From positions 186,001 through 250,000 of the forward strand of contig NZ_AUHD01000006.1 in the NCBI RefSeq assembly GCF_000423005.1: DNA of 64,000 nt, read 5' to 3'. The notes under the pieces were generated by a model. That model had not been told where the DNA came from, searched no databases, and saw nothing but the letters and a program-made list of their open reading frames with translations. The position numbers and the translations under genes are program-made. The DNA is from Gelidibacter mesophilus DSM 14095. GTDB taxonomy: Bacteria; Bacteroidota; Bacteroidia; Flavobacteriales; Flavobacteriaceae. Below, piece by piece: positions 1 through 64,000 of the stretch; position 1 is the first letter of the stretch, and every line of letters begins with the position of its first letter.

Positions 1-207
1 CTTTTTGGGCTGCAAAAGATTTATGTTCAATTTAAGATCGATAAATCAGGAAACGTGATTGAGATTCTATCGCGGGCGCCATCCCAACAGTTGGAAGATG
101 AGGCAGCGCGTGTGCTTTCCAAAGTGCCACAAATGGTGCCAGGGAAACAACGACATAGACCAGTGGCTGTAATGTATTCTTTACCAATCCTATTTGACGT
201 GCAGTAA
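1..207 (+). CDS. TonB-type energy transducer, C-terminal fragment
   Basis: The 5' end lies outside the window. Frame 1 is open from base 1 to a TAA at 205-207 and encodes 68 residues. They match the pattern of a TonB C-terminal domain: VQFKIDKSGNV, then a LE-EA-RVL helix, VPQMVPGKQ, and a final strand LPILFDV. In this family the domain contacts TonB boxes of outer-membrane receptors, or acts as a periplasmic interaction module. An inverted repeat follows the stop. The next gene also begins with a domain of this type. The N-terminal membrane anchor cannot be seen, so the full protein could have another architecture. Confidence 0.75.
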   Translation, partial: LFGLQKIYVQFKIDKSGNVIEILSRAPSQQLEDEAARVLSKVPQMVPGKQRHRPVAVMYSLPILFDVQ

Positions 208-234
208 GACGCATAAACGTACCCGCTAGCAAAG

Positions 235-282
235 AGTTATTAAATTGCATTTCTGATCAAGAAGTACCTTTAATAACTTTTT
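235..282 (+). terminator. Probable terminator after the TonB-like gene
   Basis: AGTTATTAAA at 235-244 and TTTAATAACT at 269-278 are perfect 10-base inverted repeats, followed by more T. The 24-base loop holds a smaller TTCT/AGAA pairing. It lies 28 bases after the stop. Confidence 0.5.
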
Positions 283-387
283 GGCCTTTACATGCTTTTC
301 GGAATGCTCATTTTCAAGTTTTAAATTTGATTCGCCCGTTTTGAAAAAAATAGTATCTTTCGCCAGTCTAAAAGGTTGTCATCATCT

Positions 388-2499
388 ATGAAGAATGTCT
401 TCTTAATTATTTTTATGAGTTTTCAACTCAATAGTTTATCCCAAAATATTGCAATTTATGAAAAGCCTCCTGTTTTTACAGGTTGTGAATCCCAGTCAAT
501 TGACAACCTAAAAACCTGCTTCAACAATAAAATCAATCACTATATTTTTGAAAACTTTAGAGTGCCGCAAGAGGTTGTCAATGATAATTATCGTGGTGAT
601 GTAAAAATACTTTTTGAGGTCAATGAGGACGGTGGTATTAGTGTTGTTTATGTTGATGCAATATATGACGCTCTCAAAGATGAAACCCGACGTGTGTTTG
701 AAACTTTACCAAAGATCCAAGCAGGTACCTACAATGGAAAGCCCACTTACTATCAGTATTCTTTAGCTGTTAAAATTCCATTGGTCAATCCAAAAACAAT
801 CTCCAATGCCATGTCAGAGGAGTCAAACACCATCAATAAGGTTGTCGATCTAAATGAAATTGTTTCCAATGAGTTTGATAGCATTAACAAAAATGTCCGA
901 AAATATCAAGATTTAGAATATAGCAGTCAATTGAATGTTCCATTCACACATGGTTATTATTCGCGTTTTGATGCCCATATGAACGCCTTGGGAACGAATA
1001 GTCATACTGCTGCGAAACCCTATGTTTATGAGGATGTGGCGCGGTATTATGATTTTGAAGCAGAAAAAGAGGCTCTTTTAAAAGGTTCTGATGGATGGTG
1101 GAGCAGAAAGTTATGGGATGAACATTTAGTAGAAATTCAAGGGGAAGATTATTGGTTTACCATTGATCCGTTTTTCGATTTACAAGTAGGGAAAGATTTT
1201 GATGCTGATTTTAATTCCACTTTCAACAATACGCGTGGGTTACAAGTACAAGGAGGCTTGGGTAAAAAATTCAGTTTTTCAACTTCTGTTTATGAAAGTC
1301 AAGGCCGGTTTGCGCAATATTACAACCAATATGCTGAAAGTTTAAAGGCTTTTGGACCTGACCCTGCCATTGTTCCTGGTAGGGGAATTGGCAAGCGTTT
1401 TAAGGAAGATGCCTATGATTATCCGGTGGCAGAGGCCTATTTGTCCTATGCGCCTGCAACATTTATCAATATACAATTTGGTCATGGAAAGAATTTTATT
1501 GGTGACGGGTATCGCTCTTTATTCCAAAGTGATGTGGCAAGTCCGCAGACGTTCTTAAAGTTGAATACCAAATTTTGGAAAATTAAATACACGAGTAATT
1601 GGATGTGGCTCAGGGATGTGCGTGATGAAGTGATTGAAGACAAAGCCTTCTTGACCAAGTATATGGCCAATCATTATTTGAGCTGGAATGTGTCCAAACG
1701 CCTCAATATTGGTCTTTTTGAGTCTGTCATGTGGACCGATACCAACGGAAGAGGCTTTGATATCAATTATCTTAATCCAATCATCTTTTTCAGAGCCATT
1801 GAATTTGAAGCTGGACAAGGTTCTGGAAATGCGGTTTTAGGGGCTTCAGCAAAATATAAGTGGAATAATAAAGTCAATCTGTATGGCCAATTTATATTGG
1901 ATGAATTTTCATTGAGCGATGTGAAGGCAGGTGAAAAAAGTTGGAAAAATAAATTTGGATTGCAATTGGGCGTCAAATATTTTGATGCTTTTAAAGTCGA
2001 TAATTTAATGTTGCAATTGGAGTATAACCAAGTGCGTCCTTATACGTATTCGCATAATACCATTGTGAATAATTACGGGCATAGCAATCAGTCCATGGCG
2101 CATTTATGGGGTGCCAATTTTAGGGAATTTATAATTATAGGGCATTATAATTACAAAAGATGGTATGCTGATGGCAAATTTATCTTCGGGACCCTTGGTC
2201 TTGATTTTAACGATGGGACTGATAATTATAGTTATGGTGGCGATATTTATAGAAATTACAATGATCGTCCATTTGACACTGGCGTAAAGATTGGTCAAGG
2301 TAATAAAACCAAAACCTTTAATGCCGAATTGCAAGGCGGCTACATCATCAATCCGGTGAGCCATTTAAAAGTGTTTACCAATCTTAGTTTTAGAAATTTC
2401 AATCCAGAAGCCAACACGGAAACTACCTTTAATAATAGCACGGTTTGGTTAAGCGTTGGCGTTAAAACGGATTTGTTTAATTGGTATTTTGATTATTAA
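388..2499 (+). CDS. remB: RemB-like outer-membrane protein with N-terminal TonB-like domain
   Basis: 703 residues. I start at ATG 388, which gives a clean signal peptide (MKNVFLIIFMSFQLNSLSQ); the frame is open 12 bases further to a TTG. Residues about 25-135 look like a TonB C-terminal fold: VLFEV-type strand with NEDGGISVVYVDA, a helix with RRVFETLPK, and AGTYNGKPT before a final strand. The remaining ~570 residues are rich in aromatic, alternating beta-strand segments like an outer-membrane barrel (Wzi-like), ending in YFDY. This matches proteins annotated as gliding motility protein RemB in flavobacteria, encoded near the RemA adhesin in Flavobacterium johnsoniae. No remA is in the window. 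The family assignment is from memory of sequence character; the function of RemB itself is not settled. Confidence 0.68.
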   Translation: MKNVFLIIFMSFQLNSLSQNIAIYEKPPVFTGCESQSIDNLKTCFNNKINHYIFENFRVPQEVVNDNYRGDVKILFEVNEDGGISVVYVDAIYDALKDETRRVFETLPKIQAGTYNGKPTYYQYSLAVKIPLVNPKTISNAMSEESNTINKVVDLNEIVSNEFDSINKNVRKYQDLEYSSQLNVPFTHGYYSRFDAHMNALGTNSHTAAKPYVYEDVARYYDFEAEKEALLKGSDGWWSRKLWDEHLVEIQGEDYWFTIDPFFDLQVGKDFDADFNSTFNNTRGLQVQGGLGKKFSFSTSVYESQGRFAQYYNQYAESLKAFGPDPAIVPGRGIGKRFKEDAYDYPVAEAYLSYAPATFINIQFGHGKNFIGDGYRSLFQSDVASPQTFLKLNTKFWKIKYTSNWMWLRDVRDEVIEDKAFLTKYMANHYLSWNVSKRLNIGLFESVMWTDTNGRGFDINYLNPIIFFRAIEFEAGQGSGNAVLGASAKYKWNNKVNLYGQFILDEFSLSDVKAGEKSWKNKFGLQLGVKYFDAFKVDNLMLQLEYNQVRPYTYSHNTIVNNYGHSNQSMAHLWGANFREFIIIGHYNYKRWYADGKFIFGTLGLDFNDGTDNYSYGGDIYRNYNDRPFDTGVKIGQGNKTKTFNAELQGGYIINPVSHLKVFTNLSFRNFNPEANTETTFNNSTVWLSVGVKTDLFNWYFDY

Positions 2500-2614
2500 C
2501 CGTTTTTCAGTCCATTGTGAGCTTCTGTTTACTGCCCCTTTTGTCTTCAGACCTTCCACTCAGAAGTCAAGAAATACCAAAACCTAATGAATATGTTTTT
2601 ATTCAGCAATTGAA

Positions 2615-2645
2615 TTGCTCAAAACCAATTTTCAAAGTATCTTTG
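2615..2645 (+). promoter_or_regulatory. Promoter of the cyoE/cox cluster
   Basis: TTG at 2615-2617, a 20-base spacer, then TATCTTTG at 2638-2645. This matches the Bacteroidota -33/-7 pattern (TTG, TAnnTTTG). It lies 43 bases before the ATG of the heme O synthase gene. Confidence 0.65.
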
Positions 2646-2688
2646 CACTCGCATTCAAAAGCGACAAATACAAGAGCAATTGGCAACC

Positions 2689-3573
2689 ATGCAAACTTCT
2701 ATTTCTAAGGTTTCTATTATTTCCGATTTTAAGGAAATAACAAAAATGAGATTATCTTTAAGTGTTGTGTTTTCAGCAATTGCTGGGTATTTACTGGGGG
2801 CAACAACCATTGAAGTCAGTACCTTGATCCTGCTAGCGTTTGGAGGTTATTTTATGGTAGGTGCCTCTAATGTTTATAATCAAATTATTGAGCGCGATTT
2901 GGATGCACTTATGGATCGCACCAAAAACAGACCCATCCCGGCCGGACGCATCTCCGTCAATACCGCATTTGCCATTGCTGTTCTTTTTACAATATTGGGT
3001 ATTGCTTCACTTTACGTTATAAATCCTCGTACAGCAATGTACGGCGCCATTTCAATATTTTTATACACCAGCATTTATACCCCTTTAAAAACGAAAACCC
3101 CACTATCTGTTTTTGCAGGAGCGATACCAGGTGCCATTCCTTTTATGTTGGGTTGGGTGGCGGCACGCGATGCTTTCGGGATTGAGCCTGGAACTTTGTT
3201 TGCCATTCAGTTTTTCTGGCAGTTTCCTCATTTTTGGGCCATTGGCTGGTTTTTATATGACGATTATAAAAAAGGAGGCTTTTTCATGCTTCCAACAGGA
3301 AAAAGAGATAAAGGTACGGCAACGCAAATCATTGTGTACACCATTTGGACAGTTTTAGTGTCTGTCATTCCTGTGTTTGGATTTACGGGCGATTTAAAAT
3401 TATCAATTGTAGCGGCTGTGATCGTTTTTGCGATTGGCTTGGTCATGATATATTATGCTTTACAATTATTTCAAAAGAGAACGGTGCTAGCCGCAAGACA
3501 CTTGATGTTAGCTAGTGTGATCTATATTACCCTATTACAGATTATTTACGTTGCAGATAAATTTATAAGATAA
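2689..3573 (+). CDS. cyoE: Protoheme IX farnesyltransferase (heme O synthase)
   Basis: 294 residues from ATG 2689 (a TTG nine bases upstream is in frame but less likely). It is a UbiA-family polytopic membrane enzyme that adds a farnesyl group to heme B, giving heme O for heme-copper oxidases. The signature lies at about residues 61-87: NVYNQIIERD then LDALMDRTKNRPIPAG, which holds the Asp-rich prenyl-diphosphate site. A second conserved loop, YDDYKKGGFFMLP, is present. About nine hydrophobic segments are visible, and the length is normal. It heads a cluster of oxidase genes and sits one base before the next start, so it is probably co-transcribed. The synonym ctaB is also used. Confidence 0.93.
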   Translation: MQTSISKVSIISDFKEITKMRLSLSVVFSAIAGYLLGATTIEVSTLILLAFGGYFMVGASNVYNQIIERDLDALMDRTKNRPIPAGRISVNTAFAIAVLFTILGIASLYVINPRTAMYGAISIFLYTSIYTPLKTKTPLSVFAGAIPGAIPFMLGWVAARDAFGIEPGTLFAIQFFWQFPHFWAIGWFLYDDYKKGGFFMLPTGKRDKGTATQIIVYTIWTVLVSVIPVFGFTGDLKLSIVAAVIVFAIGLVMIYYALQLFQKRTVLAARHLMLASVIYITLLQIIYVADKFIR

Positions 3574-3574
3574 A

Positions 3575-4156
3575 ATGGACTTTACACAAGGAACTTTTGA
3601 AGAAAAAAACAGTAGGGCAAAAAAGATGATGCTCTGGTTTGGAATTATTTCGCTAATTATGTCTTTTGCAGGATGGACCAGTGCTTTTGTTGTGAGTAGC
3701 ACTAGAGAAGATTGGTTAAGTGATTTTCAATTGCCAAATGCATTTATCATTAGCACCATTGTTGTAGTGCTTAGTAGTATAACCTTTTTGATGGCGCAAA
3801 AGGCACTCAAAAGCAACCAAAGACAAATGACCACCGTTTGGCTCAGTGTGACCTTGGTTTTAGGCATAGGCTTTATCACCAACCAGTTTTTGGGATTCAG
3901 ACAGATCATCGAAATGGGTTATAATTTTACGGGTCCAACCAGTAATATTACCATGTCCTATATCTATTTGATTGCTATGGTGCACATTGTTCACGTTATA
4001 GTAGGCCTTGTTTGCATTTTAGTCGTAATTTATAATCATTTTAAACAAAAGTATACTGCCACTAATATGCTAGGGTTTGAACTGGCGGCAACATTTTGGC
4101 ATTTTATTGATATACTGTGGTTATATCTATTTTTATTTTTATATTTTGTAGGATAA
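3575..4156 (+). CDS. Heme-copper oxidase subunit III, short form
   Basis: 193 residues with five hydrophobic segments. It belongs to the cytochrome c oxidase subunit III family. The family features FELAATFWHFIDILWLYLF (about 170-188) and MVHIVHVIVGL (about 133-143) are visible. It starts one base after cyoE. Subunit III stabilises the catalytic core of the oxidase in the inner membrane. A second, longer subunit III follows, so the complex probably carries both, or two isoforms exist. Subunits I and II are not in this window. Confidence 0.88.
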   Translation: MDFTQGTFEEKNSRAKKMMLWFGIISLIMSFAGWTSAFVVSSTREDWLSDFQLPNAFIISTIVVVLSSITFLMAQKALKSNQRQMTTVWLSVTLVLGIGFITNQFLGFRQIIEMGYNFTGPTSNITMSYIYLIAMVHIVHVIVGLVCILVVIYNHFKQKYTATNMLGFELAATFWHFIDILWLYLFLFLYFVG

Positions 4157-4236
4157 ATGCTAATGGTTTTTTGTGTCTATTTTACACGAACCACAATGAA
4201 CATTAATTCTAGGTCTTCAAAATTCAATAAGGATAT

Positions 4237-4266
4237 TTCGTTAGATGAATAAAATGATTATTTTTG
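4237..4266 (+). promoter_or_regulatory. Possible internal promoter for the second coxC
   Basis: TATTTTTG at 4259-4266 fits the TAnnTTTG -7 element and lies 36 bases before ATG 4303. The -33 box is imperfect (TTC at 4237-4239). The 146-base gap before this gene is long for this cluster, which supports a separate start. Confidence 0.45.
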
Positions 4267-4302
4267 TACAACTTTTAAAAACTAAAAAACTAATCACTAC
4301 AT

Positions 4303-5280
4303 ATGGATACGACTGTCGCGAACACTAGTGCCGAAAACAAGCGTTGGGGTGGAGGTACTGAACCGTTGAAAGCGAGTTATGGTAAAATGATGATGTGGTT
4401 TTTCCTCGCATCAGATTCATTGACCTTTTCAGGATTCTTAGCCGCCTATGGCTTTTCAAGATTCAAATTTGCCGATTCTTGGCCAATCGCGGATGACGTA
4501 TTTACCCACGTTCCTTTTATTCATGGAAATTACCCGATGATCTTCGTGGCATTCATGACTTTTATCTTGATCATGTCGTCAGTAACGATGGTATTGGCGG
4601 TAGATGCAGGACATCATATGAACAAGGCTAAGGTATCCTTATACATGTTTTTGACGGTGTTAGGTGGATTTGTCTTCTTAAGTTCTCAGGCCTGGGAGTG
4701 GTCTACATTTATTAAAGGTGATTATGGTGCTGTAGGTACACATGGTGGAAATATTTTGCATTTTGTGGACGCTGGTGGAAATCGCGTGGCTTTAAAAGAT
4801 TTTGCCATTGGCGAGCCTTCTGAGCGGACCCAACATATGAATAAGAATGGACTTTGGTTTACGAGCGAGAAAGCCTTAACAAGTTTTACATATGATGAAG
4901 TGGTTGCCGGATTTAAAGCAAATCCTAATATTTTGATCAGAACAACCTATACTGGTGAAGACGGTCATAAAACTATTTTATCCCGTAGCGAATCTATTAA
5001 AGAGTTAGATACTAAAGGTAAGAACGTTGTGGAAGGCGCAAACTTGATCCAAAACGAATACGGTGCACCATTATTTGCTAACTATTTCTTCTTTATTACT
5101 GGATTTCACGGATTTCACGTTTCAATAGGTGTGTTGTTGAACATCATCATTTTCTTCAACGTTCTTGGTGGTACCTACGAGCGAAGAGGTAGTTATGAAA
5201 TGGTAGAGAAAGTTGGTTTATACTGGCATTTCGTCGATTTAGTTTGGGTGTTTGTATTTACATTCTTCTACTTAGTATAA
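4303..5280 (+). CDS. Cytochrome c oxidase subunit III, long form with insertion
   Basis: 325 residues. The N-terminal half has KMMMWFFLASDSLTFSGF and three membrane segments. The C-terminal half has FFFITGFHGFHVSIGV (about 260-275) and the family-ending YWHFVDLVWVFVFTFFYLV. Between them, about residues 145-255 form a soluble, glycine- and charge-rich insertion that standard subunit III lacks. The two halves are in one frame, so this is a built-in domain and not a break. It follows the short subunit III and precedes subunit IV. The insertion should face one side of the membrane and could contact a partner; that is inference. Confidence 0.9.
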   Translation: MDTTVANTSAENKRWGGGTEPLKASYGKMMMWFFLASDSLTFSGFLAAYGFSRFKFADSWPIADDVFTHVPFIHGNYPMIFVAFMTFILIMSSVTMVLAVDAGHHMNKAKVSLYMFLTVLGGFVFLSSQAWEWSTFIKGDYGAVGTHGGNILHFVDAGGNRVALKDFAIGEPSERTQHMNKNGLWFTSEKALTSFTYDEVVAGFKANPNILIRTTYTGEDGHKTILSRSESIKELDTKGKNVVEGANLIQNEYGAPLFANYFFFITGFHGFHVSIGVLLNIIIFFNVLGGTYERRGSYEMVEKVGLYWHFVDLVWVFVFTFFYLV

Positions 5281-5302
5281 TTTTAGATAACTTATTTTAA
5301 AC

Positions 5303-5686
5303 ATGGCAGCAGACGCACATAAATTAGCAATATTCAGAGGAACACTTAAGTTTAAATCTAACAAACAAAAAATTTGGGGGGTATTGATCTTTTTATCGAT
5401 AGTTACTGCTATTGAAGTTATTCTAGGTATATATAAACCAGAAGTATTAATGGGACAGGTATTGGGCATGAAAGCACTGAACTGGATCTTTATTATTTTA
5501 ACTATCGTGAAAGCTTACTATATTACCTGGGATTTTATGCATATGAGAGATGAATTGCCAAGCTTAAGGCGTATGGTGGTTTGGACCGCGGTATTCTTAA
5601 TAGCCTATTTGGTATTCATTTTATTGCAAGAAGGAGGTTATATTGAACATGTATTTGCAACTGGATTTGTGAAGACTGATTTTTAA
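5303..5686 (+). CDS. Cytochrome c oxidase subunit IV family protein
   Basis: 127 residues with three predicted membrane segments (about 30-48, 55-77, 91-110) and a basic N-terminus. Size, topology and position directly after subunit III match the prokaryotic cytochrome c oxidase subunit IV family. DFMHMRDELPSLRRMVVWTA between segments two and three is typical of flavobacterial members. It starts 22 bases after the previous stop, so it is likely in the same transcript, which ends at the hairpin at 5734-5760. Confidence 0.85.
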   Translation: MAADAHKLAIFRGTLKFKSNKQKIWGVLIFLSIVTAIEVILGIYKPEVLMGQVLGMKALNWIFIILTIVKAYYITWDFMHMRDELPSLRRMVVWTAVFLIAYLVFILLQEGGYIEHVFATGFVKTDF

Positions 5687-5733
5687 ATGATCCTTCTCTC
5701 AGAACATTAGGTTTTAAGTGTTAAACATAGATA

Positions 5734-5765
5734 AAAAGGCGGTTATTTGAACCGTCTTTTTTATT
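5734..5765 (+). terminator. Terminator after the cox genes
   Basis: AAAAGGCGGTT (5734-5744), loop ATTTG, AACCGTCTTTT (5750-5760). This is an 11-pair stem with one G-U pair, followed by TTTTTT. It lies 47 bases after the subunit IV stop. TATTTTTG at 5762-5769 also resembles a -7 element for the next gene, but no -33 box is placed correctly. Confidence 0.8.
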
Positions 5766-5845
5766 TTTGCACTGCCGTATTTCAGCGCATATTTGTTGAT
5801 AATTATTGAATTCTTAAAGGGTATTAATTAGGCAAATCATCTTAA

Positions 5846-6559
5846 ATGAATAAAAAACTTATAAAACGATATTCAGTCCTAGGCATATTGTTTTTTCTCC
5901 CCGTAGCTTTCTTATTGATGCTTTATCCTGCAAAACATAATTATATTGCACTTGATATCATTAAAGAAAATGTAAAGGAAATTAATACAGTCAGCGAGTT
6001 TGAACTAAAGGATCATATCACGGCGTTGGCATTTTTCGGTAAAAAACCTTTAGAGAAAGCAATAGGAGCATCAAATTTAAAGGAATTAATCTATGACAAG
6101 TTTAAAGGTTTTAAAAAATTCCAGATTGTCTTTATTCTATCTCCAGAAGCGAAATCCGAACTTGATGCATTGAAAAAAGAAATTGAATCACATGAAGATT
6201 TAAAATATTGGCATTTTGTGTTTTTGGATGAAGACAAAACCAGAGAAATCTACGATAGTTTAGAAACGGATGTCGCATTAGATACTAATCTTGCGAGCAC
6301 AAGGGTTTTTATTGTTGATGGCGATTTGAACCAACGCGGACGTTTAGATGATAGAACTGAAAGAGAAACGGAGGGGAATCATGAATTGTATGATTTAACT
6401 TCTTATGATTGTATTGAAGTAGCCATACTTAAAAATAAAATGAGTGAAGATGTGCGGGTGTTGTTTACAGAATATAGAGAAAAGCGCAAAGGCAATTTTG
6501 ATTCTTCAACACGACGTGCCAACGATTTAAAAGGAAGTAGCAATGAGCAAGAAAACTAA
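5846..6559 (+). CDS. Membrane-anchored SCO-like protein lacking the copper-site cysteines
   Basis: 237 residues. One N-terminal membrane segment (about 10-28) is followed by a soluble domain. The domain has features of a thioredoxin-like SCO fold: strand HITALAFFG (57-65), KFQIVFILSPEA, WHFVFLDED, then TRVFIVDGDLNQRGRLDDR, which parallels the late SCO strand-turn-strand. There is only one Cys (in TSYDCIEV), so the CxxxC copper or redox site is missing. Its 3' end overlaps the next gene, a true SCO protein, by 17 bases, implying coupled translation. I infer a helper or partner of SCO in oxidase assembly; a catalytic role looks unlikely. Confidence 0.65.
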   Translation: MNKKLIKRYSVLGILFFLPVAFLLMLYPAKHNYIALDIIKENVKEINTVSEFELKDHITALAFFGKKPLEKAIGASNLKELIYDKFKGFKKFQIVFILSPEAKSELDALKKEIESHEDLKYWHFVFLDEDKTREIYDSLETDVALDTNLASTRVFIVDGDLNQRGRLDDRTERETEGNHELYDLTSYDCIEVAILKNKMSEDVRVLFTEYREKRKGNFDSSTRRANDLKGSSNEQEN

Positions 6560-7301
6560 TTATTCGTACGTAGGAGTATCATTCATCGTACTTCTATTTG
6601 GAATTTATTTCGTTCCAAAAATTATTGATAGAGTCAGTAATGAAGATGTTGCAAGAGATGAAAGCAGAAGCGAGGATATTAATCTCAATCCAAAGAAGAA
6701 GCCTGGTAGCCTTTCTGATTTACATTTTATTGAAATCAATGGAAACCGAAAAAAGGTGCCTGAGTTTAGTTTTACAGATCAGAATGGAGAAACTGTGAGC
6801 AATAAGGATTACGAGGGTAAAGTATACGTAATTGAGTTCTTTTTCACTGCCTGTCCAACCATTTGTCCGAGAATGAATGCTAATATGGTCGAAATTCAAA
6901 ATAGGTTTCCAAATGAAAAGAATTTTGGCATCGCATCTTTTTCTATAACCCCGCAAACCGATACTCCAGAAGTGTTGAAGGCATATGCTGAGAAGAATGG
7001 AGCAACGCATCCTAATTGGCATTTTCTGACAGGTGACAGAAACGAAATCTATAAATTGGCAAATGAAGGATTCTACCTTTATACCGCTAAAGACGAAAGT
7101 GCAGACGGCGGATTTGAACATTCAGGCAATTTTGCACTGATTGATAAAAATGGATTTATCCGATCACGATCTGATAGCCAAGGGAGCCCAATAATTTATT
7201 ACAATGGGATCATTTCGGAAGCTGAAAAGACTGATGATGAAGGAATGGAGCAACAAATTACGATGTTGAAAGAAGACATTGCAAAGCTATTGAAAGAATA
7301 A
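6543..7301 (+). CDS. SCO family copper chaperone for cytochrome oxidase
   Basis: 252 residues, with one N-terminal membrane anchor (8-25) and a thioredoxin-like SCO1/SenC domain. The copper ligands are visible: C104 and C108 in ACPTICPRM, and H193 in GGFEHSGNFALID. SCO proteins deliver or reduce copper for the CuA site of oxidase subunit II outside the inner membrane. The gene overlaps its upstream neighbour by 17 bases, and its last base is the first base of the next gene, so three genes are translationally linked. Its length and a longer N-terminal linker are normal for Bacteroidota. Confidence 0.92.
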   Translation: MSKKTNYSYVGVSFIVLLFGIYFVPKIIDRVSNEDVARDESRSEDINLNPKKKPGSLSDLHFIEINGNRKKVPEFSFTDQNGETVSNKDYEGKVYVIEFFFTACPTICPRMNANMVEIQNRFPNEKNFGIASFSITPQTDTPEVLKAYAEKNGATHPNWHFLTGDRNEIYKLANEGFYLYTAKDESADGGFEHSGNFALIDKNGFIRSRSDSQGSPIIYYNGIISEAEKTDDEGMEQQITMLKEDIAKLLKE

Positions 7302-7846
7302 TGGACACAGGTAATAGAGCGGAAGAAAAGAAATATAATAAATGGATTGTCGTTCTTTCCATTATCATCCCTTTAATTGTAGGAGGGCTCTTTGGTGTGA
7401 ATTTAAGAGATTTAGGTTATGATGTGCAACCGCTCACTTTTTTACCGCCCATATACGCCACAATCAACGGTTTGACGGCCCTGCTTTTAATAGTTGGGTT
7501 TTGGGCCATAAAGAACAAAAATATCGCACTCCATAAAGCTTTAATGACGACAGCCATTGGGTGTTCTGTCGTTTTTTTAATGATGTATGTGGCTTATCAC
7601 ATGACCAGTCATTCCACATCATACGGAGGGGAGGGAATCCTAAGAACTGTCTATTTTTTCGTTTTGATAACCCATATTCTTTTATCAATCTTAATCATCC
7701 CCTTTGTGCTGATCACCTATGTGAGAGCTATTACAAATAATTTTGAGCGTCATAAAAGGATTGCAAGAATTACATTTCCAATTTGGTTGTATGTTGCAGT
7801 TTCCGGCGTAGTTGTTTATCTTATGATATCCCCTTATTATGTATAA
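7301..7846 (+). CDS. DUF420 membrane protein (CtaM-like oxidase assembly factor)
   Basis: 181 residues and five hydrophobic segments. Histidines sit at the membrane edges: ALHKALM, VAYHMTSHSTSYGG, ITHILL and FERHKRIAR. These are the marks of the DUF420 family. Members such as Bacillus CtaM are needed for maturation of certain heme-copper oxidases. The start overlaps the SCO stop by one base. A role in oxidase biogenesis follows from family and context. Confidence 0.85.
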   Translation: MDTGNRAEEKKYNKWIVVLSIIIPLIVGGLFGVNLRDLGYDVQPLTFLPPIYATINGLTALLLIVGFWAIKNKNIALHKALMTTAIGCSVVFLMMYVAYHMTSHSTSYGGEGILRTVYFFVLITHILLSILIIPFVLITYVRAITNNFERHKRIARITFPIWLYVAVSGVVVYLMISPYYV

Positions 7847-7847
7847 A

Positions 7848-8069
7848 ATGAAACATAAAGTCCTCTTTGTTCTTTTTTCTTTATTCACATTTTTTACAAC
7901 AAATGCGCAGTGTGCCATGTGTCGTGCTGTTTTGGAGAGTGAAGAAGGACAATCTACAGCAAAGGGTGTTAATGATGGTATTGTTTACCTTATGATCATC
8001 CCTTATGTTCTTATTGGAGGCCTTGGAATTCTAATTTATATGAAGTTTAGTAAAAGGCAAAAAATATAA
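7848..8069 (+). CDS. Small secreted/membrane CxxC protein
   Basis: 73 residues from ATG 7848, one base after the previous stop; an ATG at 7839 overlapping that gene would add three residues. A signal peptide (MKHKVLFVLFSLFTFFTTNAQ) is followed directly by CAMCRAVLESE, then one membrane helix (IVYLMIIPYVLIGGLGILIYM) and a basic tail. The CAMC motif right after the cleavage site would face the periplasm. I recognise this as a conserved small protein of Bacteroidota oxidase clusters, but know of no assigned function. A metal or thiol role is a guess from the motif and neighbours. Confidence 0.75.
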   Translation: MKHKVLFVLFSLFTFFTTNAQCAMCRAVLESEEGQSTAKGVNDGIVYLMIIPYVLIGGLGILIYMKFSKRQKI

Positions 8070-8202
8070 ATTTTCTTTTTATTGTAACATCTTACGTTTT
8101 TATCAGTCTAAGATTAAACAGTCTATTCAGATCAAGTCTTAACACTTTGTTAATATAATTCGTGCCTTGATTTGTGTAACATTGTAAAATCAATCGCATA
8201 AT

Positions 8203-8904
8203 ATGATACAAATTAAAGATTTACATAAATCCTATCACATGGGGAACAACTCACTTCATGTGTTAAAAGGAATTAATTTTGATGTAAAAGAAGGTGAACT
8301 TGTATCTATAATGGGATCTTCTGGTTCTGGTAAATCAACACTTTTAAATATTTTGGGGATGTTGGATGAGGCTGATGAAGGCTCATATACCCTAGACGGT
8401 GTTCCAATTAAAAACCTCAATGAGAAAATTGCCGCCAACTATAGAAATAAATTTCTTGGCTTTATTTTTCAATCTTTTAATCTTATCAATTATAAATCAG
8501 CGTTAGATAATGTAGCTCTGCCCTTGTATTACCAAGGTGTGCACCGTAAAGAACGCGTTGAAAGAGCCATGCACTATTTAGACAAAGTAGGTTTGGCACC
8601 ATGGTCTCACCATTTGCCTAATGAACTATCTGGTGGACAAAAACAGCGTGTGGCCATTGCGAGAGCTTTGGCAAGTGATCCTAAAGTTTTACTTGCGGAT
8701 GAGCCTACAGGAGCCTTGGACACCAAGACCTCTTATGAAGTAATGGACCTTATTCAAGGCATCAATGACGAAGGGAAAACGATTTTAATCGTGACACATG
8801 AACATGATATTGCCCAAATGACAAGACGTATTGTCAATTTAAAAGACGGGTTGATTATTGATGATAGTGTTGTAGAACAAGTAAGAGCTTCCCAATATGT
8901 TTGA
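8203..8904 (+). CDS. ABC transporter ATP-binding protein, MacB/LolD type
   Basis: 233 residues. Walker A is GSSGSGKST (38-46). The Q-loop is FIFQSFNL, the signature is LSGGQKQR (142-149), Walker B is VLLADEP (162-168), and the switch His is in IVTHEHD. Short MacB/LolD-type ATPases power mechanotransmission transporters rather than classical substrate channels. It opens a six-gene group with two FtsX-like permeases, two adaptors and a TolC, and overlaps the next gene by eight bases. A weak promoter-like TTTG-N17-TTGATTTG lies just upstream (8146-8174). Confidence 0.93.
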
Positions 8905-10141
8905 TATTGAACGTTGGCAAGAAATTTTTGAAACCTTACGGAAAAATAAACTCCGAACGTTTTTAACGGGTCTTTCCGTGGCTTCGGGTATATTTATTTT
9001 GGTCATTTTGCTTGGTTTTAGTTCAGGCATCCAAAACGGTGTGACCTCTCAGTTTGAAAAGGATGCTGCCAATAGTATTTCTGTTTGGGCAGGAGTCACT
9101 ACTAAAGAGTACAAAGGCCTCAATCCTGGGCGATATATCCAGCTTAAAAATGACGACTTTAATGCCATTGTCAACAAGTACGATGATCATCTCGAATACA
9201 AATCGCCATTTTATACCATTTGGGGCGGATTGGTCAATTATAAGAATGAATCGGGTAATTATAGAATTCAAGGTGTCTTGCCAGACAATCAATTCATTGA
9301 AAATGCAGATATCAGTCAAGGTCGGTTTTTAAACCATTCTGATGTTATGGGAGCGAAAAAGGTGGCGGTTATTGGAAATAAAGTAAGCCAAGACCTTTTT
9401 AAAGGACAGGATCCCATCAATCAGAGTATTTCTATTTATGGTATCAATTTTAAAGTGATTGGTGTATTTTATGATCCAGGAGGAGAGCGTGATGAAAGTA
9501 AAGTGATGATGCCCATTACTACCGCCCAAAAAGCGTTTAACGGTGGAAATGATATCAGAAACATGACCTATACCGTTAAAATGTCCGATAATTTTAATGA
9601 CGCGGTTAAGCTTTCGGAGCAAATATCACTAGGCATTGAAAGTGATATTAAGGAAAAACATATTATTTCTCCTGATGATATCAGTGCAGTTAGGGTCAAC
9701 AATACATTGGAGGAAGCGCGAAAAATCTATTCGTTAGTAGATACCATTAAGGCTGTATTTTGGTTTGTAGGAATAGGAACCATTATTGCCGGAGTGGTTG
9801 GCGTAGGAAATATCATGCTTATTATCGTGAAAGAACGTACTAAAGAAATTGGTGTTCGTAAGGCTTTGGGAGCAGAGCCCATGTCTATTGTGGGAATGAT
9901 TTTGCAGGAATCTGTTTTTGTGACTATGTTTTCCGGTCTTTTTGGTCTTATTGCGGGTTTAGGATTGTTGGAAGTTGTTGGTCCACTTATCGAAAGTGAT
10001 TTTATAAAATATCCCCAAGTTGATTTTAATACGGCATTGGCTACTGTATTTGTTTTGGTCTTTGCAGGCGCGATTGCAGGATTTATTCCAGCGTACCGTG
10101 CCGCCAAAATTAAACCTATTGATGCATTAAGAGACGAATAA
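8897..10141 (+). CDS. ABC transporter permease, MacB/FtsX type (first)
   Basis: 414 residues. One N-terminal membrane segment (about 20-42), a periplasmic MacB_PCD domain (about 43-270), then three membrane segments. The FtsX coupling motif VKERTKEIGVRKALGAE is at about 311-327, and the ending KIKPIDALRDE is typical. The periplasmic domain probably contacts an adaptor. The gene overlaps the ATPase gene by eight bases and is one base from the second permease. The pair looks like a heterodimer, since only one ATPase is encoded here; that is inference. Confidence 0.92.
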   Translation: MFDIERWQEIFETLRKNKLRTFLTGLSVASGIFILVILLGFSSGIQNGVTSQFEKDAANSISVWAGVTTKEYKGLNPGRYIQLKNDDFNAIVNKYDDHLEYKSPFYTIWGGLVNYKNESGNYRIQGVLPDNQFIENADISQGRFLNHSDVMGAKKVAVIGNKVSQDLFKGQDPINQSISIYGINFKVIGVFYDPGGERDESKVMMPITTAQKAFNGGNDIRNMTYTVKMSDNFNDAVKLSEQISLGIESDIKEKHIISPDDISAVRVNNTLEEARKIYSLVDTIKAVFWFVGIGTIIAGVVGVGNIMLIIVKERTKEIGVRKALGAEPMSIVGMILQESVFVTMFSGLFGLIAGLGLLEVVGPLIESDFIKYPQVDFNTALATVFVLVFAGAIAGFIPAYRAAKIKPIDALRDE

Positions 10142-10142
10142 T

Positions 10143-11402
10143 ATGTTTAGCAGAGACCGTTGGGATGAAATATTAGAAGCCTTAAATGCCAATAAGTTTA
10201 GAACTTTATTGACCGCATTCGGTGTGTTTTGGGGGATCACTATTTTAGTGCTTCTGTTGGCGTTGACTAACGGGCTCAAAAATGGGGTGACTTCTGGTTT
10301 TGGTAATTTTGCAACCAATTCCATGTTTATATGGACGCAACAAACTTCAAAGCCCTATAAAGGACTGCCCAAAGGCAGACGCTTCAACTTTAAGTTGGAT
10401 GATGTGGCTGCCTTAAAAAATGATTTTCCACAACTTAAATACGTCTCACCTCGGAATCAATTGGGAGGTTATAGCGGTGCCAATAATGTGGTGAGAGGCA
10501 CCAAAACTGGAGCATTTCAGGTCAATGGTGACTATCCGGAATTTATTAATCAACAACCTATGGATATTCTCCAAGGTCGCTTTATTAGCTATTCTGATAT
10601 TAATGCCAAGAGAAAGGTATGTGTGATAGGAACAGGCGTGGTTAAAGGACTATATGATAGAGGAGAAGACGCATTAGGCACTTATATAAAGATCAATGGC
10701 GTTAATTTTATGGTCATTGGTACTTTTAAAGTAAGCAACAGCCAAGGTGATAAAGAAGAGGATGCCAATTCCATATTTGTACCGTTTACAGCGTTTGGTC
10801 TGGCGTTCAATTATGCAGATAACGTGGGATGGCTGGCTGTGACTGCTCAAGATGGCATAAACATTACCTCCATTAAACCACAAATCTTAGAAACATTAAA
10901 AAGTAGGCGTAAGGTGCATCCTGAAGATGAACGCGCAATTGGTAATTTTGATCTTTCGGAAGCTTTTGGTCGCGTGAATGGCTTATTTTCGATTTTAGGA
11001 TTCGTTGGTTACTTTGTGGGAGCGCTGGTGCTCATGTCTGGAATAATCGGGATCAGTAACATTATGCTCATCGTTGTAAAAGAACGTACCAAGGAAATTG
11101 GGGTGAGACGTGCTTTAGGGGCTTCCCCCTGGACTATAAAATCCCAGATTTTACAAGAAAGTTTGATCCTTACTATATTATCAGGTATGGTGGGGATTTC
11201 GTTTGCCGCTGCCGTGATCTGGGGGTTAAATTATGCCTTGGATGCTGGTGGTCCCGTAGAGAATTTTGCAAACCCAAGTGTCAGTATGTCGGTGGTGTTT
11301 ATAGCCCTTTTCATTCTCGTGGTCTCGGGATTGTTAGCGGGGCTGATTCCGGCCAATAGTGCCACAAAAATGAAACCCGTTGACGCATTAAGAATAGAAT
11401 AA
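10143..11402 (+). CDS. ABC transporter permease, MacB/FtsX type (second)
   Basis: 419 residues with the same layout as the preceding gene: N-terminal RDRWDEILEALNANKFRTLLTAFGV, a membrane segment, a periplasmic domain, and three C-terminal membrane segments with VKERTKEIGVRRALGAS and the ending KMKPVDALRIE. Sequence similarity to the first permease is clear at both ends but low in the periplasmic domain. That indicates an old duplication with divergence for distinct partners. A 108-base gap separates it from the adaptor gene. Confidence 0.92.
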   Translation: MFSRDRWDEILEALNANKFRTLLTAFGVFWGITILVLLLALTNGLKNGVTSGFGNFATNSMFIWTQQTSKPYKGLPKGRRFNFKLDDVAALKNDFPQLKYVSPRNQLGGYSGANNVVRGTKTGAFQVNGDYPEFINQQPMDILQGRFISYSDINAKRKVCVIGTGVVKGLYDRGEDALGTYIKINGVNFMVIGTFKVSNSQGDKEEDANSIFVPFTAFGLAFNYADNVGWLAVTAQDGINITSIKPQILETLKSRRKVHPEDERAIGNFDLSEAFGRVNGLFSILGFVGYFVGALVLMSGIIGISNIMLIVVKERTKEIGVRRALGASPWTIKSQILQESLILTILSGMVGISFAAAVIWGLNYALDAGGPVENFANPSVSMSVVFIALFILVVSGLLAGLIPANSATKMKPVDALRIE

Positions 11403-11510
11403 TTCCATTAAAATCCATCAAATGAACCACTTCTTTAGTGTAGACTGTTAATGCCAAATTATTCTAAACGTGTGCCATTTGACCAATAAAAAAACAATAA
11501 TAACTAACAA

Positions 11511-12674
11511 ATGAAAAGAACAAAAACCGTCATTATTCTAGGACTTATCGTTGCAGTCTTTGCAATAGCCTTAATCTATTTGTGGCAAAAAAATCAAGAG
11601 GATCCCATTACTTACACTACAGACACTCCAGTTGAACAGACCATTGTTGTAAAAACAGTGGCTACAGGGAATATCGTTCCTAAAGACGAGGTGCTTATAA
11701 AATCCAATATTTCCGGGGTGATTGAGGAGGTTTTTATTGAAGCAGGGGAGTATGTTAAATCAGGTGATTTGATTGCACAAATTCGAGTCATTCCTAACGT
11801 GTCCTCATTGACGAGCGCTAAAAATAGTATTTCGTCAAGTGAAACCGCGTTGCAAACTGCCAAAATCAATTTGCAGACCCAACAAACCAGCTATGACCGT
11901 CAAAAAGCATTGTTTGATAAAGGAGTTATTTCTTCTAACGAATTTGAAAGCATTAAAAACACCTATTTGCAAACCAAACAAAGTGTTGAGCAAGCAGAAA
12001 TCAATTTAAGTTCTGCACGGCAAAATTATGATATCGTTAAAACAGGTACTACAAGTGGTTTGGGGAATATTGCACAAACCCAAGTTAGAGCAACAGTTTC
12101 GGGAATGGTTTTGGATGTTCCGGTGAAAGAAGGAAATCAGGTTATTGAGGCCAACAATTTTAATGAAGGCACCTCAATTGCTTCTTTGGCAGATGTTAAA
12201 AAGATGATTTTTGAGGGTAAGGTAGATGAAAGTGAAGTCGGAAAAATCAAGGAAGGTTTGCCTTTAGAAATTACGGTTGGTGCCATTGAAGATAAAAAGT
12301 TTGATGCGATATTAGATTATATCGCTCCAAAGGGTGTTGCGGAGAATGGTGCCATACAGTTCGAAATTAAAGGGACTTTGAAGTCTATTGATTCTACATT
12401 TATTAGAGCAGGCCTAAGTGCAAATGCTTCAATTATTTTAGAGAAAGCAGAGAACGTTTTGGCGATTAAGGAAGCTTTGGTGCAGTTTGATTCTAAAACT
12501 CAAAAGCCCTTTGTTGAGGTCATGGTGGGTGAGCAGAAGTTTGAACGTAGAGATCTTGAATTGGGGATTAGTGATGGTATTTTTGTTCAGGTCAAAAATG
12601 GGATTAGTAAAACGGATAAAATAAAAGTTTGGAATCAGGTTCAAGGAATTCCGGACTATGCTCAAAACAAATAA
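11511..12674 (+). CDS. Periplasmic adaptor of an efflux pump (HlyD/MacA type, first)
   Basis: 387 residues. An N-terminal membrane anchor (8-25) is followed by a lipoyl-like half motif (SNISGVIEEVFIEAGEYVKSGDLIA), a coiled-coil hairpin (about 100-175), the second half motif (ATVSGMVLDVPVKEGNQV), and beta-barrel and membrane-proximal domains. Adaptors of this kind bridge an inner-membrane MacB-type transporter to TolC. It follows the permeases and directly precedes tolC. A second adaptor sits on the other side of tolC. Confidence 0.88.
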   Translation: MKRTKTVIILGLIVAVFAIALIYLWQKNQEDPITYTTDTPVEQTIVVKTVATGNIVPKDEVLIKSNISGVIEEVFIEAGEYVKSGDLIAQIRVIPNVSSLTSAKNSISSSETALQTAKINLQTQQTSYDRQKALFDKGVISSNEFESIKNTYLQTKQSVEQAEINLSSARQNYDIVKTGTTSGLGNIAQTQVRATVSGMVLDVPVKEGNQVIEANNFNEGTSIASLADVKKMIFEGKVDESEVGKIKEGLPLEITVGAIEDKKFDAILDYIAPKGVAENGAIQFEIKGTLKSIDSTFIRAGLSANASIILEKAENVLAIKEALVQFDSKTQKPFVEVMVGEQKFERRDLELGISDGIFVQVKNGISKTDKIKVWNQVQGIPDYAQNK

Positions 12675-12724
12675 TTCATTTTAAGTGTAACACTTTAATT
12701 TATTCATAGACTTATAATATAATT

Positions 12725-14167
12725 ATGAAAAAATCATTCCTTATAGTTCTTGTCTTAGTAGCGTTAACTTCTCAGGCACAAGAAAAAAAATGGACACTCA
12801 AAGAATGTGTGGCCTATGCTTTAGAAAACAATATCTCAGTCAAACAAAGTCAATTGGATTTGGAGCTGGCGGATATTGAAAACTTACAGGCGGTCGGTAA
12901 TTTTTTACCGGAAATCAGTATGGGTTCTAACCTATCCGAAAATACAGGTTTAAGTTTCAACCCGTTGACCAATAATGCCCAAACAACCACATTTTTATCT
13001 GCGTCAGGACGAGTAAGCGTAGGATATACCTTGTTCAATGGATTACGGAATTTTAAAGAGATGCAGCGCTCTAAAATTTCCAAAATGGCCGCCCAATTTA
13101 GACTGACCAAAATGGAGGACGACATTTCTCTATTTGTAGCCAATAACTACTTACAGGTGATCCTTAATAAAGCCAATCTTAAGGTGTTGACCTCACAAAA
13201 TACCATTACTAAAGATCAATTAAAAAGAACCCAAGATTTGGTGGATGCTGGTGTTTTACCAGAAGGTGATATTTTAGAAATTAGAGCCAATGATGCGAAC
13301 GAAAGACAGGCCATTGTTAATGCAGAAAATGCAGTGCAAGTATCGCTTATAAGTTTAGCACAACTGTTATTGATTAAGGATTATCAGAATTTTGATATTG
13401 AAGATGAAGGTTATGACATCGTAGATGAAGGGATTTCAAATAAGAGTGTGGTTGAAGTCGTAGAACAAGCAAAAGAGAATAGAGCGGAGATTAAAATTGC
13501 TGAAACAAATGTGGAACTTGCTGAAAAGGATGTTCAAATAGCAAAAAGCGCGTATTATCCAACATTATCTGCTTTTTTTGGATATGATACCAGATTCTCT
13601 AGTTCAGCTTCTTTTATACAAGATGTTGATCCGGACAATCCAATAATTATTCAAGAAATTGGGGTTGTTGAAGAGACAGGACAATCAGTTATTGGTGAAT
13701 TTCCAAATACGATTACGAGAAGAGTTGGGGCAGATCCGTTTTTGGATCAATTGTCACAAAATGACGGTATTGCCTATGGCTTTTCTTTAAACATACCAAT
13801 TCTCAATGGGTTCTCTGTGAAGAGCAACGTAAAAAGAAACCAAATCAATTTAGAAAGAAGCAAAAATGAATTGGAACAAGCCCAACTGGATTTAGAATCT
13901 ACTGTGTATCAGGCTTATGTTGATGCCAAAGGCGCGTTGAAATCTTATGAAGCTGCGGAATCTGCTGTGGAATCTCAAGAATTGGCCTATAATTATGCTA
14001 AAGAACGTTATGACGTTGGTTTGACGAATGCTTTTGAATTTAGCCAGTCAAAAGTGAAATATGATAACGCCCAAATAGAACTCAACCGTGCCAAATATGA
14101 TTATATTTTCAAATTGAAGGTTCTTGAACTTTATTTTGGAATTCCTGCGCTTGAGTTAAAATTCTAA
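12725..14167 (+). CDS. TolC-family outer-membrane efflux protein
   Basis: 480 residues with a signal peptide (MKKSFLIVLVLVALTSQAQ). The repeated TolC halves are visible: WTLKECVAYALENNISVKQSQLDLELADIE near the start, and a second helical hairpin with NVELAEKDVQIAKSAYYPTLS at about 260. A segment near 310-350 (DVDPDNPII and following) is a small insertion rich in Asp, Ile and Gly. The C-terminus has YAKERYDVGLTNAFEFSQSKV, a family signature. It forms the outer-membrane exit duct for the pump encoded around it. Confidence 0.92.
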   Translation: MKKSFLIVLVLVALTSQAQEKKWTLKECVAYALENNISVKQSQLDLELADIENLQAVGNFLPEISMGSNLSENTGLSFNPLTNNAQTTTFLSASGRVSVGYTLFNGLRNFKEMQRSKISKMAAQFRLTKMEDDISLFVANNYLQVILNKANLKVLTSQNTITKDQLKRTQDLVDAGVLPEGDILEIRANDANERQAIVNAENAVQVSLISLAQLLLIKDYQNFDIEDEGYDIVDEGISNKSVVEVVEQAKENRAEIKIAETNVELAEKDVQIAKSAYYPTLSAFFGYDTRFSSSASFIQDVDPDNPIIIQEIGVVEETGQSVIGEFPNTITRRVGADPFLDQLSQNDGIAYGFSLNIPILNGFSVKSNVKRNQINLERSKNELEQAQLDLESTVYQAYVDAKGALKSYEAAESAVESQELAYNYAKERYDVGLTNAFEFSQSKVKYDNAQIELNRAKYDYIFKLKVLELYFGIPALELKF

Positions 14168-14218
14168 TAATTAATGATCGCTTATTATTTATAATACCAC
14201 CACTATAAACTAACCATT

Positions 14219-15520
14219 ATGAGCAGAAAAACAGTGATAATCGTAATATCCACCATAGTAGTGCTGATCTTGCTATTGATTGTAGGGAAAAAAGCGGGGT
14301 GGTTCGGTAAAGCAGGTAACTTTAAGGAGGTTGAGACCCAAAAGGTGATGCTTATGGATATCGTTGAAAAAGTTTCGGCTACTGGTAAGATTCAGCCAGA
14401 AGTTGAGGTTAAAATCTCTAGTGAAGTCTCCGGTGAAATTATAGACTTGCCTTTTAAAGAGGGGCAACAGGTCAATAAAGGCGACTTGTTGGTAAGGGTC
14501 AATCCAGACCTCATTCAATCAGCAGTAAATAGAAGTCAAGCCACTTACCAAAACATAAAAGCAGGTTTGGAGCAAGCCGAAGCTTCCTTGAGAGAGGCCA
14601 AATTAAGTTATGACCGTAACAAGCAACTTTTTGACAAAGGAATTATTTCAAAATCGGAATGGGATAAAGCCGTGTCTGGCTATGAAATAGCACAGGCCAG
14701 CCAACAATCTGCATATTATAATGTACAAAGTGCGAGTGCATCAGTAAGTGAAGCCCGTGATAATTTGAGCAGGACCACAATTTACGCGCCTATGAGCGGA
14801 ACGATTTCAAAATTAGAGGTAGAACTTGGAGAGCGTGTTGTTGGAACCCAACAAATGGCTGGTACTGAAATTTTAAGGGTGGCCAATTTGAACAATATGG
14901 AAGTTGAAATTGACGTCAATGAAAATGATATTGTTAAGGTACAAATAGGCGATTCCACAATTGTTGAGGTTGATGCCTATCTTAAAAAAGAATTTAGAGG
15001 GGTTGTTACCGCAATTGCGAATTCTGCGGCTGGAACTTTAACGGCGGATCAGGTTACTAATTTTAGGGTAAAAGTGAGCATTCTTGAAGAGTCCTATCAA
15101 GACCTAATGGAAGGTAAAGGAGAAAATTATTCACCCTTTCGTCCAGGGATGACCGCTACTGTGGATATTATTACCAAGACGCGAAAGGATATTGTAAGTG
15201 TTCCAATCAGTGCGATTGTAATTAAAACAGACACTTCCTCCATTAGAAGCGCGGCTGCAAAGAGACCAGAAGACAAGGCTGAAGCGCCTTTAAGAGTTGA
15301 CAACGATCAAAAATTTGAATGTGTTTTTGTAAAGCATGGTGATGAGGCTAAATTGAGAGTTGTAAAGACAGGGATTCAAGACGATAGTAATATTGAGATC
15401 TTGTCAGGATTGAAGGCTGGTGATGTGATCATTACTGGACCATATAATGTAGTTTCTAAAACATTAAATCCGGGAGATAAGATCGAAGTCAAGGGTAAAG
15501 AGGAAACTGGAAAGAATTAG
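14219..15520 (+). CDS. Periplasmic adaptor of an efflux pump (HlyD/MacA type, second)
   Basis: 433 residues. N-terminal anchor (about 5-22), lipoyl halves (SSEVSGEIIDLPFKEGQQVNKGDLLVRV and APMSGTISKLEVELGERV), a long coiled-coil hairpin (about 90-180), a beta-barrel domain, and a C-terminal domain ending in a Lys/Glu-rich tail. The region at about 345-360 (AAAKRPEDKAEA) is a charged linker. It is longer than the first adaptor and diverged from it. It lies 51 bases after tolC and 18 bases before tsaB, which seems to ride on the same transcript. Confidence 0.9.
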   Translation: MSRKTVIIVISTIVVLILLLIVGKKAGWFGKAGNFKEVETQKVMLMDIVEKVSATGKIQPEVEVKISSEVSGEIIDLPFKEGQQVNKGDLLVRVNPDLIQSAVNRSQATYQNIKAGLEQAEASLREAKLSYDRNKQLFDKGIISKSEWDKAVSGYEIAQASQQSAYYNVQSASASVSEARDNLSRTTIYAPMSGTISKLEVELGERVVGTQQMAGTEILRVANLNNMEVEIDVNENDIVKVQIGDSTIVEVDAYLKKEFRGVVTAIANSAAGTLTADQVTNFRVKVSILEESYQDLMEGKGENYSPFRPGMTATVDIITKTRKDIVSVPISAIVIKTDTSSIRSAAAKRPEDKAEAPLRVDNDQKFECVFVKHGDEAKLRVVKTGIQDDSNIEILSGLKAGDVIITGPYNVVSKTLNPGDKIEVKGKEETGKN

Positions 15521-15538
15521 ATTTTAAAAATAGTAACG

Positions 15539-16204
15539 GTGTCGTACATACTCAATATTGAAACAGCAACAACCAATTGTTCAGTCTCTCTTTCTAAGGA
15601 AGGAGAGATTTTGGTTTTAAAGGAAGATTATAACTCTAATTATTCCCATGCAGAATCTCTACATCTATTCATCGAAGCGGTACTAAAAGAAGCAAAGTTG
15701 GAACCACATGATATCGACGCTGTTGCCGTTAGTAAAGGTCCTGGCTCTTACACAGGATTGCGTATTGGAGTTTCTGCAGCAAAGGGTTTGTGTTTCGCTT
15801 TAGATAAGCCATTGGTGTCTATAGACACGTTAAAGGCCTTGTCACATCAGGTACAGATAGACTCTGGGTGTATTGTACCAATGATCGACGCCCGCAGGAT
15901 GGAAGTTTATGCTGCCGTGTATGATCACGAACACAAACCGATGAGAGCGATTGAGGCTCAAATTTTAGATGAACACAGCTTTGAAGACTATCTAGAGGCA
16001 GGTAACGTTTATTTTATTGGGAGTGGTGTGGAAAAAACAAAGCAAATCATTGTACATCCCAACGCCATTTTTATTGAAAACAAACTTCCTTCCGCCAAAG
16101 AAATGGGCCCATTGGCAGATGATAAATACAAAAAAAGCGACATTGAAAATGTCGCCTATTTTGAACCTTTTTATTTAAAGGACTTTATGGGAACCAAACA
16201 TTAA
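15539..16204 (+). CDS. tsaB: tRNA threonylcarbamoyladenosine biosynthesis protein TsaB
   Basis: 221 residues from a GTG start at 15539 (MSYILNIETATTNCSVSLS). The ASKHA-type fold shows in ILNIETATTNCSV and in VSKGPGSYTGLRIGVSAAKGLCFAL (about 64-88), which is diagnostic for TsaB. With TsaD and TsaE it makes t6A37 in ANN-decoding tRNAs. No ATG is near the N-terminus, so GTG is favoured. Its stop shares four bases with the stop of the convergent MscS gene. Confidence 0.93.
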   Translation: MSYILNIETATTNCSVSLSKEGEILVLKEDYNSNYSHAESLHLFIEAVLKEAKLEPHDIDAVAVSKGPGSYTGLRIGVSAAKGLCFALDKPLVSIDTLKALSHQVQIDSGCIVPMIDARRMEVYAAVYDHEHKPMRAIEAQILDEHSFEDYLEAGNVYFIGSGVEKTKQIIVHPNAIFIENKLPSAKEMGPLADDKYKKSDIENVAYFEPFYLKDFMGTKH

Positions 16205-17022
16205 GATTCCTTGATTATATGTACGTCGTGTTGTGGGTATGGTATAACTATACCCGCAGCTTCCAATCGTATCTTACCTTCCTCTAGGAATTTCCAATGT
16301 AAAGCCCAGAAGTCTTCATTTTTAGCCCAAAAACGTAACGAAAGGTTCACAGAGCTATCGGCCAATTCTGTCACAACCATCATTGGCTGCTTGCCTTCGT
16401 CCTGCATTACTTCTGGTTGCTCATTGACCAATTTCAAAATAATGTCACGGGTAAGTTTTATGTCACTATCATAACTGATGCCAAAGGTAATGGCATCCTT
16501 ACGTATGCCTTCAGATGAGTAATTAATAATATTATCATTGGATAATTTACCATTAGGTAGTATGGCAAGCTGATTGCCGAAGGTCAATAATTGGGTGTTA
16601 AATATTGAAATCTCCTTAACTGTTCCCTCTACACCCTGGGCACCAATAAAATCACCAATTTTAAAAGGCTTGATGATCAAAATCAAAACGCCACCAGCAA
16701 AATTTGCCAAGGAGCCTTGTAATGCTAAACCAAGGGCCAAACCTGCGGCGGCTAATATGGCGGCAAAGGAAGTTGTCTCAATACCAACAGTTCCAAGGAC
16801 TACAACAATAAGAATGATCTTAAAGGCCCAATTTAAAAGGTTTAAAAGGAATTTTTTAAGACTGATGTCATAATTGCCTCGATCCATGGCTTTTGTGACT
16901 CCTTTCAAGAGAATTTTAATTACCCAAGACCCGATAAACCATATTAAGATGGCCAATAATACTCTTGGTCCAAAGTCTATGATCAATTCATAACCTTTGT
17001 CAATCCATTCTTGTACTTCCAT
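16201..17022 (-). CDS. Small-conductance mechanosensitive channel (MscS family)
   Basis: 273 residues, close to the minimal MscS size. Three membrane segments; the pore helix TM3 is the Gly/Ala pattern AAILAAAGLALGLALQGSLANFAGGVLI (about 85-115). The cytoplasmic part starts with KPFKIGDFIGAQGVEGTVKEI and LPNGKLSNDNIINYS. It opens under membrane tension to release solutes on hypo-osmotic shock. The gene converges on tsaB and overlaps its stop. TAACTTTA (17051-17058, minus strand), 28 bases upstream of the start, may be its -7 element. Confidence 0.93.
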   Translation of the reverse strand: MEVQEWIDKGYELIIDFGPRVLLAILIWFIGSWVIKILLKGVTKAMDRGNYDISLKKFLLNLLNWAFKIILIVVVLGTVGIETTSFAAILAAAGLALGLALQGSLANFAGGVLILIIKPFKIGDFIGAQGVEGTVKEISIFNTQLLTFGNQLAILPNGKLSNDNIINYSSEGIRKDAITFGISYDSDIKLTRDIILKLVNEQPEVMQDEGKQPMMVVTELADSSVNLSLRFWAKNEDFWALHWKFLEEGKIRLEAAGIVIPYPQHDVHIIKES

Positions 17023-17485
17023 AAATTTTACTTTTAATAACGTTAAGATGTAAAGTTATCAATTATCAAAAGAAATAAAAAATTACATGTCTGCTTTCTT
17101 ATAAGATGAGCAATTGAAAGGCATTAGGTAATGGAAGATTGGATATAAAAAAATTACATTTTTTTCAATTTAAAAAGCGCTTTCGATATCAGTAAAAACA
17201 ATCAAGAACAAAAGAATAAAATTTTGGCCTGTTCAGCACCAATGTATACCAACCCATGAGCTAAAAATTGGTGATAAGAAACTTTGATAGGGGCTCGATT
17301 TTTTTTTTTACTTATGGATACCTTCTGCTCAAGTTCTAAAATTTGAATATCTCTTGGATTTGTTTATGGGAACATTTCTAAAATAAGGAAATAGAAATGC
17401 TCCACAGCGAATGGAATAATGAGAACTATAGGCAAGCTACCTATAGATAAAAGAATAGCGCTTTTTAAGGCGCTATTTTTTAAAT
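17023..17485. other. 463-base intergenic region between mscS and dodecin
   Basis: No coding pattern is visible on either strand. It holds a possible -7 element for mscS (17051-17058), a run of eleven T (17299-17309), a CTATAGG/CCTATAG inverted repeat (17426-17446), and the terminator hairpin at 17454-17477. Confidence 0.6.
17454..17481 (-). terminator. Terminator downstream of dodecin
   Basis: AATAGCGC (17454-17461) pairs perfectly with GCGCTATT (17470-17477) around an 8-base loop. It begins just past the dodecin stop on the minus strand. T-rich stretches lie on both sides, so it could act in both directions. Confidence 0.6.
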
Positions 17486-17686
17486 TTAATCGACTTGAAA
17501 TGTGATTTTTAGGGTGACCCTAAATTGTGATAATTCATTGTCTTTAACGGTGATACTTTGATCTTTTAAATATACAGACTTAATATTCTTGATTGTCTTG
17601 GAAGCGTGTTGAACACCATTTCTTGCGGCGTCTTCCCAACTTTTATCTGAGTTAGCTAATATTTCTACAACTTTTAATACTGACAT
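17486..17686 (-). CDS. Dodecin family flavin-binding protein
   Basis: 66 residues, the usual size for dodecin. It contains VLKVVEILANSDKSWEDAARNGVQHASKTIKNIKSV, then the beta strands ending FRVTLKITFQVD. Dodecins form hollow dodecamers that store or buffer flavins or related cofactors. TACCTTTA (17723-17730, minus) about 37 bases upstream may be its -7 element. The gene is monocistronic, with a hairpin directly after the stop. Confidence 0.9.
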   Translation of the reverse strand: MSVLKVVEILANSDKSWEDAARNGVQHASKTIKNIKSVYLKDQSITVKDNELSQFRVTLKITFQVD

Positions 17687-17747
17687 ATTTCTGTTTTTAA
17701 ATTAATTATTTACCTATTCCTTTAAAGGTATGAAAAATAATTTAAAA

Positions 17748-18650
17748 CTAACCATTAATGGCCTCTACAGTCAGTTCCGCGTCCTTAAGCATTTCCTTAA
17801 GCATATTCTCTATGCCGTTTTTCAACGTGTAGGTTGAAGATGGACAACCACTGCAGGCGCCTTGCAAAACGACCATTACTTTTTTGGTCTCAGGATTATA
17901 AGAACGGAATTCAATATTTCCTCCATCACTAGCTACAGCTGGCTTCACATATTCATCAAGGATGGTTATGATTTCCTTTGAAATATCATCCTGATTTTCA
18001 TAAGTCTTCTCCTTTTTCTGTTCTGGTTTGCTAACTGATTTCGGAGCATTTTCCAAAACAATGTCCTTTTCACTTTCTATGTATTGTCTGAGGAAATCTC
18101 TTAATTCCATTGTAATCTCGCTCCAATCTGCAACATCATATTTGGTGATAGAAATAAAATTCTCATCAAAAAACACACTTTTAACAAAAGGTAAATGGAA
18201 TAATTCTGTAGCTAATGGTGAATACTTGGTATCTTCTAAAGAAACAAACTCGTAGGAAGTTGCTACTAATCTCTTATTGGCCATGAACTTTAAAACTGAA
18301 GGGTTTGGAGTGCTTTCCGCATAAATGGTAATTGGGATTTTCTTTGTTAGTTTCTCTTCAGTTACAACTGGTTTGCCAGCATTAATATAGTCTTCTATTT
18401 GTTCAGAAACTTCCTGTTGTACATCTTCCCATTCCACAATATCATAGCGTTCTAGGGCAATAAAATTTCCAGAAATATATACCTTTTTTATAAATGGAAG
18501 ATAAAAAAGCTGTTGTGCCAATGGCGAGTTTTTGGCTTCATCAATATTCCTAAATTCAAAACTTTCATGATTGGTTAAAAACTTGTCGGCTTCAAATTTT
18601 AGTATGGTCGGATTACTCGTTTTTTGTATTGAGATTGTGGTCTTTTCCAT
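17748..18650 (-). CDS. NifU family Fe-S scaffold protein with duplicated Nfu N-domain
   Basis: 300 residues in three parts. Residues 1-95 and 105-195 are two copies of an Nfu N-terminal domain. Each has a TxNPxxLKF entry, a SPLAxxLFxLPFxKxVxF centre and a YDxxxW exit. Residues about 218-300 are the NifU C-terminal domain with the cluster ligands C266 and C269 in ACSGCPSST. Such proteins carry an Fe-S cluster to target enzymes. The tandem N-domain layout is usual in Bacteroidota. A -7 element TATTTTTG lies 18 bases before the start. Confidence 0.92.
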   Translation of the reverse strand: MEKTTISIQKTSNPTILKFEADKFLTNHESFEFRNIDEAKNSPLAQQLFYLPFIKKVYISGNFIALERYDIVEWEDVQQEVSEQIEDYINAGKPVVTEEKLTKKIPITIYAESTPNPSVLKFMANKRLVATSYEFVSLEDTKYSPLATELFHLPFVKSVFFDENFISITKYDVADWSEITMELRDFLRQYIESEKDIVLENAPKSVSKPEQKKEKTYENQDDISKEIITILDEYVKPAVASDGGNIEFRSYNPETKKVMVVLQGACSGCPSSTYTLKNGIENMLKEMLKDAELTVEAING

Positions 18651-19171
18651 GGGTTCTTTTCTTTATGCAAAAATAGCAAAACTAAAGGGGTAAAGTTGCT
18701 CTTTTTGAAATTCATGTAAGATTGCTATAATCTTTTTCAAGCTGTATTTTTTACTTTCTATTTAAATTATTTTCAGTGATGTGATCTTTAGGGTTTGGTT
18801 ATATTGCTTTTCGTATCGGTTTGCGTTGAGTATTCTTACATTCAGTTTTATGGACCAGAGGATAGAGGTGTTGATTACATTCACTAAATAGTGGCGACAT
18901 TTAGCATAAAATGAGCTCATGGGCGCTTTCGAAGTAAGTATAAACGAGACACAAGTAAGATTGTTGGCCGAGATGAGCTACAAAGCACAAAAATTTATAT
19001 ATTTGACAGATATAAAAGTCTGCTCAAACATATAGACCTCAGATAGCTTTATTGTGAGTAGTGCTTTATTTTGAAGATGTTGGCCCCGTACTTTCCACCT
19101 ACAAAGTATTCCTAAAAGATCAGTAGGTCATAGAGAAACTAAGCTCACTTTTCTGAGAAAAGATAAGAAAT
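18651..19171. other. 521-base intergenic region before the PorP-like gene
   Basis: Divergent spacer between the NifU and PorP-like genes. Besides the NifU promoter it has a TATATTTG motif at 18998-19005 (plus) and a short frame of 38 codons from ATG 18924 to a TAG near 19040. That frame reads smoothly (for example ETQVRLLAEMSYKAQKFIYL), but has no family I know. It may be a gene relic or chance. Confidence 0.45.
18668..18675 (-). promoter_or_regulatory. -7 element of the NifU gene
   Basis: TATTTTTG on the minus strand fits TAnnTTTG. No TTG is at the expected -33 position, so the call rests on one element and its distance to the start codon. Confidence 0.45.
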
Positions 19172-20182
19172 ATGAAATTTAGGACGTTTTGTTTAATCGC
19201 ATTTGTATTAATTACCGTAAAGCTTAGTCAAGCTCAAGAAGGATTACCAATATATTCTGATTATCTGACCGATAATTATTATTTGATCCACCCATCAATG
19301 GCAGGCGTAGCAAATTGTGCCAAGATTAGATTAACGGCGCGTAAACAATGGTTTGGTCAGGATAATGCGCCAGCATTGCAAACTTTTAGCATTAACAGTC
19401 GTATTGGGGAATCCCAATCGGCGGTTGGAGCCATTGTCTATAATGATAAAAATGGATACCATTCCCAAACAGGTGCCTATCTTACTTACGCCCATCACTT
19501 ATTATTTTCCCGAAATGAGATTGATTTAAATATGCTATCCTTTGGAATAAGTGCAGGAGCGATTCAATATAAATTGGATGAAACCACATTCTTGGATGAG
19601 GGCTTTGACCCTCTCATTTCTGGAATAGCGCAAAGTGCAACCAATTTAAATATCGATTTTGGCTTCTCTTACCATTTTATCAACTTTTATGCCCATGCCA
19701 CTGTTAAAAACGTCCTGAACAATGATGGCATCAATTCTAACGCCAATGGTATTTTTAAATATGATAATTTAAGAACCTTATTGTTTAGTGCCGGAAATGT
19801 CTTTAGAAAATTAGGAAGCGAGTGGAGCTATGAGCCTTCCATTTTATTTTTATATAGAGATGCCACTAAAGAATCGTCAATTGATATTAATGCCAAGGTA
19901 TACAAAGACATGGATTTTGGAAAACTATGGGGAGGTATTTCTTACAAAAGAAGTTTGGACGGCGCTGAATTTGAAAATGGAGCAGGTGTAAGCAGTCAGA
20001 ATCTACAATATTTCACTCCTTTTTTGGGTGTTGATTATAAAAACTTTGTTTTTGCCTACACATATTCCTATCAAGCAAACTCTGTAGTTTTCAATAATGG
20101 TGGCTTTCATCAATTAACTTTGGGCTACAATTTTAATTGTCGAAAAAAGAAATATGACTGCGCATGTCCCGCTATTAATTAA
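19172..20182 (+). CDS. PorP/SprF family outer-membrane protein
   Basis: 336 residues with signal peptide (KFRTFCLIAFVLITVKLSQAQ). The family start is obvious: EGLPIYSDYLTDNYYLIHPSMAGVANCAKIRLTARKQWFG, followed by alternating beta strands and a YSYQ-type barrel end. PorP/SprF proteins are type IX secretion partners; the SprF group helps place large adhesins such as SprB on the cell surface. No large adhesin gene is adjacent, so this is an orphan member. The Cys-containing tail NCRKKKYDCACPAIN is unusual but short. Confidence 0.9.
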   Translation: MKFRTFCLIAFVLITVKLSQAQEGLPIYSDYLTDNYYLIHPSMAGVANCAKIRLTARKQWFGQDNAPALQTFSINSRIGESQSAVGAIVYNDKNGYHSQTGAYLTYAHHLLFSRNEIDLNMLSFGISAGAIQYKLDETTFLDEGFDPLISGIAQSATNLNIDFGFSYHFINFYAHATVKNVLNNDGINSNANGIFKYDNLRTLLFSAGNVFRKLGSEWSYEPSILFLYRDATKESSIDINAKVYKDMDFGKLWGGISYKRSLDGAEFENGAGVSSQNLQYFTPFLGVDYKNFVFAYTYSYQANSVVFNNGGFHQLTLGYNFNCRKKKYDCACPAIN

Positions 20183-20290
20183 GTTCTCAGTTTTCATTTG
20201 GATCAATTTGTTTGTGAAATTTTAAGCTTCTTTATATCTTGTTTTTTATGTCTTCATTCTAAATACTTAATACCAATCCATCATCGCTAT

Positions 20291-21451
20291 TTATTCCCAT
20301 GAATAATGTTTCAGTTGTGCCTGTGTCTTGATCGCATTGATCATGGCGTTTTCTAAGCCGTTGTTTTCTTCTTTTTGTTGTTGGAGAATATAGGTTCTTC
20401 GTTTTTCGTTTAAATTTTGAATATTCTTCTGGATCACACTGCGCTCCTCACTCTTCTGCGTCACATAGGCTTTAATTTCTTCCGTGGATTTTTCTTTTAG
20501 TTCAGATGGTAAGTCACTATCCTTTAGATCTTCGTATTTGAAGGAATTGCTGTTGTGAGCATCCACTAAATCCCATGAATCATTTTTATAGAGATGTGAA
20601 CTTTTGCTTACCGTTCTACTCACCGCGTTCGCGCTATTGTATTCTTGAGCATTAGCGTCCTGTTCTGATTGTAAACTCATTTTTTGACGCCCTGCACTTC
20701 CATAAGCCACATAAGTTTGATTGAGCTTTTGGTTCAATTGCAATATTTGATCATCAAAAGGAGAGGCTACATAAGTGGTGTGATGATTGTGATTGATGGC
20801 CATATAATTGCCCTTTCCTAAATCAGCACCATCTTTCCAATAGCTAGAAATACCTTGGTTATAATCTCCACAAAAAATGGTGTTCACAGTGACATTTTTA
20901 TCAACGGCCAATTTAGTGGCCTCTTTATAACTCACTTTTCCTTGAGTAAAGGGCTCGTTTCCTGCAATAAAAATGAGTTTCAGATCGTTTGGATTGTTTC
21001 CCCAATGCAATTGTTTCAGTGAAGTCAGAATGACCTGTCCGCAATATTCATTACCCCCGTTCGTGGATAATGAAAACAATTGTTTGGAGATCTCGTCCAA
21101 GTCGCTGCTAAAAGCCAATACTTGACGTAAAAATCCTTCCTTGCCGTTGAGGCCGTCATTACCATATTCATAAAGTGCAATTTGTAGATTGGGTTTGGTG
21201 TCGTTGCATTTGGCATAAGAAAGCTCGTTCACTATTTCCCAAAGTTGGGCTTTGGCCTGATCGATAAGTCCGTCCATACTGTTGGAAGTATCCAAGAGCA
21301 AAGCTACTTTGATGAATTGTTCGTTATCATGTTCGATTGTATTTTCAACCATCGCCAAGTCAGAAGATGTAGACTTTTTTGAGTTGGCATTACAGGTTAA
21401 TAATACAAAAAGGAATAACCCCAATACCATTGTTTTTAGAATTGTTTTCAT
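20291..21451 (-). CDS. VWA domain lipoprotein
   Basis: 386 residues. The lipobox is LLTC with C20 as the likely lipidated Cys. A von Willebrand factor A domain (about 47-245) has the metal site DTSNS (D54, S56, S58). A charged, partly coiled region with EERSVIQKNIQNLNEKRR follows at about 310-360. The role is unknown. VWA lipoproteins usually bind protein partners at the membrane. The gene converges on the PorP-like gene. TAGCTTTA (21477-21484, minus), 25 bases upstream, may be a -7 element. Confidence 0.85.
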   Translation of the reverse strand: MKTILKTMVLGLFLFVLLTCNANSKKSTSSDLAMVENTIEHDNEQFIKVALLLDTSNSMDGLIDQAKAQLWEIVNELSYAKCNDTKPNLQIALYEYGNDGLNGKEGFLRQVLAFSSDLDEISKQLFSLSTNGGNEYCGQVILTSLKQLHWGNNPNDLKLIFIAGNEPFTQGKVSYKEATKLAVDKNVTVNTIFCGDYNQGISSYWKDGADLGKGNYMAINHNHHTTYVASPFDDQILQLNQKLNQTYVAYGSAGRQKMSLQSEQDANAQEYNSANAVSRTVSKSSHLYKNDSWDLVDAHNSNSFKYEDLKDSDLPSELKEKSTEEIKAYVTQKSEERSVIQKNIQNLNEKRRTYILQQQKEENNGLENAMINAIKTQAQLKHYSWE

Positions 21452-21657
21452 AGTGTTTTTTTTTTAATTGATGATGTAAAGCTATTTGTAACTTTCTGGT
21501 ATAAAAAGGAAGAATGAGGGTGATGCCACTTCGGATAAGTGAACCGGCGTTCTAGATTAGTGATCGATCCTTTTTCACTAGAAATCGCTTTGAGTTTTAA
21601 ATTCTTCATTTTAATAACTCGATTAAAACGAGTAAGTTTATTCCGTGATAAAAGAAT

Positions 21658-23823
21658 ATGCGAGCAATAATTAAATATGGTGCGATCATCATTTTGTGTA
21701 TTTTAACCCAAAATATACAGGCACAGAAAAATGATATCCAAAAGGAAGCACCCAGATTTACTGTCAGAGGTTCAGTGCGAGAAAGTGATACTTACAAACC
21801 TATTTCAAAAGTTAATGTCGAAGTTAATGGCGGCGCATATACTGTAACTGGAAGTGATGGAGAATTCCGTATCCAAGTAAAAAAAGGTGATGAATTGGTC
21901 ATCCGTCATAAAGATTTTGAAACTGTGTATTATACCATTCAAAATGATGAACGGATATTGGTGGATGTGAAGCCTGCGTTTAAAGAGCGTGTCTCTAGGT
22001 CAAAATATAAAAGAAACATTCAAAATTTTAATGCTCTTATTGATTCAGCAGTCGCTTATCAAAAGAAGGATGCTGAAAAAAGTATTGAGTTTCTTACCGA
22101 AGCCTTACTGCAAAGTAGTTCTTCTAAAGAAAATGCCGATGCCTATGAGGTTTTGGGGGATGTTTACAAGCATTGGAAGCAGTATGACCTTGCAGTATCC
22201 AATTACCAAATTAGCATTCAGAATTTGGCTTCAAACGACGTTAACCTAAAATTGGCGGAAGCTTATAGAAACAATAAAAGTTACCAAGAAAGTATTTCCG
22301 TTTACAGAGCACTGGATACGGCAACGCTTTCCAATTGGCAATTAACTGGTCTATACGAGGGTTTGGGTGATACATATTCCGCGATAAAGGACTATGCAAA
22401 TGCTATTGACAATTATAAAAAAGGATTGGCAGTAGCTCAAAAACATTTGCTCAAACCAAAAATTACCGATCTCAACTCAAAGATCGCACAAACTTATAAT
22501 GTTTCAGGAAAGACCAATCAAGCACAAGATTATTTTGATAATGCGTTGAGTCTCGCCAATAAAGAAAATAAAACACGATCCGTTAAGGAGAAAATCACGG
22601 TGGCCGATTTTCAAAGCACCAATAGATTGTATGACGATGAAATTGAAATGCGCAAGGAAGCTCTGAAGGATATCGAAGCTATTGAAATGGAAGCGGAGAT
22701 TGATAATGAAAGTGCGCTGACCTCGCAAAAACAAAACTATAAAATAGGGAGTGCCTACTTTGCCCAAAAAGATTATGGCAATGCCATTCCGTATTTAGAG
22801 AAAAGCATCAAAGAAGCCAGCAAAAAAGAAGATCTCATCGTTAAAAAGGATGCCACGCGCAAATTGTCTGATGTTTATTATGATTCTGGCGATTATAAAA
22901 TGGCTTTAGATACCTATAAGGCGTATACCGAAGTGGTAGATGAGCTTTACATTAAAAAGGAGCAAGAACTATCGCAAGCAGCACGTTTCAGTAAAAATAT
23001 TACAGAAACTCAAAACCGCATCACCACCTTAGAGAGTGATAAAAAGCTCTCTGAAAGCCTCTTCCAACTCACCACAGAACGTAACAAACGCCAAGAACTG
23101 ATTATTTACTCGCTTATTGGCGGTGTTTTGCTTTTGCTGGTGACCGCCTATTTTATGTACAAATACATTAAGCAGCAACGTTTGGCCAATAATTTACTGG
23201 CCTTAAAATCATTAAGGAGCCAAATGAATCCACATTTTATCTTTAATGCATTGAACTCAGTGAACAGCTTTATTGCGTCCAATGATGAACGTACCGCCAA
23301 TAAATACCTATCTGATTTTTCACAGTTGATGCGGGCTGTGCTAGAAAATAGCGATGAAGATTTTATCTCTTTAAAAAAGGAGATTGAGCTCTTGGAACTT
23401 TACACTAAGCTGGAGCACTTCAGATTTCAGGATAAGTTTGATTACGAGATCACGATAGAGGAATCCATAAAGATTGATGAATACCAAATTCCGCCAATGC
23501 TTTTACAGCCGTATATTGAAAATGCCGTGTGGCATGGCTTGCGCTATAAATTAGGAAAGGGCCATTTAGATATTAGTATAACTAAAAAAAATGACAACGA
23601 AATCACCATTACTATCGCTGATGATGGGATTGGAAGAATACGCTCCAAAGCTTTAAAAACGGAACACCAAAAGAAGCAAAACTCCAAAGGAATGGGCAAT
23701 ATTAAGAAACGTGTTGCGATTTTGAATGACATGTATAAAGATAAAGTTGATGTATTTGTAGATGATTTTCAGGAAGCGGAAGATGTGGGGACTAAAGTGG
23801 TGGTGACGTTAAAAAAGGACTAA
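21658..23823 (+). CDS. TPR-containing sensor histidine kinase, LytS type
   Basis: 721 residues. Signal peptide (about 1-22); a carboxypeptidase-regulatory-like beta domain (about 35-100, FTVRGSVRESDTYKPISKVNVEV); TPR repeats (about 120-450) with the usual AY-LG-Y patterns; a coiled coil; one membrane segment (about 480-502); then a His_kinase domain. H526 lies in MNPHFIFNALNSVNSF, and the ATP-binding part has PPMLLQPYIENAVWHGL and a GxGxGNI-like GMGNIKKR. Periplasmic TPRs probably sense a protein or load signal. The LytTR regulator downstream is the expected partner. Confidence 0.92.
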   Translation: MRAIIKYGAIIILCILTQNIQAQKNDIQKEAPRFTVRGSVRESDTYKPISKVNVEVNGGAYTVTGSDGEFRIQVKKGDELVIRHKDFETVYYTIQNDERILVDVKPAFKERVSRSKYKRNIQNFNALIDSAVAYQKKDAEKSIEFLTEALLQSSSSKENADAYEVLGDVYKHWKQYDLAVSNYQISIQNLASNDVNLKLAEAYRNNKSYQESISVYRALDTATLSNWQLTGLYEGLGDTYSAIKDYANAIDNYKKGLAVAQKHLLKPKITDLNSKIAQTYNVSGKTNQAQDYFDNALSLANKENKTRSVKEKITVADFQSTNRLYDDEIEMRKEALKDIEAIEMEAEIDNESALTSQKQNYKIGSAYFAQKDYGNAIPYLEKSIKEASKKEDLIVKKDATRKLSDVYYDSGDYKMALDTYKAYTEVVDELYIKKEQELSQAARFSKNITETQNRITTLESDKKLSESLFQLTTERNKRQELIIYSLIGGVLLLLVTAYFMYKYIKQQRLANNLLALKSLRSQMNPHFIFNALNSVNSFIASNDERTANKYLSDFSQLMRAVLENSDEDFISLKKEIELLELYTKLEHFRFQDKFDYEITIEESIKIDEYQIPPMLLQPYIENAVWHGLRYKLGKGHLDISITKKNDNEITITIADDGIGRIRSKALKTEHQKKQNSKGMGNIKKRVAILNDMYKDKVDVFVDDFQEAEDVGTKVVVTLKKD

Positions 23824-23828
23824 AAGAC

Positions 23829-23876
23829 GGAAGCATGAAGCTCGGAGTGAGAAAATGGGAGCACGAAGAATGAAGC
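23829..23876 (+). repeat. Copy of a small intergenic repeat
   Basis: Purine-rich GGAAGCATGAAG (23829-23840) and GGGAGCACGAAGAATGAAG sit right after the kinase stop. An inverted copy with CTTCGTGCTTCC lies at 24025-24036, and a related copy at 47843-47874. Confidence 0.45.
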
Positions 23877-24020
23877 TTTTAATGTGATATCGATGCATGA
23901 AATAAAAAAGAGTGAGGATTTGCATGGTGCTTTCCGTCTAAATTAGTGTTTACAGCATATTTCAATGAAAATGAAGAAATAACAAAGTTGACGTATTAAA
24001 GTTAAAAGAGATTTTATCTC

Positions 24021-24055
24021 CTAACTTCGTGCTTCCAACTTCTAACCACATGCTT
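24021..24055 (-). repeat. Inverted copy of the same small repeat
   Basis: On the minus strand it reads GAAGTTGGAAGCACGAAG. It ends exactly at the ATG of the response-regulator gene, and matches 23829-23840 (11 of 12 bases) and 47843-47860 closely. Confidence 0.45.
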
Positions 24056-24790
24056 ATGAAATTAAGATCAATCATTGTAGAAGACGAACCAACCAGTAGG
24101 GAAATTTTAAAAAATTACCTTAAAAAATACTGTCCGAATGTGGAGGTACTTGGACAAGCAGCAAATGTTGATGAAGCCTTAGTGCTAATTCGAAACCACG
24201 ATTTGGATTTGGTATTTCTTGATGTAGAAATGCCCTATGGCAATGCTTTCGATTTGTTGGATAAGGTGGGCGATATCAATTTTGAAACTGTTTTTGTGAC
24301 CGCCTACAATCATTATGCAATAGATGCTTTAAATGCGCATGCTTCTTATTATTTGATGAAACCTATTTCAATTGATGAGTTGATTAAGGCCGTGGATTAT
24401 GTTACGGAAATCAGAGCCAAGGAAGAGGCATTACAAAATCGCGTTTTGGTTTCAAGAACAAAGAGTGTGGAGGGCAAAATATCCATTCCTACCCTAGATG
24501 GATTTGAAGTTTTGAATACTGAGGATATTTTGTATTGTAAAGCCGATGATAATTACACTGAGATTTATCTGAATACCAATAAGAAAAAATTGGTCAGCAA
24601 AACCTTAAAATATTTTGAGGATGCCTTATTGGATTCCGGTTTCGCTAGAGTTCATAAATCGTATTTGGTGAATGTAAGTGAAGTTGTAAAATATATAAAG
24701 GGAAAGGGTGGTAGTGTTGAGCTGAGCAATGGCAAACAGATAATGGTGTCTGCTTCCAAAAAATCAGAATTATTATCTTATTTTAGATAA
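24056..24790 (+). CDS. LytTR family response regulator
   Basis: 244 residues from ATG 24056; ATG 24050 and GTG 24029 are in frame, but the protein family begins right at KLRSIIVEDEP. Receiver domain 1-120: acidic pair E9/D10, phospho-acceptor D56 in LVFLDVEMP, and Lys in YLMKPIS. The LytTR DNA-binding domain (about 145-244) has IPTLDGFEVLNTEDILYCKADDNYTEIYL and ARVHKSYLVNVSEV. It follows a LytS-type kinase, so the two form a two-component system. Targets are unknown. Confidence 0.93.
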   Translation: MKLRSIIVEDEPTSREILKNYLKKYCPNVEVLGQAANVDEALVLIRNHDLDLVFLDVEMPYGNAFDLLDKVGDINFETVFVTAYNHYAIDALNAHASYYLMKPISIDELIKAVDYVTEIRAKEEALQNRVLVSRTKSVEGKISIPTLDGFEVLNTEDILYCKADDNYTEIYLNTNKKKLVSKTLKYFEDALLDSGFARVHKSYLVNVSEVVKYIKGKGGSVELSNGKQIMVSASKKSELLSYFR

Positions 24791-24836
24791 CTTCACCTTA
24801 AATTGAACCTGAAAGTCTAAATCTGAAACCAGCAAC

Positions 24837-25355
24837 ATGCCAATTATAAAAACAGTAAACGGAAAACATCCACAAATAGCAGACGACTGCTATATCGCAG
24901 AAAATGCCACGATCGTCGGTGAAGTCACCATAGGAACCCAATGCAGTGTGTGGTTCAATGCCGTCATTAGAGGGGATGTGCATTATATTAAAATAGGCAA
25001 TAAGGTGAATATCCAAGATGGAGCGGTCATCCATGCCACGTATCTAAAATCGCCAACCACTATTGGCAACAACGTTTCCATTGGCCATAATGCCATTGTA
25101 CACGGCTGTACTGTTCACGATAATGTCCTGATTGGTATGGGCAGCATAGTAATGGATGATTGTATTATAGAAAGCAATAGCATTATTGCTGCTGGAGCTG
25201 TAGTGACCAAAAACACAAGAATTGAATCAGGTAGTATTTATGCAGGAGTACCAGCTAAAAAAGTGAAGGATATTAGTGCCGATTTGATTTCAGGAGAAAT
25301 TAATCGAATTGCGGATAATTATATAAAGTATTCCAGTTGGTTTAAAGACGAATAA
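24837..25355 (+). CDS. Gamma carbonic anhydrase family protein
   Basis: 172 residues, a left-handed beta helix built of hexapeptide repeats. The three zinc-type His are H66, H84 and H89 (in GAVIHATY and IGHNAIVHGC). RGDVHYIKIGNKVNIQDG is a strong family motif. Members are trimeric metal enzymes; many bacterial ones (YrdA, PaaY-like) have weak or unproven anhydrase activity. It lies 46 bases after the LytTR gene and may share its transcript. Confidence 0.9.
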   Translation: MPIIKTVNGKHPQIADDCYIAENATIVGEVTIGTQCSVWFNAVIRGDVHYIKIGNKVNIQDGAVIHATYLKSPTTIGNNVSIGHNAIVHGCTVHDNVLIGMGSIVMDDCIIESNSIIAAGAVVTKNTRIESGSIYAGVPAKKVKDISADLISGEINRIADNYIKYSSWFKDE

Positions 25356-25398
25356 GAAATAGGCGCTGTTTCATTAAGTGTGTAAATCAAAAAATGGT

Positions 25399-26178
25399 CT
25401 AAAACATCAAATGTTCAACATCATAGTGTCCGTCTAAAATATCCTTCATAACATCAACGTTGCCATTGGTATAGAATTGGCTATTGCCAATTAAGGTTTG
25501 CGTATTTAAAAGATGATGCTGTTCCAAAACCGCTTTGGTCTGTCGTGCAACCGCTTGCCCAGAATCGATGATTTTGACGTGATTTGGTAACATTTCCAAT
25601 AACAGGGGGATGAGGTAAGGGTAGTGTGTACAGCCTAAAACCAAATAATCAATATCGGCTGCAATCATGGGTTTGAGATAGGTTTGCAACAATACTGTCA
25701 TGTCTTCGCTGTCCGTTTTTCCTTCCTCAATAAGAGAGACAATCCCTTCGCCAACCTGTTCAATTACTTTGATTCCGTGGCTATATAGATCAGTGGTTTT
25801 ATGAAATAATTCACTGCTCAAGGTTCCCTTGGTGGCCAAAATGCCTATTGCTTTTGTTTGCGTGCTCAAGGCGGCAGGTTTAATGGCAGGTTCAATACCA
25901 ATAAAGCGAATGTCAAAAGCGTCTCTTAAAACAGATATGGCGTTGGTTGTAGCGGTATTGCACGCTACAACAATAAGCTTGCAACCTTTTTGAATGAGCA
26001 ACTCCGTGTTTTTAACGCTTAAATCGATAATCTCCTTCTTGGATTTGCCTCCATAGGGTGCATTAAAACTATCGGCCAAATAGATGGTGTGTTCGTGCGG
26101 AAGCAAGGCCTTGATCTCCTTAAAAACAGAAGTGCCACCAACGCCCGAATCAAATATCCCAATAGGTTGTATGCTCAT
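25399..26178 (-). CDS. murI: Glutamate racemase
   Basis: 259 residues. It makes D-glutamate for peptidoglycan. Conserved parts: IGIFDSGVGGTSV (6-18, with D10), catalytic C73 in VVACNTATTNA, and catalytic C183 in LGCTHYPYL. The length is normal. It is the last gene of the minus-strand envelope cluster, separated from ompH by a terminator-like hairpin. Confidence 0.95.
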   Translation of the reverse strand: MSIQPIGIFDSGVGGTSVFKEIKALLPHEHTIYLADSFNAPYGGKSKKEIIDLSVKNTELLIQKGCKLIVVACNTATTNAISVLRDAFDIRFIGIEPAIKPAALSTQTKAIGILATKGTLSSELFHKTTDLYSHGIKVIEQVGEGIVSLIEEGKTDSEDMTVLLQTYLKPMIAADIDYLVLGCTHYPYLIPLLLEMLPNHVKIIDSGQAVARQTKAVLEQHHLLNTQTLIGNSQFYTNGNVDVMKDILDGHYDVEHLMF

Positions 26179-26182
26179 AGTA

Positions 26183-26219
26183 CAAAAATAGGAAAGCCGC
26201 TTATTAAAAGCAGCTTTCC
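26183..26219 (-). terminator. Hairpin between ompH and murI
   Basis: GGAAAGC (26191-26197) pairs with GCTTTCC (26213-26219), with an inner GCTT/AAGC after one mismatch. On the minus strand TATTTTTG follows (26190-26183). This can be the U-tract of a terminator for ompH. It also matches a -7 element so close to the murI ATG that the mRNA would be nearly leaderless. I favour the terminator. Confidence 0.6.
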
Positions 26220-26250
26220 TTACAAAATTTTAGTGATGTGATATGAATTC

Positions 26251-26766
26251 CTAGAATCCTAAATCTTTTTTAACGTCAGCCATTAGGTCTTTCCCTTCAG
26301 CTAAAATCACACCAGAACCTGGTGAAGAATCTAGAACATAGTTAAAACCTTGTGCTTTTGAAACTTTTTTAATGGAAGCTTCAGCTTTATCTGTAATTGG
26401 TTTCAACAAATCAAATTCTTTCTTTTGAAGATCTTGTTGTGCTGTAGTTTGGTACTCACGGATACTTTGTTGCATACCTTGTACTTCTTGAGATCTTTTA
26501 GCATTCTCTTCGTCAGTTTTGCTTTCAACTTCAGCTTGGTACTGCTTCATTTTATTTTGAAGTTCAGTCGCCATAGTTTGAATTTCAGTCTCGTATGTTT
26601 TTTGCAATTTTTCTAATTCTGCCTGTGCACTTTTCATTGCTGGCATTGCTTTAATAAGTTCTTGCGTGTTGATATGAGCGATTTTACTTTGGGCATTAGA
26701 GATGCTTGTTGCTCCAATAAAAAGTAGTCCTGCAAATAAAAGGGTCTTAAAATGTTTCATTTTCAA
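26251..26766 (-). CDS. OmpH/Skp family periplasmic chaperone (short)
   Basis: 171 residues, signal peptide (about 1-25, ending in SNAQ), then KIAHINTQELIKAMPAMKSAQAELEKLQKTYETEIQTM and a long coiled coil. The C-terminal strand has NYVLDSSPGSGVILAEGKDL. Skp-like trimers hold unfolded outer-membrane proteins for insertion by BamA, encoded two genes upstream. The gene lies 40 bases after the longer OmpH gene and is probably in one operon with it. Confidence 0.9.
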   Translation of the reverse strand: MKMKHFKTLLFAGLLFIGATSISNAQSKIAHINTQELIKAMPAMKSAQAELEKLQKTYETEIQTMATELQNKMKQYQAEVESKTDEENAKRSQEVQGMQQSIREYQTTAQQDLQKKEFDLLKPITDKAEASIKKVSKAQGFNYVLDSSPGSGVILAEGKDLMADVKKDLGF

Positions 26767-26806
26767 AATAGTATTACGTGTTATAATTAATAATTGTTTT
26801 TGGTTA

Positions 26807-27823
26807 TTATTTTTCTGGAACGGAATCTTTAGCCTTTTTTTGAGCTTCCCGTTCTTCTTTAGCTTTCTGTCGTTCTTCTAATATTTTCTTCCTGCGTTCG
26901 TCAAGTTCTTTTTGTCTAGCCTCACGATCGCTTATTTGTTGCTGTTTTTTTTCTTCAGCAATTTGTGCTGGGGTCTTTTTTGTACTATCTCCAGCGGTTT
27001 TGGCTTTTTCTTCAGATTTTACTGAAGTACTGTCCGTCGGATTATTTTTGTTTTCTCTTTCAGCCTTCGCTTTCGCTCTGTCGTCCAGTATTTTTTGACG
27101 TCTGGCATCAACATCAGCTTTTATCGAATCTCTTGTAGCTTGCTGTTCCGCTCTTCTCGCTTCGGCAGCACTTAAACGCAGTGCCTTTTTCTCCTCTATA
27201 GCTTCTTCGCGCGCATCGAGCTCTTCGTTGACAATTGGCACAACGTCTTCATCTGCAGCAGCTCGCCGCTCTGATTTAGTTTGAGCTTGCGTCCGCTTAG
27301 AAGATCTGGTGATCGTTCTTAAAACCCTTTCACTTATGTCAAAACGTTCTGCGGAATACAACATCACTACATCTGCAGATTTATCAAAAATAAAATCATA
27401 CTCGTTGCTGCTTGCAATTTCTTGTACTGCGGCAAATATCTGATCTTGGATGGGTTGGATCAGCTGTTGTTTTTGGATCATTAAATCGCCGTTTGGACCA
27501 AAACGTTTTTGCTGATAATCTAAAATTTCCTTTTCCTCAAAAGTAATGTCTTCAAAACGTTCTTCATAAAGTTCTTGGGTTAAGAGGACACGCTCATTGT
27601 TGAGTTGTAATTTTTTTTGAGCCATTTCTGCCATACGCTGCTCTACGTCAGATTTCCACTGTAAAACCTTAGTGTCCAACTGCGCGGTTGCTTCTTGGTA
27701 TTCTGGAACATTCTGCAAAATATATTCAGTGTCAATATAACCTATTCTTACGCCACGTTGTGCGTTTGAAGTAAAGCTCAATAGACTTATGACTGCCATT
27801 AAAAAAAGAACTTTATGTTTCAT
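26807..27823 (-). CDS. OmpH/Skp family chaperone with long charged C-terminal extension
   Basis: 338 residues from ATG 27823 (another ATG six codons upstream is possible). A signal peptide is followed by an ordinary OmpH domain (about 22-175; RIGYIDTEYILQNVPEYQEA to YDFIFDKSADVVMLYSA). Then come about 160 residues almost wholly of Lys, Glu, Arg, Ala and Gln. That part holds two similar segments, RRQKILDDRAKAKAERE and RRKKILEERQKAKEERE, separated by a TDSTSVK/STKKTPAQ linker. It is predicted to be a long helix or coiled coil. Skp is normally about 160-170 residues, so the tail is an addition. Its role is unknown. Confidence 0.88.
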   Translation of the reverse strand: MKHKVLFLMAVISLLSFTSNAQRGVRIGYIDTEYILQNVPEYQEATAQLDTKVLQWKSDVEQRMAEMAQKKLQLNNERVLLTQELYEERFEDITFEEKEILDYQQKRFGPNGDLMIQKQQLIQPIQDQIFAAVQEIASSNEYDFIFDKSADVVMLYSAERFDISERVLRTITRSSKRTQAQTKSERRAAADEDVVPIVNEELDAREEAIEEKKALRLSAAEARRAEQQATRDSIKADVDARRQKILDDRAKAKAERENKNNPTDSTSVKSEEKAKTAGDSTKKTPAQIAEEKKQQQISDREARQKELDERRKKILEERQKAKEEREAQKKAKDSVPEK

Positions 27824-27994
27824 CTGTTTATATTTTATCATTTATTGATCACGCTATAAATTCTAAAACGACAGATTAACTAAACAACTCTGTCTGATCA
27901 GCGTAATATTTTTCAAATAAACGAAATATATTCTAAAAAATTTTAACACTTCAACTAAATCGTCAAAGTATCCTTAGAAAATACCGTGCCAAAC

Positions 27995-30577
27995 TTAAAA
28001 CTGCTGACCAATAATAAAGTGGGTTTCCCATCCGTTAGGTGAGTTTTGCCCAGGTAAAGAATCAAATCCATACCCAAAGTCAATACCTAACAAACCAAAT
28101 GCAGGCATGAAAATACGTAATCCTACACCAGCTGAACGTTTAAGTTCAAAGGGGTTATAATCCTTGAAATTATCAAAAGAGTTACCACCTTCCACAAAAC
28201 TAAGCGCATAAATTTTGGCTTGTGCACCCAAAGTGATTGGATAACGAACTTCTAATGAAAATTTATTGTAAATCGTTCCTCCATCTTGTGAGGATAAGGA
28301 TTGGTTTGGATACCCTCTTAAGGCGATAGATTCTCTACCATCCAATGAATAGTTTCCTAAACCATCTCCACCAACGAAAAAGCGTTCAAAAGGAATCACA
28401 CCTCTATCTTGATTATAGGCGCCAAGAAAACCAAATTCCAATCCTGTTTTGATCACTAGTTTGTCTACAACCTTAGTGTACCAATCGCCTTTGAATTTAA
28501 CTTTATAGAACTCCAACCATTTGTACCGCTCTTGATCAATTTCTCCCATCCGTGCATAGTCATCAGGATTGGCAGGGTCCAATGCCGCTCTTTCGTCTTT
28601 TAAGGCGGTATAATCCACATTATTAAACATTGAATATGGAGGAGAGAATTTAGCCGTTACAGAAAAACGAGATCCTCCAGTTGGATAAATTGGATCTGTA
28701 TGGGTATTATCTCTGCTCAAGCCAATTGTATATGATAAGTTTTGAGAATATCCATCACCAAAGGTAAAGAGGCCAGTGTTGTAATTCTGTAAATCATAAT
28801 GCTGAAAACTTACTGCCTGCGAAAGAGTGAAATAATCGTCAGGACGTGTCAAGCGTTTGGCGAGGCCAACAGTAAGACCTGTGATGTTAAAACGTTTACT
28901 CTTATCGGCATCTCTCGTTCTCGGATCGTATAAAAACTGCTTAGTGTGTGACAATGAGGTTGAAAATTGGACCGGGCGCTTACCTCCTAACCAAGGCTCT
29001 GTAAAGGAGAAACTATAGGTTTGGTAAAAACGACTGGCCTGCAATCGCAATGCTAAGCTTTGTCCATCTCCTGTAGGTACTGGCTTATACGCTTCGCGTT
29101 TGAAAATGTCTTTAATTGCAAAGTTATTGAACGATAAACCTAAAGTTCCAATAAAGCCACCGCCACCATAACCACCTTGAAGTTCAATTTGGCTGGAACC
29201 TTTTTCGACGACGGAGTATTCCATATCTAAAGTGCCCTCATTAGGATTCGCGTTTTTGAAATTTGGGCTCAATTGTTGCGCATCAAAGAAACCTAATTGA
29301 CCAAGTTCCCTTACTGTTCTTACCACAGCAGTTTTGCTGTACAGCTGCCCTGGACGTGTTCTTAATTCTCTATAGATAACGCGGTCATTGGTTTTATCAT
29401 TCCCGACTACGGATACATTATTAAAGTAAGCAGGTTTACCTTCAGAAATACGGATTTCCATATCGATAACATTTCCATCAGCACTTATCTCCACCGGATT
29501 GATAGTTGAAAATAAATAACCACTATCTTGATATAAAGTGGTTATATCTTGGGCATCTGGTCTAGAATCGTCTGCAATTCTCTTTTTTAGTTCCACACCA
29601 TTATAAGTGTCTCCAGGCTGAATACCTAAAAGGCCGGCCAAGAGTTGATCATTAAATATAGTGTTTCCAACAAAGGCAATTTTTCCGAAAGTATATTTTT
29701 CGCCTTCTTCTACTTTAATGGCAATGGAAATGGTGCCGTCAGGATTATTGTAAATAGAGTCAGAAATAACCCGAGCATCTCTATAGCCGTTCTCTTTGTA
29801 TTTGTCCACTACTTTAACTAAATCTTCCTTATAGGTGGCCTTAACGTATTTTGATCGCTTTAAGAAACGTAAAAAATTCTTTTGTTTCGTGTCTTTCATG
29901 GCTTTTCTCAGCTGTTTATCGCTAAGTTTCTCATTGCCAATAAAGTCAATATCCTTAATTTTTACCTTGTCATTTTTTTGAATGTCAACCAACATATTGA
30001 CTCTGCTCTTTTCAATGGAATCATTTAAAAAAGAGGTGGTCACCGATACTTTGGTATTATAGAAACCTTCTTTTCTATACTTGTCAGTCAGGTAGTTTTT
30101 TGTTGTAGTAATGAGGTTTTCAGTGACTTTAACGCCTTTATTAAGTTTGTTGTCCTTTATGATGGCGTCCTTTTTTCCTTTCTTGACGCCTCTAATCTCT
30201 AAATTGTTCAACTCAGGCAAATCTTGAAGACTAATCTCCAAATATGCCGTATCACCTACTGTTTTGGTTAGGTAAATATCAATATTGCTAAAAAGATTGG
30301 AACCCCAAAGTTTTTTAAGAGCTTCACTAATACGCTCTCCTGGGATGGCTATAACCTCACCTTTTCTTAAACCCGAAAACGTAATAATTGTGGCTTCACT
30401 GAAATTTGTGTCCCCAGAAACAACAATTTCTGCTATCGTATATTTTTGTCCTGAATTATATGGGCTTTCCTGTGCTGTTAGTGCAAAGGAAGTTAAAAGT
30501 AAAAAGGCAATGAAAAAGGTATTAAAAATTGTTTTCAAAAGCGTGTTATTAGCTAAGTTGTTCACTTGTTTTTCCAA
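27995..30577 (-). CDS. bamA: Outer-membrane assembly factor BamA
   Basis: 860 residues with an N-terminal signal region (LLKTIFNTFFIAFLLLTSFALTAQ). Five POTRA-type repeats follow (about 40-450; for example YTIAEIVVSGDTNFSEATI, KIKDIDFIGNEKLSDKQLRKAM, YTFGKIAFVGNTIFNDQLL and YFNNVSVVGNDKTNDRVI). The barrel (about 455-860) ends in GWETHFIIGQQF. It folds beta-barrel proteins into the outer membrane. Its start overlaps the uppS end by 29 bases. No other ATG lies before the signal peptide, so coupled translation is likely. Confidence 0.96.
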   Translation of the reverse strand: MEKQVNNLANNTLLKTIFNTFFIAFLLLTSFALTAQESPYNSGQKYTIAEIVVSGDTNFSEATIITFSGLRKGEVIAIPGERISEALKKLWGSNLFSNIDIYLTKTVGDTAYLEISLQDLPELNNLEIRGVKKGKKDAIIKDNKLNKGVKVTENLITTTKNYLTDKYRKEGFYNTKVSVTTSFLNDSIEKSRVNMLVDIQKNDKVKIKDIDFIGNEKLSDKQLRKAMKDTKQKNFLRFLKRSKYVKATYKEDLVKVVDKYKENGYRDARVISDSIYNNPDGTISIAIKVEEGEKYTFGKIAFVGNTIFNDQLLAGLLGIQPGDTYNGVELKKRIADDSRPDAQDITTLYQDSGYLFSTINPVEISADGNVIDMEIRISEGKPAYFNNVSVVGNDKTNDRVIYRELRTRPGQLYSKTAVVRTVRELGQLGFFDAQQLSPNFKNANPNEGTLDMEYSVVEKGSSQIELQGGYGGGGFIGTLGLSFNNFAIKDIFKREAYKPVPTGDGQSLALRLQASRFYQTYSFSFTEPWLGGKRPVQFSTSLSHTKQFLYDPRTRDADKSKRFNITGLTVGLAKRLTRPDDYFTLSQAVSFQHYDLQNYNTGLFTFGDGYSQNLSYTIGLSRDNTHTDPIYPTGGSRFSVTAKFSPPYSMFNNVDYTALKDERAALDPANPDDYARMGEIDQERYKWLEFYKVKFKGDWYTKVVDKLVIKTGLEFGFLGAYNQDRGVIPFERFFVGGDGLGNYSLDGRESIALRGYPNQSLSSQDGGTIYNKFSLEVRYPITLGAQAKIYALSFVEGGNSFDNFKDYNPFELKRSAGVGLRIFMPAFGLLGIDFGYGFDSLPGQNSPNGWETHFIIGQQF

Positions 30578-31289
30578 ATCGTCGTTCTCTATTTTGATAG
30601 TCTATCAAAGCGGTGTATAAATCATGCTTTTTAAAATCCGGCCATAAAATACTGGTGAAATATAATTCTGCATACGCAATTTGCCATAACAAGAAATTAC
30701 TGATTCTTTGTTCTCCACTGGTGCGGATAAGCAAGTCTACATCTGGCAAATTTTGCGTGTAAAGATGCTTATTAATAATGGATTCGTCAATAGAATCACT
30801 TGAAATTATATTATTTTTAACTTTATCAGATATTTTTTTAACCATATTTATGAGTTCCTCGCGAGAGCCATAACTTAAGGCTAGAGTAAGAACCATGCGG
30901 CTGTTATTTTTAGTTTTTTCTATAACTTCCTTAAGCTCTTCTTTTGCCTTTGTAGGCAAGTCATCAAGACAGCCAATGGCGTTGAGCTGAATGTTATTGT
31001 CCTGTAAAGTTTTGATTTCCTTTTTTAAAGATTTGACCAAGAGTTTCATTAAAGTTTGAACTTCAATCTTTGGTCGGTTCCAGTTTTCAGTTGAAAATGC
31101 ATAAAGAGTGAGATGTTTGATCCCTATTTCAGCGCTAGCCTCAACAACATCTCTCACTGATTTAGTGCCATTTTCATGGCCAATAACTCTCAAGAACCCT
31201 TTTTGTTTAGCCCATCTGCCATTGCCATCCATTATTATGGCAAGATGGTTGGGTAATTTGTCAATATGTATCTGTTCTTTTAAATCCAC
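30549..31289 (-). CDS. uppS: Isoprenyl transferase (undecaprenyl diphosphate synthase)
   Basis: 246 residues. It builds C55-PP, the lipid carrier for peptidoglycan and O-antigen. Motifs: HLAIIMDGNGRWA with D21, HENGTKSVRDVVEAS, TLYAFSTENWNRP, and LLIRTSGEQRISNFLLWQIAYAEL. It sits between the DUF6089 gene (the stop of that gene is directly adjacent) and bamA (29-base overlap). Confidence 0.95.
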   Translation of the reverse strand: MDLKEQIHIDKLPNHLAIIMDGNGRWAKQKGFLRVIGHENGTKSVRDVVEASAEIGIKHLTLYAFSTENWNRPKIEVQTLMKLLVKSLKKEIKTLQDNNIQLNAIGCLDDLPTKAKEELKEVIEKTKNNSRMVLTLALSYGSREELINMVKKISDKVKNNIISSDSIDESIINKHLYTQNLPDVDLLIRTSGEQRISNFLLWQIAYAELYFTSILWPDFKKHDLYTALIDYQNRERRFGKTSEQLS

Positions 31290-31994
31290 TTAATAACAAC
31301 AAGGTTTTTGCCCAAAGGTGTAAGTTAAGGTAATTCCTGAAAACACATACCAGTCATTACTGTTTAAATTGCCAAAAGGAACTATGGATGAAGGTTCTCC
31401 AGGAACTCCGCTAGGTGTGAATTTTCCGGGGACGCTGCCGTCAATTTCATCAGAAAACGTATATCTTACCCCAATCTCAGCCGCTAATATAAAAACGTCA
31501 GAGATTGTTGTTTTAAAACCCGCCACCATAGGGATACCAATGGCCCAGCTGCTTGTGTTTTCAGAAATTTGAATGCCATTTCTAAAAAAAGAGTTATTGT
31601 GTTTTGCAGTGGAAATTCCTGTATATAAATATGGTGTCATTTGAGGATCAGTACTGTCAAGATCGAAATCTAAAAATGTAAACTCCATTCCTGCAGAGAA
31701 CTCCACAATTGAATTCTTGAAGTCGTAATCACGCTCGATGCGTCGCGGATCGCTTGAATCCTCATCAAAGCCCACAAGATCCGTAAAAATAATCGAACCT
31801 CTAAACGAGTGTCTCTTACTTCTGTTCCACTTTAACATGAGACCGAGGGCCGGTTTTTGTGGTGAAATATATGTGGTACTACCAATATCGCCAATAAAAT
31901 TACTCCCTCCCAAAAAAACACCGGCCTCATAGAGTTGAGCTTGGCTGTTCGGGATGAAACACATACTGAAAATTATTAAAATGATATACCTCAT
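31290..31994 (-). CDS. DUF6089 family outer-membrane beta-barrel protein
   Basis: 234 residues. A signal peptide (ends SQAQ) is followed by LYEAGVFLGGSNFIGDIGSTTYISPQKPALG, then amphipathic strands, and a WYVFSGITLTYTFGQKPCCY end. This start and its place before uppS and bamA mark the DUF6089 family, conserved in Bacteroidota. The function is unknown; envelope biogenesis is suggested by context. Its promoter lies 18-49 bases upstream. Confidence 0.85.
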   Translation of the reverse strand: MRYIILIIFSMCFIPNSQAQLYEAGVFLGGSNFIGDIGSTTYISPQKPALGLMLKWNRSKRHSFRGSIIFTDLVGFDEDSSDPRRIERDYDFKNSIVEFSAGMEFTFLDFDLDSTDPQMTPYLYTGISTAKHNNSFFRNGIQISENTSSWAIGIPMVAGFKTTISDVFILAAEIGVRYTFSDEIDGSVPGKFTPSGVPGEPSSIVPFGNLNSNDWYVFSGITLTYTFGQKPCCY

Positions 31995-32011
31995 AAAATT
32001 TTAAAAGTTTG

Positions 32012-32043
32012 CAAATATAATAAATAAGATTAGCCTATAACAA
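32012..32043 (-). promoter_or_regulatory. Promoter of the DUF6089-uppS-bamA-ompH group
   Basis: On the minus strand: TTG (32043-32041), a 21-base spacer, TATATTTG (32019-32012). This is a full match to the flavobacterial pattern. It lies 18 bases before the DUF6089 start codon. Confidence 0.65.
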
Positions 32044-32076
32044 TTTGAGCTAATTTGTATTACAGATAAACAGTAT

Positions 32077-32967
32077 TTATGAGGTTTTATTGCGTTTATC
32101 TTCTCCCCAAAGTAGTTTTTTGCGTAAAGTGTCAATAAAGCTTTCGCTAGGAAGTTCAATCATCTTAATTTTGAAGTCTGCTTTTTTGAGAGTGACAATA
32201 GTGCTATTGTGCAATGTAGCAATCCTTGAATCTAATGAAATGAGGTAGAAATCTTCTCGACCATCAACTTTTAATTTAATTTCTGTGTCATCAGGAATAA
32301 CTAAAGGCCGCGCACTCAAATTATGTGGTGCAATAGGTGTAATGACGAAACTTTTGGCGTCTGGAGAAATTACGGGGCCACCACAACTCAAAGAATATCC
32401 TGTAGAACCTGTAGGTGTGGAAACAATTAAGCCATCGGCCCAATAGGAAGTGAGGTACTCACCATTAAGATGGGTTTGTACCGTAATCATGGAAGTCGTG
32501 TTCTTTCTGCTGATTGCTATTTCATTAAGGGCGAAATTGAGTTGTGTAAGATCCTTATTGTTTGGTTGGGTTTCAATGCACAATAAGCTGCGTTCTGAAA
32601 TTTTATAGTCACCTTCAAAAATACTATCCAGTGCATTTTCAATTTGATTATTCTGTATGGTGGCCAGAAATCCCAATCGGCCCGTATTGATTCCAATAAT
32701 AGGAATGAATAAGTCGCTTACATAAGTGATGGCTCTTAAAATTGTACCATCACCTCCTATACTAATGAGTAGATCAAAAGACTCGTCTAAGGTTTGAAAT
32801 TTTTCAAACGTGTTGAATTTGTTTTTAAGGTCTAAATGCTTGTCAATAATTTGGTAGATATGATCCTCAATAAAAACTTCTGAGTCTTTCTGTAACAGAT
32901 AATTTAACAGTACGCCAAAGGATGCTTCGTTACCTTTATAGTATTGACTATAGATAGCAATTTTCAT
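32077..32967 (-). CDS. nadK: NAD kinase
   Basis: 296 residues. It phosphorylates NAD to NADP. The GGDGT motif is at 71-75 (LLISIGGDGTILRA). Other conserved parts: INTGRLGFLATI, ALNEIAISRKNTTSMI, WADGLIVSTPTGSTGYSLSCGGP, and ITPIAPHNLSARPLV. The gene starts four bases after a CBS-domain gene, so the pair is certainly co-transcribed. The CBS protein is a candidate regulator by inference. Confidence 0.95.
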   Translation of the reverse strand: MKIAIYSQYYKGNEASFGVLLNYLLQKDSEVFIEDHIYQIIDKHLDLKNKFNTFEKFQTLDESFDLLISIGGDGTILRAITYVSDLFIPIIGINTGRLGFLATIQNNQIENALDSIFEGDYKISERSLLCIETQPNNKDLTQLNFALNEIAISRKNTTSMITVQTHLNGEYLTSYWADGLIVSTPTGSTGYSLSCGGPVISPDAKSFVITPIAPHNLSARPLVIPDDTEIKLKVDGREDFYLISLDSRIATLHNSTIVTLKKADFKIKMIELPSESFIDTLRKKLLWGEDKRNKTS

Positions 32968-32971
32968 AGTA

Positions 32972-33628
32972 CTATATATTAAGGTATTTCTTCAGGTATT
33001 CTGAGCGTTCCTTCAAGTTTTCAATATACGTGTCTTCTTCATGACCAGAAATGGTGTTATAACTATATCTCCTGAATGTTTGCATGACATCGTTCAGTCC
33101 TGAATCTCCAATTTTAAGCGTAATTTGAACCACATCACCTTCCATTTTAGAGATAAACGCTCCTAAGAGTTTGGCATTATTGGATTCTACAATCTGACTG
33201 ATTTCACTAAAAGAGTAGTCTTGGATTCCTTTTTCAATAATTAAAGTGCCGCCAGGCTCAGAGAAAAAAGGTGTTTCATTGAAGCGTCCAATAATATCAT
33301 TGAGTTCATAATACCCCAAATAATTATTGTTTTCATCTAAAACAGGCATAATATTACAAGAGTTTTGTGCGAAGGCTTCAAGGACATCTAACCAATTGGT
33401 ATTGGATCGCACAAAAAAACCTTCTAAGGTATGGTTGCAATCCAAAATTATTTCCTTGCCGTCAAAGCAATGGACGTCTGTTTCTGAAATACATCCTAAA
33501 TAGACCTTATTATTTTCTATGGGAATATGAGAATAAGTCAACTCATTAAACATCATTTTAAGGTCACTCACCTTATCATTAATGTTTAAGGGTTTAATGT
33601 CATTGATTATGTACGCTCTTAAAGGCAT
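32972..33628 (-). CDS. CBS domain protein linked to nadK
   Basis: 218 residues. Two CBS motifs cover about 1-125 (for example FNELTYSHIPIENNKVYLGCI and NSCNIMPVLDENNNYLGYYEL). A C-terminal ACT-like or unassigned domain follows (about 140-205, GTLIIEKGIQDYSFSEISQIVESNNAKLLGAFISKMEGD, then QITLKIGDSGLNDVMQTFRR). CBS pairs bind adenosyl ligands (AMP, ATP, NAD, S-adenosylmethionine). It lies four bases before nadK, suggesting sensing related to NAD(P). Confidence 0.82.
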   Translation of the reverse strand: MPLRAYIINDIKPLNINDKVSDLKMMFNELTYSHIPIENNKVYLGCISETDVHCFDGKEIILDCNHTLEGFFVRSNTNWLDVLEAFAQNSCNIMPVLDENNNYLGYYELNDIIGRFNETPFFSEPGGTLIIEKGIQDYSFSEISQIVESNNAKLLGAFISKMEGDVVQITLKIGDSGLNDVMQTFRRYSYNTISGHEEDTYIENLKERSEYLKKYLNI

Positions 33629-33689
33629 GGTATTAGATTTGTTCCTGCAAAATAATTAAAAATAACTACATTAAGCATCATCTACTTTG

Positions 33690-33697
33690 TATTTTTG
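33690..33697 (+). promoter_or_regulatory. -7 element of pdxJ
   Basis: TATTTTTG fits TAnnTTTG. It ends 18 bases before ATG 33716, giving a leader of about a dozen bases. No clear -33 TTG. Confidence 0.5.
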
Positions 33698-33715
33698 TTC
33701 TTTAAAACAAAAGCT

Positions 33716-34429
33716 ATGACAAAGTTGAGCGTTAATATCAATAAGATTGCTACTCTAAGGAATTCAAGAGGCGGTGATGTTCCAAATGTACTGCAATTTG
33801 CAAAAGATGTTCAAAAGTTTGGTGCCCAAGGGGTCACCATTCACCCAAGACCAGATGAAAGACATATTCGTTATCAGGATGTTTATGATTTAAAGCCTGA
33901 GGTGTATACAGAATTCAATATTGAAGGGAATCCTATCCAACAATTTATAGATATGGTCCTAGAAGTAAAACCTGCGCAAGTTACTTTGGTGCCTGATGCA
34001 GAAGATGCCATCACCTCCAATTCAGGATGGGACACCATTAAACATAAAGATTTTTTGGTAGACGTTGTCAAGGAGTTTAAACAAAACGGTATCCGTACCT
34101 CTATTTTTGTAGACCCTGTATTAAAACAGGTGGAAGGCGCAAAAGCGACTGGCACCGATCGGGTTGAACTTTATACCGAAGCCTTTGCTAATGATTACGG
34201 CCTAGGTAATGAAATGGGGATTAAGCCATACGTGGATTGTGCGGTTTTGGCCAACGCATTAGGTTTGGGTATTAATGCTGGACACGACTTGTCCCTGGAA
34301 AACATTAAATTTTTTAAACAGAATATTCCTGATTTATTGGAGGTCTCTATCGGTCACGCCCTAATTTCAGAAAGTCTGTATTTAGGCATTGAAAATGTAA
34401 TTAATATGTACTTGAGACAATTGAAGTAG
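33716..34429 (+). CDS. pdxJ: Pyridoxine 5'-phosphate synthase
   Basis: 237 residues from ATG 33716 (a TTG 21 bases upstream would overlap the promoter). It condenses 3-amino-2-oxopropyl phosphate and deoxyxylulose phosphate into pyridoxine phosphate. Motifs: LSVNINKIATLRNSRGGDVP, GVTIHPRPDERHI, QVTLVPD, SIFVDPV, DRVELYTE, INAGHDL and EVSIGHALI. It is divergent from the CBS-nadK pair. Confidence 0.96.
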   Translation: MTKLSVNINKIATLRNSRGGDVPNVLQFAKDVQKFGAQGVTIHPRPDERHIRYQDVYDLKPEVYTEFNIEGNPIQQFIDMVLEVKPAQVTLVPDAEDAITSNSGWDTIKHKDFLVDVVKEFKQNGIRTSIFVDPVLKQVEGAKATGTDRVELYTEAFANDYGLGNEMGIKPYVDCAVLANALGLGINAGHDLSLENIKFFKQNIPDLLEVSIGHALISESLYLGIENVINMYLRQLK

Positions 34430-34436
34430 TTTTCAG

Positions 34437-34490
34437 TTGGCTGTCCGCAGATGGCAGTCATCGGTTATCCTCCAACTCAACTCTCCTAAA
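34437..34490. repeat. Short intergenic repeat-like sequence
   Basis: The spacer after pdxJ holds CAGTTGGCTGTCCGCAGATG followed by GGCAGTCATCGG. The word GGCAGTCATC occurs again at 37257-37266 after the tig terminator. I recall similar CAGTTGGCAGTC-type strings in intergenic DNA of other flavobacteria. It reads as a degenerate dispersed repeat. Confidence 0.35.
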
Positions 34491-34516
34491 TTATAAATTT
34501 ACAATCATAAATAACT

Positions 34517-35284
34517 ATGCATCTACATTCCACAATTTTAGGCGAAGGCCAGGCTTTTATTTTTCTCCACGGATTTCTGGGGATGAGTGACAATTGGAAA
34601 ACGCTAGGTACAAAATTCAGTGAAGTCGGTTACGAAGTGCATCTTATCGACCAACGGAATCATGGGCGTAGTTTTCATAGTGATACGTTCAACTATGAGG
34701 TTATGGTGGAAGACTTAAAACGTTATTGTGACGAACATCAATTAAAGGACATAGTGCTTTTAGGGCATTCTATGGGAGGAAAAACGGCGATGTTGTTTGC
34801 TGTCGAGTATCCAGAAGTGGTGTCTAGATTGATCATTGCAGATATTTCTCCGCGCTACTATCCAACCCATCATGACACTATTCTTAAGGGCTTGTCAGCC
34901 TTAGATTTTCAAGCGCTAAAGAGCAGAGGAGAGGCAGACGAAGAATTACAAAATTATATTTCCGATGTTGGAACTCGGCAATTTTTACTTAAAAATTTAT
35001 ATTGGAAAAAAAAGGGGACCTTGGCATTACGGATCAACCTTGAGGTTTTAAAAGAGCAAGTCAATGAAGTTGGGGAGCCGTTGCCAATGCATTCTAAATT
35101 TGAAAAAGACACTTTGTTTTTGCGAGGTGACCGCTCAGAGTATATTTCCACACAAGACGAAACTTTGATCCATTCGCATTTTCCAAAATCGAAAATTGTA
35201 ACCATCTCGAATGCGGGTCACTGGTTGCATGCTGAAAACCCCACCGATTTTTATGCAGAGGTCAATGATTTCCTGAACACCTAA
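34517..35284 (+). CDS. Alpha/beta-fold hydrolase (YbfF-like esterase)
   Basis: 255 residues. Oxyanion region FLHGFLG (16-22), nucleophile S85 in GHSMGGKTAM, a probable Asp near 207 (LFLRGDRSEYI), and H235 in NAGHWLHAENP. DQRNHGRS (45-52) and DLKRYCDEHQL are typical of the YbfF group of small acyl esterases. The substrate is unknown. It is followed closely by a holin-like membrane gene. Confidence 0.88.
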   Translation: MHLHSTILGEGQAFIFLHGFLGMSDNWKTLGTKFSEVGYEVHLIDQRNHGRSFHSDTFNYEVMVEDLKRYCDEHQLKDIVLLGHSMGGKTAMLFAVEYPEVVSRLIIADISPRYYPTHHDTILKGLSALDFQALKSRGEADEELQNYISDVGTRQFLLKNLYWKKKGTLALRINLEVLKEQVNEVGEPLPMHSKFEKDTLFLRGDRSEYISTQDETLIHSHFPKSKIVTISNAGHWLHAENPTDFYAEVNDFLNT

Positions 35285-35320
35285 ACCAACATTTTTTGTG
35301 TCTTAAAAAATAAAACAACC

Positions 35321-35668
35321 ATGAATTTAATTATCAGATTATTGTTGACTGCCGTTACCGTTGTGGTATTGGCTAAATTTCTTCCGGGAGTGGAAGTTGC
35401 CGGATTTACTTCCGCGATTATTTTGGCCATTGTCCTGGGGCTGCTCAATGCTATTTTAAAACCAATTTTGGTCATTATGACCTTGCCTATTACAATCCTA
35501 ACATTAGGTTTGTTTCTCTTGGTCATTAATGCCTGTATTATCCTGTTGGCAGATGAGTTTATGGGAGGATTTGCGGTCAGCGGATTTTGGATTGCACTTT
35601 TATTTAGCTTGCTATTATCGTTTTTGGAATCCGTACTTTATTCATTGCTAGACAAAGACAAAGGATAA
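35321..35668 (+). CDS. Holin-like membrane protein (Phage_holin_4_2 family)
   Basis: 115 residues with four hydrophobic segments and few charges. The family motif is GLLNAILKPILVIMTLPITILTLGLFLLVINACIILLADEFM. Despite the family name, these are common housekeeping-associated membrane proteins in bacteria, and nothing here points to phage. Function unknown. Confidence 0.85.
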   Translation: MNLIIRLLLTAVTVVVLAKFLPGVEVAGFTSAIILAIVLGLLNAILKPILVIMTLPITILTLGLFLLVINACIILLADEFMGGFAVSGFWIALLFSLLLSFLESVLYSLLDKDKG

Positions 35669-35692
35669 CCTATAAATCAAGTGTTTAAAAAC

Positions 35693-35723
35693 TTTGTTCA
35701 GATTTAAAAAATTCGTACTTTTG
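35693..35723 (+). promoter_or_regulatory. Promoter of tig
   Basis: TTTG (35693-35696), a 19-base spacer, TACTTTTG (35716-35723). This is a full match to the Bacteroidota promoter. The transcript should begin near 35729. Confidence 0.75.
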
Positions 35724-35729
35724 CATCCC

Positions 35730-35759
35730 AAAATTAGACCGATTTAAGGGTCTAATTTT
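35730..35759 (+). promoter_or_regulatory. 5' leader hairpin of tig mRNA
   Basis: AAAATTAGACC (35730-35740) pairs perfectly with GGTCTAATTTT (35749-35759) over an 8-base loop GATTTAAG. It begins at the predicted transcript start and is followed by about 107 bases of leader. It lacks a long U-tract, so I read it as a leader structure and not the end of the upstream gene. Confidence 0.6.
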
Positions 35760-35866
35760 AAGATGGAATATAGAGGTAGATTGAATTTATCTGAATGCTT
35801 TAATAGATTTTTGACAACTATAAAATCACGAAATATAATACGCCAATTGGCATTATTAATTAAAAT

Positions 35867-37189
35867 ATGAATATTACAAGAGAAAACATTGACGCATTAA
35901 ATGCTGTTGTAAAAGTAGATATCGCTAAAGAAGATTATAGTGATAAAGTAGAAAAGATTCTTTCAGATTACCGAAAATCAGCTAATATCCCTGGGTTTAG
36001 AAAAGGACATGTACCAATGACCATGGTGAAAAAGCAATACGGGAAAGCTGTTTTGGTGGATGAGGTGAATAAGCTTTTACAAGATGCGCTTAAAAAGTAT
36101 ATGACAGAAGAGAAATTGGATGTCTTAGGCAGTCCTTTGCCAAAAGCCCAAGATGATTTAGACTGGGATGCAGATTCTTTTTCATTTGAGTTTGAATTGG
36201 GCCTAGCGCCAGAATTTGAAGTAGAGCTGAAAGGTAAAGATCCAATCAAACATTACACCATTGTGGCTGATGACAAAATGATTGACAATCAAGTGGACCA
36301 CATTCGTAAGCAATACGGTAAATTGATTTCTCAGGATGCCGTTACCAAGGATTCAGAAATTGTTGGTGTCTTTGTAAATGAAGAGAAAGAAATCAACAAT
36401 AAGGCAACATTTACTTTAGATAAGATCAAAAGTAAAAGTGCTGAAAAATCATTGCTAGGTGCTAAAGTTGGAGATGTGATCACTTTAAGTACGAAAGGCT
36501 TGGTGAATGACGATCATGATCTGATGAATTTCTTAAAAGTATCTCATGACGATGTGCATGGATTGGATGTTGACGTCAATTTTACGGTTGAAGAAATCAA
36601 CACCAGAGAATTGGCAGATTTAGATCAAGAATTGTTTGACAAATTATTTGGTAAAGATGTCGTGACTTCAGTTACTGAATTAAAAGCCAAAATCAAGGAA
36701 GACTCTGAAAAGCAATTCGGACAACAGGGCGATCAAAAATTCCTAAATGATGTTACTGAATATTTGGTTGAAAACACAAAATTCGATCTTCCAGCGTCGT
36801 TTTTACAGAAATGGATGCAAACGGCAGGTGAAGATGAATTGAATGCAGATCAGGCTAAGGAGGAATATGAAAATTCTGAAAAAAGCATGCGCTACCAATT
36901 AATCGAAGGCAAGCTCATTGAAAAGTATAATTTGCAAGTTACTTTTGATGATTTGAAGGATTTTTCTAAAGAAATGATCAAAGTGCAAATGGCACAATTT
37001 GGTCAAATGGATCCTCAAGATAAAGAATTAGAAGATATTGCGGCACGTATTTTGTCTAATAAAGACGAGGTGAGACGTTTGTCAGAGCAATTGATGAGCC
37101 AAAAGCTGTTGGAGCTTTATAAAAAGGAGGCCAATCTTAAAGCTAAAGAAATCACTTACGATGATTTTGTAAAAGAGTTTTACAGCTAG
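35867..37189 (+). CDS. tig: Trigger factor
   Basis: 440 residues. The ribosome-binding domain has GFRKGHVPMTMVKKQYGKAVLVDEVNKLLQDAL (about 44-75), with the ribosome signature as GFRKGHVP. A central weakly conserved PPIase-like region (about 150-245) and the C-terminal chaperone domain (about 260-440) follow. It binds nascent chains at the ribosome exit. It has its own promoter and terminator, and precedes clpP and clpX as in many bacteria. Confidence 0.92.
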   Translation: MNITRENIDALNAVVKVDIAKEDYSDKVEKILSDYRKSANIPGFRKGHVPMTMVKKQYGKAVLVDEVNKLLQDALKKYMTEEKLDVLGSPLPKAQDDLDWDADSFSFEFELGLAPEFEVELKGKDPIKHYTIVADDKMIDNQVDHIRKQYGKLISQDAVTKDSEIVGVFVNEEKEINNKATFTLDKIKSKSAEKSLLGAKVGDVITLSTKGLVNDDHDLMNFLKVSHDDVHGLDVDVNFTVEEINTRELADLDQELFDKLFGKDVVTSVTELKAKIKEDSEKQFGQQGDQKFLNDVTEYLVENTKFDLPASFLQKWMQTAGEDELNADQAKEEYENSEKSMRYQLIEGKLIEKYNLQVTFDDLKDFSKEMIKVQMAQFGQMDPQDKELEDIAARILSNKDEVRRLSEQLMSQKLLELYKKEANLKAKEITYDDFVKEFYS

Positions 37190-37216
37190 TAATTATAATT
37201 AAATCGTTATCTTTAG

Positions 37217-37248
37217 AGCGTAAAACTGTCATGTTTTACGCTTTTTTT
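37217..37248 (+). terminator. Terminator of tig
   Basis: AGCGTAAAAC (37217-37226), loop TGTCAT, GTTTTACGCT (37233-37242), then TTTTTT. A perfect 10-pair stem 27 bases after the stop. Confidence 0.88.
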
Positions 37249-37319
37249 GACGCTTTGGCAGTCATCTAACTATCCCAGTAATTCTGGGGTTTTACGAATT
37301 TAAGAACTAAATTATATTT

Positions 37320-38000
37320 ATGGATTACGGAAAAGAATTTGAAAAATTTGCGATAAAAGATCAAGGTATCAGCAGTACTTATTATAATCAAATTTTGAGC
37401 AGCATGTATCCTGTTGGTTTGACGCCAAACATTATTGAAGAGCGTCAAATGAATGCAGTTTCAATGGATGTGTTCTCTAGACTGATGATGGATCGTATCA
37501 TTTTTATGGGTACAGGCATCAATGATCAGGTTGCTAATATTATTCAAGCACAACTACTGTTTTTGGAAAGTACGGATGCTTCTAAGGACATACAAATATA
37601 TATCAACTCTCCAGGAGGCAGTGTTTATGCAGGTCTCGGGATTTATGATACCATGCAGCTTATTAAACCAGATGTAGCGACCATATGTACAGGAATGGCG
37701 GCATCAATGGGAGCTGTTTTATTATGTGCAGGAGAAAAAGGAAAACGTAGTGGATTGACGCATTCCCGCGTTATGATCCATCAACCATTGGGAGGTGCTC
37801 AAGGTCAGGCTAGTGATATTGAAATTACAGCAAGAGAAATTGTCACCTTAAAAGAGGAGCTCTACAAAATTATAGCTAAACATTCAGGTCAAGACTATGA
37901 AAAAGTTTATAATGATAGTGATAGAGATTACTGGATGAAAGCCGATAGAGCCAAAGAGTACGGCATGATTGATGAGGTTTTATCTGGAGCAAAGAAATAA
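37320..38000 (+). CDS. clpP: ATP-dependent Clp protease proteolytic subunit
   Basis: 226 residues. Catalytic triad: S129 ([12 protein letters not shown]), H154 ([11 protein letters not shown]) and D203 (NDSDRDYWM). [15 protein letters not shown] is the oxyanion region. The N-terminal ~30 residues before [10 protein letters not shown] are longer than in E. coli, as usual in Bacteroidota. A weak CCCAG/CTGGG hairpin (37274-37288) lies in the leader. clpX follows 58 bases later. Confidence 0.95.
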
Positions 38001-38058
38001 ACATTTCAAAAGTTATCTCTAGAGATGGAATTTGAAATAAAGATGAATTAGAAGAATT

Positions 38059-39291
38059 ATGGCAAAGGAAGAATTAGAATGTTCGTTTTGTGGTAGGAAA
38101 AAGCCAGAAACCAGTTTGTTGATCGCAGGACTGGATGCACATATATGCGATAGATGTATTGAGCAGGCCCACGGGATTGTTTTGGAAGAGTCAAAACAAA
38201 GTGGCAATGCTGAACTGTCGTCAGAATTGATGCTTAAAAAACCAATGCAAATCAAGGGGTTTCTTGATGAATATATAATTGGTCAAGAATACACCAAAAA
38301 AGTCATGTCGGTCGCCGTTTATAACCATTATAAGCGCTTGTTGCAACCGGCAACCAATGATGATATTGAAATTCAAAAGAGTAATATCGTCATGGTGGGG
38401 CAAACCGGAACAGGAAAAACCCTTATGGCAAAAACCATTGCAAAAATGCTTAATGTGCCTTTGGCCATTGTGGACGCAACAGTATTGACTGAGGCTGGTT
38501 ATGTTGGTGAGGACGTGGAAAGTATTTTGACACGTTTATTGCAAGCCGCAGATTACAATCTTGAAAAAGCTGAAAAAGGCATTGTTTTTATTGATGAAAT
38601 CGATAAAATTGCTCGGAAAAGTGATAATCCATCCATTACAAGAGATGTATCTGGAGAAGGTGTGCAACAGGCTCTATTGAAACTGTTGGAAGGAACTACG
38701 GTCAACGTTCCTCCAAAAGGAGGTCGTAAGCACCCTGATCAAAAGTTTATTGAAGTCAACACCGAGCATATTCTCTTTATTGCTGGTGGTGCATTTGATG
38801 GTATTGAGCGCATCATTTCTAAACGTCTTAATATGGCCGCTATTGGATATAAAGCCGCCTCTCATGATGATGTCATTGATTCAGAAAACTTACTGCAATA
38901 TATCATTCCAAAAGATTTGAAGGATTTCGGATTAATTCCCGAAATTATCGGGCGTTTACCAGTTTTGAGTTATATGGATCCTTTGGATGCTAAAACATTA
39001 AGAGCCATCTTAACGCAGCCAAAGAACGCGATCATCAAACAATATCAAAAATTGTTTGAAATGGATGATATCAAATTCAGTATTACGGATGGTGCTTTGG
39101 ATTTTATTGTTGATAAGGCCATTGAATATAAGTTGGGTGCTAGAGGTTTAAGGTCACTTTGCGAAGAGATTTTAACTGATGCCATGTTTGAATTGCCTAG
39201 TGGTACTATAAAAAAACTACATGTTACTAAAGAATACGCTGAGGACAAGTTGGATAAAACTACTTTGAAACGTTTGAAAGCGGTCTCATAG
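38059..39291 (+). CDS. clpX: ATP-dependent Clp protease ATP-binding subunit ClpX
   Basis: 410 residues. The N-terminal zinc finger has C8, C11, C30 and C33. Walker A GQTGTGKT at 114-121, pore loop [10 protein letters not shown], Walker [16 protein letters not shown], the ClpP-contact IGF-like segment around 265-280 (ERIISKRLN context), and sensor 2 GARGLRS. It unfolds substrates for ClpP. A terminator lies 25 bases after the stop. Confidence 0.96.
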
Positions 39292-39316
39292 GTGTTGCAA
39301 CCTTATTTTAAAAAAC

Positions 39317-39346
39317 AAAACCACTCTTTTCAGGGTGGTTTTTATT
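39317..39346 (+). terminator. Terminator of clpX
   Basis: AAAACCAC (39317-39324) pairs with GTGGTTTT (39335-39342), extended by T-G and C-G pairs inward. A T-rich run follows. Confidence 0.82.
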
Positions 39347-39399
39347 TCTTTTTTTGGATTAAGAACTAATATTGCAAAAACAATGCTTTAAGTATGTCT

Positions 39400-39422
39400 A
39401 CAATAGAAACCTATTGTTTTTT
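39400..39422 (+). terminator. Second terminator-like hairpin after clpX
   Basis: ACAATAG (39400-39406), loop AAAC, CTATTGT (39411-39417), then TTTTT. It may back up the first terminator, or end a short transcript of its own. Confidence 0.55.
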
Positions 39423-39592
39423 GCTTTTCTTGATTCATCAACAGTAAAACATGTGATTGTTTTATTTTGATTACTACACTGTAAATATAGTCGCATATTT
39501 GATAGATAAAAACGCCTGGCATTATTTTTAGACCAAGCTTACTTTATATTCGATTAAAAAATACGATGTGCTATTTCTTACGCCAAACGGCA

Positions 39593-41107
39593 TTATACAT
39601 TTAACTTTAATAACCCGTCAATATAATGACGTGTGTTCGATAATCGTGGGACTTTATGCTGTCCGCCTAACTTATCTTGCTGTTTTAGCCAATCATAAAA
39701 TAATTGAGGTCTGGCCATATGTATTTTAGGACTGTTAAGTGTGATATTGTTGTAGCGCTTTGCTTCGTAATCTGAATTTAATGATTTGAGAGCATTGTCT
39801 AACAGTTCGTTAAAATAATTAATATCTTCTGGAGGTGTTTTAAATTCGATGAGCCATTCGTGTGCACCTTTGTCTCGGCCGCTCATGAATATGGGCGCTG
39901 CCGTATAATCTACAATCTGTGCGTTTGTTTTTTTACATACTTTCTTTAAAGCATCCTCGGCATTTTCAATGATCAATTCTTCCCCAAACACATTGATATG
40001 ATGTTTGGTGCGTCCGCTAACTTTAATGCGGTATGGGTTTAACGAGGTAAAACGTATCGTATCACCAATTTTATAACGCCAAAGTCCGGCATTGGTAGTA
40101 ATGACCACGGCATAGTTTTTATTGAGTTCTACTTCAGATAATGGAATGATCCGTTGTTCTGCAGTACCGTAGGCATCCATAGGAATAAATTCATAAAAAA
40201 TACCGTAATCTAGCATTAATAATAACTCACTGGAACTATTTTGGTCCTGAATGGCGAAAAACCCTTCAGATGCATTATAGATTTCATAGTACCTGAAATT
40301 CTTTCTCGGTAAAATTTCTTTATATTGATCTACATACGGCAGGAAACTCACGCCACCGTGAAAGTAAACTTCCAAGTTGGGCCAGATCTCAAAAACACTC
40401 TGCTTGTTGGTGGTTTCCAGAACAGTGTTTAATAGCACCAACATCCAGGAGGGAACACCTGCAAGACTGGTCACATTTTCATTAATGGTTTCGTTGACAA
40501 TCGCTTGCATTTTATGTTCCCAATCGTTCATTAATGAGACCTTACTACTTGGGGTACTGCTAAATTCTGCCCAAAACGGCATGTTATCAATTAAAATCGC
40601 CGATAAATCGCCGTAAACGGTACCGTTATCATTATAAAGTTCTTTACTGCCACCAAGTCGTAAACTCTTACCGGTAAACAATTGCGAGTTTTCATTATTG
40701 TTAAGATACATGCATAACAAATCCTTACTTGCGGCATAATGGCACTCTTCAAGAGATTCATAGCTCACGGGAATAAATTTGCTTTTGGCATTTGTAGTGC
40801 CACTCGATTTGGCAAACCATTTAATAGGTGTGGGCCAAAAAATGTTGTTTTCACCCATTCGGGATCTTTCTATTTTGGCTTGGTTTTCTTCATATGTAGT
40901 AATCGGAAGTCGTTCCGCAAACGTGCGGTAATTGGTAATGCTGGCAAAGTCATAGTGTCTGCCAATCTCCGTGTCTTTTGCTGTTGTAAGCAAGTCTAGG
41001 AGTAATTCATTCTGTACTTCATTCGGATATTTTAAAAACAAATCGATTTGATGAAATCGCTTTTTCAAGAACCAGGAAGCAATAGAATTTACTAATGGAA
41101 TTGGCAT
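39593..41107 (-). CDS. GH3 auxin-responsive-promoter family protein
   Basis: 504 residues from ATG 41107 (MPIPLVNSIASWFLKKRFHQI); the frame extends upstream but the family starts here. It is an acyl-adenylate-forming enzyme of the GH3 type. Motifs: FAKSSGTTNAKSKFIPVS (P-loop-like, about 95-112), YNASEGFFAIQD (about 280-291), YAVVITTNAGLWRYKIGDTIRFTS, and KVSGRTKHHINVFGEELI. Plant GH3 proteins join amino acids to hormones; the substrate of bacterial members is unknown. It is divergent from the DUF2797 gene. Confidence 0.88.
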   Translation of the reverse strand: MPIPLVNSIASWFLKKRFHQIDLFLKYPNEVQNELLLDLLTTAKDTEIGRHYDFASITNYRTFAERLPITTYEENQAKIERSRMGENNIFWPTPIKWFAKSSGTTNAKSKFIPVSYESLEECHYAASKDLLCMYLNNNENSQLFTGKSLRLGGSKELYNDNGTVYGDLSAILIDNMPFWAEFSSTPSSKVSLMNDWEHKMQAIVNETINENVTSLAGVPSWMLVLLNTVLETTNKQSVFEIWPNLEVYFHGGVSFLPYVDQYKEILPRKNFRYYEIYNASEGFFAIQDQNSSSELLLMLDYGIFYEFIPMDAYGTAEQRIIPLSEVELNKNYAVVITTNAGLWRYKIGDTIRFTSLNPYRIKVSGRTKHHINVFGEELIIENAEDALKKVCKKTNAQIVDYTAAPIFMSGRDKGAHEWLIEFKTPPEDINYFNELLDNALKSLNSDYEAKRYNNITLNSPKIHMARPQLFYDWLKQQDKLGGQHKVPRLSNTRHYIDGLLKLNV

Positions 41108-41179
41108 ATTTGTAGTATCTTTAAAGACTAAAAATAACACTTTTTTTAAATAAATTCTTCTAAATTAAATTTTAAATAA

Positions 41180-41974
41180 ATGACGTACCAAGGGGTCTTG
41201 ACCAAAATGGCAACCGAGTTTTCACATCCTATACAATACTATCTTGTTTTTGAAAATGACTTTATCAATATGAATCAGTTGTTGGATAAAAAGGTCACCA
41301 TTCAATTTGTTGGCTACCAATGTCTCAGCTGTTCACTGAATAAGCCAATTTACAGACAAGGTTTTTGTAAAAGCTGTTTTTTTGATATCCCGCAAGCAGC
41401 CGATTGGATCATGAAACCAGAATTGAGTACGGCTCATTTAGATATTGAAGACCGCGATCTCGATTATGAGAAAAATGTGCAGTTGAAACCACATATTGTG
41501 TATTTGGCCAATTCAAGTAACGTTAAAGTGGGAGTGACCAGAAAATCTCAGGTACCTACCCGATGGATTGACCAAGGTGCACATGAAGCTATTGAGATTG
41601 TTGAAGTGCCAAACCGTTATTTGGCAGGCATCACAGAAGTCGCACTAAAAGACTATGTGGGTGATAAGACCAACTGGCGCACCATGCTAAAAAATGATGT
41701 GGTAGATGAAAATCTGATAGAATGGCGAGAGCGCTTAAAACCATACATTCCTGAAGAAGCTATAGATTATTTTATTGCCAACAATACGGAGACTAACATT
41801 GAGTTTCCCGTTTTGCAATATCCTGAGAAACCAAAAAGTCTTAATTTGGAAAAAACACCAACTTATGAAGGGGTGTTGAAAGGTATTAAAGGACAGTATC
41901 TCCTTTTTGAAGATCAAACAGTCTTCAATATAAGAGGAAGTGAAGGTTATGTAGTTGCGCTATCTATAGCGTAA
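41180..41974 (+). CDS. DUF2797 domain protein
   Basis: 264 residues. A zinc-finger-like segment has four Cys: C49 and C52 (YQCLSC), then C64 and C67 (GFCKSC). The DUF2797 core follows: HIVYLANSSNVKVGVTRKSQVPTRWIDQGA, EIVEVPNRYLAGITEVALKDYVGDKTNWRTML. The VKVGVT part resembles a GIY-YIG-type strand, and the family is sometimes compared to such nucleases; that is weak. Function unknown. Confidence 0.85.
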   Translation: MTYQGVLTKMATEFSHPIQYYLVFENDFINMNQLLDKKVTIQFVGYQCLSCSLNKPIYRQGFCKSCFFDIPQAADWIMKPELSTAHLDIEDRDLDYEKNVQLKPHIVYLANSSNVKVGVTRKSQVPTRWIDQGAHEAIEIVEVPNRYLAGITEVALKDYVGDKTNWRTMLKNDVVDENLIEWRERLKPYIPEEAIDYFIANNTETNIEFPVLQYPEKPKSLNLEKTPTYEGVLKGIKGQYLLFEDQTVFNIRGSEGYVVALSIA

Positions 41975-42100
41975 GCCTCCCAATTAACATTAATTTACAA
42001 GTCTAAACTTTCTAAACGCTTCATTTTTTCGTAATTTCAAGTTATCATATTGGTTATGATTTTGAAAAGCCGATAAGATAGACCTAAAAATTAAAAAATC

Positions 42101-42334
42101 ATGAAAATTCCGGTAATGTTTTACGTGGCAACTACTACCTTGCTTTTGGTTACCTTGACAATTATGGTAGCTATGGAGATGCCTTTTAGCTGGGTATTTT
42201 ATCTCACTTGTTTGGGAGAGGTATTAGTAGTCGTGATGGTTTATAAAGTGCTAAGGGATACATACACCACTGATAAGACTTTTGAAGATTTTTATGAAGA
42301 TCATCCTATTGGAAAACAAAAAATCACGTCATAA
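42101..42334 (+). CDS. Small two-TM membrane protein
   Basis: 77 residues: two hydrophobic segments (about 4-24 and 29-49), then a charged cytoplasmic tail (LRDTYTTDKTFEDFYEDHPIG). The reading frame ends inside a strong terminator hairpin, which supports a real transcript. I recognise no family and propose no function. Confidence 0.7.
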   Translation: MKIPVMFYVATTTLLLVTLTIMVAMEMPFSWVFYLTCLGEVLVVVMVYKVLRDTYTTDKTFEDFYEDHPIGKQKITS

Positions 42335-42350
42335 CAACGTGATTTTTTTA
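42318..42350. terminator. Bidirectional terminator between the small gene and rpsU
   Basis: AAAAAATCACGT (42318-42329), loop CATAACA, ACGTGATTTTTT (42337-42348). The stem has 12 pairs, with A-runs and T-runs at the ends, so it can stop transcription from both sides. It overlaps the stop of the plus-strand gene. Confidence 0.88.
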
Positions 42351-42368
42351 TTTTTTGTTTCAAAAAGA

Positions 42369-42563
42369 TTACATGTTCTCTTGATCTCTCAAGTTCTGTA
42401 TATAAGCAGCCTTTTGTAACTGTCTTCTCTTTTTAACTGAAGGTTTAGTGAAATACTGATTTTCTCTCAAATTCTGCATCACTTTCACATTTCTGTGTTT
42501 ACGTTTGTAACGTTTAATGGCGCGTTCAATGTTTTCGCCTTCTTTGATTTCGATTCTTAACAT
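42369..42563 (-). CDS. rpsU: 30S ribosomal protein S21
   Basis: 64 residues, highly basic: RIEIKEGENIERAIKRYKRKH, then FTKPSVKKRRQLQKAAYIQNLR. The size and pattern are right for bS21. In Bacteroidota, S21 belongs to the ribosomal group that holds the anti-Shine-Dalgarno end of 16S rRNA. It follows the primary sigma gene by 33 bases, so the two are likely co-expressed. Confidence 0.95.
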   Translation of the reverse strand: MLRIEIKEGENIERAIKRYKRKHRNVKVMQNLRENQYFTKPSVKKRRQLQKAAYIQNLRDQENM

Positions 42564-42596
42564 AGATAATTTTTAGAGTATATAATGTATTTAAGA

Positions 42597-43460
42597 CTAT
42601 CCCAAATACGTTTTTAAAATTTTGCTTTTTGAAGTGTGCTTCAATCTTCTGATCCCTTTTTCTCTAATTTGACGCACGCGCTCTCTAGTTAAATCAAACG
42701 TTTTACCAATCTCATCCAAGGTCATTGGTGGTTGGTCACTCAGTCCGAAATTCAATCTAATAACGTCACTTTCTTTTTGAGAAAGTGTGTTGAGCGCTCT
42801 ATCAATTTCCAAGCTTAATGATTCTTTCATTAAACTCTGATCAGGATTAGGAGAATCGCCAGAAGAAACCACATCATATAAACTTGAGGTTTCACCTTCC
42901 TTTAATGGTGCATCCATTGAAATGTGTCGTCCTGAGTTCTTCATAGACTGTTTTACATCCTTCAATGTCAAATCCAATTCTTTGGCAATTTCTTCAGCAC
43001 TGGGCGGACGTTGATGCGCCTGCTCCAAAAACGAATAGGCTTTGTTGATCTTATTGATCGAGCCAATTTTGTTCAAAGGTAATCTAACTATTCGAGATTG
43101 TTCTGCTAAAGCTTGAAGAATTGCTTGACGAATCCACCAAACAGCATAAGAAATAAATTTGAAACCTCTAGTTTCATCAAAACGTTTCGCTGCTTTTACC
43201 AATCCAGCGTTACCTTCATTAATTAAATCGGGTAGGGTTAAGCCCTGATTCTGATATTGTTTTGCGACAGATACAACAAAGCGGAGGTTGGATATGGTGA
43301 GTTTATCTAAAGCTTCCTGATCGCCTTCTCGGATGCGTTGTGCCAATTCCACCTCTTCATCTGCTGTAATCAATGGGAGTTTGCTAATGTCCTGGAGATA
43401 TTTATCAAGGGATTTGGATTCTCTATTGGTAACCTGCTTCGTAATTTTTAATTGCCTCAT
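42597..43460 (-). CDS. rpoD: Primary RNA polymerase sigma factor
   Basis: 287 residues, the compact form of Bacteroidota. Region 1.2: [27 protein letters not shown]. Region 2: [36 protein letters not shown] and [14 protein letters not shown]. Region 3: [10 protein letters not shown]. Region 4: [40 protein letters not shown]. It reads the TAnnTTTG promoters seen here. Confidence 0.95.
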
Positions 43461-43642
43461 GTAGTCTCTTGTTTTTATATACGTTAACTGTAACCATACA
43501 TTATAACTATTTAATCCACAAAAGCAAACATTCTCACATTACTTTAACATAATTGATTAATTTTTTTTAAATTGCAGGTTGTTTTGAGCTGTTTTGATGA
43601 AAACTTTCGTTTTTTTTAGGAAATTGACTAATCTTGATAAGT

Positions 43643-46306
43643 CTAATTCACCGAATCTTTCTTCTTCTTTTTAGAATTGAAAATGTCTTTCAGGGTATTC
43701 TTAATGACATCCTCAGTGGTTTTAGTACTATCTTTTTTAACTGGTGGGACCGGAGTCGTCGTTTGGGTAGAATCTTTTGGGGTTGTCGTTGTTGGATCTT
43801 TTTTTGTAGTTCCACCAAGCGCACCACCAATAAGATCTTTTATATGATTAGTACCTTTACCAATTAACTTCTGCTTTTCAATTTCAATGAGTTGTTTTGT
43901 TAAATTTGTGACGCCACTGGTTAAATCTGTAGATACTTTTGGACTTGTAAACGATCCTGTAATATTTGCCGATATTGGAATGGTAATTTTATTGACTTCA
44001 TAATCATTGATCTTTCCAATCAATCGGTTGATGTCGCTTCCTAAGTATTTGGCGGGAACGTTAAAAACCGCATCATAAGACATCGTGTTGTCAAAGCCGT
44101 GCGCTCCAGAAACCACAATGCCAATATCTTTATACGCCAAGTTAAAAGGCTGAACCTTTACTTTTCCGTTAGCGAATTCTAGATTGGCCTTTAAATTATT
44201 GAGGTCAAGTTTGCCAAAGTCGATAAAATTAAGAGCGCCTCCTAATTGAGATAATACAGGACTAGCATTTTTGTCAATATCTGTAGTCAGTAATTCGGCA
44301 CGTGCTGTTCCAGAAATGGTATTCAAATTGGGAGAGAACTCGTTATCCAGAGTTCCTGAAATATTAATATTTGTATTTAATTTTCCCTTAAGAGCTTTGG
44401 CAATAGGTACCAAGCTTTGCAACATTTCAAGATCATTAAAAGATTTTGAAATGTCAAAACTGCTAGCATCCAAAGTTAGATTGAAAGAAGGTGTATCTGC
44501 CTTGGTGCTCACATTTCCAGAAACCAATAAAACACCATCAAATATGCTGGAGCTTAACTTGTTAATTGTGGCCTGTTGATCTTTAATGGTTAAAACACCA
44601 GTGACATTCTTTAAATTTAGGTTGTCATAAATCACCGTATTCGCATTGGCCGTTATAGTGCATTCCAGGAATTGCGGAATTTTCAACCCTTCTGTGGTGG
44701 TGACTGATTTTTGCGTATCCCCTTTAGCGGCAACTTCTGTATCCTCGCTCATAAAATCATTCAGCGCTAAGGTGTTTGAATTGAGGTTGAAATTTCCTTT
44801 TAAATTAACTTTCTTGCTGAGCATAAAACCAATCAAATTATGTATGGTTCCTTTTGCTGAGAAATCGCTTTGTCCCGTTTTTGCATTAAATTTATTTAAG
44901 GACACGGTTGAAGGATTAAAAGTCATGTCTGCTTCTGAAATATGCAACGGCTGGTTCATGGCATCTGAGCTAAAAACTAAATTGCTAATATGTGCATTTC
45001 CAGACGCTTTAATTCTGTCATAGGCACTGGTCTCAATCGCATTCATGTCAAACGCTGTATTCAATTTTGCTCTAAGAATCCCGCTCAATTCATTTTCCAG
45101 TTCCAAAGGATAAGCTTTGGTAAGGTTTGCCAAATTTAAAGTGCCATCAACATCAGCATTGACGAGCATGTTCCCGGTTAGGTTTTTAACAAGGGCAGAG
45201 GCTTTAAAGACATCGCTATCAATTTTGAAATTCAGAGTGTTGATGGCTACATAAGTATCGTCAGCATTTCCAGTGTCATTTTTAATTTCGGTGTCAATCA
45301 CAATATTTTCAACACGCTTCGGCAAATCTGGATATTTGAAGGACGCATTCTCAGACTTAATGCTGATATCTAACGTAGGAATGGTGGTTTCAGTAACTTT
45401 CCCCTTGATAATGCCGTTAATGTTGAAGTTGCCGGTAGTTTCAACATTGTCTAAGTTTTTGGAATAGGTTTCAGGAATAACGGCCAAAAAGTCCTTAAAC
45501 GAAGAGCCTGTGTTTTTAAATGATAGATCAATGAGTTGGCCTTCCTCTATCAGCTGAACAAAACCGTTAAATTCAATCGGCAATTGATTAATGAGGGCTT
45601 TATTTTCTTTGAAAGTATATTTTTGCGCATTTAGATCGAGATCTATTAAGGCATCCAACTTGATATGGTTATTGTTCAAATAATTGGTGCTATCCATTAT
45701 CAAACTAACGTTGGCTTCAGATTTTGTATCCAATTCAGAAACTTCTCCTGAAAATGTACCTTTTCCAGTATGATTTAGTTCAGTCACGTAAAATTGCATG
45801 TCTCCAGGAACATCAATATAGGTCAGCGCACTGTTTTTAATGCTGTAATCTTGAATGTCAAAAGAAAAATTAGAAGACGTTATCGTGTCTTGAGGAGCAT
45901 CGCTTTCTTTTACGATATCGTAATTAACGTTCCCAAAGGCATCCGTTTTTAAGGTCAATAGCGCTTCATCAACATTTATGGAGTTTATAATAATCGATTC
46001 GTCATCAGATTTTAGAAGTTCTTTGATGGACATTGTGAAGTTGATGTTTTTTGCAGTGACAAAGGTCTCGTCTTTAAAAGGTTCGAAATTTGTGATTACC
46101 AAATCGCTCACTTCTACATGTGCCTGCGGAAAACTTCTGAACAAACTCAGGCTCACATCGCTAAACTCAACATTGGCATTGAGATTTTGATTGATATAAT
46201 TTTTGACCATTCCTTTAATTTGCGATTGAAAAACAAAAGGCAAGGCAATTAATAAGATAATCAGGACGAGTAGGGTAATTCCGGTGATTTTGAGAAATTT
46301 CTTCAT
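43643..46306 (-). CDS. AsmA-like inner-membrane protein
   Basis: 887 residues. An N-terminal membrane segment (about 6-27) is followed by the AsmA entry (NQNLNANVEFSDVSLSLFRSFPQAHVEVSDLVI), a very long beta-rich region with repeated ten-residue strand patterns, and the C-terminal AsmA_2-type signature (GTARAELLTTDIDK, LNFIDFGKLDLNNLKANLEFANGKVKVQPFNLAYKDIGIVVSGAHGFD). It ends in a Thr/Pro/Lys-rich low-complexity tail. The family is thought to bridge the envelope for lipid transport. It is a single gene with normal length for Bacteroidota. Confidence 0.88.
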   Translation of the reverse strand: MKKFLKITGITLLVLIILLIALPFVFQSQIKGMVKNYINQNLNANVEFSDVSLSLFRSFPQAHVEVSDLVITNFEPFKDETFVTAKNINFTMSIKELLKSDDESIIINSINVDEALLTLKTDAFGNVNYDIVKESDAPQDTITSSNFSFDIQDYSIKNSALTYIDVPGDMQFYVTELNHTGKGTFSGEVSELDTKSEANVSLIMDSTNYLNNNHIKLDALIDLDLNAQKYTFKENKALINQLPIEFNGFVQLIEEGQLIDLSFKNTGSSFKDFLAVIPETYSKNLDNVETTGNFNINGIIKGKVTETTIPTLDISIKSENASFKYPDLPKRVENIVIDTEIKNDTGNADDTYVAINTLNFKIDSDVFKASALVKNLTGNMLVNADVDGTLNLANLTKAYPLELENELSGILRAKLNTAFDMNAIETSAYDRIKASGNAHISNLVFSSDAMNQPLHISEADMTFNPSTVSLNKFNAKTGQSDFSAKGTIHNLIGFMLSKKVNLKGNFNLNSNTLALNDFMSEDTEVAAKGDTQKSVTTTEGLKIPQFLECTITANANTVIYDNLNLKNVTGVLTIKDQQATINKLSSSIFDGVLLVSGNVSTKADTPSFNLTLDASSFDISKSFNDLEMLQSLVPIAKALKGKLNTNINISGTLDNEFSPNLNTISGTARAELLTTDIDKNASPVLSQLGGALNFIDFGKLDLNNLKANLEFANGKVKVQPFNLAYKDIGIVVSGAHGFDNTMSYDAVFNVPAKYLGSDINRLIGKINDYEVNKITIPISANITGSFTSPKVSTDLTSGVTNLTKQLIEIEKQKLIGKGTNHIKDLIGGALGGTTKKDPTTTTPKDSTQTTTPVPPVKKDSTKTTEDVIKNTLKDIFNSKKKKKDSVN

Positions 46307-46692
46307 TTAAAAATTTAGTTTTGCTTTCATTAGGATGAAAAGCTGATAGTTTAGTAAATATATACGTAAAGTGTATTTTAAAAGACGGTGACGTGCCAAA
46401 GTTTAATAAAACTTTAGCAATTTTCATTTTGCCTCATCTACTTGGGCTTAAAGTTTGAAAACGTGATGCTATAAGCATTAGTGACAATAAATAAAAAGGC
46501 TATTGATGGTCATGCGTTTTCTAAATCTGCGCCAAGCAATATTATAGCTGAGCTGCAAATATACTTGAAGTAGACTTGGTTAAAAATAGTTTTAAATTTT
46601 ATTTAGAGATTTGGCTAACGACTACTTGTAAATTTTTTTTCAAAGAAAACTTACTGCAAAATGGTTTTGTTTTCATTATTTTGGCATCCATT
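46307..46692. other. 386-base divergent spacer upstream of the folK fusion
   Basis: AT-rich with no convincing reading frame. The folK frame is open upstream to about 46576 but has no family match there, so this is not coding. No clear promoter pair found; TATTTTG just before the ATG is one base short of the -7 consensus. Confidence 0.55.
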
Positions 46693-47844
46693 ATGACCCT
46701 ACCCCACAAAGTTTATATTGCACTTGGCAGTAACAAAGGCGACAGATTGAAACATCTGCAAGATGCCATAGATCTGGTATTTAAAAATCTTGGAAAGATC
46801 AATATCATTTCAAGGGTTTATAATACACCAGCGTTGGGTTTTGAGGCAGGTGCGTCTGTTGATGATTTTTTGAATACCTGTATTTTTATAGAAACCCATT
46901 ACACTGCTGATGAGGTGATGCAGAAACTTCTCGATATTGAAACCAAACTAGGACGCACAAGATTACTTGGAAACGGTTACGAATCTCGAACTATTGATCT
47001 TGATGTGCTTTTTTATGATGACGCTATTATCTCGTCAAAATTGATCACTACGCCGCATCCACAGCTGCACAGGCGTAAATTTGTACTACAGCCTTTAAAT
47101 GATATTGCCTCTAAGGTGGTGCACCCCGTGCTTAAACAATCAGTTTTGGAGCTTTTAGAGTGCTGTGAAGATGTTAGTGCCATTGAGCCAATCAATATTT
47201 GGTTGAAAAATCCGATGAAGCAGTATAAGTTTGGCAATTATAATTATATCGCCATCGAAGGAAATATTGGTGCGGGAAAAACAAGTTTGACGCATCAGAT
47301 CTCTAATGATTTCAATGCCAAACTCATTTTAGAACGCTTTGCGGACAATCCATTTTTGCCAAAATTTTACGAAGAGCCACAGCGTTATGCCTTCACTTTG
47401 GAGATGTCGTTTCTGGCCGATCGATATCAGCAAATTAGTGATGATTTATCGCAGTTGGATTTGTTCAAGGATTTTATGGTAAGTGATTATGATATTTATA
47501 AATCGTTGATTTTCTCTAAGATTACCTTGCCGGAAGATGAATTTAGGCTGTATAGGAAGCTTTTCTATCTGATGTATAAAGATATAGCCAAGCCAGACCT
47601 ATACGTCTATTTATATCAAAACACAGAACGGCTGCAAGAAAATATCAAAAAGCGCGGGCGTGACTATGAGCAGAACATTCAAGATGACTATCTTGAAAAA
47701 ATCAATACGGGTTATCTGGAGTTTCTGAAAAATCAGACGGAACTGAATGTGAAAATAATTGATATCTCTAACCGGGATTTTATCGAGAATAGAGCAGATT
47801 ATTTATGGATTTTAGAGCAGATTTGTGAGAAGCAGGAAGGTTGA
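46693..47844 (+). CDS. folK: HPPK (FolK) fused to deoxynucleoside kinase
   Basis: 383 residues from ATG 46693. Residues 1-165 are 6-hydroxymethyl-7,8-dihydropterin pyrophosphokinase: VYIALGSNKGDR, KLGRTRLLGNGYESRTIDLDVLFYDD, TPHPQLHRRKFVLQPLNDI. Residues about 180-383 are a deoxynucleoside kinase: Walker A GNIGAGKTS (from 190), LERFADNPFLPKFYEEP, and KKRGRDYEQNIQDDYLEKINTGY. So one chain joins a folate step to deoxynucleoside salvage. No stop or frame break lies between the halves. The kinase substrate cannot be read from the sequence. Confidence 0.92.
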   Translation: MTLPHKVYIALGSNKGDRLKHLQDAIDLVFKNLGKINIISRVYNTPALGFEAGASVDDFLNTCIFIETHYTADEVMQKLLDIETKLGRTRLLGNGYESRTIDLDVLFYDDAIISSKLITTPHPQLHRRKFVLQPLNDIASKVVHPVLKQSVLELLECCEDVSAIEPINIWLKNPMKQYKFGNYNYIAIEGNIGAGKTSLTHQISNDFNAKLILERFADNPFLPKFYEEPQRYAFTLEMSFLADRYQQISDDLSQLDLFKDFMVSDYDIYKSLIFSKITLPEDEFRLYRKLFYLMYKDIAKPDLYVYLYQNTERLQENIKKRGRDYEQNIQDDYLEKINTGYLEFLKNQTELNVKIIDISNRDFIENRADYLWILEQICEKQEG

Positions 47845-47874
47845 AGTTGGAGCACGAGGCACGAAGAATAAAGG
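47843..47874 (+). repeat. Copy of a small intergenic repeat
   Basis: GAAGTTGGAGCACGAGGCACGAAGAAT follows the stop of the folK fusion and resembles 24021-24055 (minus) and 23829-23876. An AGAGG/CCTCT inverted repeat (47903-47924) lies just after it. Confidence 0.45.
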
Positions 47875-47960
47875 AGACTCAAAGCTGTTTTTACAATAAA
47901 ACAGAGGTTCGGCTTTGCGCCTCTACGACAATAATAAAACACGTGTTTGGAATTAGGGGC

Positions 47961-48521
47961 TTATTCCCCGGTTTTTAGTAAATTCTCACTTTTAGCTCCC
48001 AGCTTACTGAAGACATCCCAAACTACCACCCCGCAACTTACAGATATATTTAAGGAATGTTTTGTGCCAAACTGCGGAATTTCCAAAATAACATCACTCG
48101 CACTTACCACGTTTTGAGCTACGCCTTTCACTTCGTTTCCAAAGACCAATGCATATGTAGTCTTTAGCTCAGGCTTAAAGGCGTTCAACATGACCGCATG
48201 TTCTGCCTGTTCAATGGAAGCAATAACGACGTTTTCGGATTTTAATTTTTTAATTAAGTCGATGGTGTTTTCAACATATTCCCAAGCTACGGTGTCCGTG
48301 CTGCCCAAGGCAGTTTTGTGAATGTCTTTATGGGGTGGTGTTGCCGTTATTCCACAGAGGTATATTTTTTCAACCAAAAACGCATCACTGGTCCTAAATA
48401 CGGAACCTATATTGTTCAAACTTCTAATATTGTCCAAAACAATGATTAAAGGCGATTTTGCAGTCGTTTTAAATTCGTCAACGCTTAATCGGTCGAGTTC
48501 GCTATTTTTTAATTTTCTCAT
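47961..48521 (-). CDS. SpoU-family RNA methyltransferase
   Basis: 186 residues from ATG 48521 (MRKLKNSELDRLS); a start ten codons upstream is open but unlikely. SpoU-type SAM-dependent 2'-O-methyltransferase with the trefoil-knot motifs: VLDNIRSLNNIGSVFRTSDAF, YALVFGNEVKGV, and EIPQFGTKHSLNISVSCGVVVWD. The target tRNA or rRNA site is unknown. It is divergent from mutS. Confidence 0.9.
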   Translation of the reverse strand: MRKLKNSELDRLSVDEFKTTAKSPLIIVLDNIRSLNNIGSVFRTSDAFLVEKIYLCGITATPPHKDIHKTALGSTDTVAWEYVENTIDLIKKLKSENVVIASIEQAEHAVMLNAFKPELKTTYALVFGNEVKGVAQNVVSASDVILEIPQFGTKHSLNISVSCGVVVWDVFSKLGAKSENLLKTGE

Positions 48522-48666
48522 GGAACATCTCTGTTTTTCATTACTCCTCATTCCGTAGATTGGCAGGAGTATCTTTCTGTATCCGAGGCTGTTTTTTGGT
48601 TCACTAATTGTAAATAACTTATGAGCGCTCCGTTTTCCAAACCTTCAAATAATAAGTACCTTAGCG

Positions 48667-48683
48667 GTCCTAATATTTAGGAC
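48667..48683. promoter_or_regulatory. Inverted repeat upstream of mutS
   Basis: GTCCTAA-TAT-TTAGGAC is a perfect 7-base inverted repeat. It lies 27 bases before the mutS start. It could be an operator or an mRNA hairpin. Confidence 0.4.
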
Positions 48684-48710
48684 AAAAATACCACTTAAAA
48701 CCCAAAAACA

Positions 48711-51323
48711 TTGGCCAAACAAGTAAAAAAGGAGACCCCGTTAATGAAACAATACAATGCTATCAAGGCAAAGTATCCTGACGCTTTATTGCTTTTTCGG
48801 GTGGGCGATTTTTATGAGACCTTTGGCGAAGATGCGGTTAAAGCCTCTAAAATATTAGACATTATATTGACTAAAAGAGGTGCCGGCAGTGATAGCGAAA
48901 CACAATTGGCGGGGTTTCCACACCATTCGTTAAACACCTATTTACCCAAATTGGTCAAGGTCGGATGTCGTGTTGCAATTTGTGATCAGCTGGAAGATCC
49001 TAAACAGACAAAAACCATAGTAAAGCGAGGGGTGACGGAATTAGTAACGCCTGGAGTAGCATTAAACGATGATATTTTACATTCCAAAACCAATAATTTT
49101 TTGGCAGCTGTATGTTTCCATAAAGACTTGATAGGTGTTTCTTTTATGGATGTTTCCACTGGAGAGTTTCTGGTGTCTCAAGGTAATTCCGAATACGTAG
49201 ATAAGTTGCTTCAAAATTTTCGGCCTAGCGAAATTCTGGTTTCCAAACCGAAGCGGAATGAGTTTAAAAATATATTTGGATCAGATTTCCATACGTTCTA
49301 TATGGAAGATTGGGTCTTTCAGGATGATTATGCCAATGAAACCTTGCTCAAGCATTTTCAAACCAAATCTTTAAAGGGTTTTGGTGTGGACGATTTGTTT
49401 CAAGGCATTATCGCATCAGGTGCAATTTTGCATTATTTGAGCGAAACACAGCATCATAAATTACAACATATTACCTCCATTCAACGTATTACCAAAAATG
49501 ATCATGTATGGATGGATCGTTTCACCATAAAAAATCTCGAACTTTATCAATCCTACAATCAAAATGCAGTGACACTGATTGATGTGATTGATCGGACCAT
49601 TTCGCCTATGGGAGGGCGTTTGTTGAAACGTTGGTTAGCCTTGCCGCTTATTGATATCGATAAAATTAATCAGCGCCATGAGGTTGTCCAATATCTATTG
49701 GAGGATGCCATCCTTTTGAAGAAAATTCAAAATCAGATCAAACAAATAGGAGATATAGAGCGATTGATATCAAAAGTAGCAACGGTCAAAATTTCTCCAA
49801 GGGAAGTGGTGCAGCTTAAAAATGCCTTGGAAGCTATTGTCCCTATTAAAATGCTTACCCAAAACACGAAAAATAAAGCCCTGCAACATATCGGAGAGCG
49901 TTTGGAGGCCTGTGAGGAGTTGCGCCAGCGCATCAAAGCGACTTTAAATGAAGAAGCTCCGGTTAATATTTTAAAGGGCGAAACCATATCTTCTGATTTT
50001 TCTGCAGAATTGAAAGAGCTTAGAGCGTTATCAACTTCAGGGAAAGACTACTTGGATGCCATGTTGCAGCGTGAGAGTGACATTACCGGTATCACTTCGC
50101 TCAAAATAGCCTCAAATAACGTCTATGGTTACTATATAGAAGTGCGCCACAGCCATAGAAACAAAGTGCCTGATAATTGGATCAGAAAGCAAACCTTAGT
50201 AAATGCCGAGCGTTATATCACTGAAGAATTAAAGGAATACGAAACAAAAATTCTTGGTGCAGAAGAGCGAATATTAGCGATAGAACAGCAATTGTTTTCT
50301 GAATTAGTGTCATGGATTGCACAATTTATTGCACCTGTACAAAAAAATTCGGCCTTAATTGGGCAATTGGATTGTTTATGTGGCTTTGCGCAATTGGCCC
50401 ACGATCATAAGTACACGCGTCCAGAAATTAACGAAAGTTATACTCTCGATATTAAAAATGGAAGGCATCCCGTTATTGAAAAACAGTTGCCCCATAGTGA
50501 GCCCTATATTGCGAATGATGTTTACTTAGACAGAGACAAACAGCAAATTATCATGATCACTGGGCCGAATATGTCTGGTAAATCGGCCATTTTACGTCAA
50601 ACAGCGTTGATTGTATTATTGGCTCAAATGGGGAGTTTTGTGCCTGCTGAGAAGGTTAAAATAGGACTGACTGATAAGATTTTTACAAGAGTAGGCGCCA
50701 GCGATAATATTTCGATGGGGGAGTCTACCTTTATGGTGGAAATGAATGAGACGGCTTCCATTTTGAATAATATTTCGGATCGAAGTTTGGTCTTGTTGGA
50801 TGAAATTGGCCGTGGGACCAGTACCTATGATGGCATTTCCATTGCCTGGGCCATTAGTGAATACTTGCATGAGCATCCTAGTAAAGCTAAAACCCTTTTT
50901 GCCACACATTACCATGAGTTGAATGAAATGTCCGAAACCTTTTCCCGCATCAAAAACTTCAATGTTTCAGTGAAGGAGTTGAAAAACAACGTGCTTTTTT
51001 TAAGAAAACTGGTGGAAGGAGGCAGCCAGCATAGTTTTGGAATTCATGTGGCTAAAATGGCCGGAATGCCCCCTCAAGTCATCCATCGTGCGAACAAAAT
51101 CTTGAAGCAGCTAGAGAAATCCCATAGCAGTGAAGAGTTGACCAATAAAGTAAAAACGCTTGAAGATGATATGCAACTGAGCTTTTTCAATTTGGATGAT
51201 CCGTTGTTAGAGCAGATTAAGGATGAAATTCTCAATATTGATATTGACGTATTGACACCTGTAGAAGCGCTGATGAAACTGAATGAAATTAAGCGTATGT
51301 TGTTGAAAAAGAAACGGGCATAA
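48711..51323 (+). CDS. mutS: DNA mismatch repair protein MutS
   Basis: 870 residues from a TTG start at 48711 ([19 protein letters not shown]); the first ATG is at residue 12 and would cut off conserved residues. Mismatch-binding F34-Y-E36 in GDFYETFG. Clamp and lever domains follow. The ATPase has Walker A GPNMSGKS (618-625), [10 protein letters not shown], Walker [17 protein letters not shown] and FATHYHEL. It recognises mispairs and recruits MutL. An inverted repeat lies upstream; tRNA genes lie downstream. Confidence 0.96.
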
Positions 51324-51351
51324 ATATTTTGTCTTTTTTTACAAAAAAGGC

Positions 51352-51381
51352 TTTGCAATTCTAAGAATTGTATTAAATTTG
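51352..51381 (+). promoter_or_regulatory. Promoter of the tRNA-Gly/tRNA-Leu unit
   Basis: TTTG (51352-51355), an 18-base spacer, TAAATTTG (51374-51381). About 55 bases before the first tRNA. Confidence 0.65.
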
Positions 51382-51436
51382 CCCTCGCAATACCGATAGG
51401 TATCGTAGTAATGTTCTTATTTTTAATTGTAATAAC

Positions 51437-51512
51437 GCGAAAATAGCTCAGTTGGTAGAGCGCCACCTTGCCAAGGTGGAGGTCGCGGGTTCGAATCCCG
51501 TTTTTCGCTCCA
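51437..51512 (+). tRNA. tRNA-Gly (anticodon GCC)
   Basis: 76 bases including an encoded CCA (51510-51512). Acceptor GCGAAAA pairs with TTTTCGC. D-arm AGCTCAGTTGGTAGAGC, anticodon stem CCACC/GGTGG with loop TTGCCAA, T-arm GCGGGTTCGAATCCCGT. The cloverleaf is complete. Confidence 0.97.
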
Positions 51513-51582
51513 TACCAAAAGCAAAAGTATTAATTCCGTTGCTGCGGAACATTGTTTAAAGCAATGCGTACTTTGTGCAAAT

Positions 51583-51666
51583 GCTCAAGTGGTGGAATTG
51601 GTAGACACGCCGGACTTAAAATCCTGTGTCCATTAGGACGTGCGGGTTCAAGTCCCGCCTTGAGTA
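51583..51666 (+). tRNA. tRNA-Leu (anticodon TAA)
   Basis: 84 bases with a long variable arm (TGTCCATTAGGACG). Anticodon loop CTTAAAA gives TAA, and T-arm is GCGGGTTCAAGTCCCGC. The first acceptor pair is G-U. CCA is not encoded (CAA follows), unlike the tRNA-Gly 70 bases upstream. Both should be one transcript. Confidence 0.95.
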
Positions 51667-51667
51667 C

Positions 51668-51705
51668 AAAACCCTGATAATCATATGATTGTCAGGGTTT
51701 TTTTT
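51668..51705 (+). terminator. Terminator of the tRNA unit
   Basis: AAAACCCTGA (51668-51677) pairs with TCAGGGTTTT (51692-51701), with an inner AATCATATGATT palindrome, then a run of T. Very strong. Confidence 0.9.
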
Positions 51706-51721
51706 GTTTTAATTTTTTGGT

Positions 51722-51748
51722 AAAAAAAGACCTAACTTGGTGTTGGGT
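51722..51748 (-). terminator. Terminator of the small lipoprotein gene
   Basis: On the minus strand ACCCAAC and GTTAGGT pair with one mismatch across a 5-base loop, followed by CTTTTTTT. Confidence 0.5.
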
Positions 51749-51775
51749 TTCTACAATAAGTTTCAATAAGTTGTG

Positions 51776-51994
51776 TTAATTATCGTCACCCACAACTTCA
51801 GTAGCCGCGCTATCAATTGCTTTTCCAGCCTCTTTCACTTCATTGGCGGCATTGTCAATTGCTCTTCCTGCTTTTTCCAAGGCACCTTCTGTTTTGTCAG
51901 AAACATCGTCTGCTTTTTTCTCTGTGTCTCTACATGACGTAAACGAGAAACCTAGAGCAACAACCAAAGCAGAACTTAATAGTAATTTTTTCAT
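51776..51994 (-). CDS. Small lipoprotein with a helical repeat
   Basis: 72 residues. Lipobox FTSC gives lipidated C21. The mature part is an acidic helix with repeated KAGRAIDNAANEVKEAGKAIDSAATEV units, each with an AIDxAAxEV core. This pattern resembles small stress-associated amphipathic-helix proteins. No family with known function is recognised. It has a terminator just downstream. Confidence 0.8.
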   Translation of the reverse strand: MKKLLLSSALVVALGFSFTSCRDTEKKADDVSDKTEGALEKAGRAIDNAANEVKEAGKAIDSAATEVVGDDN

Positions 51995-52100
51995 TTTAAA
52001 TATTTTAGTGTTTATTTTGCATGCGAAATTAAGAAACTTATGGCGCCTCCCTTAAACTAATTTAACGTTTTTTTTAAGATGGTGACATCACTTCTTCATG

Positions 52101-53336
52101 TTATTTACGAATATGCTTCATAATTTGGACGACAGCATCCTTGTTTTTCTTAATGAATCCTGTATTTAACTCGCCGAGCGCTTCTCTTTTTGTTGAATTT
52201 GAAATCAATTCATCCATTGTTTTCTCAAGTTCTTGACTGTTCTTAATAGAGATTACACCACCATGAGCAATCATTTGAAAAGCTTCTGGAAATTTCTTAT
52301 GGTTTTTTCCAATAACTACCGGGACACCAAAAACAGCAGGTTCCAAAATATTATGTAGGCCTGTCTGGCCCATGGCACCTCCAACATAGGCGATATCCGC
52401 ATACTTGTATATCTTGCTTAGAATACCAATGGTATCCACTATAAAAACATCAAATCCTGAAAGGTTTTTGCCGTCTTTTTCAGAAAATAAAACGCATGGC
52501 TTCTGAATTCGACTCACAAAGGAATCAATTTGATTGCTTTTGATATTGTGGGGTGCAATAATAAATTTGACATCTTTTGAGGTCATGGCGTTGATATATT
52601 CTACAAACAGCGCTTCGTCTTCTGGCCATGAACTTCCAATGACCACACATAATTTTCCATCTCTAAATTGCTCAATAAATGGCAAGGTGTTATCCTGATT
52701 TAATTGATCAGAAACACGGTCATAGCGCGTATCTCCAACTACGGAAGCATCAGTGTAACCAATAGTGTTTAGTAAGCTTTTAGAGCTTTCATTTTGAACA
52801 AAAATATGCTCAAATGTACCTAAAGCCTGACGCATCATCCCGCCATAGAACCTAAAATAGGATTGTTCTTTTCTGAACGCAGCCGAAATTAATAGAGCTT
52901 TTAGATCTCGTTTTTTTAATTCACTTAAATAATTTGGCCAGATATCATATTTCACAAAAATGGTCAATTCAGGTTTTACTAGGGTTACAAAATGTTTTGC
53001 GTTGGCTTTTGTGTCCAATGGAAGATAGATGACCACATTGGCAACGTCTGTTTGTTTTCTTATTTCATATCCTGATGGTGAAAAAAAGCTGAGCACAATT
53101 TTGTGATTGGGATGTTCCGCTCTTAGTTTTTTAAAAATAGGAAGACCTTGTTCATACTCTCCCAAAGAGGCACAATGGAACCAAAAGGTTTTGTCATTGT
53201 GGCTCAGGTGTTTTTTTAAGATCTGAAAGGTCTTACTACGGCCTTCTACACCTAATTTAATTTTATCGTTGAATAGGGCGATGATTTTAAGTAAAATCTG
53301 TGCAATCTGGATGCCTATGTTGTAAAGTAAATTCAA
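52101..53336 (-). CDS. waaA: 3-deoxy-D-manno-octulosonic acid (KDO) transferase
   Basis: 411 residues, GT30 family. It attaches KDO to lipid A precursor. An N-terminal membrane-associated helix is followed by WFHCASLGEYEQGLPI, VLSFFSPSGYEI, LPLDT, FVKYDIWPNYL, and the C-terminal donor-binding DIAYVGGAMGQTGLHNILEPAVFGVPVVIGKNHKKF. Synonym kdtA. It indicates LPS or LOS with a KDO core. The length is normal. Confidence 0.94.
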   Translation of the reverse strand: MNLLYNIGIQIAQILLKIIALFNDKIKLGVEGRSKTFQILKKHLSHNDKTFWFHCASLGEYEQGLPIFKKLRAEHPNHKIVLSFFSPSGYEIRKQTDVANVVIYLPLDTKANAKHFVTLVKPELTIFVKYDIWPNYLSELKKRDLKALLISAAFRKEQSYFRFYGGMMRQALGTFEHIFVQNESSKSLLNTIGYTDASVVGDTRYDRVSDQLNQDNTLPFIEQFRDGKLCVVIGSSWPEDEALFVEYINAMTSKDVKFIIAPHNIKSNQIDSFVSRIQKPCVLFSEKDGKNLSGFDVFIVDTIGILSKIYKYADIAYVGGAMGQTGLHNILEPAVFGVPVVIGKNHKKFPEAFQMIAHGGVISIKNSQELEKTMDELISNSTKREALGELNTGFIKKNKDAVVQIMKHIRK

Positions 53337-53468
53337 GAAAATTGGTTTATGCTAAAATACATTTCTTTCTATAATCTAGCTTTAAAATCACTTCAGATTT
53401 TTTCAGCGCGTATGTGAGACCATAAAAGAATTGATCGGTCCAAAAGGAAATTAAACCTTTAGGAATGA

Positions 53469-53499
53469 TTGGTATAAGAAACTCAATTTCGTAATTTTG
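53469..53499 (+). promoter_or_regulatory. Promoter of the degT-galE group
   Basis: TTG (53469-53471), a 20-base spacer, TAATTTTG (53492-53499); 50 bases before the start codon. Confidence 0.65.
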
Positions 53500-53549
53500 T
53501 TCTAAATTAAAGCATTGCCGTTTTAACTATTAATTCTACATACAACTAG

Positions 53550-54689
53550 ATGAAAAAAATACAAATGGTTGATCTTAAGGGTCAATATCAGAAAATTAAG
53601 AACGTAGTTGACGCTTCTATTCAGGAGGTTCTTGACACTACGGCATATATTAACGGACCTAAAGTACATCAGTTTCAGAAAAATTTAGAAAATTACCTTG
53701 GGATAAAGCATGTCATTCCATGTGCCAATGGAACAGATGCCTTACAAATAGCGATGATGGGCTTGGACTTGAAACCGGGTGATGAAGTGATTACTGCCGA
53801 TTTTACGTTTGCTGCTACTGTTGAGGTTATTGCCTTATTACATTTAACACCAGTTTTGGTTGATGTTGATCCCAAAACCTTCAATATCGATATTGAAGCG
53901 ATTAAAAAAGCAATCACCCCAAAAACAAAAGCGATTGTTCCGGTACATCTATTTGGTCAATGTGCCAATATGGAGGCAATCATGGAAATTGCCAAAGCAC
54001 ACAATTTATTTGTTATTGAAGATAATGCCCAAGCAATTGGTGCAACGTATACGTTCAGTGATGGTAGAAAGGCTAAAGCAGGAACAATAGGGCACGTGGC
54101 TTCTACATCATTTTTTCCTTCCAAAAACTTGGGATGCTATGGTGATGGCGGAGCTATTTTTACCAATGATGATGATTTGGCCCATCAGCTTAGGGGTATT
54201 GTAAATCATGGCATGTATGAGCGCTACCATCATGATGTAGTTGGCGTTAACTCACGGCTGGATTCTATTCAAGCCGCAGTTTTAGATACAAAGTTAGAAC
54301 ATTTGGATCGTTATAATGCCGCCCGCCTTAAGGCAGCAGATGCGTACGACAAAGCTTTTAAGGACCATAAGGATATTGTTACACCTTTTAGAGAGGGAAG
54401 TGAGGATAACCATGTGTTCCATCAATATACCTTAAAGGTGAAGGGCACCAATAGGGACGCTTTGGTTAAACATTTAAACGAAAAAGAAATTCCTTGTGGC
54501 GTATACTACCCAATTCCTTTGCATTTACAAAAGGCTTATAAAGATTCAAGATATAAAGAAGAAGATTTTCCAGTAACTACTCAATTGGTAAAAGAGGTTA
54601 TTTCATTACCTATGCATACGGAATTGGAGGACGATCAAATTGAATTTATTACAAGTACAATTATTAATTTTATAAATGATCATAAATAA
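53550..54689 (+). CDS. DegT/DnrJ/EryC1/StrS-family sugar aminotransferase
   Basis: 379 residues. PLP enzyme with the lysine K192 in STSFFPSKNLGCYGDGGA, D158 in FVIEDNAQAIGA, and PCANGTDALQIAM at the phosphate site. It transfers an amino group to a nucleotide-linked keto sugar. IPCGVYYPIPLHLQKAY near the end is the usual substrate-side motif. galE starts directly at its stop, so both probably make sugar precursors for surface glycans. The exact sugar cannot be deduced. Confidence 0.93.
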   Translation: MKKIQMVDLKGQYQKIKNVVDASIQEVLDTTAYINGPKVHQFQKNLENYLGIKHVIPCANGTDALQIAMMGLDLKPGDEVITADFTFAATVEVIALLHLTPVLVDVDPKTFNIDIEAIKKAITPKTKAIVPVHLFGQCANMEAIMEIAKAHNLFVIEDNAQAIGATYTFSDGRKAKAGTIGHVASTSFFPSKNLGCYGDGGAIFTNDDDLAHQLRGIVNHGMYERYHHDVVGVNSRLDSIQAAVLDTKLEHLDRYNAARLKAADAYDKAFKDHKDIVTPFREGSEDNHVFHQYTLKVKGTNRDALVKHLNEKEIPCGVYYPIPLHLQKAYKDSRYKEEDFPVTTQLVKEVISLPMHTELEDDQIEFITSTIINFINDHK

Positions 54690-55712
54690 ATGAAGCAAGT
54701 TTTAGTCACTGGAGGTTTAGGATTTATTGGGTCGCATACCGTTGTAGAGTTACAGGAGAAAGGTTTTGAAGTGGTCATTATTGATGATCTTTCAAATTCT
54801 TCCATTGATGTATTAGCGGGAATTACGGCAATTACAGGGAAAGCTCCAATTTTTGAAAAATTGGATTTAAAGGATAAATCAAAAGTGGAGTCCTTTTTTG
54901 AAAAATATCAGGATATTGTGGGCGTGATTCATTTTGCAGCAAGTAAAGCAGTAGGTGAGAGTGTTGAAAAACCATTGTTATATTATGAAAACAATATCAA
55001 TACCTTGGTGTATGTCTTGAAATCCATATTGCAGCTTCCAACTCAAAATTTCATTTTTAGTTCGTCATGCACGGTTTATGGCCAGGCGGATGAAATGCCG
55101 ATTACAGAAGCGGCACCGATAAAATTTGCAGAATCGCCTTATGGAAATACGAAGCAAATTGGAGAGGAAATTATTCACGACACGTGTAAGGTGAACCCAA
55201 ACCTTAGCGCCATTGCATTGCGTTATTTTAATCCGATAGGAGCTCATAGCAGTACTAAAATTGGCGAATTACCAATTGGGGTGCCACAGAATTTAGTGCC
55301 TTTTATTACGCAAACTGCGGCAGGCTTGCGTCAGGAACTTTCGGTTTTTGGAAATGATTACCCTACCTCTGACGGTACTTGTGTGAGAGATTATATTCAC
55401 GTAGTCGACTTGGCAAAGGCCCATGTCGTGGCTTTAGAGCGTTTAGTTGACCAAAATAATGCGGCCAACTATGAAACCTTTAATTTGGGAACTGGCACTG
55501 GAAGTACAGTGTTAGAAGTGATTCAGTCTTTTGAAAAAGTTTCAGGACAAAAATTGAATTATAAGTTTGCGCCAAGACGTGAGGGTGATATTATGCAAGC
55601 CTATGCGGATACAACCAAAGCCAATACTGATTTAGGTTGGAAAGCTGCTAGTAGTCTAGACGAAGCGCTCTTGTCTGCATGGAACTGGGAAAAACATATA
55701 AGAAATATCTAA
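54690..55712 (+). CDS. galE: UDP-glucose 4-epimerase
   Basis: 340 residues, extended SDR family. NAD-binding TGGLGFIGSH (7-16), VIHFAASKAVGESVEKP, FSSSCTVYG, catalytic Y151 and K155 in SPYGNTKQ, and RYFNPIGAH. It swaps UDP-glucose and UDP-galactose. It begins directly after the aminotransferase stop, without a gap, and is followed by an amidohydrolase nine bases on. Confidence 0.94.
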   Translation: MKQVLVTGGLGFIGSHTVVELQEKGFEVVIIDDLSNSSIDVLAGITAITGKAPIFEKLDLKDKSKVESFFEKYQDIVGVIHFAASKAVGESVEKPLLYYENNINTLVYVLKSILQLPTQNFIFSSSCTVYGQADEMPITEAAPIKFAESPYGNTKQIGEEIIHDTCKVNPNLSAIALRYFNPIGAHSSTKIGELPIGVPQNLVPFITQTAAGLRQELSVFGNDYPTSDGTCVRDYIHVVDLAKAHVVALERLVDQNNAANYETFNLGTGTGSTVLEVIQSFEKVSGQKLNYKFAPRREGDIMQAYADTTKANTDLGWKAASSLDEALLSAWNWEKHIRNI

Positions 55713-55721
55713 AATAAACTT

Positions 55722-56999
55722 ATGAAAAAATTAACCCTTCTTTCCTGCCTTTTAATGACTGTTTTGGTCTTTGGCCAAAACACCTATTTACATTGTGGAA
55801 AATTAATTGACACCAAAGGAGGCAAGGTTTTGACCAATAAAACTATTGTTGTTTCCGGCAATAAGATTATGTCTGTTGATGATGGATTTTCAACACCTTC
55901 ATCTCCTGAAGATGTTGTGGTTGACCTGAAGTCAAAAACGGTCATGCCCGGACTTATTGATTTGCATGTGCATATTGAAGGCGAAACCAATCCGAGAGCG
56001 TATTTAGAAAAATACACTTTAAATGATGCTGATATTGCATTTAATGCACAACATTTCGCACAGGTCACCCTGAGATCTGGTTTTACTACGGTTAGGGATT
56101 TGGGAGGTTCAGGGGTTAATGTGGCATTAAGGAATGCTATAAACGCGGGAAAAGTTGATGGCCCCCGAATTTTTACAGCAGAAAAATCATTGGCGACCAC
56201 GGGCGGACACGCTGATCCGTCAAATGGCGCCAAAAAAGAGTTGATGGGTGATCCAGGCCCCAAGGAAGGTGTGGTCAATAGTATGGAAGATGCCAGAAAG
56301 GCTGTGAGGCAACGCTATAAAAACGGAGCTGACTGGATTAAGATAACAGCAACTGGAGGCGTGTTGAGTGTTGCCAAAAGCGGTCAAAATCCGCAGTTTA
56401 CTGTAGAAGAAATAAAGGCTATTTGTGAAACGGCAAAAGATTACGGATTAGAAGTCGCCGCTCATGCACATGGTGATGAGGGAATGCAGCGAGCCATTAT
56501 TGGCGGTGTGCGAACTATTGAACACGGTACGATGATGAGTGCAGAGACCATGGAACTCATGAAAAAGCATGGTGTGTATTTAGTGCCGACTATTACCGCG
56601 GGAAAATCGGTTTCTGAAAAGGCTAAAATTCCAAACTATTACCCTGAAGTAATTGTGGGAAAAGCCTTGGATATTGGGCCTAAAATCCAAGAGATGTTTG
56701 GCAGGGCCTATAAAAAAGGAGTGGGCATTGCATTTGGGACCGATGCCGCTGTTTTCGCCCATGGAGAGAATGCTAAGGAATTTGGTTATATGGTAGAAGC
56801 TGGAATGCCGGCAATTGAAGCCATACAAAGCGCCACGATTACAAATGCGATGTTGTTAAAAATGCAAGATCAGATTGGGCAACTAAAAGCAGGATTCTTA
56901 GCAGATATTGTAGCAACAAATGATGATCCAACAGCCAATATTAATACCATGAATGCGGTTGTTTTTGTCATGAAAGATGGTCATATCTATAAGAACTAG
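55722..56999 (+). CDS. Secreted metal-dependent amidohydrolase
   Basis: 425 residues. A signal peptide (MKKLTLLSCLLMTVLVFGQ) is followed by an amidohydrolase barrel. Metal ligands: H82 and H84 in LIDLHVHIEG, K in DWIKITATGG, His in AAHAHGDEG and RTIEHGT, and Asp in FGTDAAVF. The group includes imidazolonepropionase-like and Xaa-Pro-type dipeptidases; the substrate is unknown. It lies nine bases after galE, so co-transcription is likely, although the function seems unrelated to sugars. Confidence 0.9.
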   Translation: MKKLTLLSCLLMTVLVFGQNTYLHCGKLIDTKGGKVLTNKTIVVSGNKIMSVDDGFSTPSSPEDVVVDLKSKTVMPGLIDLHVHIEGETNPRAYLEKYTLNDADIAFNAQHFAQVTLRSGFTTVRDLGGSGVNVALRNAINAGKVDGPRIFTAEKSLATTGGHADPSNGAKKELMGDPGPKEGVVNSMEDARKAVRQRYKNGADWIKITATGGVLSVAKSGQNPQFTVEEIKAICETAKDYGLEVAAHAHGDEGMQRAIIGGVRTIEHGTMMSAETMELMKKHGVYLVPTITAGKSVSEKAKIPNYYPEVIVGKALDIGPKIQEMFGRAYKKGVGIAFGTDAAVFAHGENAKEFGYMVEAGMPAIEAIQSATITNAMLLKMQDQIGQLKAGFLADIVATNDDPTANINTMNAVVFVMKDGHIYKN

Positions 57000-57155
57000 G
57001 AAATTTTACCCTTCAACATTTCATAATTATATGGCCTTACACGTAGGGATATGACAAAAATGACATGTATTTGGTATAAGTGTCACAATTAATCTACTGA
57101 TTAACATAGCTTTAGTGTTATTAATTTGGATTTTAACCATTCAATTTGTTTCTTT

Positions 57156-57170
57156 GTTATTAGTAATAAC
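57156..57170. promoter_or_regulatory. Palindrome upstream of the 63-residue gene
   Basis: GTTATTA-G-TAATAAC is a perfect inverted repeat 95 bases before the next start codon, and a possible operator. The rest of 57000-57264 is AT-rich without genes. Confidence 0.3.
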
Positions 57171-57264
57171 CCATAAACGCTGAATTGTATCCTTGGATTT
57201 ACAGTTAATTTTAGGATTCAGATATTGATGAGATTCAGATGTTAAAACAAAAAGAAAAGGAATA

Positions 57265-57456
57265 ATGAAACTGATAAGTATTAAAAGAGAAACCAAAGCA
57301 GAAGGACGATTTACCCCAAAAATGGGAGCTTTCGTAACCAACGTAACGTATATTAAGAAGTTATTTTTAAGCATTCCTTACAGAACCCTTCATAAATACA
57401 GAGAAACCTATTATGGTGAGGTTAAAGATTGTGAAGATTGTAATTTAGCAAGATAG
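57265..57456 (+). CDS. Small conserved basic protein
   Basis: 63 residues: MKLISIKRETKAEGRFTPK, GAFVTNVTYIKKLFLSIPYRT, then a tail with two Cys (DCEDCNLAR). No membrane segment or signal. I believe it is a short hypothetical kept in Flavobacteriaceae, with no known role. A bidirectional terminator follows. The CEDC pair near the end could bind a metal. Confidence 0.65.
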   Translation: MKLISIKRETKAEGRFTPKMGAFVTNVTYIKKLFLSIPYRTLHKYRETYYGEVKDCEDCNLAR

Positions 57457-57473
57457 ACTACTAATAATACTAT

Positions 57474-57506
57474 AAAAAAATGCCTCAAATTATTGAGGAT
57501 TTTTTT
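57474..57506. terminator. Bidirectional terminator between the small gene and lspA
   Basis: Seven A, then CCTCAA (57483-57488), loop ATTA, TTGAGG (57493-57498), A, and seven T. It works for both converging genes and touches the lspA stop. Confidence 0.85.
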
Positions 57507-58005
57507 ATGAATTTAATTTTTCTTGCTTCCGCTGCTTGAAACTGGAGATAACCAATAATATCATCCCAAAAGAGACCGACATATCGGCAACATTAAAGAT
57601 ACCAGTTCTAAATATGCCACCTAAATCGATATGAAAAAAGTCAGTAACTGATCCATACATAAACCGATCGAATACATTGGCAATACCACCGCCCACAATG
57701 CAGCAAAAGGCAATTAAGCTCAGTCGGTCAAGGCTTTTATTGGTGAGTATATAATAGACAACACCTCCCAAAACAATCACAGGCAGAATTAGTAAGAAAA
57801 CCCACTTTAAAGTTGGACTCAAATCACTTCCCATCCCTAAAAAGGCGCCCTCATTTTCTACTTTGGTCATAATAAAAAAGTCGCCAATAAGCTCGATAAT
57901 TTCGTACTGCGCTATTTTAGCTCTCACAATAATCTTCGAAATTTGATCTATGGCAATATTGGCAATAATCAATACGATGATGCTCAAGGTTCTTGATAAT
58001 TTCAT
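57505..58005 (-). CDS. lspA: Lipoprotein signal peptidase (signal peptidase II)
   Basis: 166 residues with four hydrophobic segments. Catalytic Asp D113 in GGGIANVFDRFMYGSVTDFFHI and D141 in FNVADMSVSFG. It cleaves lipobox precursors such as the two lipoproteins of this window. It starts three bases after fabD, so one operon is likely. Confidence 0.95.
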   Translation of the reverse strand: MKLSRTLSIIVLIIANIAIDQISKIIVRAKIAQYEIIELIGDFFIMTKVENEGAFLGMGSDLSPTLKWVFLLILPVIVLGGVVYYILTNKSLDRLSLIAFCCIVGGGIANVFDRFMYGSVTDFFHIDLGGIFRTGIFNVADMSVSFGMILLVISSFKQRKQEKLNS

Positions 58006-58008
58006 CGA

Positions 58009-58902
58009 TTATAGATTAGGTGTAAAGGTTGCTGCTGCGGTTTGTGCCTCTCTATTGATTTTTTTAACTAAGCCTTGAAGTACATTTCCGGGACCTACTT
58101 CCGTAAATTGTAGAGCACCATCTTTTACCATCTGTTGTACAGACTGTGTCCAACGTACAGGTGCGGTTAATTGAGAGATCAGATTCGTTTTAATGTCGTT
58201 TTCATGGATCACCGCACTGGCAGTAACGTTTTGGTAAATTGGACAATTAGGTTTGCTAAATGGAGTGTTTTCAATAGCTGCAGCCAATTCTTCACGAGCC
58301 GGTTCCATTAATGGTGAATGGAATGCGCCACCAACAGGGAGCACTAAAGCACGTTTGGCGCCAGCTGCTTTCAGAGCTTCACAAGCACGGGTGATGGCAT
58401 CCACATCCCCAGAAATCACTAACTGTCCTGGGCAATTATAATTTGCAGCCACCACAGTGCCTTCAATTTTAGAGCATACGTCTTCAACAATACCATCTTC
58501 CAAACCTAAAACAGCGGCCATTGCGCTCGGGGTAAGTTCGCAGGCTTTTTGCATTGCCAGAGCACGTTTTGAGACTAGCTTTAAGCCATCTTCAAAAGAT
58601 AAAGTGCCATTGGCCACTAAAGCAGAGAATTCACCTAAGGAATGACCTGCAACCATATCCGGCTTAAAATTGTCTCCTAAGGTTTTTGCTAATATTACAG
58701 AGTGCAAAAAAATGGCTGGTTGTGTGACCTTGGTTTCTTTAAGAGACTCAGCAGTACCTTCAAACATGATATCGGTTATTGAAAAGCCAAGAATGCTATT
58801 GGCTTTTTCAAAAAATTCCTGAGCTATGGCGGATTTTTCGTAAAGATCCAATCCCATTCCTGTAAACTGTGCCCCTTGGCCTGGAAAAATATATGCGTTC
58901 AT
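58009..58902 (-). CDS. fabD: Malonyl-CoA-acyl carrier protein transacylase
   Basis: 297 residues. YIFPGQGAQFTGMG near the start, nucleophile S88 in VAGHSLGEFSALVA, and H195 in VGGAFHSPLM. It loads malonyl groups on ACP for fatty acid synthesis. The length is normal. It has a -7 element 21 bases upstream, and lspA follows directly. Confidence 0.95.
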   Translation of the reverse strand: MNAYIFPGQGAQFTGMGLDLYEKSAIAQEFFEKANSILGFSITDIMFEGTAESLKETKVTQPAIFLHSVILAKTLGDNFKPDMVAGHSLGEFSALVANGTLSFEDGLKLVSKRALAMQKACELTPSAMAAVLGLEDGIVEDVCSKIEGTVVAANYNCPGQLVISGDVDAITRACEALKAAGAKRALVLPVGGAFHSPLMEPAREELAAAIENTPFSKPNCPIYQNVTASAVIHENDIKTNLISQLTAPVRWTQSVQQMVKDGALQFTEVGPGNVLQGLVKKINREAQTAAATFTPNL

Positions 58903-58923
58903 TATTTGTTGATTTTAGATTTG

Positions 58924-58931
58924 CAAAAATA
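58924..58931 (-). promoter_or_regulatory. -7 element of fabD-lspA
   Basis: TATTTTTG on the minus strand, 21 bases before the fabD start. The -33 element is not clear. Confidence 0.45.
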
Positions 58932-58989
58932 GGAATTATTTTTTTGAGAGCTTAGCAGGGATTTGGGAAAGTGTTAGCTGCGTTGTTTG

Positions 58990-59031
58990 AGAGGTAAGAA
59001 ACAAGTATTAAGTATAAAGAACCAAGAGTAG
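58990..59031. repeat. Purine-rich low-complexity intergenic sequence
   Basis: GAGGTAAGAAACAAGTATTA and AAAGAACCAAGAG: a string of short A/G-rich words with strong strand bias. I recall similar strings as dispersed intergenic repeats in flavobacteria. No coding pattern. Confidence 0.3.
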
Positions 59032-59092
59032 ATTGTGCAATGCTTATGATAAAACAAAGATCAAAAATTAAAATTGTGATATAAAGAAACAG

Positions 59093-59656
59093 TTAGCCGT
59101 TATCGATCGTTTTAATGATTTTGGCAGGATTACCTGCAATCACCACATCCTTTGGGAAACTTTTAGTGACTACAGAGCCCGCACCAACGACGACATTATT
59201 TCCAAGCGTCACCCCTGCACAAATAACGGAATTGCCCCCAATCCATACATTATCTCCAATGGTAATTGATTTGGCATATTCAAGTCCGCTATTTCGCGCT
59301 TTATGTTCTAAGGGGTGCGTTGCGGTATAAATTTGGACGTTGGGAGCAAACATCACATTATTGCCAATTTTGACGGTGCTCACATCTAAAATGCAACAAT
59401 TATAGTTCATGTAAATGTTTTCTCCCAACTGAATATTTGGGCCGTAGTCGCAATAAAAAGGAGGTTCAATGTAGAGGTTTATTGGGTGCTGCTGAAAGAG
59501 GTCATCAAGCAATTTTTTTCTTTTTTCTGTCTCGTCAGGAGAGGTAGTGTTGTACTTACCGAATATAATGCGCGCTTGTCGTCGGCCTTCAACTAATTCT
59601 GGATCTGTTGGATAATACAATTCCCCAGCAATCATTTTTTCCTTCTCTGATTTCAT
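59093..59656 (-). CDS. Maltose/galactoside-type sugar O-acetyltransferase
   Basis: 187 residues. The N-terminal Mac domain (MIAGELYYPTDPELVEGRRQARII) precedes a hexapeptide left-handed beta helix. Motifs include PFYCDYGPNIQLGENIYMNYNCCILD, the catalytic-site His in TATHPLEH, and IGDNVWIGGNSVICAGVTLGNNVVVGAGSVVTKSFP. It transfers acetyl from acetyl-CoA to a sugar. It lies 39 bases after the FAD oxidoreductase gene, same strand. Confidence 0.93.
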   Translation of the reverse strand: MKSEKEKMIAGELYYPTDPELVEGRRQARIIFGKYNTTSPDETEKRKKLLDDLFQQHPINLYIEPPFYCDYGPNIQLGENIYMNYNCCILDVSTVKIGNNVMFAPNVQIYTATHPLEHKARNSGLEYAKSITIGDNVWIGGNSVICAGVTLGNNVVVGAGSVVTKSFPKDVVIAGNPAKIIKTIDNG

Positions 59657-59695
59657 TGCTCTATCTTTTTTAATAAAATAACTGGTTTTTATGAT

Positions 59696-61252
59696 TTATA
59701 GTCCTGCAATTGCCGCTTCCGCACAGCGTTCACCGTCCATTGCTGCGGAAACTATGCCTCCTGCATACCCACCTCCTTCGCCACATGGGAATAAATTTGA
59801 GATTTGCGGATGCTCTAAGCGCTCATTTCTAGGTATGCTGATAGGAGATGAGGTACGAGATTCCACACCTACAATATTGGCTTCTTGGGTATAATAGCCT
59901 TTCATTTTTTCGCCAAAAGCTTTGAATCCGTTGCGCAAACGTCCGCCAATCTGTTTTGGTAGTAACGAATGCAAGGGTGCCGATTTTAATCCTGGTTGAT
60001 AGGAAGATGGGTTGAGCTGAGTTGAGAGTCTGCCTTCCACAAAATCGGTCAAACGTTGTGCGGGTGCTACTTGGCTTCGTCCACCAGCGGTAAAAGCTAA
60101 GCGCTCTAAATCTTTTTGGTATTCCAGTGCTTTTAAAACTCCAAAATGTTCGTATTTATATAAATCTTTGTCCGCATTGATTTCAACAACAATCCCTGAA
60201 TTGGCAAACGGATTGTTGCGTTTGGAAGGTGACATGCCATTTACCACCACTTCTCCATTAGATGTTGCCGCAGGAACAATAAATCCGCCAGGACACATGC
60301 AAAAGGAATAAACACCGCGTTCATTCACCTGTTCTACCCAACCATAAGATGCAGCAGGCAATAAGGCATCGCGTTCACCACTACAACTGTATTGAATGGA
60401 ATCGATAATGTGTTGCGGATGTTCAACCCGCACACCCATAGCAAACGACTTTGTTTCTAGGGCGATATTTTTATCGTGTAGCAAATAGAAAATATCACGC
60501 GCTGAATGTCCAGTTGCTAGGATGACACGCTCTACGTCTATCTCCTCACCATTTTGAAGTACTAGAGTTTTGATGGTCTTATTCATCATTGTAAAGTTGG
60601 CAACACGGGTTTCAAAGTGAACTTCACCACCATAGTTGATGATGGTTTCACGAACATTCTGGACAACTTTAGGTAATTTATTGGTGCCAATATGCGGATG
60701 GGCATCTACTAAAATCTGATCGGTTGCGCCATGAAAAACCAGGTTTTCAAAAATACGTCTTACGTCACCACGTTTTAAACTTCGGGTATATAATTTACCG
60801 TCGCTGTAAGTTCCAGCGCCACCTTCCCCAAAACAATAGTTGGAATCTTCATTGACAAAATGGTCCTGATTGATGGCTTTTAAATCACGACGTCTGTCTT
60901 GGACGTTTTTTCCGCGTTCCAGCACAATAGGTTTAAATCCCAATTCAATACATCTGAGGGCCGCATACATTCCTGCTGGTCCAAAACCAATGATATGGAT
61001 GGGTTTGGCTGCGGACACATCTTTGTAATCAAAATGATAGTCGGACGTTTCAGGTACGGGTTCATTGATGTAAACCGAAACTTTATAATTGAAAATAATT
61101 TGTTTTTTTCGCGCATCAATAGACTTACGAAGCACTTTGACGCCTGAAATATCCCTTTCTGAAATACTCAGGAATTCAGCTGATTTCCGCGTTAAAATAT
61201 CAGGGTTTTTCTCCTCTTGGAGCGTCACACGAAGCTGAATGTCTTTTATCAT
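59696..61252 (-). CDS. Uncharacterised FAD-dependent oxidoreductase (COG2509 type)
   Basis: 518 residues. An N-terminal small domain (about 1-75, IQLRVTLQEEKNPDILTRKSAEFLS) precedes the dinucleotide fold HIIGFGPAGMYAALRCIELGFKPIVLERG (about 85-115). Further: CFGEGGAGTYSDGKLYTR, VILATGHSARDIFYLL, CMCPGGFIVPAATSNGEVVVNGMS, and a C-terminal FPCGEGGGYAGGIVSAAMDGERCAEA. This is the large conserved family of unknown flavoproteins. No substrate is known. Confidence 0.9.
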   Translation of the reverse strand: MIKDIQLRVTLQEEKNPDILTRKSAEFLSISERDISGVKVLRKSIDARKKQIIFNYKVSVYINEPVPETSDYHFDYKDVSAAKPIHIIGFGPAGMYAALRCIELGFKPIVLERGKNVQDRRRDLKAINQDHFVNEDSNYCFGEGGAGTYSDGKLYTRSLKRGDVRRIFENLVFHGATDQILVDAHPHIGTNKLPKVVQNVRETIINYGGEVHFETRVANFTMMNKTIKTLVLQNGEEIDVERVILATGHSARDIFYLLHDKNIALETKSFAMGVRVEHPQHIIDSIQYSCSGERDALLPAASYGWVEQVNERGVYSFCMCPGGFIVPAATSNGEVVVNGMSPSKRNNPFANSGIVVEINADKDLYKYEHFGVLKALEYQKDLERLAFTAGGRSQVAPAQRLTDFVEGRLSTQLNPSSYQPGLKSAPLHSLLPKQIGGRLRNGFKAFGEKMKGYYTQEANIVGVESRTSSPISIPRNERLEHPQISNLFPCGEGGGYAGGIVSAAMDGERCAEAAIAGL

Positions 61253-61648
61253 ATCGCGAAATTAAGAAAAACTTCTTAGTCTATGAGTACAAAGTAATTG
61301 TGATGTGTTCAATTTTGTAGGACATTATTTTGAAGTTCGAGAAAGCTACCAAATACTATGACTGAAATTTCTAATGTACTGCATGAATATTACTTGTAAA
61401 AATGTTTATTTCTTGGATTTTAGATGGGCGTCCAAAATAAATGAGTTCCAAAATGTTTCATCACATTTAAGCCGATCCAATCTTCTTTTATGTTATTGAA
61501 ATATTCAAATTCAACTGCTTCAAAATTTTCTGTTAAGTCGAACAGTGTAAAGTTGAAAACAAACATTTTGTTGCTTTTTTTGTTGGAGGGTTCTTTGAAG
61601 TGGGGGTAATTGAAGGCTTAGCTTCTTTCTTTTAGACGTCTTTATTCT
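61253..61648. other. 396-base spacer with a short possible ORF
   Basis: Between the oxidoreductase start and the CLC gene stop. It contains the 48-codon minus-strand frame given separately; the rest (61253-61419) shows nothing I can name. Confidence 0.5.
61420..61566 (-). CDS. Possible small protein or gene remnant
   Basis: 48 codons from ATG 61566 to TAA. The translation has a protein-like mix (MFVFNFTLFDLTENFEAVEF and further DWIGLNVMKHFGTHLFWTPI). The frame is open 17 codons further upstream, also with protein-like residues (FNYPHFKEP). There is no start or family I recognise. It may be the tail of a decayed gene. Low confidence. Confidence 0.3.
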   Translation of the reverse strand: MFVFNFTLFDLTENFEAVEFEYFNNIKEDWIGLNVMKHFGTHLFWTPI

Positions 61649-62923
61649 TTATTCATTTTGATTCTCCATTTGGGAGGAAATAAACGGGATGCGCGGGGCT
61701 AAGAAATAACCTGTTAAACTTGCAAACAATATCGGAATGAAATAGGTGAAACCGGTGAGGGTGGCCAATAAAATGGTTGTGCTCATTGGCGTCCTGGTCA
61801 CACATACATTTATAGCCGCCATACAGCTGACGATGGTTAAAGCCAAGCTAATGGAAGGGACAAATTGATGAATGATCAATCCTAAGGTGGCACCACAAAA
61901 GAATAACGGAATAATGAAACCACCGCGCCATCCTGAGGTCACCGTGATGGCAATGGCTATAATTTTAAAAATCAGAATTGCGATGAGCATTTTTAATGAA
62001 AAGTCACTGATGAGCAAGGTGTTCAATTCATAGTGGCTAAAGTATCTCGTAAGTGGTAAGTAGTAAGCAATGACTCCTAGAGACAAGCCTCCAATAAATG
62101 TTTTTATATAAATGGGAACCTGTATTTTTTGAAAAAGCTGTTTAAACATTTTGGTGCAGAAAATAAAAAACCAGCCAAAACAGGTGGCAATAATTGCAAA
62201 AATCACGGCGTATAAAAAATCAAATTTGCTCAGCATTTCATAGGTTGGCAGATTCCACAGTGCACCAATGCTCAATTGTGTAATCAATGCAAATACCAAA
62301 TAACTAAAGCAACTCGCTACAAAAGCAGGCATAATGGCTTTATAATATTCAACGGCATGTTTATGGTGCAAAATCTCAAGAGCGAATAAGCTACCGCCTA
62401 AAGGAGCGCCAAACATTGCTGTAAAGCCTGAGGCCATTCCAGCAATACTCATAGAACGTAAATCTTCACCTTTTAGGCGGAATGTTTTTCCAAGCCAGGT
62501 TCCCGAAGATCCTATAACTTGAACCAATGGTGCCTCTGGGCCCAAACTACCACCAGAAGCTATACAAAGTAAAGAGGACAAAATCATGGAAGGATTGTTC
62601 TTAGGATCCAATTTGCCTTTATTAAAACGAATGTTATTGACAATTAGATGGATTTCTCCGGGGTCACCGATAAAATGAATAACCAGTCCTGCCAATAACC
62701 CACAAATGGCCATCGTTGGAATCACTAACCAACCATTAAAATATGCCAATTGATGTGTGAAAAACTCTAAAACGATCCAGTATAAACCAGCAATAACGCC
62801 ACCAAAAAGACCGAGAACTGCCCAGAGTATAAATTTCCGACTGAATAAAAACGGATTGAACTGTATGGGTTGATCTAAAAGGTTGAGGTAGGTGACTAGC
62901 TTCCGTCTTCTTTTAAGTTTCAC
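61649..62923 (-). CDS. CLC-family chloride channel or exchanger
   Basis: 424 residues with about ten hydrophobic segments. The selectivity region is IASGGSLGPEAPLVQVIGSSG (about 122-142). GPEAPLVQ aligns with the GREGPTVQ motif of E. coli ClcA, which keeps the gating Glu as E130. WRGGFIIPLFFCGATLGLI matches the third CLC motif (GxFxP). No C-terminal CBS domains. It lies 10 bases after the DHFR gene and is likely in the same transcript. Confidence 0.9.
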   Translation of the reverse strand: MKLKRRRKLVTYLNLLDQPIQFNPFLFSRKFILWAVLGLFGGVIAGLYWIVLEFFTHQLAYFNGWLVIPTMAICGLLAGLVIHFIGDPGEIHLIVNNIRFNKGKLDPKNNPSMILSSLLCIASGGSLGPEAPLVQVIGSSGTWLGKTFRLKGEDLRSMSIAGMASGFTAMFGAPLGGSLFALEILHHKHAVEYYKAIMPAFVASCFSYLVFALITQLSIGALWNLPTYEMLSKFDFLYAVIFAIIATCFGWFFIFCTKMFKQLFQKIQVPIYIKTFIGGLSLGVIAYYLPLTRYFSHYELNTLLISDFSLKMLIAILIFKIIAIAITVTSGWRGGFIIPLFFCGATLGLIIHQFVPSISLALTIVSCMAAINVCVTRTPMSTTILLATLTGFTYFIPILFASLTGYFLAPRIPFISSQMENQNE

Positions 62924-62933
62924 GGGTTAAGGT

Positions 62934-63857
62934 TTATCGTCTTTGGTAAGTAATAAATGAGAATGGATACTTATGATTCGCGTCCGTTTGGTGAAGTTTG
63001 TTCTCCGTTTCTTTCCATTCTGTAGAATCAATCTTTGGAAAATAGGTATCGGCATCAAACCGTTCATGAACTCTTGTCAATTCTATTTTATCAGCGTAAG
63101 GCATCGCTTCTTTGTAGATTTCGCCTCCACCTACAATAAATGGTTGTGTGTCATTTTTTGCGGCATCCAGAGCATCTTCAATATTGTGGACTACAATGAC
63201 ACCGTTGGGAACTGAATAATCATGTTGACGAGTGATTATAATGTGTGTTCTGTTTGGAAGAGGTTTCGTAAAACTTTCAAAAGTTTTTCTGCCCATGATA
63301 ATGCAATGGTCCAAGGTTAAACTTTTAAAACGTTTGAGATCATCACTCAAATGCCACACTAACTTATTGTCTTTGCCAATGGCGTCATTTTCTCCAGCCG
63401 CAGCAATTAGAGTTAGATTTTTATGAACTTTCGTTTTTTTTTCAGGTGCTAGGGTAGTTTGAGCTGGAATTATAGCAGTTTCAATAGGATGGGTTTTTTC
63501 AAGGTCTGTCTGAAGTTCTGCAATACGCTTTTTTTGTTTGGCTACCAATTTGTTCAGTTGGGCCTCTTCCCAGGATTTACCCATAAATTTATGGGTAACA
63601 AAAACGTTAAAAAGATGGAAAATAAAAAGAAATAACCATGCTAAAATAGCAAATACAAACCAATCCAGTCCCCAAATCTTAGTGTGTTCACCTACACCAA
63701 GAACCGTGTTTAAAACAATTAAAAAAATGGCGCCTATTAAAAAAATCACAAAATGATAATATAGGCGTTTTTTCTGCTTGATTCTCTTTTGTGAATTCTC
63801 AATGAGCTCCAATTGCTCTCTGTCAATTTTGTCGACCGGTTTCTTTTTTCCGAACAT
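62934..63857 (-). CDS. folA: Two-TM domain fused to dihydrofolate reductase
   Basis: 307 residues from ATG 63857 (MFGKKKPVDKIDREQLEL). Residues about 25-110 form a 2TM-type domain: KRLYYHFVIFLIGAIFLIVLNTVL, then WGLDWFVFAILAWLFLFIFHLFNVF, a short KFMGKSWEEAQLNKLVAKQKKRI helix, and a linker. Residues about 143-307 are DHFR: LTLIAAAGENDAIGKDNKLVWHLSDDLKRFK, IIMGRKTFESF, FIVGGGEIYKEAMP, and SFITYQRR. The enzyme is therefore tethered to the membrane. TAACTTTA (63882-63875, minus) is a possible -7 element. Confidence 0.9.
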   Translation of the reverse strand: MFGKKKPVDKIDREQLELIENSQKRIKQKKRLYYHFVIFLIGAIFLIVLNTVLGVGEHTKIWGLDWFVFAILAWLFLFIFHLFNVFVTHKFMGKSWEEAQLNKLVAKQKKRIAELQTDLEKTHPIETAIIPAQTTLAPEKKTKVHKNLTLIAAAGENDAIGKDNKLVWHLSDDLKRFKSLTLDHCIIMGRKTFESFTKPLPNRTHIIITRQHDYSVPNGVIVVHNIEDALDAAKNDTQPFIVGGGEIYKEAMPYADKIELTRVHERFDADTYFPKIDSTEWKETENKLHQTDANHKYPFSFITYQRR

Positions 63858-63998
63858 GATATTGAAATTTTGTGTAAAGTTAGTTTTTTTTGATGAAATC
63901 GTTGGCGGAAACATCTGATCTTTGAAATAAGTCATTTGCGAAAACGTTTTAGACGTAAAGGCATTGATAATCAGTAAGGAAGAAAGGATTAAAACTTG
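63858..63998 (-). other. Open upstream frame with signal-peptide-like stretch
   Basis: The DHFR frame stays open beyond its ATG to the window edge. It reads VLILSSLLIINAFTSKTFSQ, like a signal peptide, then a Ser/Thr/Asn-rich stretch. It may be the start of another product, a longer form, or chance. The window ends before this can be decided. Confidence 0.35.
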
Positions 63999-64000
63999 CC

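Follow-up and report, generated by a model that had tools for sequence, protein, structure and literature searches.

Few enzymes have been studied as much as dihydrofolate reductase (DHFR), the product of folA; it is a classic target of drugs and is treated as a freely diffusing protein. FolA is normally soluble and about 160 residues long. In the window analysed here, a stretch of 64,000 nucleotides from Gelidibacter mesophilus DSM 14095, the DHFR domain is preceded in frame by a membrane module of the 2TM type, and the locus raises the question of whether a DHFR is held at the membrane, how such a gene arose, and what the arrangement may serve. The reading favoured here, with a probability of about 0.72, is that a two-helix hairpin with both ends inside, together with a flexible linker, keeps a catalytically competent DHFR at the cytoplasmic side of the inner membrane, that a folA-linked 2TM gene was fused to folA and sits near thyA, and that this tether places or controls the enzyme.

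Architecture of the fusion gene

The gene is a single open reading frame (ORF) of 307 codons and a stop on the minus strand of the window. Its features are as follows.

62934..63857, minus strand: 2TM::DHFR fusion gene (folA), 307 aa, by ORF and Pfam; start and architecture common to relatives
63543..63797, minus strand: 2TM domain (PF13239), residues 21-105, by Pfam; folA-type by profile scores
63693..63749, minus strand: first hydrophobic segment, residues 37-55, by hydropathy; model helix 13-51
63600..63656, minus strand: second hydrophobic segment, residues 68-86, by hydropathy; model helix 66-91
63417..63542, minus strand: cytoplasmic helix end and variable linker, residues 106-147; model helix 94-122, pLDDT below 50 at 123-141, 52% identity, median dN/dS 0.36
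62940..63416, minus strand: DHFR domain (PF00186), residues 148-306, by Pfam; active-site positions intact

Both domains score well above their Pfam cut-offs, 2TM at 74.3 bits (cut-off 24.8) and DHFR_1 at 209.1 bits (cut-off 25), the latter covering model positions 2-159 of 159. The original prediction of a 2TM module in frame ahead of DHFR is thus confirmed, and its ORF coordinates are exact. The frame stays open upstream of the 307-aa start. The start motif MFGKK- is common to all ten close relatives compared (the first ATG of each frame was taken), and in the eight Gelidibacter loci the frame opens just four codons ahead of it; therefore, the 307-aa start is supported. The nearest named relatives are Gelidibacter, at 78-80% identity.

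A sequencing or assembly error that joined two genes was the doubt raised with the prediction itself. Homologues in which the 2TM part and DHFR are separate genes do exist, in sixty genomes; however, the fusion is present in all eight Gelidibacter loci found by a similarity scan and in 71 of 149 family genomes, and these independent genomes reduce the chance of an error in the window to almost nothing. The same 71 genomes rule out a fusion that is peculiar to G. mesophilus.

The fusion gene is the sole PF00186 match in the G. mesophilus genome, which is rated 100% complete. A hidden second soluble DHFR was rejected as a candidate, since the search of the genome with PF00186 gave no further match.

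The DHFR domain

The active-site positions, which we take to be W22, D27, F31, R44, T46, R57, G95, G96, and T113 in the numbering of the E. coli enzyme, are all nine present in the window DHFR. Across the 149 family genomes just two of them vary, G96 (140 G, 8 A, 1 E) and W22 (148 W, 1 C). An AlphaFold2 model of the fusion protein matched solved DHFR chains with TM-scores by target of 0.81-0.91 among the best 50 matches. On these grounds of sequence and model, the window DHFR would appear to be catalytically competent. It shares with the chromosomal FolA (PF00186) the complete domain, the fold, the active-site positions, and the status of sole match; however, it bears an N-terminal membrane hairpin and a linker, whereas FolA is normally soluble with a chain of about 160 residues, a length also found among the DHFR chains compared.

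Whether some DHFR might also be made free of the hairpin depends on internal initiation. In the window gene, the stretch from 15 codons before to 5 codons after the start of DHFR contains no ATG, GTG, or TTG, and such initiation is unlikely there. Among the fused genes, an ATG is found near the DHFR start in 10 of 71, and any of ATG, GTG, or TTG in 28 of 71; therefore, it is possible that some fused relatives also make free DHFR. According to a published study, the folA genes of two Flavobacterium species, when cloned, gave trimethoprim resistance in E. coli, and the folA neighbourhood is conserved in Flavobacterium (PMC7725336). The constructs were presumably without the 2TM gene, and therefore the Flavobacterium DHFR would work apart from its native partner, which speaks against a strong need for the tether.

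The membrane hairpin

Hydropathy identified two hydrophobic segments in all 71 fused proteins of the family survey and in 59 of the 60 separate 2TM proteins. The mean number of lysine and arginine residues in the fused set is 10 before the first segment, 1.1 in the loop, and 6 after the second. Since the positive charge lies before the first and after the second segment, both ends of the hairpin are predicted to be inside (N-in, C-in), and the fusion DHFR is predicted to be an integral protein of the inner membrane. The AlphaFold2 model (mean pLDDT 77.7, pTM 0.50) consists of helices at residues 13-51, 66-91, and 94-122, a low-confidence stretch at 123-141, and then the DHFR domain. At this pTM the mutual orientation of hairpin and DHFR is undefined, and therefore a contact between the two is not readable from the model.

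Among eleven close relatives, identity is 83% in the N-terminal part, 85% in the 2TM domain, 52% in the linker, and 81% in the DHFR domain. The median dN/dS values of the same eleven are 0.05, 0.03, 0.36, and 0.06, respectively, and they are rough, as the unsaturated pairs among the 55 numbered 15, 20, 46, and 37. Judging from the similar identity and dN/dS, selection appears to constrain the hairpin to about the same degree as the enzyme, while the linker is poorly conserved.

Distribution in the Flavobacteriaceae

The family sample comprised 149 Flavobacteriaceae genomes from 148 genera, selected out of a larger group and all with a completeness of 90% or more. DHFR was present in all of them, with one match in 147 genomes and two in G058 and G094; the match is single in 70 of the 71 fused genomes. 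The lengths of the DHFR ORFs are bimodal: 71 measure 291-356 aa and the other 78 measure 161-223 aa. Of the 149 loci, 71 are fused, 60 carry the 2TM part as its own gene immediately before folA on that strand, and 18 are without 2TM. The 2TM profile used to sort them was grown from the window protein and trained on the sequences that were sorted, and Pfam served as the independent check: both domains were found in 71 of 71 fused proteins, and 2TM in 60 of 60 separate upstream genes.

In 42 of the 60 separate pairs, the closest start codon of folA falls within the 2TM gene or overlaps its end; in 53 this codon lies between 20 bases inside that gene and 10 bases after it, and the widest gap is 89 bases. 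The folA ATG overlaps the 2TM stop as ATGA in 27 pairs. In five genomes (G020, G022, G028, G085, and G127) the two ORFs are in the same frame and just one stop separates them; G111 has two such stops, and Flavobacterium sp. 28A again has one. Three named Flavobacterium loci (L251, L254, and L255) have the separate form. Same-frame pairs with a single stop are the kind from which gene contact could produce a fusion, an origin already suggested for the window gene; the 60 separate upstream genes and the frequent overlap lend it support.

Among genomes of up to 2.2 Mb, 12 of 15 are without a folA-type 2TM, compared with 6 of 134 larger ones (sizes are rounded, and the rows are related and not independent). 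Loss mostly in small genomes fits an accessory trait. The tether is dispensable, since 18 of the 149 genomes lack it, and three of these branch within the large, mostly fused clade of the DHFR tree.

Two loci are irregular. In Flavivirga aquimarina (L242:6740-6931), a 64-aa DHFR-like ORF lies about 1.8 kb downstream of the fusion and could be a remnant or a duplicate. In G128 (L102:3059-3256), the 2TM start is in another frame near an A run, which indicates a fused gene that is broken or misassembled; an upstream frame that resembles the end of thyA stops just before this fused gene.

The folA-type 2TM subfamily

A profile (A3) of 60 separate 2TM proteins, which favours the folA-linked kind by construction, was run over 118 genomes of the order. 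It gave 18 matches of at least 138 bits, all from Flavobacteriaceae (18 of the 21 family genomes sampled); G115, G197, and G202, the other family genomes of this sample, had no strong match. All 18 lie beside or within a DHFR gene, and 13 of them are absent from the A3 alignment. The next-best match was 70.9 bits in the family, and the best outside it 62.7 bits. On the 18 genomes of the family survey without an adjacent 2TM, A3 gave no match in 13 and a weak one (at most 60.4 bits) in 5, while two positive controls scored 219 and 181 bits. A 2TM model trained on folA-linked sequences scored such stretches at 110 bits or more, and others at 15-75 bits. By these scores, the hairpin of the window protein is a member of a folA-linked subfamily of Pfam 2TM.

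Beyond the family, 95 of the 97 order-sample genomes from other families had a DHFR match, none with an ORF longer than 249 aa, and a scan within 1.5 kb of 20 of their DHFR loci found no 2TM. In a phylum sample of 198 genomes, the 2TM domain was found in 45, of which 19 are Flavobacteriaceae; the 2TM ORFs of the 26 others are either up to 223 aa or 447-480 aa long (roughly the size of the 2TM histidine kinase of G. mesophilus), with no DHFR fusion.

Five residues in or near the membrane helices, H35, W66, W74, H81, and W96, are invariant in all 131 folA-type 2TM proteins. Among 80 other 2TM stretches, H81 is kept in 54, W74 in 64, and W96 in most, and these three positions are largely general to the 2TM family. 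Four positions predicted to lie outside the membrane, K29, Q100, L104, and Q108, are conserved in both fused and separate forms and differ in most of the 80 other stretches, of which 16 keep L104. As a separate observation, the invariant set of histidines and tryptophans exceeds what a plain anchor would seem to need.

Elsewhere in the G. mesophilus genome, a single locus (L002/L003; G000:C1:495917-496458) encodes another two 2TM domains: the gene of a histidine kinase with a C-terminal 2TM overlaps that of a small 2TM protein, near a LytTR response regulator. Clusters of 2TM ORFs with similar sizes are present in other family genomes. The association with histidine kinase and LytTR is found at L002/L003 and not at the fusion gene. 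The Pfam 2TM family, as represented in this cluster, has the two hydrophobic helices in common with the 2TM domain of the fusion, and most of the 80 other stretches share H81, W74, and W96 with it; however, the 2TM of the fusion is folA-linked, has no kinase attached, and has a higher score with the folA model.

A rival interpretation is that the 2TM part regulates DHFR, by turnover through a membrane protease or by a signal that the hairpin senses, and does not serve to bring the enzyme close to a partner. The signalling context of the other 2TM domains in the same genome and the five residues that never vary among the folA-type proteins agree with it, but, as the counts for H81 and W74 indicate, these residues are in part shared with 2TM proteins at large, and regulation instead of placement is judged unlikely.

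Gene neighbourhood

A further check concerned the DNA beyond the end of the window, where a partner gene such as thyA had been suggested. It was found there, at contig positions 250589-251404 (minus strand), 0.73 kb upstream of the fusion and on the same strand. In minus-strand order, the genes are a BFN nuclease, a CNT nucleoside transporter, thyA, a CBM48-type gene on the opposite strand, 2TM::folA, and, in the window, a CLC channel. Since the small CBM48/AMPK1_CBM-type gene on the opposite strand (L154:7036-7452, plus) lies between them, thyA and the fusion are probably not one transcript in G. mesophilus.

The arrangement is common in the family. An upstream thyA that shares strand and contig with folA and is no more than 10 kb away was found in 69 of the 71 fused loci, in 54 of the 60 separate ones, and in 14 of the 18 tether-less ones. 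Seven of the tether-less loci have thyA no more than 100 bases from the DHFR match; none of the remaining 131 loci does, and there the 2TM part fills that space. Apart from this, in G058 (C17:9598-10944) a second thyA adjoins the second, weaker DHFR match; this genome has 7% contamination, and the segment may be foreign DNA.

The FolK fusion that had been remarked upon 15 kb away is real (window 46576-47844, plus strand): HPPK (FolK) is fused to a deoxynucleoside kinase domain (PF01288 and PF01712). However, nothing was found that links it to 2TM::folA.

Two known systems invite comparison. The bifunctional DHFR-TS of protozoa resembles the window gene in that DHFR stands in a fixed relation to another module and serves the thymidylate cycle; however, the partner in the window is a membrane hairpin, and ThyA is encoded by its separate gene upstream and is not part of one chain. 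In mammals, a thymidylate-synthesis complex is found at the nuclear lamina. The likeness lies in the idea of a DHFR held at a membrane-linked scaffold, but the mammalian scaffold is another protein, whereas the putative scaffold of Flavobacteriaceae would be covalent or encoded by an adjacent small gene.

Evolution of the fusion

Phylogenetic trees were constructed from the DHFR sequences and from both domains. In the DHFR tree (181 rows, quick method), the window protein falls into a clade with an SH-aLRT support of 96 that holds 67 rows, of which 64 are fused and 3 lack 2TM. On this tree, 8 changes are required for the fused state, compared with 58.5 in shuffles, and 3 of the 8 are forced by the best-supported branches. 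When 11 rows (long branches and near-copies) were removed, 7 changes remained, and a single fused clade was not rejected (AU p 0.08). The two-domain tree of 130 rows, which left out the 18 rows without 2TM and the long-branch G048, requires 6 changes, 2 of them forced, and the AU test of a single origin gave p 0.046. With a midpoint root, 65 of the 71 fused rows of this tree belong to one clade, while G009, G039, G053, G097, G102, and G103 are elsewhere. Both AU values are borderline. Several fusions are likely rather than certain; there was probably one main fusion and a few independent ones, with the tether lost at times, mostly in small genomes.

It is conceivable, if rather improbable, that the fusion is neutral: translationally coupled neighbours with unrelated jobs would have been joined when a stop was lost or the frame shifted slightly, and then locked together by loss of the folA start, the membrane location being a tolerated side effect. 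The overlapping pairs and those in one frame with one stop or, in G111, two, the single stop in Flavobacterium sp. 28A, the poorly conserved linker, and the 61 of 71 fused genes without an ATG near the old start are what such a history would leave. However, unrelated neighbours are expected to separate at times, and a strong folA-type 2TM is never found away from folA, either in the 18 strong matches of the order sample or in the 18 family genomes without one beside folA; the subfamily-specific residues common to fused and separate forms also argue against unrelated jobs. Once the folA start codon was lost, a fusion may still persist by a ratchet without benefit.

Proposed scheme for the tethered DHFR

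Architecture, the sole PF00186 match, distribution, gene order, conservation, and predicted topology were computed, and from these we infer membrane location in vivo, activity, and purpose. The favoured reading, a tether that places or controls a competent DHFR, can be potentially described as follows. The ancestral state may have been a pair in which a separate 2TM gene stood directly upstream of folA, mostly overlapping it or a few bases away. The two would then have become one reading frame in a lineage that includes Gelidibacter, and probably independently in a few others. In the fused protein, the hairpin and the flexible linker would hold DHFR at the cytoplasmic face of the inner membrane, while in species with separate genes the 2TM protein may recruit or regulate the enzyme. 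Directly or through the separate 2TM protein, the tether most likely brings DHFR close to the machinery for nucleoside uptake and thymidylate synthesis, or regulates how much of the enzyme is present there.

A more specific proposal, which we offer tentatively and hold to be somewhat doubtful, is that Flavobacteriaceae have a dedicated membrane scaffold for DHFR, in which the folA-type 2TM binds the enzyme non-covalently when separate and is covalently joined to it when fused, with a membrane-bound thymidylate cycle near ThyA and the nucleoside transporter.

Significance

Among the matches listed in the open-access literature, there was no description of a membrane-tethered DHFR or of a link between 2TM and DHFR; the architecture may well be present in domain databases. 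The family offers a natural comparison set of fused, separate but adjacent, and lost forms, by which the localisation of a folate enzyme becomes testable, and the folA-type 2TM subfamily gains a function that can be tested. In most of the fused genomes (70 of 71), the only DHFR match is a predicted integral membrane protein. If true, the scaffold reading would put the dihydrofolate recycling of thymidylate synthesis on the inner membrane. Overall, an enzyme that textbooks describe as soluble, and that serves as a drug target, probably acts at the membrane in a large part of the Flavobacteriaceae.
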